From Cristatella mucedo (Eukaryota > Bryozoa > Phylactolaemata > Cristatellidae): a stretch of 64,000 nucleotides of DNA. Below the pieces are notes generated by a model. That model was not told where the DNA came from and made no database searches. It saw nothing but the letters and a program-made list of their open reading frames with translations. A program made the position numbers and the translations under genes. Each line of letters begins with the position of its first letter. The first letter of the stretch is position 1. Shown piece after piece: positions 1 through 64,000 of this stretch. The stretch covers positions 682,001 to 746,000 of the forward strand of contig WPIO01000049.1 of assembly GCA_009760855.2 (NCBI GenBank), given 5' to 3'.

Positions 1-1
1 G

Positions 2-360
2 GTGAGCAATGATGACACATTAGGTAAGGCGGTTGCTTTTAACGACCTCGCTCGCGAGATCGTAGGTTCGAATCCTGCAGTGGGTGATTTTTTATCGCCA
101 CTGCAAGTGTTGGCGATAACCGTAAAGCAGTGGTTCTCAACCTGTGGGTCACGACCCTTTTGGGGGTCGAATGACCCTTTCATAGGGGTTGCCTAAGACC
201 ATCATAAAACACACATTTCCACATTTTGCACGCAATAATTTTATGGTTGAGGGTCGCCACAACATGAAGGACTGTATTAAAGGGTCGCGGCACTAGGAAG
301 GTTGAGAACCACTGCCGTAAAGGCTCTTCTGTTGCTATACAAGAGGCTGTTAAATCAGCT
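2..360 (+). repeat. SINE family B copy, split by a hAT element
   Basis: tRNA-derived SINE. The 5' part has an A-box-like stretch (TAGGTAAGGCGGTTGCT) and a B-box-like GGTTCGAATCC near 65-75, followed by a body with 'GCCACTGCAAG' and an end 'GAGGCTGTTAAATCAGCTAG'. The same consensus recurs at 23.6 kb and 55.0 kb on the plus strand and at 5.9, 19.4, 25.7 and 28.1 kb on the minus strand. This copy is interrupted at 128-314 and resumes at 323. It is a repeat, not a tRNA gene, because the tRNA fold is not maintained. Confidence 0.85.
128..314. mobile_element. Non-autonomous hAT element (MITE) with perfect TIRs and target duplication
   Basis: A 187 bp element with 16 bp perfect terminal inverted repeats CAGTGGTTCTCAACCT. 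It is flanked by a perfect 8 bp direct repeat CCGTAAAG at 120-127 and 315-322, the hallmark of hAT insertion. It sits inside a SINE B copy, so the empty site can be reconstructed directly. It has no coding capacity. The interior (around TTTTATGGTTGAGGGTCGCC and the GGGTCG repeats) resembles, from memory, non-autonomous hAT elements known in vertebrate genomes. That resemblance is recalled, not computed. Confidence 0.92.
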
Positions 361-364
361 AGTC

Positions 365-1040
365 TAATTTTTTCTAGTGTCCTTGATATGAACGGCAGTA
401 GTGAGACTAGGCAGAAGTTATTCCAAGTTCTCCTCATCTAGCATTACTTTCTTAATGAGTGACTTAACAACAGCCTTTTTGAAGGATGCAGGGACAAGAC
501 CTGGGGCTAAGGACATTTTTAGTTAATATGTTCGAACTGGTTTGTTGGCCCAGTGGTTAACGTGCTCGCCCCGACCAAGGCATGGCTGAGGTCACGGACT
601 CGAGCCTCGTGGCATATATGAAGCGCCTGAATAGAGATCAAGTTCGCTTAGGGCACTGCTATACAAATGAATTTTTCACGTTCGCTATGCAGGGCAGCAG
701 TAAAGCTATACATAGCAGAAGTCAAATAATGTAAACAGATCAGAAGGACAAGTAGCTTTCTCAGAGTGAGAGATCATCTTCGAGATGAGGTCATTTGTGG
801 CTTACTGGAAGGTGGAGGTACTGTAAAGAACTATGGGTGAGGAGTCTAGTGGGATGTTATCTTGGAAATGGACATTCTGACCTTATCTATCTTGCAGAAA
901 TAAAAGCTACAGAAACGATCTGCTAGATCACCACAAGGAAAGATCATTAGGTATGCTGCTGACCTAAGAGTGGTTAAGGAGATGGTCAACATAAGCATTT
1001 TTGGATTTTTTGTGGGTGTGATTCCACAATGTTTTTACAG
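365..1040 (-). mobile_element. LINE family 1 fragment, interrupted by a SINE A
   Basis: Matches the LINE 1 copy at 59.7-60.2 kb in order and orientation: shared blocks include 'AACAACAGCCTTTTTGAA', 'GACAAGACCTG' with 'GCTAAGGACAT', and 'CGATCTGCTAGATC'. The two halves are separated by a SINE A (537-683). It covers the region just upstream of the reverse transcriptase catalytic core and is full of stops and indels. Confidence 0.75.
537..683 (+). repeat. SINE family A copy
   Basis: tRNA-like head with an A-box-like TGGCCCAGTGGTTAACGTGC and a B-box-like region around GGACTCGAGCC. It then has the family tail 'GCGCCTGAATAGAGAT' and 'CTGCTATACAAATGAATT'. It is inserted in a LINE 1 relic. Confidence 0.85.
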
Positions 1041-1152
1041 AAGCTAGACTTAGCAGCTGAGATTCGGAGAAAAAGCAAGTATAAAGTTTCTACACCTTTG
1101 GATCCAAGACTGCGAGGCTATCCCACCTACTCACTCAGTGAACCGAACTCAC

Positions 1153-1251
1153 CTGTACCAGGCTGAGCATCAACGCTGTCACAGCGCCGGCACCATGCAC
1201 TAGCTGCTGCAAGTCCCGTGTTTCAAGCATATCAAGCCAGGGAAACGTCTG
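1153..1251 (-). CDS. Candidate exon of an unidentified gene
   Basis: On the minus strand a 99 nt open segment (33 codons) starts after a plausible acceptor (pyrimidine run, then CGGCAG) and ends at a strong donor CAG|GTGAGT. It would start and end in phase 0. The peptide contains FPWLDMLETRDLQQLVHGAG and reads like a helical protein segment. I do not recognise the family, and it does not match any missing part of NARS2. It could belong to another gene on this strand or be chance. Nothing else recognisable lies within 1.26-2.96 kb. Confidence 0.35.
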
Positions 1252-1259
1252 CTGCCGAG

Positions 1260-2960
1260 TCCCAATAAAAAGCACCTTATAGTTCGAGTCTGTTTAATTA
1301 AAAGATGGAGCATGATCTAAATTTAATAAAGCTAGGGTACTGCCAAATGGCACCAGACGTAGTCTCCGGCAGCAATGCATCGCAAGGCAAACAATTAAGA
1401 AAGCTTCTGTTTCATCGTAATTTGCAACGTAACCCTCTAGTAGAAGAGAAGTAGAAGTTCAGGTGCTCATTTGTTTCCATTTAAATTAGAAAAAACGAGT
1501 GCAAGCAAAAGTATGCAAACGAGCCACTCGAATCCTGTTCTTGTTGTCTTGGAAGTGTGTGCTGGAAATCCCACTGAAGCAGCATGGAAAACGTCACCCG
1601 ATTTTTGCCAACTAATTGCAAGGTAAGGAAGATAATATCTCTAAACAAGGGAATATTAATTGAGATAGGCACCATACATTTAAATAGTGCCATGCCTTAT
1701 TTGATCATGTTCATCTACACAATGTGAAGCTTATCAAAATTCAGAAATATCATGAGTTTTGTATTTTAAAGATGGCAAAATAAGTAAGCCAAATGTGGCT
1801 TGAATTGACAATAAACTGGCATACGTGCGAGATCTGTCAAAAGGGGTCGGATATATAAAGATTAGGGAAATTATTCTGCTTATGGGGATATTCACTGTGT
1901 TAACATAGTATCTCTTCCGAATTGATATCTCTTTCAGAAGCGAGATATGTTGGCTACCACTCAGATGGAGGCCATTTTTAGACCTAAAATTGCCAGATAC
2001 TTCTTTTCAGTGGAGCATGCTCTAAAATATGCCTAGATCAATCTCTATAATGCCCAATACACGGTTGAGAAGTTTCCAAAAGTTGGGGTGGTCATATTCC
2101 CAAGAACATTTTTTAAGTAAACTTCCCGAAATTCAAGACCAAAACAATTTCCTAGAATGTGCAATCAATTTCTCAGAAAAATGAAGAATATTCTAAAAGT
2201 TTCGTTATGCCTGTACATTCTGGCGCCGAAATATCAGCGATAATGGCTCACGACTAGTTGTAGGCATCCGACCATGGTCAATTAAATCGGAGCACAAAGA
2301 ACAACTGCCCCAAATAAAAATAGTGCCTTTCACAATAGCATTATCATGAACTAGTGAATGAACCCGAAAAATAGCGAGAGATTATGTCTGTCTTTGATAG
2401 ATCAAATTCATAAAAACATTGTGGATTCACACATTTTATAGCGATGCTGGAAACGATTGCATTGCTTGCTTTTGGAGGTACTTAGGTGGGTGCAGTCATA
2501 CAATAGCTACAACACACCGACTATTTCCGGTTTCTACCCTTATGCTATCACCATTTGGCATACCTGAGATAAGAAAGTTGGCTGCCTTTACGTTGGGCCA
2601 ATTCTTAGGGCGTTATATCAAATGAGACTTAGTAACTTGACAATTATTAGAGAATTGGGAATTTGTGAAATTACGGTGAAGTACAGTAACCTTGCAATTG
2701 CTGGAGAATTGTTGATTGGTGAAACTATGGTGAGGTACAACTTATAGAAGATGGCAACGACCGGTACCGAAGATAATGCAAAGCAATCGGCAGCCCACGT
2801 GTCCTTACAACCCCCAAGGACAGACTGATGAATAGCAAAGCTTAAAGGCATCGTCTCGCCCCTGCGATTGGTCACACTCAAAGCTCACAGCCTGCAGGCT
2901 ACTTTTGGGAAGCATGGATGGTGGATAAGATTAGGCAGCAATTAGATGAACGGGCATGCT
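1260..2960. other. AT-rich non-coding stretch, nothing recognised
   Basis: No conserved exon, repeat-family member or convincing splice-site pair was recognised. Open frames here are short and lack protein-like composition. Confidence 0.5.
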
Positions 2961-2969
2961 AGCTCAAAT

Positions 2970-3800
2970 TGCAAAAAAGAAGCCACTTCTGTTCGCCAAG
3001 CACAAAGTGGCCAGTTTGCAGCAGACTAGAATGTGAGCACATCGGACCCACAAAAACTGTAGCCAAGTCGTACGGAGCATAGAGAGATAATTCTCCACTT
3101 TTGATAAACTGCACACATACGCAGTACCAGTCGATGCCCCAATGAGAATGTTTCAATGATAATTGCAGTCACAAGGGACGGTGAAATTCGGACGTAAAGA
3201 TGTCATGGCGTGGGGATGCTTTTGCAGCTATGGACAATAAATCCTACATTGGATACCCGGCTCACTCACAACACACGGCGTTTATTTAAAACTACTTCAG
3301 AACGTTGCCAAACCTAGCCCAATGAAGTTTTGCAGAGATAATCGCTTCTCCAAAAGGACAATGACCGTAAACACATGACTGAGAATATTCAATATTTTTT
3401 TATTCAACACTGTTGAGCTTGGTTTAGGGCCCATTTGTCCCAGTAGTTAAAGTGCTCGCCTTGCACAAAGGTCAAGGTGAATGCATTTGATAACCGAGAT
3501 CGTGGGCTCGAGCCCCGTGGCATTTGTGAAGCACCTGAATCGAGATTAAGTTTTCTTGGGGTGCTATACAAATGAATTATGTATATGCAACTCGAGTAGC
3601 ATAGTCAATCTCTGGACCTGAATCCCATTAAGCATCTCTAGGATGAAGTGGATAGAAGGCTCAGATTGCAGGAAGGTCGCATCACATCTCAAGACTAGCT
3701 TTTCTCCAGATTCTAGGACGATAGGAAAAAATAACACCGGATTATTCCTTGTGCTGGCTTGGCTCGCTCTACAGCCACAGCTCAGACAGGTAATCAAGTG
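2970..3800 (+). pseudogene. Tc1/mariner-like transposase relic split by a SINE A
   Basis: Forward translation with stops gives Tc1-type landmarks in order: VMAWGCF near 3,200 (family 'vWG.fs'), a degenerate D-N motif (RDNRFSK) near 3,340, then after a SINE A insertion the signature SLDLNPIKHL and DEVDRRLR at 3,605-3,665 (family 'SPDLNPIEHLWDE'). There are several in-frame stops, so it is dead. Left and right terminal inverted repeats were not identified, and the 5' limit is approximate. Confidence 0.75.
3418..3577 (+). repeat. SINE family A copy inserted in a Tc1-like relic
   Basis: Has the CAGTAGTTAAAGTGCTCGCC head, B-box-like GTGGGCTCGAGCCCCGTGGC, and the tail 'GCACCTGAATCGAGATTAAG' then 'GGTGCTATACAAATGAATTA'. 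Tc1-like coding sequence occurs on both sides, so the SINE is younger than the transposon. Confidence 0.85.
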
Positions 3801-3846
3801 AAACACATCTAACTCCACAAAGCTACAAAGACTAAGTGAGTGTTAG

Positions 3847-4135
3847 TCACGAGATTTTTTCCCATGTCGCTTTCAGAGCATAAGCAGCTTTCGGTACGCA
3901 TTCGGTAGCCAACAGACATAAATTCATGCAGATAAACACGAGAAGCACAGCTAAGTCAGCAGAGCACTTAAGGTAGTGGGCACCGTGGAAGCAGCAGCTC
4001 AGGACTGCTGGGAAAAAGTGTGGCATAGTCGGCAGCAGGCGAGTATATGTCGTTGCGTAAGAAATGTGGAAGAAGGTCCTACAATTTAGGACCTGCAGAG
4101 CTAAATCTTCTGTCGCCAACAATCTTTAAGCGGAG
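3847..4135 (-). mobile_element. LINE family 2, 3' fragment
   Basis: Shares with fragments at 9.7, 62.0 and 63.1 kb the blocks 'CTTTCGGTACGCATTCGGTA', 'CTAGGACCTGCAGAGCTAAA' (variant) and 'CTTCTGTCGCCAAC'. Orientation is minus relative to the 34.4-35.3 kb copy, whose coding part precedes the same 3' region. Confidence 0.7.
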
Positions 4136-5009
4136 GAATGGAGCAGCCAAATAATTGTCCATAGAGGACCCGAGGAGACTGAAAACGATAAACGTTTACT
4201 AAAAATTTTTGCACTCGAGTGTATAAACCAATGGAAAGCTTTAGAAGTTTAGATTAGCATAGACGATCTGTTATGCCGCACGTGTGTAAGGCCACGAGTT
4301 GCAAATAAGAAGTGCATTTAAACACAACTCGAGTTGCAGGGAAGTGATAAGGGCAAAAAAGTGCAGGAAAGTGATCAAAGTGAAAGGCGTCAAGGGTATA
4401 GGGCATTGACTTAAGGAAGAAACCAGGAACGGCCAAAGATCCTTTTAAAGAATACTTCAGAACATGGGCAGTTGCACAAAACGATCAGCAAAAAGATCTA
4501 CGGAAATGTGTGTCATTAAGGAATAATCGAAGTAAATAAATATTATGTTTATGGAAACAAATATAACACCTTGCTCAAGTTTGCATGACAAAAATAAGTT
4601 AAACAATTCTAAAATGTTTCAAACTTGAACGAGACATAATTTTTAAACATTCTGCTTTGCAAATCCGCTTAAGATATCCCATGATTTTGTACGAGTCTTT
4701 GCTAGTTCGAAACAATTTTAATAAGGGCTTACCATGCGGAAATTCGGGAAGCATCAAGTTACGAGGGTTCTTAGTTTTTTTTCTCGACTGAAGCATGCTA
4801 CGTCGTGCAGAATCAGCAGTCAGGAGTGGTCAGTGCCACTACACCAAATACCCTCTCTCTGTGCTATCCGATGCTACGACCAAAGTCAGCATTATTATCG
4901 CATTCCAGCATCCACATACAGGCAACAGTTTTTACACATATAGCCACAGCAACAAAATAACAGAATCCACAATGCAATAATGCCACTTGCACTTGACATC
5001 AGCCCCTAC
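4136..5009. other. Presumed NARS2 intron sequence, nothing further recognised
   Basis: The next NARS2 exon would be expected below 5,010 and encode the W-G-x-D-L ... E-H-E segment. I could not find it here or down to position 1. Confidence 0.4.
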
Positions 5010-14533
<9,524 letters not shown>

Positions 14534-14989
14534 TTTGGTTTCCCAGGTCGCCCAGAGAGGAGGCCACTCATAGACATACACCCACTCGCCGATACATCAA
14601 GGATGCTGTCGAAAAACTGCCTTGCATCGCGGGCAGAAGCAATTCATAGGACGGTACTCGTTTAAAATAATTGCTCTAGAAAGGTTTCAGCACCAGTTTT
14701 TAGCTAAGCGGCAGCCTCATTATGGATCCAATTTGGGAGCTTTCGAATGGAAACCTGTTAGGGTGAACGGGCAGTTGCCCCAACCCAAAGCCGGAATAAG
14801 GGAAATCTCGGGTTCCGATAAGCTTTCGTCTACGCAGTGAATTGCAATGATTCTAGAGCTTATGAAATAGATTATCTTAAAAACGCCACCCCGTAAGAAA
14901 ATATTTGTCGTAATCATGAGAGTAGGAACACTCGGACCACCCGATAGCCTGACAACGAAGCGTAATAACAATAATACATTAGTTATACA

Positions 14990-15235
14990 TGAAACACCCT
15001 CAGAAAACTCAATCTATTTCTAAGCAATTTAAATTGGCTGCAAAGTAATCACAATCGAATGGTTAGTGGTAGCATGCTCAATGACAACAAGCATAGCATG
15101 GTTAGAGGTGACTTGCACAGGTTCAGCATGCAAATGTATTTAGTGACAGCATGCACAGTGTCAGCACGCATAAGCACACAAAGAACGAATCGCACGAACC
15201 CACTAAACGCTGCGATAAATAGATATGTGTTTATA
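14990..15235 (-). mobile_element. LINE family 1, 3' end (minus)
   Basis: Reverse complement of the LINE 1 3' region: CTCAATCTATTTCTAAGCAA tail, then AGCATGCACAGTGTCAGCAC and ACCCACTAAACGCTG. It lies about 450 bp upstream of the NARS2 start. Confidence 0.85.
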
Positions 15236-15360
15236 TAAATCTACGTAGCACGTCTTTATTGGAATGAGATAATAAGTTAGGCCATGTGACAATTGTTTTT
15301 AGGAACGCCCATCGAAAGAGCCCTGTTGCATGAAAAACTGTGAGAAAGGCATCCGCCGAG

Positions 15361-15495
15361 CAGGTTTGGTCTAGCGGTTAAGAAGCTCGCCCCGATCAAG
15401 GTCTGACTGAGGTCGTGGGCTCGAGCCCCGTAGCATATGCGAAGCGCCTGAATAGAGATTAAGTTCTCTTGGGGCGCTATATAAACGAATTATAT
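15361..15495 (+). repeat. SINE family A copy
   Basis: CAGGTTTGGTCTAGCGGTTAAG head; GGTCGTGGGCTCGAGCCCCG; tail GCGCCTGAATAGAGATTAAG and TTGGGGCGCTATATAAACGA. Confidence 0.92.
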
Positions 15496-15579
15496 ATATA
15501 TATTATTATATATTATATGTTATATATTATAAATTATAAATATAAATTATAATTATAATATACATACATATATATATAT

Positions 15580-15610
<31 letters not shown>

Positions 15611-15651
15611 TTATAATAAATTATATATTATATATAAAAATTGGCGGTATG

Positions 15652-15709
<58 letters not shown>

Positions 15710-15710
15710 C
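15489..15710. repeat. (TA)n-rich low-complexity tract at a SINE 3' end
   Basis: Over 200 bases of near-pure A/T with long TA runs, directly continuing the 3' end of the SINE A copy. It is probably an expanded SINE tail. Confidence 0.9.
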
Positions 15711-17115
15711 CTGCCGCCGATTTTGGCCGCGTGCGCGGGCCGGTCGACATGCACGGCAAAATGTGTTGATTTTACGTAAAATGCGTAGTACTTGCAAAAA
15801 ATAAATACAATTATGAAAATATTTTGGCTAGATTAACTTATGTTTTGGCAAAAATTAAAATTTGTTAATATTTGGGAACTGAAACCACGTGTAAACCCTC
15901 GCGTCCGACCTACGCCATGTTACGGTTTCCGTCTTCCGGGCTGGCAGCCAGCGCCAGCATGAATCGAATTTCGATCCAAATAAATCGAATCGAATCTCGA
16001 ATTGAATTTCGAACAAAGCTATGCGACAGCTCGCGAACTTCTTGAGAGTCGAAATGAGCTCGGCTTTGCTTTTCCCTTCTACGGACTTGGGTTAGATCTG
16101 TTATTTCGGTTTGCTGGTAAATTATAGAAGCTGTACATTAAGCTGCCCCTGAGCTCTAGGGAAGTTACCAATGTGCTTTGCATGCTTACTTGTGCGCGAT
16201 TACGTGCATATGTGGTAAGCAGGAGCTGCTAACATATGAGACTAGAATTCTTATGTGTGCTTTGGCATTCTTGTCTAAGCATGATACTTGGCTTGTGATA
16301 AACTCACGTTGTCTCTTGTCGTGCGGCCGGTCATATAACATCCGGTGGAATAATCGGTTCTCTTCGGGCGCTACAGAAAACTTTTTATTGTTCTTGCTCG
16401 GCCTGTTTCGGCGTTTAATGTTTTGTTCAGCTTTTGTCTGCCTCGTACCCCTGTCTTTTCTTATACGCTTGGGAAGGTGGCACTAGTTGGCCTGGTTGCT
16501 CGCCAACTGAAATTATAGACGTGCGTTGTCATAGCAGCGATAGACAAATGCAGTCTCTCCACGCGACATCTGAGCCTTAATTACCATTACCTTTATCGTT
16601 TTTTGGTAAGAGTTATTTATTTGCAGTGGTTTATATTTGGACTTATGTAATGTAAGCAATCCGTTGTATTGTTGACATTGATTACAACGCTGGGCTTTGA
16701 GCGCTGTTCAATGTACTATTGTGTATGTATTGGCGAGCAGTAGCTCTCTCGTCATTTCAAACATCCGGATCGTTGCTTCCAGTGGATAGCGGCTCGGCTG
16801 GTCTGCAAGGCGCCAACTCGAACCTACTTTTTTTGCGTCTATACACGCCTGTACCAGTCAGTCACTTATGACTGACTTAAGTATTTTCAGTCGGCGAACT
16901 GTGCGCGTGCTCGCATGTGTGCGTTTGTGTGTGAGTATGGGTGTGTAGGAATTTGTGACAGCCGTGAGCCTTTGCAGGTTTAAACGAGTTTGTACGTTCG
17001 TTTGCAGGTGTTTATTTTGTGTTATTGGTGTTCGTGTGTGTAGGCGTGCGATAAAGTTGGCACAGAATTATGCAGCTAGTCAGGTCTGTCGTTATCGTCA
17101 CTGTTGCAGCATTAT
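15711..17115. other. Unassigned region with one LINE-like tail
   Basis: Around 16,180-16,400 there are scraps resembling a LINE 3' region (CTTCGGGCGCTACAG). Otherwise nothing recognised. Confidence 0.35.
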
Positions 17116-19218
17116 GTAACGCCGAAGGCTCGGGGGGGGGTAGGCTTGACCTGCCGCTTACCTAGCGGCGTAACCTAGCGCCTACTGCCGTTCGGTGCGC
17201 GCCTACGCGCAATAAGCTGGCCGCCACGAAACGAGCGTTTCTGGCGCCGACCTGCTTACCGTTACTAAAGGGGGTCGTGAGTCCGCGGCGTGAACTGGAA
17301 AGCGAGACACACATTTGGGGATTTCACTGAACTTTATTCGCAAGCGCACAAAGTCGCTGCGCGTCTAGCTCAGTTTTATCTCCACACTCCTCGCACGTTC
17401 TCAAACGCACGTTCTCAACAGCAGCAACACTCTTGCGGGGGAAATACTTCTCCACACTGAGCGCGAACCGGAGCCTAAACCCAAACAGGAGAACTAGAAC
17501 TCCGTTTCCACCTGTGCGGAAGGAATGCCCCACATACGCCAACTTAAGCACTCTTGCGGAGGGAATATTCCTCCACACTGAAGCGCGAACCGGAGCCTAA
17601 AGCATAACCTGAGAACTAGGACTCGGTTTTCACCAGTGTGGCAGGAATACACTACACACGACACCTCAAGCACTCTTGCGGAGGAAATACTTCTTCACAC
17701 TGGGGCTGCTTATGTGTATAATGGGAAACGACCCAAATAGACAGAGCTCGAACCGGAGCCTAAACCCTAACCGGAGAACTAGGGCTCCACACACGCCAAC
17801 TACGCCTAGCTCGCACCGGCAAATCCCTATGCCAAGACCACGTGCTAGCGCGCACACACAAACCACAAAAGAAACACAAAATGCCAGTTCGGGCGCGATA
17901 CGACCGTATTCGGTGGACTCCACTGAATCCTCCTAGCGCTGTCTCGTCCTGTTCCGTCAATCGCCGGCGAACAGCCCGCCCTCCTCCCTCGCTTTCAGAG
18001 AAACGAGTCCGACGGCGTCGAAGCTCGGAGCCGGACAAAAGACACAAGACCAAAAGACACCATGAGCGAGCATCGCTCGACTCTCGACTCGACTTAGCTG
18101 AGACAATGGGGCAAGAGCTTAGTGGTATTGGGCCCGACACCTTGGCCCATTACGGTAAGGAATTAATACCGTCCCCAGGCCACTGGAAGGGCACCTCTGT
18201 CCAGCTTTAATGGCGAATGGGTTCCAGACGATTCTTTCTTGGACCGAGTAAACGCGGAGGTTGACAGGCCAGCCAACATCTATAAGCAGCTTCCGCGGGT
18301 ATCGGACCAATTCTATAGGCTGAATCGCCACCGCTCGTCTCAGAGCTTCCTGGCTTGCTCTTAAGCGCTTCCTCTCTAACCGCACTGACGCTCCTCTCTG
18401 GCTTACTGCTCCAGGACAAAGGAGTTCTAGCCCGCCTCCGAACAGCTCTTGTTCGCGCTAAAATTCAGCCAAGGCCAGCAAAGTGCTACAATTACACCAC
18501 ACCTCACCGACTTGCACCGGCTCCTCGCGTAGGTGCGTTTCAACTTCCACGCGCTTTCACTTACTTACTCGTAGGCAGGCCTCTTTCATTTTCTCGCTCC
18601 GGCCAACCTATCCAAACTACTACCCAGTCAGGGTAGGTATGTAACCGACTTCCAGGGGTCAGAGGCTTATTCCTGCGATACTCCGGCCACGCTGCCGCTC
18701 GCCATGCCGCAGAGCTAGGGTAAGACGAGCGGCCGTCAGGGTAAACCTCATTGTAATAACGCATGCGCCAACAACAACAAGGGAACTAAACAAGTCTAAA
18801 GGGAGGGTCCTATACATAGTACACTATGGGGGCACAAGACGAGGCAGCAAGCGCGAACAAACGTGTTGGTTGGGGTCACTCGGCTTCTGCAGTCCTGTCG
18901 TTGTACCGACTCCGAATCCAACAGTACGAGCGTACGCCGTCCAAAGCCCGGCTGGCTGAGTAACTGCTTGGCTAGTCCGAGTCGACAACTACCACAGTCG
19001 TAAGCTTCCACCGAAAGACGCCAACACATGGGGGGGTCACGAACACGCTACACGGGGAACGCGGAATATACAAGTCAACAACGAGCGAGCCATCCAGCTC
19101 CGCTCGGGCCTTGGGTACTCGTTCCCTTGCGTGCGTGGCAGCACCGCCGGAGCATGCCTGTGTAGTTCGTATGCATGTGTAACGCCGAAGGCTCAGCGGA
19201 GTAGGCTTGACCTGCAAC
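17116..19218. repeat. GC-rich stretch bounded by a direct repeat
   Basis: TGTAACGCCGAAGGCTC followed after a short variable segment by GTAGGCTTGACCTGC occurs at 17,116 and again at 19,179, then the two sites diverge. TGTAACG is a common start of Gypsy-type LTRs, so these could be relics of two LTR starts 2.06 kb apart. No primer-binding site, polypurine tract or gag/pol coding was identified, so the nature is open. Confidence 0.45.
17428..17800. repeat. Three-copy tandem repeat, period 121-122 bp
   Basis: Units start CACTCTTGCG at 17,428, 17,549 and 17,671. Each contains 'GAACCGGAGCCTAAA' and 'GAGAACTAG'. The third unit carries an extra insert (TGCTTATGTGTATAATGG). Open frames across it are not protein-like. 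Confidence 0.88.
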
Positions 19219-19404
19219 CATTCAGGTGCATAACTCGGTGAGACCGGGAGCCTCCAACACTACGACTTACATGGCCAACTTCCCGTACCCAAGAGCCCCG
19301 GTGACCTTACGTCACCACATATGCCGTAGGTCCGACCCCGGCCCAGCCGGTGACCCCAACCCTCATTATAGCCATCCGGTCCCAGCCAACCGAACCCAGC
19401 CTGG

Positions 19405-19560
19405 GTAAAAAAAATCCTAGCTGATTAAACAGCCTCTTTTTGTATAGCGACAGAAGAGCCTTTACGGCTATCACCACCGCTTGCAGTGGCGATATAGAAT
19501 CGCCCACCGCAGGAATCGAACCCACGACATCGCGCCTTACCTAGTGTGCCATAGTTATAA
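19405..19560 (-). repeat. SINE family B copy (minus)
   Basis: CTAGCTGATTAAACAGCCTC, GCTATCACCACCGCTTGCAG, then GAATCGAACCCACGAC (reverse B box). Confidence 0.9.
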
Positions 19561-19599
19561 TACCGCCCACTCGTGCGACTCGAGCCGTTTAGTTATGCC

Positions 19600-19870
19600 T
19601 CAAACTAATCACAAATCCTTTATAGACCGTGCCTTTAGTTTATATAGTAACTTATTACCGACAACTACCTATTACTATCCGAATATTACTATTACCGACT
19701 CACGCAGTGACTTGCCCCGACTTGACAATTAAAAGAAGCTAACAAGCACTCATTCCTCACAGCATTCGCTGGATACCCGCGAGTTGTCCATGGAGTGCGT
19801 CTGGGTGCTGACAGTGTGCACGTTATCACTAGCCAAATTGACATACTTCCTATCCCATATATGGAACGTA
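19600..19870 (+). mobile_element. Degenerate LINE 1 3' region
   Basis: Contains AAATCCTTTATAGACCGTGC and GGGTGCTGACAGTGTGCACG, matching LINE 1 C-terminal coding and 3' sequence, with deletions. Confidence 0.6.
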
Positions 19871-20740
19871 CGTATGTAGAATACAATTATACCCACGAGC
19901 ATTCGTGCTCAAAAGCAGTGCCTGAGTAACTGTAGTCATTTTGTCGTCGCGAGGTCATTTGGATTCGACTAATGTTTCTTCAATTTTTTCGTCACTTATA
20001 TTCAACAGTCTTTGTATGAATTCAATTTTCGAGAGCGGCGATAGTGCCATATGTTATGCAAATGTAGGGGCATTCCAGTCACGATAGTAGCGCCACGCCC
20101 CCAGGCGATATGGCAACAAACGCGTCCGGACAGAATTAGGTGGAAACGCAGCGATAGTGACTGCACTAGTCCCAGCTGACTCGCAACAAATACGGGTGAA
20201 GCGCTGTGCCCTTGAACACCGGCTAGCGAACTGTAAGTGCAGCACCGGGTGTCCCTTCAGTGGCAGAAGTCGGCGTCAACGAAGAGCTCCGCCCCAATAC
20301 CTTTAGATAACAATTCCATATCCCAAGGCGAAAGGTCTGTTTGACGGCGCCGGAGGGCTGCAGGCATCTAGTACCAGCCAAAGGGCACGGCAAAGGAAGC
20401 GTCTCTTCAGCTTTTATGCCGCTTAGCCATTTACTTTATAATCGGTTACGAGCCGTAATAATTCAGTAACCGAGAATAACAAAATTTTTCGCAGTCCCAG
20501 TCTGGCTCATTTAGTGAGCTGTCGCTTCCACATTACCGGGTAGAGGGTATGACCTCAAGAAGGAGTCTGAGGATGTAGAGGTTGCGTACAACAAACCAAC
20601 TCGTACACGCTCACGCAAACGCTTGGCGCGAAGCATCGGATTAAGTCACTCATAAAGAGTTGTACGAAGATGAGTATTTCGAAGGAGGAACGGACGACAA
20701 GCTTATGTAGATAAACTCACGTAACAACACTCGCAATAAT
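19871..20740. other. No recognised feature
   Basis: No exon, repeat family member or coding-like frame was recognised. Confidence 0.4.
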
Positions 20741-20794
20741 AGTAATGATACCCTTGTATAGCGCCCCCAGAGGATTAAATATCTTCCTAGGAAC

Positions 20795-21270
20795 GTTGTC
20801 AGATATACTACCCCATCAGGCCAAGCATCGTACCACCCGCTTCTCGGAATCCAACAGTCTAGAAATGCCTCATACAAACCTTAAATCCTTTGGAGACCGT
20901 GCATTTAGTTCATATGCTCCCAAAGCATGGAACTCCCTCCCGACCTGCGTCAAAACATCCCCTGACCTGACCACATTTAAAAGGAACCTAAAAACACCTA
21001 TTTAGGACAGCATTTAGTGGGTCCCTGTGATTCGTCTTTGATGTGCTTATGCGTGCTGACACTGTGCATGCTGCCACTAACCACATTTGCATGCTGACCC
21101 TGTGCATGTCACCCCTAACCATATTATTCATTTCGTTTGTTTTTCAAGCATGATTTTACTTACCATTCAATTGCATTTCACTTTACAGCAAATGTAAAGC
21201 GCCTAGAGAGAGATTAAGTTCTCTGAGGGCGCTTTATCAAGTGAATTATTATTATTATTATTATTATTAC
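20795..21270 (+). mobile_element. LINE family 1, 3' end (well preserved)
   Basis: Open frame ends with SFGDRAFSSYAPKAWNSLPT and SPDLTTFKRNLKTPI, the C-terminal signature of L2/CR1-type ORF2. It is followed by the 3' region and the tail GCGCCTAGAGAGAGATTAAG ... GGGCGCTTTATCAAGTGAA plus (TTA)n. The best single example of the family 3' end. Confidence 0.92.
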
Positions 21271-21659
21271 ATATACTGGAAAAGAAGCAAGCTCAAACGA
21301 TTAGCGATTACATGCACGAGCATCCGAATGCACAAGCACATTAAAAACGATTCACCAGAACCAAGCAATTCTGTGACGAACAGGTGCTATTGTAGTTTTT
21401 ATTTAAATATCCCTACACAAGTGAATTAAATTAACGAACTGAAGGCGAGATCTAATGATTATTTGAACTTGATCGCAGGCACAACTTAACGACTGGAGTC
21501 AGAACAATGACAAGAGGCGATACCGACCCAGATTGGCATTAAGTTCTGATAGTTGAATTGAAGCAAGAATGAGGAACCTAAAAGTGATTGAAAAACCTTT
21601 TGTCGCTTAACTGCTTGATTGATAGTGAGTGCAGGTTCGTGAAAAGAGGTGTTACTTGA

Positions 21660-21800
21660 TCGTACATTAGATCTGGCGCCCTCAATCTCCTTTTAGGCAC
21701 TTTACATTTGCTGCAAAGGAAGCACGATCGTGACAACTGTGATGCCTACAATTTCGTCCTTCGATATTAGTATGCCCCACAGGGCTTACAGACGATTGCA
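21660..21800 (-). repeat. LINE 1 tail (minus)
   Basis: GGCGCCCTCAATCTCCTTTTAGGCACTTTACATTTGCTGC is the reversed LINE 1 3' end. Confidence 0.75.
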
Positions 21801-22787
21801 ATTGCTTGCTTGTCAGTATTTATATTGCATAAGGCTCTAATTGACGAGTATAGCGACACTATGTGGACCTGCACACACCCGTTAAATGTAAAAGAAAAAC
21901 AAAAAAAAGTAAAGGGTATGCTGATTCAATTGCCTCATTTATTTAGTGGCAGAATGGCCTTCACCTCTATCACCCTGCTTGCAGCTGGCGATACCGTCTG
22001 CCTTGGGGCTCGAACCACGACGGTTCCATTTTTGCAAACGTCTGCTATGGACCGAGCCAAATGAATTAATCAAACAAATATACAGTAGCCATTAAGATGT
22101 CAACAATATTGGCAAACGGCTTGTCCCCAACCAGTTAGCCAAAGGTAAATCTTACGGTGGATGCAATTCCAAATGGCATTCACATCCAGCCTTTCACTCT
22201 AAAGCCACAAAGACGAACAATCGTGACAAAATGATCAAGAGTTTGGTTTTTATTTGATTCTTATAAACTCTATCACCTCAACATGGAACAGTGAGTTTAA
22301 TTTCGTTCTTACAAAAACCTATAGTTTGGGCTAATGAAAATATACTGACACTCGAGCAAACATATCACATAACTGTACAAAACATTTCCACTTCGACTGA
22401 AATTGCTGACAAAAATAGCATCGAAGGCAACAAAACTAGGGAACTGCAGCCCAATTGTAAGTCAAAGGTGGTGCAGACACTACTGCCCGGCAGACTCAGA
22501 TGAGCTAGCGATATGCATAGAAATGTCAGCCGTCCTAAGGCACGGCAAAGCACACAAAGGAGGACTAGAACAATAAGTCAGACATCGTCAAAATGCTGGT
22601 ACATGCTGCCCAACATTAGGTTTCCAGAGATGGGCTAGCACATCTTGACCTTCACAAAAATTAATGAGCAGCTGGTGCTCGGTCAGCTGGTTAGTGAAGG
22701 TGAAGGTGAATCGGGTCGAGATGGGAGGCAAGCAGCAGCCACCCAGTCATTGTTCAGGCTGTGGCCTGGAAGGGCAGACACAGGAAT

Positions 22788-22958
22788 TCAATTCATAGAG
22801 AATGTTGAGTGGGCTCTAAATGTGGGTCTACTGCTACTATCTGCTATCATGCGATCCAGCTCAACAACGTCACCATCAATGGCTCTTCGGAAGTCGGATA
22901 ACTCTCTTGTACTCTTAATGCGCTGATAATTTGCCCCAATTGTCATCAGAAACGTCAC
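22788..22958 (-). CDS. M6-A terminal exon: end of TM4 and cytoplasmic tail
   Basis: Acceptor ATGCTTCAG|GTG; 56 codons plus TGA, starting VTFLMTIGANYQRIKSTREL. The N-Y-x-x-I motif after TM4 is family-typical. The tail is charged (DFRRAIDGDVVELDRM) and ends FSMN. Confidence 0.93.
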   Translation of the reverse strand: MTFLMTIGANYQRIKSTRELSDFRRAIDGDVVELDRMIADSSSRPTFRAHSTFSMN

Positions 22959-25900
22959 CTGAAGCATCATTTTATGAGAAACGTTGGGCGATGAATAAGC
23001 GATCGTACAGCACTATGATTGATTGCATCACTAGCACGATTATACAAACCAAACTATAAAAGCCGGTGCTAACCGAAACTGAAGGCAACTATCAGAAACA
23101 GTCTTAAAACAACAGGAAAGGTCATACAGCACTAGTTATTCTGCAATCTGAATGATAACTTGGTGCACTTTAGCAAATAGCAGAGAACATAATGATCACA
23201 ATAGGAAATGTACAGGAGTTCCAACATAACGCTTTGCTCTCTGAAGCCCATAGGAAGCTACCACGATATGTAAGCCACCCAAAGCGTTTATCACAGCTGA
23301 GACCTCTACAGGAGTGCTGTCGACAAGAGAACTTGAGATTGCCGAGCAATTAGGCAAGTGGTCCAGCCAACTATTTATAGTTTGCACTTTATTAAAGGTG
23401 ATTCCTGGTAATCCATGCACTAACACGGTCAAATTTGTTGCTCAACGAAATACTCTATGCTCAGTATGTGTGCTACATAGAACTATTGACAACCGTCCTT
23501 TGAGCAAGTAATTGCTGCTAGAACTTATTTCAGGTTCTTTTCATTGGTTCTGCTTCATTTGCACACATTTAACTGCAACTAGGCGATTGATTTAGAAAAG
23601 CATTTAGAACTTCGAAAGAAGGGAGTTTGAGCAAACAAGGGCGGTGAGCCGTGATGGCACACTGGGTAAGGTGGTTGCTTTTCATATGACCTAAGTCCCG
23701 AGGTCGTGGGTTAAAATCCTGCGGTTGGTGATCCTTTATCGTCACTGCAAGCGGCGGTGACAGCCGTAAAGGCTCTACTGTCGCTATACAAAAGAGGCTG
23801 TTAAATCAGCTAGTATTTATTTTATTTATTTATCCGTGGCTGAGTCGTTCGTGGGAGAAAGCACGCCACAATCAAACGAATTAGGGAAAGGGAGCACTTA
23901 AAACTGGCTACAAACTATTGCTCGGTGTTCAGCAGCATCTGCTGAGCCAAGTATATACATGCAGTTGCACTAACTATGCTGCACCTCATATCTGCCATTT
24001 TTGCAAAGCATATTTTGATAGTCTAGCTAGAGATCAAAAATAAGTATTCATTGGTGATTGCGAGATAGCTGCCTCAAAGAAAGTATCACGTTTCCAAATG
24101 CACAGGAATTTGCACAGTCGAAGGATAATTTAGTCTCTAATAAATGGTCATACTAATGGCTAACTTCGAAATACCGTATGGAACTGTTGAACAAAAAAGG
24201 AATGATGTAGCAGACAAATCACAGTTAGTGGCCGAGCAAGTTGAAACTCCCAAAAACTCACGATTTGAAAATTCGGCACACACACTTCGACAGTTCGAGC
24301 AGAAGGTGCACAACGAACTTATGTAGGCCCACAGAACCCACGCAGTGTCAGAGTTTGTGCTAGGGAATTTGTCTGCTCAGTTCCTACATAGTCCTCAGCC
24401 AAATGTAGCAGAGCATTAAATGGCGTATGCTGCAGTTGGTCTCTTACACTCTACTCGAGTCGTTGGTCGATAATTACTTTAAGCATTGATTATCAGCTCA
24501 CGGATATTATCAGTATACCACAGTGCCACTAGACGTTTAATTGTGTGAAGGAATTGCTCAAATAAAGAACGGCAAGCAAAAATAGGTACTCCCATGCAAG
24601 CAAAGCCTACAATAACTTTTCATGCCGCTCAACTGTACACTCAACCTTGAAGACTGAATACAGAGCGACGAGGCTCATTGAAACAGCATAAAAAAGGCTG
24701 ATGTTATGTTGACTGCCTTTTGCCATACAGGTCACTCTAATCCAGAAGACAGCTAGACTTGCCCTAGCCTTGACGAAGAAAGGCAAGAAATGTTCTGTGC
24801 TATAACGGTGAAACTACTGGCTCAGCTTGATTGACATTTTCATTGCCATTTTACCATGGTCAGACCAGCTCTAAACTGAAGAGATAATCATACAATTGGC
24901 CAAAGCACCCTCTCTCCTGCAATATATCTGAAAGGAGACGGTCAATACTAAAAAATATGACAAAGCGGCCAGCTGTCATGAAGGATTGTTGAAGGCAACA
25001 CACCACATACACGTGCCGAGAATGATAGCATCCCATACATAGTGTAACAGCATTGTGATGGCACACGATTGCGATTAACCTTGGCAATTATGCACCTATT
25101 GTAACTACCAATAATCCAAAGGTAGCCCGTACATTGGCCAGATAATATTACAAAAGCTCAGTCAGCATCATGACCAGACAAAAGACGGACTAGGCCCAAT
25201 GGCCATCTAGTAACAAATTGCTTAAAATGTGCTTCGAGAGCAGCTGTTTACAGGTCACATCGATTACTGGTGAAAAGTAAGGAGCTCCAAATGAATCGGT
25301 GCCAATTGAGCTGCCACCTGGCTAGCTCGGGACCATGCAATCTGAAGGATGGAACAATGCTTTAACCTGCAACTAAGGAGGCTTCGATCAAAAGCACAGG
25401 GGCCGTAAAGTATATCCATGCATTACAAGAGCAATTATAGGATGGCAGATGTCAATGTCTCGTGCTTGCCAACACACACAAAAAGCCATATACTTCAGCC
25501 ACTTACCAGACCAAGCACCATTAAGTAGCAGCCCCCAAACGCTACACCAAACAGCGGAATGTCCTTATTTACCTGCAAGGAAAGCATGCATTTGGTTTTG
25601 AAAATGCCATCGGCACTATGTAGCAGTGGTTAAAATATTAGCTGATCTACCAGCTTCTTTTTATATAGCAGCAGAAGAGCCTGAAAGGCTATCACCGCCG
25701 CTTTAAGTGGTAATAAAGAATCGCCCACCGCATGATTCAAACCCAAGACCTCGGTCGTGAAGAGCAACTGCTTTACACATCACAAAAACAATATTCGGTA
25801 GAAACATGCAAGTTTTCACATAGCACATCTTATCGGCAACAGATGCTAACAAAGCATGGAAATCTGCTAATGTTATAAAAAGCTGTGAATCAGTGAGCTG

Positions 25901-28900
25901 TTTCACTGCCGAGCCGATGAGTACTGTGCAAACACAAAGCCTGCACCTTGTCATGTCAAACAGTAAAAAGCACGTCGCTTTATGTAAAGATTGTGATACA
26001 ATGACCAAGCACTATAAGTTCAAAGTGCGACTGACGACCAAATTTCCCCGAGCCGGATGCAATCACAGTGCAACTTGTGTCCTTAGAGATAAAATTACAG
26101 ATAACAAAAAGTGGCGCACTCAAAGCCCTCGGAGCAAGCAGCATCAAATTTTCGAAGTAGGATTGCTCGCTATACAACTTCCCTTTGTTCGTCATAGCTG
26201 AAAACCATTCTGGCAGATGCTGCACAGAGCACAATGAAGCACAGATGGTATGGCACTACAAGGCATCTCCCTAAGATGCTCAGGATCCAACAGTTTAGCA
26301 GTTCCAGGCGAAAGCAGCATCGAGGCAGAGCAAGATATGTCTTCCCCCGACAGGGCTGCTATGCAGGTGCTGCACTCAGAATCCAGCCACCTGCAGACCA
26401 TCAAGACTGCCGTGACGACACACCTCGTCAGCAGTCCACACGAGTCCCAGGGCTTGGCGTCAACGGTGACGAATGAAGTTGGACGCGCCCATAATTTTAT
26501 ATGGACATTTGCAACGCGATGTGCATAAGGCACAAAAAAACGATAGCATACAATTCAAACCCAACAAAAACTACATGCCGCATGCAAGAATATCTAATTG
26601 CTACTCAGTAATAAAATGATGACAGGATCCTATTTTTACAACGCTAGCATCCTGATGTTCACAACCACTATAGTGCCATTCAAGAACATCATTAGTTATT
26701 CCTCACCCATGAGCAGATGTCGCGTATGTCACCTGCATAGCAAATAGGCGTAGCAGCCCTGGTAGCAGGGATGGTCGAGCTGGTTGAATTGGCAAAATAA
26801 AGGCCTAAAGAGCAAAGAAAACAACGATGCATGCATACAAGAGTCAGACGTAATGCAATGCACAGCTCTAGCTTGCTGCTAGGAAACCAGGCGACAGGCG
26901 ACGAACAAGCAAGCATTCGCGACATACGCCATCACAAGCATGTAAGGCAAGTGGCACTAGCAAAGAGCTTACCGAATCGTGAGAGGTCTAGACAGAAAAT
27001 GTTCGTGCCACCTTCTCCCGATTGATATCTTGAATTGGTCAGCTCAGCAGAACAAATGGAACGCATCATGACAAGCACTATCACGGGAATGCACAGAAGA
27101 GACACGACGAATGTCCAGACCATGTTAAACAGGTACGTCAAGATCAGTAACTACAAAAGCAATACGCCACATCATTATGCAATGTGAACACAATAGCTCA
27201 CTCATCGCAAGCACGTCAGAATTTGCTTCATTGGCACTTAGCTTGATGTGTCGAGGATGACGCAAACTCCGTAATCACGGCTGACACAACTGTCCTGACA
27301 ACAAGCTATCTAACCAAAGTCGGAAAGCGTGCCTCTGATTCGGCAAGTAGTGCATTTCAAGATATAATATATTGACTAATGCATGAGCTAGCACTAAATA
27401 GTCAGGGCTGCCTTTTGGTGACGTTTTGCACTTGTACACCTATCACATTATTCTCCATGCCACAGTCACGAACCGGGATCCATCAGCTGTGCTGTATGTC
27501 ACCAGTCTAGATCAGTCCACATTAAACCAGTAGATCACCAGGGGACTTCAGGCTACGCCGTCCAAGCACCATGATGGCAGTCAGCATGAAGGTGGTGCAC
27601 CACTCTGCTTTGTTTTCCAGTAGCCACTGTCAGACAAAAGGCTATCCCTCCTCAAATATGCATCGAGCCCGGGGCACCACAGTTGGCAATGTGACACAAA
27701 AGGCAACATCAGGAGCGTCACGAAGCAGCCATAAACAGTGTGTCACGACAGCACAGCAGCCAGCTCTGGATGCTTAACAGATATGTTTACGCAGCTCCTA
27801 CGTCTTGCAATATGCAACAATCCTATAAATCCAACATATGCTCTCAAGTCGAAACGGCGAGTTTTTATGATTCTTACCTCTGACCTCGGAGGCAGCAGTT
27901 CAATTCCAGATAAAAAAGATGACATAATTTTCTTTCTCTTTCTAGTGCTATGATGTCACTTTGGGGTGACTAGTGCTTTATGGATCCGGTTGACGATCTA
28001 GCTGCATATCGCACAATGATGCAGCCACTGGGCTGCACTACACGTTCTGTATAGCCTGTGGGCTACAGTTCATGCTTGTCGGCTCTGGCAGAGTAAAGAT
28101 GGGCTGGTTGATTAAACAGTCTCACTTGAAGACATAGCAGCAGAACAGCCTTTGCGGCTTCCGACCCTCTTGCAGTAAGCAAAAAACTGCCTGCTACAGG
28201 ATCGAGTCCACGACCCCAGATCGTGCACACCAAGCACCTTAACATGGTCCCAAGACCACATCCTGAAGTAGGGTTAAAAATTACTTGACCTACCGACACC
28301 ATGTTATGCTTGTTGACGTGGCGCACTTTACATCTAATCATTGGATCGAGCTTCCCTTATAGCATTCGTAAAGTGCCTAGAAAGAGACTAAGTGATCGGT
28401 GATGGTGCTATACAAATATGGATCATATACATATATGGATCATTATTATTACAAAGTTTAAAGTGCAAAAAAGTATAGTAGTCGCCAAGAAACAAGACGA
28501 GACATTCTCACCCATAGTACAAAACCGGTAAGGAAAGGAAATCACTGGAAGTACTGAAAATAAGTGCCGTTCTAGGCTGAAACACTGACGGCACTTACAA
28601 AAGCTGCGCAGCAGCGGCCACCAATAACACAGCGCTCTTTCGAGTATAAACTGGTCCGCGTTGAACCGGTAGCCAAGAAGCCGAACGCGAATAGTATCAC
28701 GGCGAATGCTGCCATGACCGAGGCTGCTACCACAAGAGCCAATTTCACTGCTGCCACCCTGTAGCAAAAACAGCAAGTCAGGTCAGAGGAAGCTGTGCAA
28801 AACAGCAATGCACCTCAGAGCACTCGCTGAAGCCGCAGGGGTATGGCAGAAAACACAGGGGTATGGCAGAAAGCAACCACGGCATAGAAGGTAGGCAGGC

Positions 28901-29154
28901 TTAAGCGACCGATAGCAAGCATGGGCCTACATGGTCAGTGGTTACACGGTGACCAAGCTCAGCAGACGAACCTTGTGTCTCACAAGGGTAAAACAGCATC
29001 GTCAGATTAGAGGATGAGCAAGCAGCACGCAGGGAACAAAAAACCCGATAAAAACCAAACAGATGAACAACAGGAGATTAGGTTGGCTAGACAGCTGCAG
29101 GTGGGCAGGCACGAGCAAGCAAGTCCGTGTACGCATGCAGGCATGCACGTGCAC

Positions 29155-29224
<70 letters not shown>

Positions 29225-29740
29225 AAGAAGTCAATATATAACCGAACTTTAGGTAGACCAAAAGCACACACAAGCATTCGCTATCAAAGGAGCATTTGCA
29301 CGTGGAGAGCGTATGGAATCTTCACTATGTGTGCCAGTTCAAAAACACTTGTGCCAGACATGTCTCCCAGATAAATGTATTAGGTCGATAAGCAGAGCTT
29401 GCTAGAATGCATGATTTAGTCGAGGGAAACAAAAACAAAAAAGAAAATTGCAAAACCCATCACCACAAGCTTGCTTCCTATTTGCCGGCATAAATGCTGC
29501 ACCATCATCTAGAAAGCTGCTGCTACTGTTGGGCGCAACTCCTGTCAGCATGTGCACAAACATAATGGTGTTAGGAATCTTACCAATCTACTTGCACGCT
29601 TACACCGAGCTTGTTACGCAGAATATTCTGAGTGTCAGTAACACCTTCGTAGAAAAATCCACAGAAGAGGCCCACACCAAGGCACGTCAGAATCATTGAA
29701 ACAGCAGAAGCGTATGGAAACCGCTTGAAACATGATTCGG
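22788..29740 (-). CDS. M6/PLP-family proteolipid gene, copy A (M6-A)
   Basis: Four-transmembrane proteolipid of the myelin PLP/DM20/M6 family, a plasma-membrane protein family linked to neurite and epithelial membrane organisation. Exons in order: 29740-29584, 28758-28599, 27150-26973, 26804-26707, 25572-25507, 22958-22788. All junctions are GT/AG with matching phases (1,2,0,1,0,0), giving about 276 residues. Landmarks are PYAS and GLFCG after an N-terminal Cys, TM2 with [11 protein letters not shown]3 with LTYLFN, four Cys in the large loop (RSIC, IFC, PIC, DIC), one sequon (NST), TM4 across exons 5-6 as numbered here, and the tail NYQRIKSTRELSDFR. Human M6a is 278 residues. The first short exon (ATG) was not found; the exon at 29,740 enters in phase 1. 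The paralogue M6-B lies 14 kb upstream on the same strand. Confidence 0.93.
23640..23820 (+). repeat. SINE family B copy
   Basis: GGTGAGCCGTGATGGCACAC, GTCGTGGGTTAAAATCCTGC, CACTGCAAGCGGCGGTGACA and GAGGCTGTTAAATCAGCTAG. It lies in the last intron of M6-A. Confidence 0.92.
23821..25500. other. M6-A last intron, nothing further recognised
   Basis: No exon or repeat family was recognised beyond the SINE B at its lower-coordinate side. Confidence 0.45.
25507..25572 (-). CDS. M6-A exon: TM4, first half (66 nt)
   Basis: Acceptor CCTTGCAG|GTA; 22 codons [20 protein letters not shown] plus GL. Donor CTG|GTAAGT, phase 0. Supported by an identically sized exon with the same peptide pattern in M6-B. 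No long open frame reveals it. Confidence 0.92.
25648..25790 (-). repeat. SINE family B copy (minus)
   Basis: AGCTGATCTACCAGCTTC, GCAGCAGAAGAGCCTGAAAG, GCTATCACCGCCGC and reversed B box near 25,735. Immediately upstream of the 66 nt M6-A exon in transcript terms. Confidence 0.8.
25980..26533 (-). pseudogene. Coding-like tract with a frame change, unidentified
   Basis: Two minus-strand open frames meet near 26,200: upstream 26,533-26,192 (contains CRWLDSECSTCIAALS and LLDPEHLREMPC) and downstream 26,234-25,980 (contains KLYSEQSYFENLMLLAPRAL and PLFVICNFISKD). Composition is protein-like and the frames are in the order expected of one frameshifted sequence. It sits in the intron between the loop exon and TM4 exon of M6-A. 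I do not recognise the family. It may be a processed pseudogene or chance. Confidence 0.3.
26707..26804 (-). CDS. M6-A exon: large extracellular loop
   Basis: Acceptor CTCTTTAG|GC completes Gly; 98 nt encoding LYFANSTSSTIPATRAATPI and CYAGDIRDICSW. Carries one N-glycosylation sequon and the last two loop cysteines. Donor TGG|GTGAGG, phase 0. The preceding intron is only 168 bp. Confidence 0.92.
26973..27150 (-). CDS. M6-A exon: TM3 and start of large loop
   Basis: Acceptor TTTTGTAG|TTA; 178 nt encoding LLILTYLFNMVWTFVVSLLC, MMRSICSAELTN and IFCLDLSRF. It aligns with human 'IMLTYLFMLAWLGV ... LCLDLRQFG'. Donor G|GTAAGC, phase 1. Confidence 0.95.
28103..28262 (-). repeat. SINE family B copy (minus, diverged)
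   Basis: GGTTGATTAAACAGTCTCAC, AGCAGAACAGCCTTTGCGGC, then a degraded reverse B box (GGATCGAGTCCACGACC). Confidence 0.8.
28366..28450 (+). repeat. LINE 1 tail
   Basis: AAAGTGCCTAGAAAGAGACT ... GATGGTGCTATACAAATATG, an isolated tail in an M6-A intron. Confidence 0.7.
28599..28758 (-). CDS. M6-A exon: TM2
   Basis: Acceptor GCTACAG|G completes Trp. 160 nt encoding [34 protein letters not shown] and CVIGGRCCAAF. Donor TTT|GTAAGT, phase 0. Confidence 0.95.
28838..28877. repeat. Two-copy ~20 bp tandem repeat
   Basis: Two adjacent copies of AGGGGTATGGCAGAAA. Confidence 0.7.
29155..29221. repeat. (CA)n microsatellite
   Basis: About 33 uninterrupted CA units in an M6-A intron. The Thr-His and Cys-Val open frames are artefacts. 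Confidence 0.98.
29584..29740 (-). CDS. M6-A exon: TM1
   Basis: Acceptor CTATTGCAG|CC; 157 nt encoding [20 protein letters not shown] and on to YEGVTDTQNILRNKL. Donor TG|GTAAGA, phase 2. Human M6a has the matching PYASLIATIL ... GVALFCGCGHEAL. Confidence 0.93.
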
Positions 29741-29969
29741 CTGCAATAGAATAAAACTCTGTGGGTCGGCTTGATGAAAGGTTCGCGATGTGCCTGAGAC
29801 AGCAGCTTTCATAGCCAGCCTTAAATATTTACCAAGAGACCACGAATAACCAGAAAGCCTACATTAATTCCCAATAGAGTGTAATTATCCAATCGATGCC
29901 AGGCAAGCTAAATCGGCATGCACTGAGCAGTTTTGCAATACCCATTTTATCATGATTCGTTTACAGCAT

Positions 29970-30431
29970 ATGTCAAGTGCCAAGTAAGTTCTCTGGGGAG
30001 CTATACAGCATATATTATTATTATTATCGTAGCTGTACCTTGATTTGATCCATCACTATCTTCTAGCACATCAAACCCAACTCCCTTGCAGCATGAATTA
30101 CCGACATTTGCACTTGGATTGCAGCAAACTTTCTCAAACCAAAAAACGATTAAACCAACAACCGTACGGCAGGCACTTGGCACAACGTCCCTGATTTCTT
30201 TTTGTATGAGCTTCCTTTCTCCATGCTACTTGCCCCCTCGCTTTTGGTAATGTGTGAGGGCGTCGGTAGGACAACTAAATGTTACCCAAATAAATGGCTC
30301 GGTGAGACCTGGTCACAGTGAAATATATTCGGTGCAGCCGTTGCCTCCAAGGCTCGTTCATGCTTTATTTACAGCATCTGTGCCTAGAAAGAGATTCGGT
30401 TCTCTGAGGGTGCTATAAAAACGTATTATAT
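29970..30431 (+). repeat. LINE 1 tails and short 3' scraps
   Basis: Tail at 29,970-30,030 (GTCAAGTGCCAAGTAAGTTC with ATT repeats) and a second tail at 30,376-30,431 (GTGCCTAGAAAGAGATTCGG ... GGGTGCTATAAAAACG). Between them 30,090-30,150 contains a LINE 1 scrap (GACATTTGCACTTGGATTGC). Confidence 0.65.
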
Positions 30432-32420
30432 TTATTATTACTTATGAAAAAACTTAGTGTTACTTATTACTCGATCATTCATCTCAACCGCTCCCAGATT
30501 AGCTCCTTACCTGATGAACCCTGTGATGATCTAGCTGATCGATTCTCTCGATTCTTTGTGCAGAAGATAGACAAGATCAGAAAGTCCATCCCTGCGATGG
30601 CAGCATCCCCCTAGAATGGCGACCCTCGATTCCTTGCAGCACCTCAACGTCTACATTCAAGCAGGTCACTAGTGATCTCGTCCTGAAGTTCAAATCCCAA
30701 TCAAAGAAGACAACAAGTCCTTTGGACCACATTCCCACTGTCCTGCTCCTAAGTTGCATTGATCTGCTGCATAACAAGCATAATTAATATGTCATTAGCC
30801 TCAGGAAATGTCCCAGCACCTTTCAAAAAAGCTGTAGTCAGGCCATGTCTCAAGAAAGTGACACTAGACCATGAGAACTTCAGCAACTACCGCCCAGTCT
30901 CCCTTCTACCATTCCTATCAAAGACAGAAGAACGAGTCGTGGCAGACCAGCTGAACTCATATATTGATACTTCAAACCTTGCTAATAAGTTCCAGTCTGA
31001 CTTTAGAGCCATTCATTCCACCATAGTCAGCATGGTTTCGGGTGTACAACGACCTACTTAGACATGCAGACATGGGTAGAGTATCTCTGCTTATTTTGCT
31101 CGATCTTTTGGCAGCTTTTGATACTATCGATCCCCAAGTCCTTCTTGAGCGCCTCTCATCTCGCATGGACATCACTGGCACTATTTATTATTTTTGATAT
31201 CAGTTTCTCAGTGGGAGACTCCGGAGTATTGATGTGAAGGGACAAAGATCATGCAAGGCACCTGTGAAATGTGGGGTACCTCAGGGCTCCGTGCTAGGTC
31301 CGGTTCTTTTCACGGTTTATACTCTCCCTCTTGCCGATGTGATTGCCAAGCACAATCTAGGCTTTCACTTCTATGGGCATGACACTCAGTTGTACCTTTG
31401 CTTTGATCCCTCCCAGCCTTCGAGCACCTCGCATTACGTCCGTTGCTGCATGCAATGATGCCATCCACATATGGATGGCAGCAAATTCTCTTCAATTGAA
31501 TGATGATAAAACTAACTTACTAGTTATGGGCAAACCGAGTGTGATTCAAAAATTAGAAAGGCTGACGCTCAAAATCGGCTCTGCCAGCATATTTCCTGTT
31601 GAATTTGCACTAAATCTAGGTGTCATGTTCCAAAGTGACTTCTCGTTAGACGACCACATCAGCTCCACAATCAATCAAGTCTGCCTACTTTCAGCTACAT
31701 AACATTGCTAAAATTCGGGCTTGTTTAGATAAGGATACCACACCTAACTTGGTCCACGTATTTGTGACATCCCGTCTTGACTTCTGTAACTCACTGCTTC
31801 CTGACCTACCGGCATGTGCAATCAGGCGATTACAGCTGGTGCAAAACTCGGCAGCAAGGCTTGTCTGTCGTGAGCGTCGCAGTTGCCACATCACACCACA
31901 TCTCGCCGACCTGCACTGGCTACCAGTAGGTCCCTTCATTCTTTGCCTCCAGCCTATCTCTCAGATCTACTCCCCCCACCAGGCCACGCATAGTATCACC
32001 AGCTTTTCGGAATCTAACTGTTTACCAATACCTTGTACAAACCTCAAATCCTTTGGAGAACGTGCATTTAGTTTGTATGCTCCCAAAGCCTGGAACTCAC
32101 TCCCAACTTTCGTCACGACATTCCCTGACTAGAACACATTAAAAAAGAACTTAAAAACGCACCTATTTAGGACAGCATTTAGTGGGTCCCTGTGATTCGT
32201 CCTTATATGTGCTTATGCATGCTGACACTGTGCATGCTGCCACTAACCACACTTGCATGCTGACCCTGTGCATGTCACCCCCTAACCATGTTATTTATGT
32301 TGTTTATCAAGAATAATACCACTCACCATTCGATCGTGTTTCCTTTGCAGGAAATGTAAAGGTCCTAGAAAGAGATTGAGTTCTCTGAGGGTGCTTTATC
32401 AAGTGTATGTATTATTATTA
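30432..32420 (+). mobile_element. LINE family 1, longest plus-strand copy
   Basis: Encodes a decayed L2/CR1-type reverse transcriptase. Blocks in order: [13 protein letters not shown] near 30,885; DLLAAFDTIDPQVLLERLSS near 31,110; [14 protein letters not shown] near 31,270; the catalytic region FHFYGHDTQLYLCFDP near 31,370, where the usual Y-A-D-D has become Y-G-H-D; LGVMFQSDFSLDDHI near 31,620; and SFGERAFSLYAPKAWNSLPT near 32,055. Then the family 3' region and tail with (ATT)n. Frameshifts and stops show it is inactive. 5'-truncated; the endonuclease domain is absent. Confidence 0.9.
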
Positions 32421-32424
32421 TTAT

Positions 32425-33235
32425 TACTCAGAAATTGAAAATCCCAGCCCTATAGGTGGGCTCGACCAGAATATTTCCTGATGTAGCCGCACAGTGAAGT
32501 GGTACTGTTCCAAAGTGATCTTTTACTTGCCGACCTCATCAGCTCCAGTCAACTCTGCCCACTTTTAGCTACGCAATACTGCAAAAATGTAGGCCTACTT
32601 AGAAGACAAGGATACCACAGCCATTCTGGTACATGCATTTGTGACATCCTATAAAGACTTATTTAATTAATTACTCGCTGGTCTTCCTCCCGTTGCGGTG
32701 GGTGCACAAGTCTGCAGCAAGGGTTTCCTGACGTGAAAGTCGTAATTGATATCTTACACTATTTCTCACCCGCCTGCTTCCCCATCAAGCAGTGTGTCGA
32801 CTTCACGGTTCTTTAACTTAGTTAAGCACCCCTTCATTCTCTTTCCACGACCTACCAAACCAAAATACTTATTAATCAAGCTTCGCATCCTGCTGCCAGC
32901 CCTAGTGACTCAAATAGTTTAGCTGTGACTCTACCCGACATAAAATCCTCGGAGACCGTGCTGCTAGTTCGCATTCTCTTAAAGCCTGTAATTCACAAGC
33001 GAATGACCTCGTGATATCCCCTCTGAATTTACCACATTTGAACAGAAGCTAAAAGCCCACCTGTTCCTCAGAATTTACTAGGTCCGCATGAATTGTCCTT
33101 TGTGCACTTATGGGTGCTTACAATATGCACTTTATCACTACGCAATTGATATGCTTCCTTTAGAGTGCATGCAAAGTGCCTAGACAGAGAGTAAGTTTTC
33201 TTAGGACGCCATTCAAATGTCTTATCGTTATATTT
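32425..33235 (+). mobile_element. Older LINE 1 3' fragment
   Basis: Colinear with the 3' half of the LINE 1 copy just upstream: CAGAAATTGAAAATCCCAGC, TTCCAAAGTGATCTTTTAC, GTGACATCCT, ending in GTGCCTAGACAGAGAGTAAG ... AGGACGCCATTCAAATG. More diverged than the preceding copy. Confidence 0.75.
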
Positions 33236-34430
33236 ACAAAAACAGTTTAGGGTCCGAAAGTAAGCAAACGTTAATATTAAACAGCTGAGCCGAAAGGATG
33301 GTACAACTCAAATCGCAAAGCAGAAAAAGTATTTTTAAGAGATCCCTATTTAAGAGATCCCTATCCCTATAGAGAGCCCTATTTTTAAGAGAGTCGGCGA
33401 TCGCGTTGCCAATCATACCAGGTAACGACTGCACGTAGAGTCGTAGAATTACGCCACCAAGCACGATTCGCGAGCTACGCGCCATTCAAAGCGCACTGCC
33501 CAAACGCTGCACGGTCTAAGCACGGGGAGCACGGACTCAAATAATCTCCTGTAATATTCACAGAGCCATATGACCATCGCGAATGAAATGACACTCCCGC
33601 TACTCACCCATCGCGAACACGTTGGTTGGGGGCTCCTAGTCCCGACCTTTTCAAGGTCAGTCAACCTCTCGGCAGTACCGGTTTCGGGTTTTCCGGTTTG
33701 ACGAATTACAGCGATTCGAACAAGCGTTCTGTTACTAGCCGTATGGAGCGAGAAGTTGAGGCTCCTTGTAACGAATCTTGACTTGCAATCCAAGGTCGGT
33801 CGTCGAGCACTCGCTTGTTCCTGTTTCCGATCCGGAGTTGGAAGAGTAAGGCTGCGCCGCGGTGGCTGTCCTCTTCAACTGGAGACTTCAACTTGTTTAA
33901 TGGAAATCGCTACCGCGCCCTTAGGCGCGATGCGCTTCAGATTGTAGAGCTAATCGCTCACGTTGAACGCAGGCTGGTGCTGCTCACTTTCCTATGCAAA
34001 GTTGGACGCATGGTCCACTGCCCCTCATTGCACACATAGGCCGCAGCTTTCCTCGACTGGACGTCAGCTGTTTAAGGCAATTGCTGCGCCGGTCATTCGA
34101 CCGTCGGGGTCGCTTGTTCCGCAATTTCAACCTGTCCGTCGGCCTGATCGGAGGCTAGCCTCCATCTCCTTTCACCTTGGAGCTGCCCCTTCGACGTCCA
34201 GCAATGTACGCGTGAGCTGTGAGAATTAATCCGCTACGTTACAGCACATAGGCCTGCCGTTCGTTCATCTCAAAATACATTGGCGTGTAACTTGTGGTAC
34301 CCAACTAGTATTATTATTATTATTATATTTTCATTGTATCTGTGACAATCGATTCGGATCCAATAGGCTATCATCTTTTTGGCGTTACTCGGCTGTTTTT
34401 GTCATTTAAACCGTCGGAATCTGCTGCAGC
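33236..34430. other. No recognised feature
   Basis: Includes a short degenerate repeat (TAAGAGATCCCTAT, 33,340-33,390) and an ATT run near 34,310. No coding or repeat-family assignment. Confidence 0.4.
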
Positions 34431-34434
34431 GACT

Positions 34435-35330
34435 GAAAAACTGAACGCTTGCCGTGCAGACATTCGATCCTGAATGTCGGCAAATTTCCTTAAAGTAAAC
34501 GACGATCAAATGGACCTGCTATTCATAGGACACCCCAAGCATGTGGCTTGACTAGAAGACTTTGCTCTTCTAATAGGCGATGCTGTTGTGCGACCATCAC
34601 CGCGTGCTCGGAATTTAGGTGTCGTCTTCGACAGCTATCGAAATTTTGAAAGTTTGGTTAAGAAGACTGCTTCTACAGCAATCATCCTGTCTGATCCATA
34701 TTTAAGATTAAGACCAGTCTTCCACAGTGGCTTCCACAAAATTTAGCCGTCGGTTCTGTCTCGGCTAGATTGTTGCAATTCCTTTTTGGTATGGCTACCG
34801 AAAAATGCCACTAGGCCGGTGTAGCTGGCGATGAATATGACTGCACGGCTAGTCCACAAATCTCGGAGGCCTTCTGTCTTCTTTGCTGACAAAACTTGGA
34901 TGGGTGCCGATTGATCGATGGATACAAAGCACAGTTCTTACGCTGATTCACAAGACCCGCCACGGCTTAGCTCCTTCATACCTAGCTGAACTGCTGCACC
35001 AGTTTCAGCCTCCTCGTGCCCTCAGGTCCTCTATGAACAATAAATTACCTGTTTAATTTTTCTGCTTAAAGACCTTTGGCGAAGCAAAGTTTTTCTCTTC
35101 CGGTCCTTGTCAGTGGAACTCACCTCCACAATTATTATGCAACGACACCTAATCCGCTGCCGACTGTGGCACATCCTAACCAGCCGTCCTGAGCTGCTAC
35201 TGCTATGCTACTCACTAACTCGACTGCTCTCCTGACTCTGCTATGCTTCTCAATTTCACCTTGTTTCGTGCAATGAAGTCCGTGTGCTACAGAATTCGTA
35301 CCGAAAGCCAATTCTATTGCGTAACACCCA
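34435..35330 (+). mobile_element. LINE family 2, C-terminal coding and 3' region
   Basis: Degraded reverse-transcriptase C-terminal frame: FLKVNDDQMDLLFIG, then ARNLGVVFDSYRNFESLVKK near 34,605 and MTARLVHKSRRPS near 34,840. It is followed by the ~300 bp 3' region that recurs elsewhere (ATTCGTACCGAAAGC near 35,295). This copy links the scattered 3' fragments to a LINE. Confidence 0.75.
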
Positions 35331-36124
35331 CTTATCTCTGTTCCTTTGTGGAGTAAGAGGCGGAGAGACATTATGGAGAAACAAATTAGCGAGATAGGCT
35401 GTAATGTGATGCAGCCAGCCGGAAGGCTCACGGCTGGGCCAAGCCTTCGCTTTGACTTGGTGCGGCATGGGCGATAACTAGGTTTTCTAAAAAACGGTTG
35501 ATTTTTGAAAAATAGCCGTTTACTGTTTTCAATTTTCAAAAAAGCTGTCAACAGCTGTTTTCACTTGTTTCATTATTTCACTAATTTTATTGTCAATAGT
35601 TTATTTTTGTGATGAACACCGTTTTATTATATATCTTCAGCGATAAGTAATAAAGCAATACATTTTTACCTCCAATAATAATACTTCAGGAATAGAAGTT
35701 CATTAGGCGACTTATCTGAAAGACGCGATCTTAATTTAGTACAGAAATTCGTTCAGACCGAAAAACTTTCAATGTCCGTTGATGTCGGTTTAATGGATAG
35801 AATTGCGTTGTACAATTTTTACGGAAATTTTCAGTGAGCCGGCCCGAGTTGCTGAAGTGCGTGAATTTGGACTTGGGCCACTGGAAACTGTCTTGCCCTC
35901 CGACTGCTATTGATGATCCATCTTTTTAAAGCAACGAATTCAATTCATCTTGAAGAAACAAGTTCACACTTTCAGCATCATTTGACGACTGCTCGACGAC
36001 AACTTATGCATTGTTGACTCCAAATAGACGAGACGCCAGATTTCCTGCGAAATTTAGCGTAGTTTTTGACGGTGGTTGATGCGTCTTTGAGACTGGGCAA
36101 GAGGTTAACGGCATCCTTGTTCAG

Positions 36125-37108
36125 TCACTCTTTAGCACGACACTTCAAATTTTCCACGAGCTTGGTGCTAATTTCATTATTCAGGTTAGAAAGCATGGTG
36201 AACATGAATTTTAAAATTGCGTCAGCACTCATCAACGTTTCGTCTTCATCACTTGGATTCTCAACAGCAAGTTTCACAGGCTCCATTGCCTTCAGTAGAA
36301 ATTTGAGAGCGGCAGAATCCAATGTCTTAATCATCTCAGTGCTTTGAATTCGGTTAGTCACCTGCAGATGGCGATTTCTGTCTTTAATAATGGCTCTAAA
36401 ATTGTTGGCATAGCGTTTCGGCGCATCTGCACGTCAAGGTGCAGTTCCATCTCGCGTCCGAACTCAGTTTTTACTTTGGATTGAAAGACATTTCGAACAG
36501 CTGAGTTTTTGATGAATTTGAAAAGCGTGCGTGATTTCGTAAGGAGATTGTAATTAGCGACGTGTCCTTCTAATTTATCATCGCTGATTACTTCGAAGTC
36601 CGTACCTGCTTTAAAATAGTCCATTTCATCAATATCTTCACTATCCAGCTTTAAATCGTCCATCTTAGTACTCTTCTTGTACAATGTGTCCCATACTCCA
36701 ATGTGCAGATCGTGTCTTAAGCAGAGCTGTCCGATGATATCGGTGTGGCTAATGCATTTCTTGTTTATTGCAGCGCTATCCCGAGTAGATCTAACCAACT
36801 CCCTCTCCATTGTGATTCCAAAAAACGCTCAAATGCTGTTCCATTAATTCCACTAAATCGAGAGCAGTGCGCGTGCCAAATAAATGAAGAAGAACCATCT
36901 TCATTGTTGCTTTATCGCCGCTATCATCAATGTTAACTGCAAAGAATCGCCGTCCTCTCACGGTTGTGAATTCATTCACTGTCATGCTAAACTTTACTCC
37001 TCTCTCGGGTTTTCCTTTGATGTCGGCAATCGTTTTGTTTCTCTTTTCTTCGTAGTTATCATGCACCATCTTCGTCACAGCTTTCGTTTGCTGGAAGTTT
37101 GAATCCAT
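36125..37108 (-). pseudogene. hAT-family transposase relic
   Basis: Three minus-strand blocks in order: 37,108-36,791 (KFSMTVNEFTTVRGRRFFAV, the hAT 'F-x-L/M-T-x-D/N-E-x-T' region), 36,810-36,358 (HTDIIGQLCLRHDLHIGVWD, resembling the family C-x-x-H-x-L/I-x-L step), and 36,361-36,125 (STEMIKTLDSAALKFLLKAM and onward). Frames shift between blocks. The N-terminal BED finger and the terminal dimerisation region were not recognised. Non-functional. Confidence 0.78.
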
Positions 37109-37344
37109 CCCGTGAGATTGATTGTTGTATATACTTATTTCTAGCGACAGCTAATCGATATTCCACCAATAGCTAGATTGGTAACAATCTCCTTCAGAAT
37201 CTTTCACCCCAGGAAATCGGCAATCGTTTTTTTCTCTTATTGTTCACGGGTCCTTCCTTGGATGTACACTCTCCAGTAAGTTTATAAAAATGAATTTCAC
37301 GTATTTTCCGATGGTTCTTCAACGTTTCTCCCAGTTTTTCGCCC

Positions 37345-37485
37345 AAGAGTTAAGTTGCTCGCTCTTCACGACCCAGGTCGTGTGTTCGAGTCCTGCAGTG
37401 TATGATCCTTTATTTCTACCGCAAGCGGCGATGACCGCCGCTATCGCTTTTCTGCCGATACATAAATGAGGCTTTTAAATCAGCG
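37345..37485 (+). repeat. SINE family B copy inside the hAT element
   Basis: GTCGTGTGTTCGAGTCCTGC, TACCGCAAGCGGCGATGACC and GAGGCTTTTAAATCAGC, running directly into a CA repeat. Younger than the hAT. Confidence 0.85.
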
Positions 37486-37544
37486 TACACACACGCACAC
37501 ACACACACACACACACACACGCGCACGCACACGCACGCACACGC

Positions 37545-37598
<54 letters not shown>
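37486..37598. repeat. (CA)n microsatellite with CG variants
   Basis: Starts at the 3' end of the SINE B copy and is interrupted by CGCA units. Confidence 0.96.
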
Positions 37599-37599
<1 letters not shown>

Positions 37600-38399
37600 T
37601 ACATGTAAATATATATAACGTTGTCGTGGAGTTTCCAGAACATGATGACTTTACTGCACCGTCCACATTGACCTCCTAGCTCTTCTGTAATCGGATTCAT
37701 TCGCTTTGCGGCGTATTCCCAAACTGGACATTGTTGAAAAGAACATCAATAATTGTTGATGGCACAAGATCAATTCAAGTAATGTCTTAAGTTTATTTCT
37801 GCAAAATTGCACTTTAATTTTAGTTTCTTGCGAATTTGATATAAAAATAACCATACAAAATCACTAACACATTCAAAAGACATTTTAAACAATTTTCAGC
37901 TACATATTTCATATCCACAGCGAACGTTAGAGCTTCAGTTGTAGACCTTGTGCTTTGATTCGCACGGCACACAGAACGCTGGCACAGGACCAACACCAAC
38001 AATTTATTATACTACTCACAGAGCAGAGGGAACACGACTTCCATCGCCCCTCTCTCCCACTCGAGTCTCCTCTCCTCGACCACGGCTGTGCATTCACGAC
38101 CCCGATGATGAATCCACCATCTGTTCACTAGCGGGTTATCGGCAAGTGTCAGCGCCTCATTAGAAGCGGACCACAGCTGTGCACAGGCCCCTCTCGACGA
38201 TGCTCCCAACAGCTGTTCAGGAATGGAGCGGTATCAGCCCGCACACAATCAAACCACAGACCTTTGTGTTTAAAAATTTCCGTTAGAAACAGTAAACAGT
38301 TAATAAAATTCGCCGTTTAACTATTTTTGTTTGACTTTTTGACAAGCAAAGTTTTTTTTACTGCTACTCTAGGTAGCTACAAGAAACCCTAGCGACAAC

Positions 38400-39735
38400 G
38401 CACCTCGGTTGGGTCCCAACTCGAGGAGTTCGCACGTGGAATTCGGCACCAAGTGCCGTCTCCGTTCCGTAGCGCTGCATCCCGAAGGATGCAGCTCAGA
38501 CATTCTTGAACGCCCCGCCAAGGCGAGGCGGGTTAACTGGGGCTGTCGAGGTCAGTCGGGAAATAGCCTACCTCTTTCCCTAGTCACGGTCGTATACTCA
38601 GGGAATGCTTTACGCTACGAACGCGCGAGATGCTCGTTGGAGTTAGCTAATCCTATCCCCCACCGTCGCTACATCATTCGACTTCCGTAGCGCGGATCCT
38701 CACGCAATAGCCAATTTCGCAGGAGTCCTTTCCTGCGTGCGTTTCAAGTGCCTAGAAAGAGATTTTAATTTATTTATTTTTATTTTCCAATGCGGAGCGA
38801 CAGGAGGCCGTCTGCCGTGAGACAGGATCCCGAAAATGAATTTCGCCGCTAGCGGCATGCGATCCCGCAACCCCAGCGATACCTGTCCTCTGCACTAGCC
38901 TGTTTTCTCGATCGAAGCTGGTCTTCCAATGCCGCTCAACGCAGGGCTATAATGCCTCAGCTTTTAATCGCCACTTAAATTCTACATTCAGATTCCGGTA
39001 TACCGCCTGAATGAATGTATACGTTTATCATTGCTATTTTTGGCGTCAAGCACGCGACTCGTTTTGCACCTGCTGCGCGGTCGGCGCCCAGAGAACGCAT
39101 CCGCTGCGAGCGCGTCCGCTGAGACTTAAGCGGGTCCAGGCGAGCAGGAAAAACCCGCCATGAGCGGTTTGCCGCCGCGACTTTGGCGACCTGCGAATGG
39201 CTGAATGAGTAAGTGCGGCCTTTAGCGGCGCATGCGAGGAAGGCGTTAATTTCAAAATACAGAGCTACCAGAGGCCGCCTGCCTCCAGTGTCTGTCGTCT
39301 GCATATTAATATGTCGTCTGCCCACGGTGTCGTCTGCCGTAGGACTGAACGCCGCGAAACTATGTCGTCTCGAGAGGGAAACGATCTAACGGGATAGCGA
39401 TTTTTTTACTATTGTTACCAATCAGGTAGAGTAGAAAGTGTTTCCCAGTGAGTTGTAGGACCTAGTGAAACGCCGATCAACCGAAAGTGCAAATCGCGGC
39501 TTCAAAGGGCACTTCCGGACCAGTCAGCTTAGTTGGTCCTACGCTGAACCTCCAGACGGTACATAATATGCACCTACCTTTGCAGTGTCACTCTCTCAAG
39601 ATGGCAACGATAGCCCACAGAGGCCACCTGATATAGTATCCAAGAAAGTTCGCAGAAAGGCAGCGAAGGAGAAGTTGCATATGCGTTCATATAATCGCGA
39701 GTGGTATCGGTGGCGAGTGGTATCGTGCTTGATAA
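38400..39735. other. GC-rich unassigned region with an inverted repeat
   Basis: Contains an isolated LINE-1-like tail scrap (GTGCCTAGAAAGAGATTTTA near 38,749) and an inverted repeat GTAGGACC (39,455-39,462) / GGTCCTAC (39,535-39,542). No coding assignment. Confidence 0.4.
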
Positions 39736-39739
39736 ACAG

Positions 39740-40260
39740 CATGAATAACATGATTAAAGGTGACATGCACAGGGTCAGCATGCAAGTGTGGTTTGTGGCA
39801 GCATGCACAGCGTCAGCGCCCATAAGCACACACAGGGCGATTAATATTCACAGGGACCCACTAAATGCTGTGATAAGTAGGTGCGTTTTTAGTTTCCTTT
39901 TAAATGTGGTCAAGTCAGAAGAGGTCTTGACGCAAATCGGAAGTGAGTTTGGCTTTGGGAGCATACGAACTAAAGGCACGGTCTCCAAAGGATTTGAGGT
40001 TCGTACGAGGTGTAAGTAAACGATTTGATTCCGAAAAGCGGGTGGTGAGATAGCTAGCTAGATGATGGGGTAGTAGATCTGATAGGTAGGCTGGAGCCAA
40101 AGAATGAAAGGACCTAAAAGTGAGTGACAGAGCCTTGAAGTCGATGCACTGCTTGACTGCGAGTCAGTGCAGGTCGGCGAGAAGTGGTGTGATGTGGCAA
40201 CTGCGACGCTCACGACAAACAAGCCTGGATGCATCTTATCAGATATAGCTGAAGCCGAAG
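39740..40260 (-). mobile_element. LINE family 1, 3' half without tail (minus)
   Basis: Reverse complement of LINE 1: GGTGACATGCACAGGGTCAG, ACAGGGACCCACTAAATGCT, GCACGGTCTCCAAAGGATTT, GTGCAGGTCGGCGAGAAGTG. Confidence 0.88.
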
Positions 40261-41790
40261 GCTTTTTCTGGCCTATTTTGTGCCAAGTTAAATTTTGGTG
40301 ATTTGAACCTTAGGACAGACAAGTGTCCAGAAAATAGATGGAACGTCAGCTGTGCCTTATCAACTGTCGGTATAAAGGATGCAGGTAAGTGTGAAGATGA
40401 TTGTATACAGATTTTTATTAGTCTATGCTAGAGCCTCAAAAAGTTGTGAAGTGGAGCATTGGCACACACAAGATGAGTCTTATTGGGTAATTTGTACTAC
40501 ACAGGCTGAACAGATATAATCTATACATGGATGAGCACAATTTACGCATGAATGAGCAAAATGTGTGCACGATCAATCTTTCAGATTATGACAGTGCTTG
40601 AAATCATTAGCAAAGTTTTTATGAAAAACAAAGCAGGAGGAACCAAATATGTCATAATTTATAGCTTTAGCCTTATATACTTAAATACAGGTATATGGTG
40701 AAGGTCAGTTAGTTTTAGTTAGGTTGTCGCATTGTATGCTACTGAAGAGGCTAGTCAAACGTTTCTTTCAGTGGCTTTGCAATATACCATACTTACGTCA
40801 AATTACAGACTAATTTGGGGAATTGTATTTTGACGGTTATGATTACAATTTCTTGACGGTGTCCTCCATATATATTACTAAAAAATGGTTGCTTCAGAGG
40901 GAGAGAGATGGGTAGATAAAGAGAGATAGTGGGGCCATTAGTCAAAGCTGAGTGCAGGATAGAGCGCTCGTTATCTCTTAGTGGTCGTCTTCTATCGATA
41001 GAGGGAGATGCAATAATTCACGGTTTTTCAATTTGTTCGAAGCTCTGAGCGCATAGCGGCTAATATTAATGGATGCTATTCTTTAACACGACGATTACTA
41101 TGCAGATCAACTTCAGATATATCTCGAGGACATCTGAACAGTGAAACGGGCTCCAGCAATTTATTGATGAAATTAACGTATTAGTGGTGCTGATCATTGA
41201 GCCTTTCGGTAAAATTAGCATACCTATTGCGTCATAAACTCTAAACTTGTTAATCTTAAATTGCTACTGTGAGCCATCGATAAGGAAAGCAAAGTTTTGA
41301 ACAAATTTTCGCAGCAGCTTTGACATTTATTTGTGAAGTAGCTAATTCAGATGTTCAAAAAGTGTGAAACAGCATTGCACTTCACACTGAAAATCTTATT
41401 TGAATCATATTTCAGAATTTTAGCGCTTTCATTCATTGCCCTATCGCTCTTGTAGGTTGTCGTTCAAGATCGTCAATCTTGACGGTCGTCACGTCATCTC
41501 CTGTCACCTCGATCAGTGCATAAGATCGCCTACGGCCTAAACTCTGTGGTAACGGTTCTCTAATTAAAGCGATCTGAATATGTTAATGACAGCACGAAAA
41601 TTATAAACATTAAATGGTTCTGAAACTCATTTCCGACTGTTTTTCGAATAGCATATACCGAAAGTGTGCAGACACATATCACTCGCTTTTACTAGCCCAA
41701 ATTTCAGAAGAAAATGTACGTACTTTGTTTGCAAGTCAACATACAATTTATAAAAAAGTTACAATGCAAAAGCGATATCTGCATTTGTAT
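40261..41790. other. AT-rich stretch, nothing recognised
   Basis: No exon or known repeat family recognised. Confidence 0.45.
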
Positions 41791-41794
41791 TTCT

Positions 41795-41995
41795 ATGCTT
41801 AAAGACCATCGGCGTCTAAAGCTTTTGCTCAGCCTGTCATAGACTGTAGAAATCACTCCAGCAATTCTTACGAAACGACATCTAAGCCTGTTAGCTACCG
41901 AATTCGTAACGAGACCCGCTTAGGCTTTAAGTGTGCAGTAGAAAACGCTCTTGCATAAACACCAACTTGATCTGTGTAGCTTTTCGGAGTTACAG
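41795..41995 (+). mobile_element. Degenerate LINE 2 3' fragment
   Basis: CTTAAAGACCATCGGCGTCTAAAGCTTTTGCTC and GCTACCGAATTCGTAACGAG resemble the LINE 2 3' region on the plus strand. Confidence 0.5.
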
Positions 41996-42647
41996 ATGCC
42001 TTGACGCATCAAAGTGGTTCATGCTTCTCTATTCGGGGTTCTCGGTTCGATCTCGATGTTTATTAACGTGACTGTTTCGCACTTCGCCTTATTTAAAAGG
42101 ACCCTTACGGCACTTTTCCTGTAAAACAACTAAAAAAATGACATGAGACCATGCCATAATTTTGATCTTGACGGTTATCCTGATGCTTTTCAAGCTAGTA
42201 CAAACAAGGACATGGTCGTCATCGCCAGAGAGTTTTCTGTGCCCTTGTTCCATATTGACAGCTTTTGGCTACGACACGCCCATTGCATCGCATATAGATA
42301 AGCGATTCCGAGCTGTTATTCGGCGATGGGCTGGCTGTTTTCGTTGGTATGCATATGCTGATCACTCGTATGGCACAGGTCATGTTTGCACCTGGAAAGT
42401 GTCGTCTTTTGTTCCTTTGGACCTGGTAGAATAGAAACATTAAAAGTTGAAGGTAAACATTAAAAGCGAACGCGTTCGGCTTAACCCACAGTGGGATTGA
42501 TTATCCAGCACCATCTGGGTCCTACTGCCTGTCGCAGCGAAAAGGCTGGTCTAAAGGGTTAAGAGGGTGATTCATGACCGTCCACTTCAGCATAGTAAGC
42601 AAGTGGATCGGCTACTTGAGGGTCTTGGTCAACAGGTCAAGTAGTAT

Positions 42648-42785
42648 ATAGTTCATTTGTATAGCGCCATAAGAGAATTTGATCTCTATTCATTCGCTTC
42701 ACATATGCCACGGGACTCGAGCCCAAGACCTCGGCCAGACCTTGGTCGGGGCGGGCACCTTAACCACTAGGCCAAACCAGCTCGG
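42648..42785 (-). repeat. SINE family A copy (minus)
   Basis: Reverse tail TTCATTTGTATAGCGCC, then GGGACTCGAGCCCAAGACCT and TTAACCACTAGGCCAAACCA. Confidence 0.92.
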
Positions 42786-43511
42786 CTTACCGGTGCTCAT
42801 GCTTGTTACTATCACCCAATGGAGGTGGCAGGCTTAAGCAGTTCTCCATCAAAATCACCCTGCCCAAAATGTAAACAGGTAGAGCTATAAAGCACAATTT
42901 TCGAAACCCAGTTTAGTTGCAAAGGCTATTACAGTTGCAGCTGCCGGCTCCTTTTTTTCTTGGCCGACGACTATAAGCTTATGCTCCAGTCAAACTGAAA
43001 CTGCTCCTGGACCCAATTTTGTTGAGCAGCGTAGCCAGTGAAAAAGCCACTGGTCCGTCGGTGGGGTACAATTCGGTTGAAAATGAAGCTCTGCTGAGCA
43101 GTGAATGCGTATATTATCTTGAAAATACGTAAAAAGGTGAAAGCAAAAATTCATATAAAATGTACTTGCTTTCTCACTGGAATGCACCAATGGAATAAAC
43201 TTACATAAAGGAATGTTTGATGGCATAACCTGCGCCTATAATTGCATGGTCAGCTTGTGCCCATTGCCGGCATAGCAATAAAAAAATGAATGGTCAAAAA
43301 CTTGCCAGCTTAAATGGCTCCTGTGCATGAAGAGCTGCAAAAGGCAAGACCGTAGTGACTGCGATTAAAAAAGCAGGAATTCCAGGGTTCAGCACGAGCC
43401 CAATGGCAAATGTTACCAGCTGGCCACCACATGATGACAACATGGAGGCTCGATTGGTTCTGCCTCACACAGCCCAACCCTGCCCCACACGATCAAAGCA
43501 CATGTACAGTA

Positions 43512-43676
43512 TCAAATGGACGCAAAGGAGCCCTGGAACGTTTGCTTCTTGTTGGCACTGGCTATTATGTTATCCAGCTCGGTGTTGTCCAGGTCGATGG
43601 CTGTGCGGAAGTCAGTGAGCTCCCTCGATGACTTGATGCGCTGATAATTCACACCGGTGATCATCAAGAATGAAAC
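43512..43676 (-). CDS. M6-B terminal exon: end of TM4 and cytoplasmic tail
   Basis: Acceptor GTGCACAG|GTT; 54 codons plus TGA, starting [20 protein letters not shown] and ending GSFASI. Confidence 0.94.
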   Translation of the reverse strand, partial: VSFLMITGVNYQRIKSSRELTDFRTAIDLDNTELDNIIASANKKQTFQGSFASI

Positions 43677-46600
43677 CTGTGCACAGGCCAATTGAAAAAT
43701 AACGAATAAACTGGCATCCATCTTGGTCGACAACTCGCAAGATACAAGCACTGAATGGCTGTTATGCTGACAAGTTTTCTGCAACGGCGCTATCATTGGC
43801 CAACCCTGCACAGCAGCAAAGACGCGAGAACAGTCGAGCGCCAAAGAAACTACAAAACGACAGATGGCGGGAAAGCAAATGCCAGAATCGGCATTAGAAA
43901 ATTAAAACATGAGTCTGCATGTTAGAAAAGAAAGTGTGTTTGCAAGGCGAGCCTCGATGCTTCAGCCAGCAGTAGAAAGCACACAGCATCAGAAGCAGCA
44001 GTCTACAGCAGCCATTGTGAAGCAGAACCGGGCGAAAACTGCACGGTGCTATCGGACGACGTTGACTAAAAAGGAAACAATCCGATGGAGATGATATTGG
44101 GCTGAGTGGTAGCTGCTCATCAACGGTTGCCGTTATGCTTGAGCACCGACGACGTTTGCGCCATGTTTGTGCTACACCAAGAGCATCTTAGATACGGATG
44201 ACAGTAGACACGGATGTGACAAGATCCTATGACATGCTAATGCTACCCTGTGGCTGCGACTATAGCCAAATCAACGCACCGGCTAAGAATGGATATAATG
44301 TCTCGTGGACAGGCGGCTTAGACAGCGAGCAAGGCGGCTAAGTGGTCAAATGCAAGGTGATCGAATGTGCCATAACCAAACGGCAGCAGAATTTATGAGA
44401 AAAGATGGTGTTTGCAAGAATGCATTAGGTAGAACAACTTTGACTGTCATTACAAAGGCACCTTCAGTTTTATAAAAGCATTATCACTGATAGTCACATA
44501 GGCGTGAAACGCCATTTACTAACTGGCTCGTGGGAGAAGCGAATGGCAGTATTACTGCATGACGGAATGAGAGCCAGAGAGCACACAGGCAGAATGAGTG
44601 GCACGTAAAAAAGCAAAGAGGGCCGAGCAGTATCACTTTAAGATAAAAAAAAATGTGGAGTCAAATCCCAGCGACACGAGGTTACAGCAAAGGCTATAAT
44701 CAGTGAGCACAAACAGTGACAGATTGCATCCACGTCGGCGGTATAGAGCAGGATGCAGGGTCGGATACATTGGTGGGAGTGAGAGGCCGACCTGGATTGC
44801 ATCCGACCGGTGGGTGCATCGAGAGAGGGCCATCTATGTGTTTTCCTATGAGGACACACCCCAGCAGTGCGGTAGCATGTTCTACAAGTACGGATGAAGA
44901 CGGCTAAATGAAAACTTGAAACTTAGCAAATAAGTTCCAGTCCGGTTTTAAAGCTAATCAATCACCCCACCGAGTCAGCATTGCTGCGGCTGTACAACGG
45001 CCCTGCTCAGGAATGCAGATATAGAGAAGAGTCTCGCTGCTAGCTTTGCTAGGTCTCTTGGAAGCATTCCTACGATTGATCACCAAGTTCTTTTCGAGCA
45101 CATCTCGTCTTGCCTGGGCACCACTGGCACTGCACTGTAATTATCCTATCTCAGTGAGAATTATCCGCGGGATTCTCTAAAATAAGGGTACCCCAGGGCT
45201 CTGTGCTTGGTCTACTTCTTTTCACAATTTACATTCTCCCTCTTGCTGAAGTAATCGCCTTACGCAATCTAGTCTTTCATTTCTATGCAGATGACACAGA
45301 GCGGTACATGTGCTTTGATCCCTCACTGCCTCCCAGTAGGTCAAATTCTTTCGCCTCCTATGCTGAATGTACTGCTGTCGTTTGCATTTGGATGGCAACA
45401 AACTTTCGACAATTGAATGACAGTAACACGAACTTACCAGTTATGGGTTAACCAAGAGATACCCAGAAATTGGAAAACTCAATGCTCCAAATGGACTAGG
45501 CCGCCGGCATATCTCCTGTAACATCTGCATGAAATCTTGGTGTCCTGCTCCTTTCATTAAGCGACCACACCAGCTCCATAGTCAATTCTGCCTACTTTCA
45601 GCTCTGTAAAATTGCAAAACTTGCGGCTTAGACGAGGATATCACATCTACGCTGGTCCATGCATTTGTGACATCCCACCTCACCTTTTGTAGTGCAATAA
45701 TTCATTACCTAGTTATCTGGCCTGTGCAATTAAGTGCTCTCAGTCGGTGCAAAACTCAGCAGCTCAGCTGGTCTGTCGCGAACGTCACAGTTGCCACACT
45801 ACTAGCCACTTCTTACCAACCTGCACTGGCTCCTCTTCAAGTAGCTTATCGACTTTCAGGTTTCGTCACTCACGTATCGATCCCTTCATTCTCTTGCTCC
45901 AGCCTACCTGAATTATTTCCTAATCAGGCCAGGCAGTGTACCATGTGCTCTTCTGACTGCCCTCTTCTGACTTCTGCATCTACACTGACAAACGCTCGGA
46001 GTCGAGACAACTGAGAAGTTGGGGGTACTTCGCCTCTTTCTACTGGTATGGGGGACCAATGACTGACGAACAAAATCAGAGTTTTGCATCTGGGTTAGAT
46101 GAATTAGCCAGGTGGTTCACTTCTTGGCCGTAGATCAGCCTTCTGAGGCAGCCAACCCATCATGAACAGACACCGCATACTACCTTCATAGACGAGTTGT
46201 GTGGGAAGACCAATCTGTGGGACAACAAGACTTCCGCTTCCTCCTTGCACTGCCGTGCACTACTGCAACCGCAGCAGCGACTAGCGGTTACTTTTGGGTA
46301 GGCTGCAGCAGATACATGTCTGCAGACAGTTACTGCTTCATTTTCATTTGCCACCAAACAAGAAAATGTACGACCTCCACTATCCATGTTGACATGCTTC
46401 CCTTAAAGAATATTTCAAGTGCCAACACAAATTTCTTAATGATATTATTACTTTTTTCTATATGGCAGCCGCAATTCTATCCGCATGAGCTATTAGACCT
46501 TAGACAAGAATCTACTTGCAGACGTACACAGTACATGCCTGCTAGACTCGTCGGGCACGAAACCACACTAAAAAATAGTGCCTATTTGGTGCTTACACAT

Positions 46601-49242
46601 TTATTTTTGGAAAACCAGTTCTTAAACAAAGCTAACTGGAAGAGGCGAGTCAAGCCAAAATAACAAAAAAGGCACACGAAGGTCGAGTAATACACATCGG
46701 CATAGACCGACAGCGATGCTGCTCCAATGAGCATCGTGGAACTCACCAGCCCAATGACGATCAGATAGCAGCCACCAAAGGCCGTACTGAACAGTGGAAT
46801 ATCTTTATTTACCTGTAAAACACAAAGGAACTACAGATACAACAATGGCACTCTAAAAGTGGTCGTCATACATGGCAGCAATCGTTGTAGGGCCTCCTTC
46901 AAAGCGATGACACTGCTATCTCTTAAATGACCTACCAATGTACAGGGCGGCTTCCTTAAGGATAGCGAGCCGATAATGCCGAGTAGACTTGCGTGACGCT
47001 TCAAAGTTCGCGGGTGCACAACAACGGACGCCGCTATATAGCTCTGCACTGCTACCGCCTCCCTTTCTTTGTTTGCCCTTCACCCATGAACCAGTTTTCT
47101 TATCTATGCTTATCTTAACTATGCCCCTCCGTCTATAACCAGCAGCAGCATAGGCAGCATGAGCAGCAGCAGCAGCAGCAGCAGCAAGTGGTGAGAAAGG
47201 CTGCGAGTACAAACGAAAATCCTTCTGAGCCAGAAAAAATCAATGCTGAAATGCAGCACAACGGTTAATGTTATGTCCGAGTAAATGTATGAGCTGTCAC
47301 ACGTACACACACCACAAGACCATCGAGAGAACACGGCTGTTAATTATAAGTAAAAGCAAGCCAGGCGGAAGCCAGTGGCTATGATGGCCGACCATAACCC
47401 GGGAGAATATGAAAGTTTATGAATGGGTCCGCTGCTGTTCTCCGGCAGAGACTTCCCTCGGAAGAGAAAGTTACCATAGTGGGTCCAGCGAACCCAGCAC
47501 CCTTTCTTCAGATGAGAAGCCGACTGAGTATAGGTCGGCTTTTGCACAGGATATCGCAGGCAGGCTTTTGGCTGGACTGTCAATGACGTGTTGACCAATG
47601 CTCGGCTCCTCGAAAGTATCACGAACTGGCTACGCTGCCCAAAGTATCCAAGACAAACAAAAAGATATAGGTATAGAGACATAAGGAAAAAGCCAGCCAA
47701 GCAGGAGAATCAAGCCGGAGAAGCCTCTGCTCACATTAAGGCCTTATTCTAAAGAAACGCTCGGAGCAATTGTTCGATGTCCGGCGGTCGCTTCTTTCGT
47801 GGAGAGACACACCACTGCCTATGGTTTCTCCCCCTTGAGAAGTCGGGGTAGTCATACGGCGCGGCCAAACAGTCAAACAATGCGCCGTGCTTGTAGAATA
47901 CGATACGCATTTGGCTCGCGTGTGCCTGTAAGGGCGATGATAGGTGCTCCGCATACTCGGGCTTGACAGAAATTGCTCGATTGGAGCTGTCAATCTGTGC
48001 TCCACCTTCTTTGGTCATGGCCGCTTATGACGACAATTCTGCTATCAATCCTGCCACAGGTGGTTAAGTTTAAGTGGTGTATGATGGTGCTGAGGCTGTT
48101 GATCGGTCGGCTACAGATGCAGGTGAAGACAATAGTTTGAGTGCTTATTCCCATGTGAAATCGTGCAAGTTATGAGGCAATTCCAAGTCTAATGCTGCCT
48201 CAGGCTCCACGGATGAAGTCGGATCAGCTTCTGTTGCCCTAGGCTAGTCTTCCAGAAGTTCACATGCCCCAGAACATTCTAGATTAAGTTTACGAACACG
48301 ACTGCTACCCGTCGAAGGTTGCAAGAAGATTGTCGATCTTTCTAGCAAAACCTGCACCGACAGTGCAGGCGTTTCCATCATTGAGACAAGTTCGCGATGA
48401 ATGCACACATCACCAAAAGCCTTGCAGACATTGCATTTGTACGAGTCGTCGTCGTACATCCAGCAGCACTTACACACAGGAGGCACAACAGGCAACACCA
48501 AGGGTTTGTGTGTTCGGAGGATTTGTGCGATGCAAATACATCAGCTGATGGAGAAGGTACCCAGTGAACCGTCTCATCACGCAAGCATTGCAGTAGTGGC
48601 CTGCGCAGAAGTCGTCATCGCTGGTGTACCAAGAGTCAGGCTCTAAGAACAGAACATCTAGCACTAACAGCACAACCAGTGCCTGCCCTAAAGATGCTCC
48701 GGATGAAGAAACATGTGTGCCCTGCATAGATTCATCACCACAAGAGACATCACCAAGTGCTTAACAGCAATCAGGCTGAGTGGCAGCAACAGACAATAGT
48801 TCATGAAAATAGATGTTTAAGAATTCGTGGCCACGTGGCTAAAATCAGCATCGAAGCTCTTACAGATCCATCCTTTGCATATGCAGTGCCGATCACGAAG
48901 AGAAGCAGAATAAACTACCCTAGTCCAGCCAGCAGACTTGGCGGTTTACACTTGCATGCACCTGCCACTCGACGAAATGCAACGTCACACTACTCACCCA
49001 CGTGCATATGTCGCGCAGGTCGTTCGTGTAGCAGACGGGCAAAGCGGGCCCGGAGCCGGATGGCACAAGACTGGAGTAGTTGGCAAAGTACAGTCCTGCA
49101 GGCAAAGAACGCAGGCACCATTCGTGGCAGGCTGTCAAACCGCTCGCGCCACCCAGTGGTCGCAGCTCGCTCGAGCGAAAGACGCCGGCAAGAGCCAGAG
49201 AGCGCGCGCAGCCTCGACCGCACACAGCCTCGCGTGGGCTCG

Positions 49243-49325
<83 letters not shown>

Positions 49326-50987
49326 GCAGCAGAAGCGGACAGTGCGCAGGCGCTCACTCGGCGTCTCACCAAAGCGAGTGAGGTTAAGGCAGAATATCTG
49401 CAAGCCTCCTTCTCCAGCTTGGTAGTCGGCGTTCGTCAGCTCGGTGTAGCACACGGAGCGCATCATGATGAGCACTAGGATAGGGATGCCTAGCAGCGAC
49501 ACGGCCACGGTCCACACCAGGTTGAAGAGATACGTGAGAATCATGAACTAAAGCGGCACCGTGGGCGATTCCCGCAGACAGTGCATGCGATCAAGAAGCA
49601 AACCGACATAGCAGCACATGACATAAAGCATCGGGCAGGCGAGGAGAGATAAACAAGGCCACTAAATTGTGGCCACTGGAGTAGCATTTAAAATAACTAA
49701 ACTCTGGCCGTGAGCTCACGCCACTAAAACAAAATCACTGGCCACCAATGGCTTAGACGGTCTAAACCACAATTTTAAACTTCGCCCAGCTGCCAGTGCT
49801 CAGCACACTGCATTCACTGTTTATCCGTGTCGCCACATACATTTTGGGTACCGGGCCTGCGAGCCACCTCCCGCCTCGCCTTCAGCTAAGTGCTCTTGTT
49901 GAGGGAATCGAAAACTGTCATTAGCCGAGAACGTGCACAATACCCCAAGAAAGCCTATGCTAGCGCCGACGCCCAACGGCCTCGAAGAACGCTGCCACAG
50001 CGCCGGCAGCTCAATCGGAGTGAGCGGCAGCACGAACAGCGAGTAGCCGCGGTGGCCGCATTGGTCTAGCCGCCATAGCTGCACAGGCAGGACAGCGGCC
50101 TAGCGAGCGAGGTGCCTCTTACCAGCAGGGCAATGCAGCGGCCTCCGATTATGCATTTCTCCCTCGTGTACAAGATGGCCCTAGTGGACCCGGTGGCCAA
50201 GAAGCCGAACCAGAACAGTGCAATAGCAAAGCCTCCCATGACAGCCGCGGCAACCACGAGCGCCAGCTTCAGCGATGAGACCCTGCAAAGACGGTGGTCA
50301 GTGTGCACTGCGCAAAACCGAAGCAACGCGAACGGGTAGCTTTTGCAGGTGGGGGCACATTTCAAAAAGGAAAGCCCTCAGAGCACGCCACACGCAGAAG
50401 CAACAGGCCACTCTGGCACATGTAAACACCTGCAGCTAGCGCTTAGCAGCAGCGCAACCTGCGATAAATGATGGGGCGGCTGAAAAAAGCAACAGCGATA
50501 GCAACCACTTGTGGATGACTGAACAAGAAGTATTTCATCCATCTTTAAAAGAAAGTTGATGTCGACAGTGAGAAGTAAACGGCAGGCAGCTGGATACTTC
50601 TCGCTTGTTATTATTAGCAAGGTGTGAGCAAGCGACAATACTCGATCACGATCTAGCTCCATCATGTGGTATGTACCTTATATGGCTAGCTGCTGCACAT
50701 GGCACTATTACACGAATCAAAAGGTCAGGTTGCCTATCCGGCCAGCAGTCCATTTCATGTCCTTATCTTTTCGGCATTGTCCAAAGCCGACAAAAATGAC
50801 TAACGGTCGAAGGAGGATGGCAAATTTAGAAACGACAACCTTGCACTTGCACGCCTACGGTAAGAATCAAGTGCGCCTACAACCCGCATACGCACGCAAA
50901 CACGTATACTAACGTGCCACACTTTTGTTACCTACTGGCCTGCTGGTCTGTGTCATCCCCATTAGCGCTTTGCTTCTGGCCGACTCA

Positions 50988-51070
<83 letters not shown>

Positions 51071-52803
51071 TGAGAGAGAGAGAGAGAGAGAGAGAAGAGT
51101 GAGAGAGACGATTTGAAATGACTAAGTAGTGTAAGCACCATTTCTTTATTGTACCGGTACTGTTTTTTATAAAGGGCCCTTTTGAAACGATATGCGATAT
51201 TTATAAACGAAACGTCGAACACGTCGACGGTGCTTCTTATGCTCGATGCTCTTTGCAACTCGAAATCGGATTGAGATCTCTCGGCGGTAACATGGTAGGG
51301 TGCGCTCGGGAGAGCATTCGACAGCTAGTCGGCAGACATTGCGAACTAGTCCGGTGGTCAGCACGAGCCACCGAGCAGTGCGCAGCAGTGGAGCTGCCTG
51401 CGCTAAAGCAGGCCGAGCCAGCTCGCCAGCCCACTCGAAGCTCTCTCTGTCATCTCACAGCAGCAGGGTGGCGGGCAGTTTTCCACTGAGGCAGTCAAAC
51501 CGACGTGAGCAACCAAAGTTTGCCGAGTGACCATGGAAGGCAGCCACTGACTTTTGTCAAAATAAAAACAAACGGCCAGCTAGACCAGGTGCAGGAACTG
51601 GCCGCACAATTTACATGGCTTGGATAGACACCATTGAGCACTTACGCCACAAAATTCCTAGCCAGCCGCCCATGCAGAGCAGGGTCTGCGCTAAGCTGCA
51701 GCTGGCAGGACGGCAGATCGAACTGCTTGCATTAAGACCGGCAAGTGACGATCGCTGCCCAAACTCTAGGGCAGCGACCACAGTCGCCGCGAATGCCCTA
51801 CCGTGCCCATGCAGCACACTAGCCAGACTAAGACACACATCTGGCACACCTGAATTTAAGACGATGGCATGCGCAAGTTACACTTTGCCTACACAGAAAT
51901 GGTAACGCCCCCAGTAGCCTTCATATTACAATGGCTCTTGCCTATCACGGCAGAGACAAGAGAGCAGGAGAAAAACCGGTCTCCCAAAGTTCCAATCAAT
52001 GACAAGGAAAAGATATTTGGCCGACCAGTTCAATTCCTATATCAAAACTTCTAACCTAGCAAATAAGGTTCAGTCACATTGTACAGCTAATGATTCCACA
52101 AATTCAGCAATGTCGTAAGTGTTAAATGACCTTCTCAAGAAAGCTGCCGAAGAAGAGTTTCTCAGCTAGTTCTGCTGGATTTCCAGGCAGCGGTTCATAC
52201 CATTGATCACCGAGTCCTTCTCGACTGCCTTTCGTCACGTCTAGGCATCACAGGCACTTCACTGCCATGGTTTAAGCCCCATCTCAGTGGAAGATCTACG
52301 AGCAAAGATCTTTAGTGGTAACTGCCATTCGGGGAGCATTGAAAGTGTGCGATGCCCCAGGGATCTGTATGCTCGGTCCACTTCTTTCCAAAATCTATAC
52401 TCCCCTCTTGCCGGGCCGGCATAGTTACCAAGGACCCTATAAGATTTCATTTATATGCACATGACACACAACTGTAAAACACACCTATTTAGGACACCAT
52501 TTAGTGGGTCCCTGTGATTCGTCCTTCATGTGCTTATGCATGCTGACACTGCATGCTGCCACTAACCACATTTGCACGATGACCCTGTGCATGTCACCCA
52601 TAACCATGTTATTCATTTTGTTTGTTTATCAAGGATGATATTACTCACCATTCAATTGCATTTCCCTTTGCAGCAAATGTAAAGCGCCTAGAAAGAGATT
52701 GAGTTTTCTGAGGGCGCTTTATCAAGTGCATTATTATTATTATTAACTGTACCCGTGATTTAATTTCTCCCTGCATTAAAGCAAGTCGAACTCTCCCTTT
52801 CCC

Positions 52804-52880
<77 letters not shown>

Positions 52881-55800
52881 CCTCTCCTCCTTTCTCTCTC
52901 AACTCCCTTGTATTGTGTATTGCTGACATTTGCACTTGGATGACAACAAACTTTCTCACATTGATTAACGATAACACTAACTTGTTACTTATATGCAAAC
53001 CAAGTGTTACTCAGAAATTGGAAAAGCTAAACCTCAACATGGACTAGGCTAACATATCTCCTGTAGCATCTGCATGCAATCTAGGTGTCCTGTTTCAAAG
53101 TCACCTTTCACAAGACAACCGTGTATGCTCCAACGTTAAGCCGACTTTCAACTATGCTGCATTGCAAACATTTGGGATTGCTTAACTTGAGATACCACAT
53201 CGAAGTTGGTTCATTTATTTGTGACATCACGCCTCGACTTCTGCAACTCACTACTGGATGGTCAACTAGCCTGTGCAGCATGGTGCTTGCAGCTGGTGCA
53301 GTACTCTATAGCTAGCCTTGTCGGTCACGAACGTGGTAATCGGCACACTGCACCACTTTTCACCCGAACTGCACTAGCTTCCCACGAAGCAGCCCATCAA
53401 ATTCAAGGTTTTGTCACTCACTTTCAGATTCTTCATTCTCTGGCTCTAGCTGACCTATCAAGACTACTTCCCAATCAGGCTAAGCAGCGTACCAGCTGCT
53501 CTACTGACCCAAGTCATTTAGCTTTGCCTTTAATTAACTTCAAAAACTTTTGGATATCGTGCTGTTAGTGCGTACACTCCCAAAGCCTGGGATGCACTCC
53601 CAACTGACGTTATAATATTACCTGACTTGGGGATATTTAAAAAGAAGCTGAAAACCGAATTAGTTCCTCACAGCTTAGCTGGCTTCGCGTGAATTGTCCT
53701 TTGTGTGCCTGTGTGTACTGACACTGTGCTGCATGTTAGCTTTCACTCAACAATAGATATGCTTCCGTGAAAGTATATGTAACATGCCTAAAAAGAGACT
53801 TAGTTCTCTCAGTGCACAAAACAAATGACTAGTTATTACTTTGCATTAAATTGTGCAGCTGTGTTGCATGGTAAGAGAGTAGAGACAACAAAAGCTCTGA
53901 TCGAGGAAACTGCTGAACACGTAGCCTGATACTGGGGTAATGGGTTCTTCTTTTGCACGGGAGATTGGTTAGAATAGGGGCTGAGTGTGAAGAACCTTCT
54001 AGCTATTCAAGGAAGGCATAGAGGTAACAACATGACTCAATGGGACCGTGTGCATGTTTAAACAAGTGGGTGCACACACGCCTAAGCCCGTGTGTTTGCG
54101 CGAGTTTGTCTGCTTGTGGGCTTGTGTGTGTACATGCATGCATGCATGTTTGTATCTGCATCCCCGAATGAAGCGTGAGTGCGCGCCTGCACAAGTGGAT
54201 ACACTAGAGTTCGTGCCATGGACATACAAGTGTCCGTGTGAGCTCGTGTAAATGCGAGCACATATGGATGCACGTGCGAAGTGTGAATGAGCCTCTTTGT
54301 ATCCATGCATATGTGCACGTAGGGATGCATACAAGTGGACAGTATCAGATCAGGAGAAGGCTTAGCCTGATTAAGCCAAATTGCACTGATTGCTCTCCTC
54401 ATTGTCCATCGCCAGGCAGCAGGTGGAATTCGCACTGACTCGCCTGCTTGTTACTGCCTTTTGCTGCTCACTGTTTGCTTTCACTGCTCATTCTTGCAGT
54501 ACTGCTTCACCACACGGCAAAGAGCCCATAAGGGCCACCGAGCTTGACGGTGGCACGAACTCACCATCTGATACTGTCATCTTAAGGATGTCATCATAAG
54601 CCCAGGGATATCACAGACAGTGGAGCTAACGACCAATCACAAAAAATCGAGTTCCTGGCTATCAACAACGCTCGCAGTATTAGCTTAAGGAGACCAGCAG
54701 GTTCTTGTATGTACACGAGACTGCAAGCTTGAACGTGGCTAGCAGCTTGGAAAGCTATGCAACCACGTAGGTGTACACAGATCAGCCGATAAAACCGAGC
54801 ACGAAATATGTATGCAATCGACTTCTGGAAGGCTTCTATGAAAGAACTTACTTAGTTGCATGTTTGCACAGGTGCAGTAGCAGCTCCTGCACTAAAGTCC
54901 TTTGCCGCAAACATAGCACACGAACAACAAGTGCTAGTCCTTACAGACACGTGACAACGAGTGGCACACTAGGTAAGGCGGTTGCTTTCACGCCCTCGGT
55001 CCCGAGGTAGTGGGTTCGATTCCTGCGGTGGGCGATTCTTTATCGCCACTGCAAGCGGTGGTGATAGCCATAAAGGCTCTTCCGTCGCTATACAAAAAGA
55101 GGCTGTTTAATCAGCTAGGATTTATTTATATGGACGTGAGACACATGGACCTGGTGCCTTGAAGTACGGCTATAAAGAGTCGTAGTTGCTACACCAATAC
55201 AAGCAGGTAAGCATGCGGCAGCAGAGGAGCATGGAAGCAATCGAGAGCACCATACCTTAATATTAAAAGTCCATTTCGTTAACGTAGAGAATTATATTAC
55301 ATAGCCACAGGGTGGCACGTGCGTACAGTGCCAGCCATTGCGTACAACTCACTTCGAAGCCCAAATTGCAACTGACTGGTAATCACTATAGATGCCCAGC
55401 CCATTCGGTCTAAGCCACAGATTCGGACATATCTGGTTTCCAATGCTCCAGGAACCGATAACAATAGCACTATATATATCTAGTGATCGGGCCTTCCGAG
55501 TGTATGCACCGAAAGTCTGGGACTTGCTCCAAGCTTCAGTCACCACCTGCATTGAGTTCCCACCGTTTAAGTCTCGGCAAAAGATGCACCTGTTCCACTC
55601 GGCTTCCTCTGCCACGAGAGCTTGCCTGATCACTTTTGCATTTTTTGCATGCTTACGTGTGAATGATTCAGTTCACTATACTATCTAGGGGTCCTACTAA
55701 CCTGGGCTCCTATTAACATACAGCCCCGAGTATCTTCTTGGGTGCTTTTGCATTCACAGCTATGCATGATATTTGTGGGCCTTTGCATGCTTGCCCAAGT

Positions 55801-56519
55801 GTGATACCTTGCATGTCATTAACCCTTAGTTACTGCTTCTATTGCAAGAAGTTGCAAAGCACCCAGATGGTGATTTGGATCTCTAAAGGCACTATCCAAG
55901 CAACTTATTAGTATTCTTTAGGAATTCTACAGCAGCATCATAGCCTGACCGATTTAGCATGCATCCATTTCAGTAGCTAACGTAACACCGGTGCACATCC
56001 TCGGCGATTACATAAGTGGAAGTTGAAGAGCCATGTCATGCCTATTCATGCATTACGCACTATGTGAATCGAGGTGGATATGTACTCACTAGATATGCAT
56101 TCCTATTCCCGTATAAATGGGGTTTGATGAAGGAACTACAGGTACTTCCTGTGCATGTTCCACGCGATGCTGCTGCTTGGAGCGTGCGTTCATGGTAGGG
56201 AGCTGCGGCACACAGCCTGCACTCGACACGGATCATAACTACTTTCAAGAAGTGCTGCAAGTATCAGCACAGAAAGCGGGCATGTCAGCAGATGCCATGT
56301 CACGTCGAGGGCGAGACACGCCTGAAAGAGTTATGATTCAGAAGCAAGGCAGCCTGACTCACCACTCAATCTCGATGTTGATATTGAACTTGGATTTTAG
56401 GATTAGCTGCGTATCAGAGACTCCTTCGTAAAGGCACCCGCAAAACAGGCCCGTGCCGACTAGCATGACGAGCGTGGCAACCGCTGACGCATAAGGAAAG
56501 CGCTTGAAGCACGACTCCG
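43512..56519 (-). CDS. M6/PLP-family proteolipid gene, copy B (M6-B)
   Basis: Tandem paralogue of M6-A. Exons in order: 56519-56363, 50282-50123, 49547-49370, 49095-48998, 46812-46747, 43676-43512, with lengths 157, 160, 178, 98, 66 and 165 nt. The first five match M6-A exactly in length and phase; the last is two codons shorter. It encodes about 274 residues: N-terminal Cys, [24 protein letters not shown], four loop cysteines, [15 protein letters not shown]. Roughly two thirds of residues match M6-A. Two sequons are predicted in the loop (NLT and NYS) against one in M6-A. Its codons are visibly more GC-rich than M6-A's in TM2 and TM3. Introns contain LINE 1, GA repeats and a coding-like tract. 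The initiating exon was not certainly found (candidate at 57,765-57,849). Confidence 0.93.
43860..44905. other. M6-B last intron, nothing recognised
   Basis: No repeat family or exon identified. Confidence 0.45.
44912..46005 (+). mobile_element. LINE family 1 fragment with intact YADD box
   Basis: Starts at the 'LANKFQSGF' block, then QGSVLG-type sequence near 45,195, and [20 protein letters not shown] near 45,280 with the catalytic Y-A-D-D preserved. Continues to C-terminal coding; the 3' tail is missing. Several stops. Confidence 0.88.
46747..46812 (-). CDS. M6-B exon: TM4, first half (66 nt)
   Basis: Acceptor TTTTACAG|GTA; encodes [20 protein letters not shown] plus GL. Donor CTG|GTGAGT, phase 0. 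Not visible as a long open frame. Confidence 0.93.
47155..47188. repeat. (CAG)n repeat
   Basis: AGCAGCAGCAGCAGCAGCAG within an M6-B intron. Confidence 0.9.
47749..48760 (-). pseudogene. Cys-rich coding-like tract, frameshifted, unidentified
   Basis: Successive minus-strand frames: 48,727-48,470 (contains [20 protein letters not shown]), 48,501-48,244 (contains [20 protein letters not shown] then [10 protein letters not shown]), and 48,018-47,749 (contains [20 protein letters not shown]). The first two overlap, as a single coding sequence with a frameshift would. The spaced C-x-x-C pairs suggest a zinc-binding module. Several stops lie between 48,244 and 48,018. It sits in the M6-B intron between the loop and TM4 exons, on the same strand. 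It is possibly a processed pseudogene; the family is not recognised. Confidence 0.35.
48998..49095 (-). CDS. M6-B exon: large extracellular loop
   Basis: Acceptor CCTGCAG|GA; encodes [20 protein letters not shown] and [12 protein letters not shown]. Sequon NYS, two loop cysteines. Donor TGG|GTGAGT, phase 0. Confidence 0.93.
49243..49326. repeat. (GA)n microsatellite
   Basis: About 40 GA units in the 274 bp M6-B intron between the TM3 and loop exons. On the transcribed strand it is a pure pyrimidine (TC)n run. Confidence 0.98.
49370..49547 (-). CDS. M6-B exon: TM3 and start of large loop
   Basis: Acceptor CGCTTTAG|TTC; encodes [32 protein letters not shown] and IFCLNLTRF. About 68% identical to the M6-A exon. 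Donor G|GTGAGA, phase 1. Confidence 0.95.
50123..50282 (-). CDS. M6-B exon: TM2
   Basis: Acceptor CTTTGCAG|G; encodes [34 protein letters not shown] and [11 protein letters not shown]. Donor CTG|GTAAGA, phase 0. Confidence 0.95.
50991..51112. repeat. (GA)n microsatellite
   Basis: Long GA run with two AGAGTGAGAG interruptions, in the M6-B intron upstream of TM2. Confidence 0.98.
51985..52750 (+). mobile_element. LINE family 1 copy with internal deletion
   Basis: Coding blocks (AGGAAAAGATATTTGGCCGACC; CAGGGATCTGTATGCTCGGT) run to about 52,473, then jump directly to the 3' region (CACACCTATTTAGGACACCA) and full tail GCGCCTAGAAAGAGATTGAG ... (ATT)n. About 1 kb of ORF2 between the RT core and the 3' end is missing. 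Confidence 0.85.
52798..52905. repeat. (C)n(TC)n microsatellite
   Basis: A poly-C run followed by about 40 TC units, embedded in LINE 1 sequence. Confidence 0.97.
52915..53835 (+). mobile_element. LINE family 1, 3' half
   Basis: GCTGACATTTGCACTTGGAT, then GTGACATCACGCCTCGACTT, the SFGDRAF-equivalent region near 53,550 (degraded) and a diverged tail ATGCCTAAAAAGAGACTTAG. Confidence 0.82.
54950..55122 (+). repeat. SINE family B copy (well preserved)
   Basis: GTGGCACACTAGGTAAGGCG, GTAGTGGGTTCGATTCCTGC, TTTATCGCCACTGCAAGCGG and GAGGCTGTTTAATCAGCTAG. Its A box, B box and 3' end best define the family. Confidence 0.94.
55390..55920 (+). mobile_element. LINE family 1-like 3' region
   Basis: Includes [16 protein letters not shown], equivalent to the SFGDRAFSSYAPKAWNSL signature, and a diverged tail GCACCCAGATGGTGATTTGG with GGCACTATCCAAG. 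Confidence 0.65.
56363..56519 (-). CDS. M6-B exon: TM1
   Basis: Acceptor TTTTGTAG|CG; encodes [35 protein letters not shown] and FNINIEIE. Donor TG|GTGAGT, phase 2. The first 13 residues match M6-A exactly. Confidence 0.93.
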
Positions 56520-56589
56520 CTACAAAACGATGAGCAGAACATGAGCATATATGAGCACACAGACGTCAATTTACACATATCGAGCAAAT

Positions 56590-56960
56590 GTGGTGAGGAA
56601 CAGGCAAGTTTGAGCTTCTTTTTAAATGTTGCCGAGTCAAAGAATGTCATAAAATCAGTGGGTAGTGAGCTACAGGCTTTGCGAGCTTGCAAAATCTTAA
56701 GGCACGGTCTCCAGAGGATTTGAGGTCGGTTAGAGGCACGGCTACATGAACTGAATCAGAAGAGTAGATGTTACAAAGAGGGTCGGATGAGGACGGATTT
56801 CATATAGGCAGGCTTGAGAATGAAGGAATGTAAAGTGAGTGTCAGAGCCCTGATGTCGATACCCCATTGATGGAGAGCCACTGTGGGTCGGTGGGAAGTA
56901 GTGCAATGTGGTAGCTGAGACGTTCACGACAGAGAAGTATGACTACAGAGTTTTGCGCCA
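56590..56960 (-). mobile_element. LINE family 1, C-terminal fragment (minus)
   Basis: AAGGCACGGTCTCCAGAGGA, GATTTGAGGTCGGTTAGAGG and the reverse of the '...LKSFGDRA...' coding. It lies directly upstream of the M6-B TM1 exon. Confidence 0.8.
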
Positions 56961-57139
56961 ACTGTAAGCATCATATCGCACACATCAGCTGCTATCTGCC
57001 ACTGCTCCCGAGATCCTACGGCAATGCGTGTCTCACTCGTTTTACTATGTTAAATTATGCCTCAAAAGCAAATCCCAAATCTAATCACCAGAACGTGGAC
57101 TCTCTTCTCTAAACGAGTGCACCATGACTGACCGAGGCA

Positions 57140-57250
57140 CACGCCACAAGTTGCACATTCTGGTGGTGTGCCCGTGCTCTCCCTCACTCTCTCGCACTCA
57201 CTCTCTCTGTGCTCACCCCTCTCCCTTTCTCTCTCCCCTTTCCTCCTCGG
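57140..57250. repeat. CT-rich imperfect simple sequence
   Basis: Runs of CTCTCNCTCACTC and CTCTCCC without a clean period. Confidence 0.8.
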
Positions 57251-57764
57251 CTCCTGATCCCTATCCCTCTGGCCCACTCTTTTTCTAGTCCATACCACTC
57301 GTTTTCGTATCGTTTGCAAGTAGCAAGCACCCCGTACTGCCTTTACCCTTAAGTCGATGCACTGTGACTGGAGATGCAAGCACGAGAGTGCAAGAGCTGC
57401 TACAACGAAACACTAGTCATGCCATGCCATGCATTAGGCAGCCATCCGAGTCATGGCTCTCAGCCTGTGCTAAATACAAACCAACCAGGCCCAGTTACCT
57501 CCATTTGCTGCAGAAGTTCTATCATACAAACTGAGTCAAAGATTACAATATATTACGTACAAATACAGACACTAGATATGGATATATAATTTATGCATAT
57601 ACTCACTATAGCAATTAATCTAAGCACGGCGGACTAATGAGTGAAACAATCTCGAAATGTGACACGATGAAATCGCATAAGGCACGTGTGTTTAAAACAA
57701 TGGACTAATTATCAGTTAGGAATTGCATAAACCAGCCATCAGGGCTTGAGTAAAAAAATCTCAC

Positions 57765-57849
57765 CGATCACCAGCACGCGATCGGCTAGATTGCCTCCAG
57801 GACCTGCCGAGTGGCCAAGGCAAGACGACCCACTGATCAAGGCAGCTTA
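57765..57849 (-). other. Candidate 5' exon of M6-B (uncertain)
   Basis: An 85 nt segment with a strong acceptor (TTTCTTTCCCTTGTAG) and strong donor (CG|GTGAGA) on the minus strand. The frame that enters the TM1 exon in its required phase reads AALISGSSCLGHSAGPGGNL then ADRVLVI. That frame begins with TAA and has no ATG, so it cannot supply the start codon as drawn. It may be a non-coding exon or a chance pair of sites. The plus strand also offers a short open reading (PAEWPRQDDPLIKAAYYKGK), so strand is unsure. Confidence 0.28.
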
Positions 57850-58424
57850 CTACAAGGGAAAGAAAACTTAAACTAGCAAGAAGTTCTCTCACTAAACCTG
57901 TCTAGTGCCGGGGGTACCAAATTTTGAAACCACGAGCTCAGCAGCTGATCTCTGTCAGCTGCATCTTATCTCAGTCAGCTGCATCGCAAGAGAGCTAAAT
58001 TGGCCCCAAATATATGGTAGGGCTAGATGAAAGAAGGCCGTATCGTACCATTACATACACATAGGCTCCTGACGACAGGAAGATAAATTAGCATCGACGA
58101 GAGGCGATAAAAACCACAATAGTAGGCTAAAATAGGCATTTCGGATATGCTAAAAGAAAGACGGCGATGGCTAGCAAGCAAAACATGGGCAGCCGCTAAG
58201 GGCTTTTCTTCTATAGTCAATGTACAAGCAGAATGATAATGACAAAGATTTAACAGGTCCATGCTGGATCACGTCCTAGAATGTCAACGTCAGCACCGGC
58301 TACCCATGACTCTCATGAACAACGCCTGTCTGTTTGATACAAATATTTTTGGGTTCCCTATTATGATAATATTAATTATTAATATCACAAAAATGATAAT
58401 AACATATTTGCATAATACCCTATC

Positions 58425-60180
58425 GGAAAACTAAATCTCTCTCCAGGCAATTTACATCTCCTGTAAGTGAAGCTTGTCAAAATGGTTAGTGATAGCACAT
58501 GAAGCCTCAGCACGAATAAGTACACGGCAAACCATTCACCCAGATCCAGCAAATGCTGTGAGAAACAGATGCTGTTTAGCTTCTTTTTAAACTTAGGGGA
58601 CGTCGTGACGTCGGTTGGGAGTGAGTCTCGGGCTTTGGAAGCCTATGAACTAAGGCACGGTCTCCAAATGATTTGAGGTTGGTTATAGGCATAGCTAAAC
58701 GGCTCGAATCCGAAGAGCGGGTGGTACCATGCCTGGTCTGATAGGGAAGTAGCTCAGACAGGTAGGCTGAAGTAAGAGAATGAAGGGACCTACAAGTGAG
58801 TGACAAAAGCCATAAAGTCGATGCGCTGCTTGATGTTACGCCAGTGCAGGTCGGTGAAAAGTAGTGAACTGTGGCAAGCAACTACAAAGTTCACGAACTA
58901 CAAGCACAGCTGCTGCATTTTGCACCAGCTGTAAGTGCTTCATTGCACCTGCCAAAAGACCTGCAAGTAGTGAGTTACACAAGTCGAGAGAGGATGTCCT
59001 CAATGCAGGGACCATCACGAATGTGGTGTCAGATTCCATGTAGCAGCTACAGGAGATAAGCTGGCAGAGCCCATTTTGAGGGATAGGTTTTCAAATTTCC
59101 GAGTAACACTTGGTTTGCCAATAACTAGCAAGTTGGTGTCGTCGTCATTCGATTTGAGAAAGCTTGTTGCCATCCAAATGCAAATGTCAGCAACACATCC
59201 ATCGAGGGAGTTGAGGGAGTTTGACATGCTAGAAGGTAGGGAGGGATCTAAGCACAGGTATGGCTGTGTCATCGGCATAGAAATAAAAGCCCAGATTTCG
59301 CTAGACGATTACACTGGCAAGAGGGAGTGCACAAATTGAGTAAATGAGTTGACAAAGCACAGAGCCCTGTACTTAAGAGGTTTCTCAGATTACCGTTTCC
59401 TTTTGACATCACTACTTAGGAATCTCCCACTGAGACAGGACCTATAACCAGTGCAGTGCAGTACCAGCGATGCCCAGGTGAGATGGGAAGCACTCGAAAA
59501 GGAGTTCGTGATCAATGGTATCAAATGCTGCCGAAAGATCGATCAAAACCAGCAAGAGAGACTCTACCCAAGTCTGCATTCCTGAGAATGTTGTTACAAA
59601 CCTGCAGCAATGTAGACTTTTGGAATGCTTAGCTTTAAAACCTGACAGGAATTTACTTTCTAGGTTTGAAGTTTTGATAGAAGAATGTGTTTGGTCTGTC
59701 ACTAATCGTTCCAGTGTAGAGAGACTGAGTGGAGCTTTCTGAAGTTCTCCTGGTCTGGTGCTGCTTTCTTAATTATTAGCATAACAACAGCCTTTTTGAA
59801 AGGTGTACGGACAAGACCTGAGGCTAAGGACATACGTATTGTGTTAGTTAAGGGTGGCAGCAGTAAATCAATGCATCGCATAAGGTGAACAGTGGGTATA
59901 GGAAATAGAGGGACGGTAGTCTTCTTTGACAGGAAGATAAACTTCGTGATGAGGTTACTAGTGGCAGGCTTGAATGTGGAAATTGAGGTACTGCAAGGAA
60001 TTGAGGTTGAGGAGTCAGTGGGGATGTTATCTTAAGGTTGGACTCACTAATCTTATCTGGTTGACTAAGGATAGAAAAGCGATCTGCTAGATCGCCGCAA
60101 GGATCACAAGGTAAGGTGTTCACCTACAGATGGTGAAAAAGATGGCTGATGTTCGAAATCAGCCTTTTTTTATTGTGCAT
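58425..60180 (-). mobile_element. LINE family 1 copy (minus, ~1.75 kb)
   Basis: Reverse tail CTAAATCTCTCTCCAGGCAA at 58,432, C-terminal signature near 58,650-58,700 (LKSFGDRALVH), then SATFDLRTP-type and LVLIDLSAAFDTIDHELLFE near 59,500-59,550, reaching the pre-RT region near 60,180. 5'-truncated and full of stops. Confidence 0.9.
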
Positions 60181-61985
60181 CTGTGGTTCGACAATGTTTT
60201 TACCTTGTTGGACTTGGCATTCGCCAGGATTGATCTCGGTATGAAAATAGGTCACTACACAGAAATTCAATGCAAATCGAAGTGGGCAGGAAAATGAAAA
60301 TTATATTGATTCTAAACTTCATGTATGTCAAGCAATGTGGGCGCAGTTGTAGGCCCCTTGACGTTAGCACGTACAACGGCCTTGTGGCTGCACTGAGCCA
60401 CTCGGTCCTTGCAAGCTGCCAACGGGCAGTGGGCCGACGTGGCTCTTCGCCACTGCCCCCAGTGTGTGCTTGCTCACTGTAATTCAGTGCCTTACTTCGT
60501 TGAAACCAAATTCCAAGATATAAAATTAGCTACTTAAAGCTGAAGTTGATCCGTTATCCAATAACGGATTGTCGATGTTTCACAGCAAGAAACGCGAGCG
60601 GTGGTATATCGGCATACCCGCAGTTAACAAGTACCGACTGGTCAGTACTGCACGTGGAACCGTGGTTCTTTCGGTTGATTTCGCGCGCTGCTCGTTTTGG
60701 TGTCACGCACGAGCTCATTCGCTGTCCAAAATACAAATTATCCCCAAGCGGGGAACACCCAAGTATTGCATTCTCGAACTACCCAATGCAAAAAGAGGCG
60801 TACACCAATGACGATTACTTTAGGACAAGCACAACGACTACAGGCTAAGAAAAAAGTCACTGACAGCAAAGTCATACCCATTTGAAATTGATCCTCTTTT
60901 AGTCCATCGCTAAGTCGTGGGCTGAACGCATAGAAATGAGTCAAGGACGTCGCAGCAGGCGCCTAGCTCGGTCAAGGTTAGATGTGAGTCCGGCGGAAGA
61001 ACGTGTCGGGTTGACGCCGTCAGTGGTGGTCTTATAATGCTGTCTTTCTTCGCATCTTAATCCGAATCATTATTATGAGCTTAGACGTAGCAAATATTGC
61101 AGTAGCAATGGCTTTCCTCAACATCGAATGATAGAAGAAAGCAAGGTGTGCAAAAAATGCGGATTCTTACGGAAGGGAAGGCAGCTGTAAGAACAAAAAG
61201 CTCAAGCCGAACCATATAAACTTTTGCTTTTCAAAATTCCCATGACATTTCGGCACTTGACTGCAGTTGAGTTCTCGCCACCTATCAGTTTTGGAAATTC
61301 AACACCTGCTTAAAACTTAACTTTGCTGATTGTACTAGGCTATACAAATTGGGGCTTTCAAAATAGCGAATGTCACATGTGTCACAGATCTTTATTCATA
61401 TCCATACTAACATGTAAAGCTAAGAAGCGCGTGAGTCTCCATACCTCCGTCGCTCTTCACACACTCAGCAATCTCTCCCCCTTCCCAGCCACTATAGTCT
61501 CCCCGCCAATCGACGGTGGGCTAGAATTATGACGCGACCACGAAGCCCAGCCGAAGCCGTCCTTTCAGCAACGGCTATCGGCTGACTTGGTGTCGCAACG
61601 GCATGTGCAAAGTCAGCAGGCAGAAGCATAACTTATACTCTAAGTGGCTTAACAACTTTGCGGCTCCAGATCAATTCTCTTGAGTCTATTCTGTTTTTGG
61701 CTGCCCGACCGATAAAGCTTCATCCGGGTAAGCCACGCGTTTTCAGGATTTTCACGACAACTCAGCCGAAAACTGGCCCTTCCTTAGCTGTGGCATTTCT
61801 CCGAGTCTGATCACTGGCTAGTCCGCCGTGACGTCGCTAGGGTGAAATTTATTTTATTCAGGATTTGCCATTGCTAAATTATTGTGATCCATTTTATTAG
61901 AATGTAATGTAATGTATGTAATTTATCTCCGTCTGTAACTCCACAAAGTCATACAGACTATGTGGGTGTTACGCAGGAGAGTTTT
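60181..61985. other. Unassigned region
   Basis: A few short open frames, none with a recognisable family or splice pairing. M6-B 5' sequence might lie here but no signal supports it. Confidence 0.4.
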
Positions 61986-61989
61986 GTAT

Positions 61990-62235
61990 AGCGCACTCGC
62001 AGCCTAAGCGGCTTTCGGTACGCATTCGGTAGCCAACAGACTTAGTCTCACGCAACAAAGACAAAGTGGGAAGCGTAGCATAGAAGTAGCAGTTTAGGAC
62101 CGCTGAAAAAGATGTGCCATAGTCGGCAGTTGGAGAGTAGATGTTGTTGCGTAAGAATTGTGGAAGCGAGTTTCACAGTCTAGGACCTGCAGAGCTAAAG
62201 CTTCTGTCGCCAACGGTCTTTAAGCGGAATGACTG
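61990..62235 (-). mobile_element. LINE family 2, 3' fragment
   Basis: CGGCTTTCGGTACGCATTCGGTAGCC, CAGTCTAGGACCTGCAGAGC and GCTTCTGTCGCCAACGGTCT. Confidence 0.85.
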
Positions 62236-63055
62236 CCCTTTCAACATTGGTGGATTGATGACGTATAATAGCTGTGGTAGGAAGGTTAGTGGTATGGCCA
62301 TTCACCTGCTGGGCGTCTTTTGCATCGCTTTGCAAAAAAGCTTATTCGGCTCTTTCGCTCTGGGCGATCCACCTGTCAAATAGGCCGGACAAAAAGACTC
62401 CGATCAGTAACGAGTCAGCAAGCGATCGTTAACTACACATGAGAGGTTCAGCGCAAAGCTAGATAGGTGAACAGAACAGAGAAACTGTCCAAAAATACGA
62501 CCCCCGGTACCTCTTACACCAAGGCAAGCGCTGCTTACATGTAACGGATTCCTCCGCTCCTCAACAGATATCTGGATACGCCTGTAAATCACTTAAGATG
62601 AGACAAAACGAGGGCGCTACTATACAATTGTAGGTTTTCCATTGTTATGGCAAAGTATTTTTTTACCTGGGTGCAGTGGCGGAGTGACTACAGCTTTCAG
62701 CTGTGGTTGGTGAGCTGATTATCGCTCATAGTTATGGTTATATGAGCTACGCAATGCGACCTTGTACGCTGATGGCACCGGTTAACCAGTCTGCTGTAAA
62801 TGCCCACTAGGTTGCAATTTTTCCTTACCAATTGCTATTGATTGGCGTGAGCTATATATGCTTGCATCAAACCAACCCATCGACTTTGCTTGCTTGATCA
62901 AGAAATTCTATGTGATTGCTGATATTTCCCCTTTGTGGCCGATTGGCGTTTATCATATAATAAACCGGGTAGCTATTAAGTACTTTGACTGCAATATTCA
63001 AGTTTTATTCAAGCGAAGAGCCCAGCAATATGCACGAGATTTGATGTGTTTATGT
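62236..63055. other. No recognised feature
   Basis: No exon or repeat family identified. Confidence 0.4.
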
Positions 63056-63059
63056 ATGC

Positions 63060-63385
63060 ATCTCAGTCTGTAACTCCATAGAGAGTAAGCAGGTGTTAAG
63101 CAGGAAGCAGCTTTCTCGAGCACACTCAAAGCCTAAGCGGCTTTCGGTGCGCATTCGGTGGAAAAGAGACTTCATTCCATGCAACCAAGAGAAAGTGAGA
63201 AGCATAGCTGAGTCGGGAGAGTCGTCAAGGAAGTGAGTAGCATGCAATTTGCAGCTCAGGATGGCCACAGTCGGAAGCAGGGGATGATGATGATGTCGGT
63301 GAGTAAGAATCGCGGAAGTGAGTTCCACAGTCTATGACCAGCTGAGCAAAAGCTTCTGTCGCTACGGTCTTTACGCGTCGGAGTA
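63060..63385 (-). mobile_element. LINE family 2, 3' fragment
   Basis: Same blocks as 62.0 kb, more diverged: CGGCTTTCGGTGCGCATTCG, CAGTCTATGACCAGCTGAGC, GCTTCTGTCGCTACGGTCTT. Confidence 0.82.
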
Positions 63386-63429
63386 GAGTTGGCATGCTAC
63401 ATCAGACAGGTTGTACTGCAGCCCTAGAG

Positions 63430-63515
63430 GTAATAATAATAATAATAATAATGCACTTGATAAAGCGCCATCAGTTAACTCAATCTCTCTCTAGGCGCTT
63501 TAAATTTGCTGCAAA
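63430..63515 (-). repeat. (TAA)n and LINE 1 tail (minus)
   Basis: Seven or more TAA units, then GCACTTGATAAAGCGCC and CTCAATCTCTCTCTAGGCGC, the reverse LINE 1 end. Confidence 0.92.
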
Positions 63516-63655
63516 GAAAAAAAATTCATTTGTATAGCGCCCCAAGAGAACTTAATCTCTATTCAGGCGCTTCACATATGCCTCAGGGCTCGAGCCCACG
63601 ACCTCAGCTATGCCTTGGTCGGGGAGAGCACCTTAACCACTGGACCAAACCATCC
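63516..63655 (-). repeat. SINE family A copy (minus, well preserved)
   Basis: TTCATTTGTATAGCGCCCCA, GAACTTAATCTCTATTCAGG, CAGGGCTCGAGCCCACGACC and CTTAACCACTGGACCAAACC. It lies directly next to a LINE 1 tail in the same orientation. Confidence 0.93.
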
Positions 63656-63739
63656 TGAATCACAGCCTATAGGTACCGTGCGTCACAATCAATAGCTTGG
63701 TAAGTATAGCTAGTGTTAAAATCGTGATGTGAGAATGCA

Positions 63740-64000
63740 TACTAGCCAATGGCAGTGCCGCGCCATTATGTTGCTGTCTGCCGGTACTAGGCTGGGGTCA
63801 TAGCCGACCTTGATTGGCCAATCGGAGAGCAGCGTTCATGCCTCAGGGTGCTGGCAACGGCGCTCGCTTGCCAATCGAGCGCCGCATTCTTAAGCCGCAG
63901 ACGACTTGAAGCTTCGGTTAGCGTTAACGTCTCCGAAACTGGGGTTGAATATTAAACGTTGTTGAGTTCGGCTGCGTTCCGAGTGCTCCAAGTCGTTTGC
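63740..64000. promoter_or_regulatory. CCAAT-box-rich GC segment at right edge
   Basis: CCAAT motifs at 63,746-63,750 and 63,871-63,875, and a palindrome ATTGGCCAAT at 63,813-63,822, all within 130 bp of GC-rich sequence. An ATTAAA signal follows near 63,950. This could be a promoter on either strand or an LTR. No transcript start is visible and the window ends. Confidence 0.35.

Follow-up and report, generated by a model that had tools for sequence, protein, structure and literature searches.

The 64-kb stretch of DNA analysed here, referred to as the window, opens on a tRNA-type SINE that is split by a 187-bp element with the ends of a hAT transposon. The features at the locus are listed below.

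1..127, + strand: SINE A (tRNA-type), 5' part, ending with the first TSD copy; it may start before the window (placed by genome and window copies)
120..127, no strand: TSD, left copy CCGTAAAG, 8 bp, present once in two element-free SINE copies
128..314, + strand: hAT MITE, Buster-type, SPIN/URR1-like, non-autonomous, 187 bp (placed by its ends, the family search and rodent alignments)
128..143, + strand: 5' TIR CAGTGGTTCTCAACCT; the consensus of 40 copies reads CAGCGGTTCTCAACCT
299..314, - strand: 3' TIR, inverted repeat of the 5' end
315..322, no strand: TSD, right copy CCGTAAAG, 8 bp
323..363, + strand: SINE A, 3' remainder after the insertion, end approximate (placed by aligning the joined flanks to L135, L136 and copies in the window)

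The first-pass annotation had described a 187-bp element with perfect 16-bp TIRs and a perfect 8-bp TSD at this place, and we found it exactly there: the TIRs match in inverted orientation at 16 of 16 positions and the TSD copies at 8 of 8. An 8-bp TSD is characteristic of the hAT superfamily, and the 16-bp length of the TIRs falls within the 10-25 bp given for this superfamily in an excerpt of PMC3942097. The perfect TIR word occurs twice in the 64-kb window, both times as an end of the MITE. One further site (6635-6650) lies within three mismatches of it; shuffled windows contained on average 0.44 sites within this distance, and three or more in 1 of 100 shuffles. An Rfam scan of the window gave no match at the gathering cut-off.

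SINE A is a repeat of this genome. A genome-wide search returned 2549 first-look candidates, and 40 of these 2549, the window copy among them, were scored; five more copies lie inside the window. Its tRNA-like B box, recognized by eye, reads GGTTCGAATCC. We removed the MITE and one TSD copy by script and aligned the joined flanks to other SINE copies. The alignments ran unbroken through copies on two other contigs, with 148/171 and 147/170 identities, and both of these copies carry CCGTAAAG once. They also ran unbroken through the window copies at 54951-55118 and 23643-23814. Since these SINE copies are uninterrupted across the insertion point, the SINE is the older of the two and the MITE landed inside it. 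The flanking repeat that had been proposed is thus real and resident in a non-vertebrate genome (see below), with element-free copies. A second tRNA-like repeat, SINE B, occupies window positions 521-700 and has six further matches in the window, for example at 63520-63648. Elsewhere in the window, open frames at 31650-32132, 45610-46014 and 53191-53568 resemble, judged by eye, the 3' portion of a reverse transcriptase from a CR1/L2-type LINE; Pfam gave no match for the frames at 31650 and 53191.

We searched for the MITE family in the same genome (572 Mb, 688 contigs) and obtained 2225 first-look candidates, of which the best 40, spread over 35 contigs, were scored. A 19-mer starting at base 5 of the consensus was found genome-wide, with at most one mismatch, at 976 sites, and its reversed control at none. 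The family thus numbers hundreds of copies at the least and has roughly a thousand sites. The 187-bp consensus built from the best 40 of the 2225 candidates starts with CAGCGGTTCTCAACCTGTGGGTCGCGACCCC and ends with GGTTGAGAACCACTG, so that its TIRs are unequal at position 4; perfect 16-bp TIRs occur in 6 of the 40 scored copies. The TSDs match at 8/8 positions in 13 of these copies, at 7/8 in 11 and at 6/8 or fewer in 16, some of which, judged by eye, are without one end. TA stands at TSD positions 4-5 in all 13 perfect duplications. Among the 24 TSDs with at least 7/8 matches it is present in the left flank of 20 and in either flank of all 24, and TA makes up 5.9% of the dinucleotides of the window. 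Elements of the Buster group are reported, by Arensburger in 2011, to prefer targets of the form nnnTAnnn. The target sites of the family are of this form and fit the Buster group of hAT. Together, the ends, target sites and copy number bear out the identification as a hAT MITE.

The perfect ends had been taken as a sign of a recent insertion. We found that the window copy differs from the consensus at 14 of 187 bases (7.5%), by 13 transitions and one transversion. Six of the 14 differences fall at CpGs, including the C-to-T change at TIR position 4 that made the TIR perfect. The best 40 of the 2225 copies are on average 5.6% from the consensus, these having been chosen by their likeness to the window copy. 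A less biased sample was taken from 20 places, about every fifth of some 100 listed 19-mer sites, on low-numbered contigs and with an intact 19-mer; two of them (L010 and L054) had been collected earlier and 18 were new. L124, a longer form, was excluded from the mean, and L122, L127, L133 and L134 align over part of the element only. The 17 sampled copies are on average 8.3% from the consensus, or 7.3% outside CpG. The window copy is an ordinary old member of its family, and the reading as a young insertion is ruled out by its 7.5% divergence, beside a sample mean of 8.3%, and by the CpG origin of its perfect TIR.

Longer relatives of the MITE were also found. The locus L124 (its extension being L137) carries a non-autonomous form that is longer, about 300 bp by eye, and L139 is another long copy, of about 330 bp by eye. 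The interior of the longer form gave 93 first-look candidates, of which 40 were scored, some of them matching just the final two-thirds of the query. As a transposase query we used a self-composed 70-residue Buster-like motif. It had 29 matches in the genome, the best pieces being 56-63% identical to this query (E 1.1e-14 to 1.2e-16). Six of the weaker matches coincide with PF05699 matches, and this overlap suggests that the motif acts like a hAT C-terminal domain. Two of the three best matches, L140 and L141, are Buster-like pieces directly upstream of a MITE 3' end, of which L140 retains 77 bp (90% identical to the consensus) and L141 81 bp (89%); the best match, L142, showed no MITE part in the 1 kb examined. 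The transposase-like frames, read unmended, are broken, and Pfam on six of the pieces gave no hAT domain and two unrelated matches below cut-off. DNA of a transposase piece was found at 13 places and covers the coding part at five, the query's own included; the four other copies are 84-87% identical to the query. The pieces may derive from a putative autonomous relative of the MITE, Buster-like by the composed motif.

Two other groups of loci were considered as the autonomous partner and rejected. MITE ends were found, with a strict pattern, at 0 of 30 loci of a young PF05699 hAT (L057-L086) and, with up to two mismatches, at 0 of 30 DUF4371 loci (L087-L116); both tests reached some 1.5 kb to either side of the domain and could have missed ends lying further out. 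The PF05699 family is a separate and very young hAT. It has matches of similar score at about 60 places, in many cases within long open frames, and the 29 other loci of L057-L086 are 98.9-99.9% identical to L062 over the main aligned stretch.

The TIR and interior of the MITE seem to look like SPIN, and the whole consensus seems to resemble SPIN and the rodent element URR1, a likeness that serves as a lead. The SPIN (SPACE INVADERS) hAT elements and their MITEs were reportedly described by Pace in 2008 and by Gilbert in 2010. For the vertebrate comparison we relied on mouse and rat fragments printed in open-access papers and located there by words of the element; all the vertebrate matches from this search of the open-access literature come from mouse or rat. 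One of them, found by the TIR word alone, is from the mouse FDH locus, whose gene is presumably Adh5. In an excerpt of PMC8376875 this text agrees with consensus positions 119-187 at 59 of 69 bases (86%), and outside the TIR at 44 of 53, against a maximum of 24 among 2000 shuffles compared in that register. The same copy keeps 15 of the 16 bases of the consensus 3' TIR, those 15 being the search word.

The mouse Ate1 screening primers, printed identically in excerpts of PMC2767504 and PMC2837401, gave two matches that stand in the same order as in the consensus. Primer 1, whose first base lies outside the element, agrees with positions 1-19 at 18 of 19 bases, and primer R2, which was not a search word, with positions 56-75 at 18 of 20. 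A rat primer (NONRATT000845; excerpt of PMC5739704) agrees with positions 60-81 at 20 of 22 bases, 16 of which are the search word. The five mismatches of the Ate1 and rat primers are all at CpGs of the consensus. Exact search words led to the first Ate1 primer and to most of the rat primer, which inflates their identity; furthermore, all the rodent stretches compared sit in terminal regions of the element. A mouse Drc1 primer shares 17 consecutive bases with the longer form, a weak match (excerpt of PMC8522639). In addition, rodent-element words that had been chosen before the longer form was read are present in the long copies, cagttatgaagtagcaa in L137 and L139 and gtagcaacgaaaataat in L139. 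In the excerpts, then, the rodent URR1/SPIN-like copies (mouse Ate1, FDH and Drc1, rat NONRATT000845) share ends and interior words with the MITE and differ from its consensus at CpGs and elsewhere. The first-pass annotation had noted a likeness of TIR and interior to vertebrate elements and had held that low identity outside the TIRs would speak against it. The interior matches rodent DNA too, within the printed fragments (FDH 44/53, Ate1 R2 18/20, rat 20/22), and since the mouse FDH copy matches outside the TIR, this objection falls away for mouse.

The nature of the host was read from its mitochondrial contig, on which COX1 was identified by its Pfam family and the remaining genes were assigned by eye from their open frames. 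There are 7 AGA and 4 AGG codons in the COX1 frame, several at sites where Ser is usual. Because of these 11 codons the vertebrate code does not fit. ND1-ND6-CYTB-ND4L-ND4-ND5 lie on a single strand, in an order that is usual in lophotrochozoans such as molluscs and nemerteans, but not in arthropods. We conclude that the host is a non-vertebrate, probably a lophotrochozoan. A search of the host genome for the molluscan haemocyanin domain PF14830 gave no match, and the controls were equally silent, so that absence is not shown. The 21-kb mitochondrial contig (G000:C688; L022, L023, L024) also carries a 2.1-kb perfect direct and a 1.8-kb perfect inverted repeat, and its ND2, COX2 (assigned by eye) and large rRNA are on the other strand from the remaining genes that were recognized; these repeats and the strand switch reflect either rearrangement of the genome or an artefact of assembly.

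The same data bear on contamination, which the first-pass annotation had wanted checked. A vertebrate origin of the scaffold or of the entire assembly, or contamination of either by vertebrate DNA, might be suspected since the element family is best known from vertebrates. However, the best 40 of 2225 candidate places are on 35 contigs, the 5' word stands at 976 sites, SINE A is repeated throughout the genome, with five further copies in the window, and COX1 has its 11 AGA/AGG codons, several at sites where Ser is usual. We therefore reject this explanation as extremely improbable, and regard the MITE and SINE A as residents of a non-vertebrate genome. With longer patterns, we found no independent MITE copies in viral_contigs or in the prokaryote genome_contigs, and BLAST found none in phages or plasmids. 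The exact 16-mer TIR word is present in seven viral contigs (L001-L007), probably by chance according to a rough estimate.

A second alternative is that the family descends from an old endogenous Buster-type hAT, inherited vertically, and that its likeness to vertebrate elements reflects functional constraint on the ends bound by the transposase. Other hAT lineages are present in the same genome, every rodent stretch in the comparison is terminal, and Buster elements conserve about 106 bp of their terminal regions (excerpt of PMC4298943), all of which is in keeping with such descent. However, Buster families differ clearly in their TIRs, CAGGGCTTCTTAAAC and CAGGGGTGGCCAACCT in the same excerpt, whereas the mouse FDH copy keeps 15 of 16 3'-TIR bases (those of the search word) and, beyond the TIR, 44 of 53, and the sampled copies of the family are on average just 8.3% from their consensus. 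We consider vertical descent unlikely. Horizontal transfer of a SPIN/URR1-type hAT, for which the first-pass annotation had put the element forward as a candidate, is the best reading and is probable.

OC1 (OposCharlie1) is a hAT as well, presumably of another family than the MITE here. It has a 192-bp non-autonomous form that spread horizontally among vertebrates and invertebrates, and is likened to ours by description (excerpt of PMC3621081). SPIN, as excerpted, is like the present MITE a non-autonomous hAT found in invertebrate as well as vertebrate hosts, and in Rhodnius SPIN, OC1, hAT and ET elements came from tetrapods (excerpt of PMC11614815). The SPIN-like hAT of Biomphalaria glabrata, likened by description, is as here an invertebrate family, of about 1,000 copies, and had no intact transposases in that assembly (excerpt of PMC5440852); this species is a mollusc, whereas in the present host the molluscan haemocyanin search gave no match, with silent controls. 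According to the excerpt of PMC4298943, Buster elements are common to insects and a planarian, or to insects and a bat. Buster1 has subterminal repeats TGGGTCGCG, and the MITE consensus carries TGGGTCGCG at positions 18-26 together with related GGGTCGC words; the TIRs of Buster1 and Buster2, their ends alone being compared, differ from those of the MITE (PMC4298943, same excerpt). The Rhodnius, Biomphalaria and Buster cases show that cross-phylum transfer of such elements is already in print. SPIN-type elements in invertebrates are likewise known (Rhodnius, Biomphalaria), and the MITE family described here adds a member to them.

Taken together, we consider it very likely that window positions 128-314 hold an inactive Buster-group hAT MITE of the SPIN/URR1 kind, from a family that was moved by a related transposase, acquired horizontally, and then decayed. 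The founder element would have entered the invertebrate lineage through horizontal transfer, the transposase of a related autonomous element would have moved the MITE by cut-and-paste, and the family would then have been silenced and have decayed to about 8% divergence. The chances are about even that a SPIN-type hAT invaded a lophotrochozoan lineage outside the published SPIN hosts and left behind some 1,000 MITEs, a longer form and a few dying transposase copies. If so, the entry and the death of the invader would be datable in one genome, the decayed transposase copies offering a way to date the invasion. Furthermore, if the host is a lophotrochozoan beyond the blood-feeding bug and the schistosome-carrying snail already linked to SPIN, such transposons would travel between vertebrates and invertebrates by wider routes than a parasite-host picture allows.
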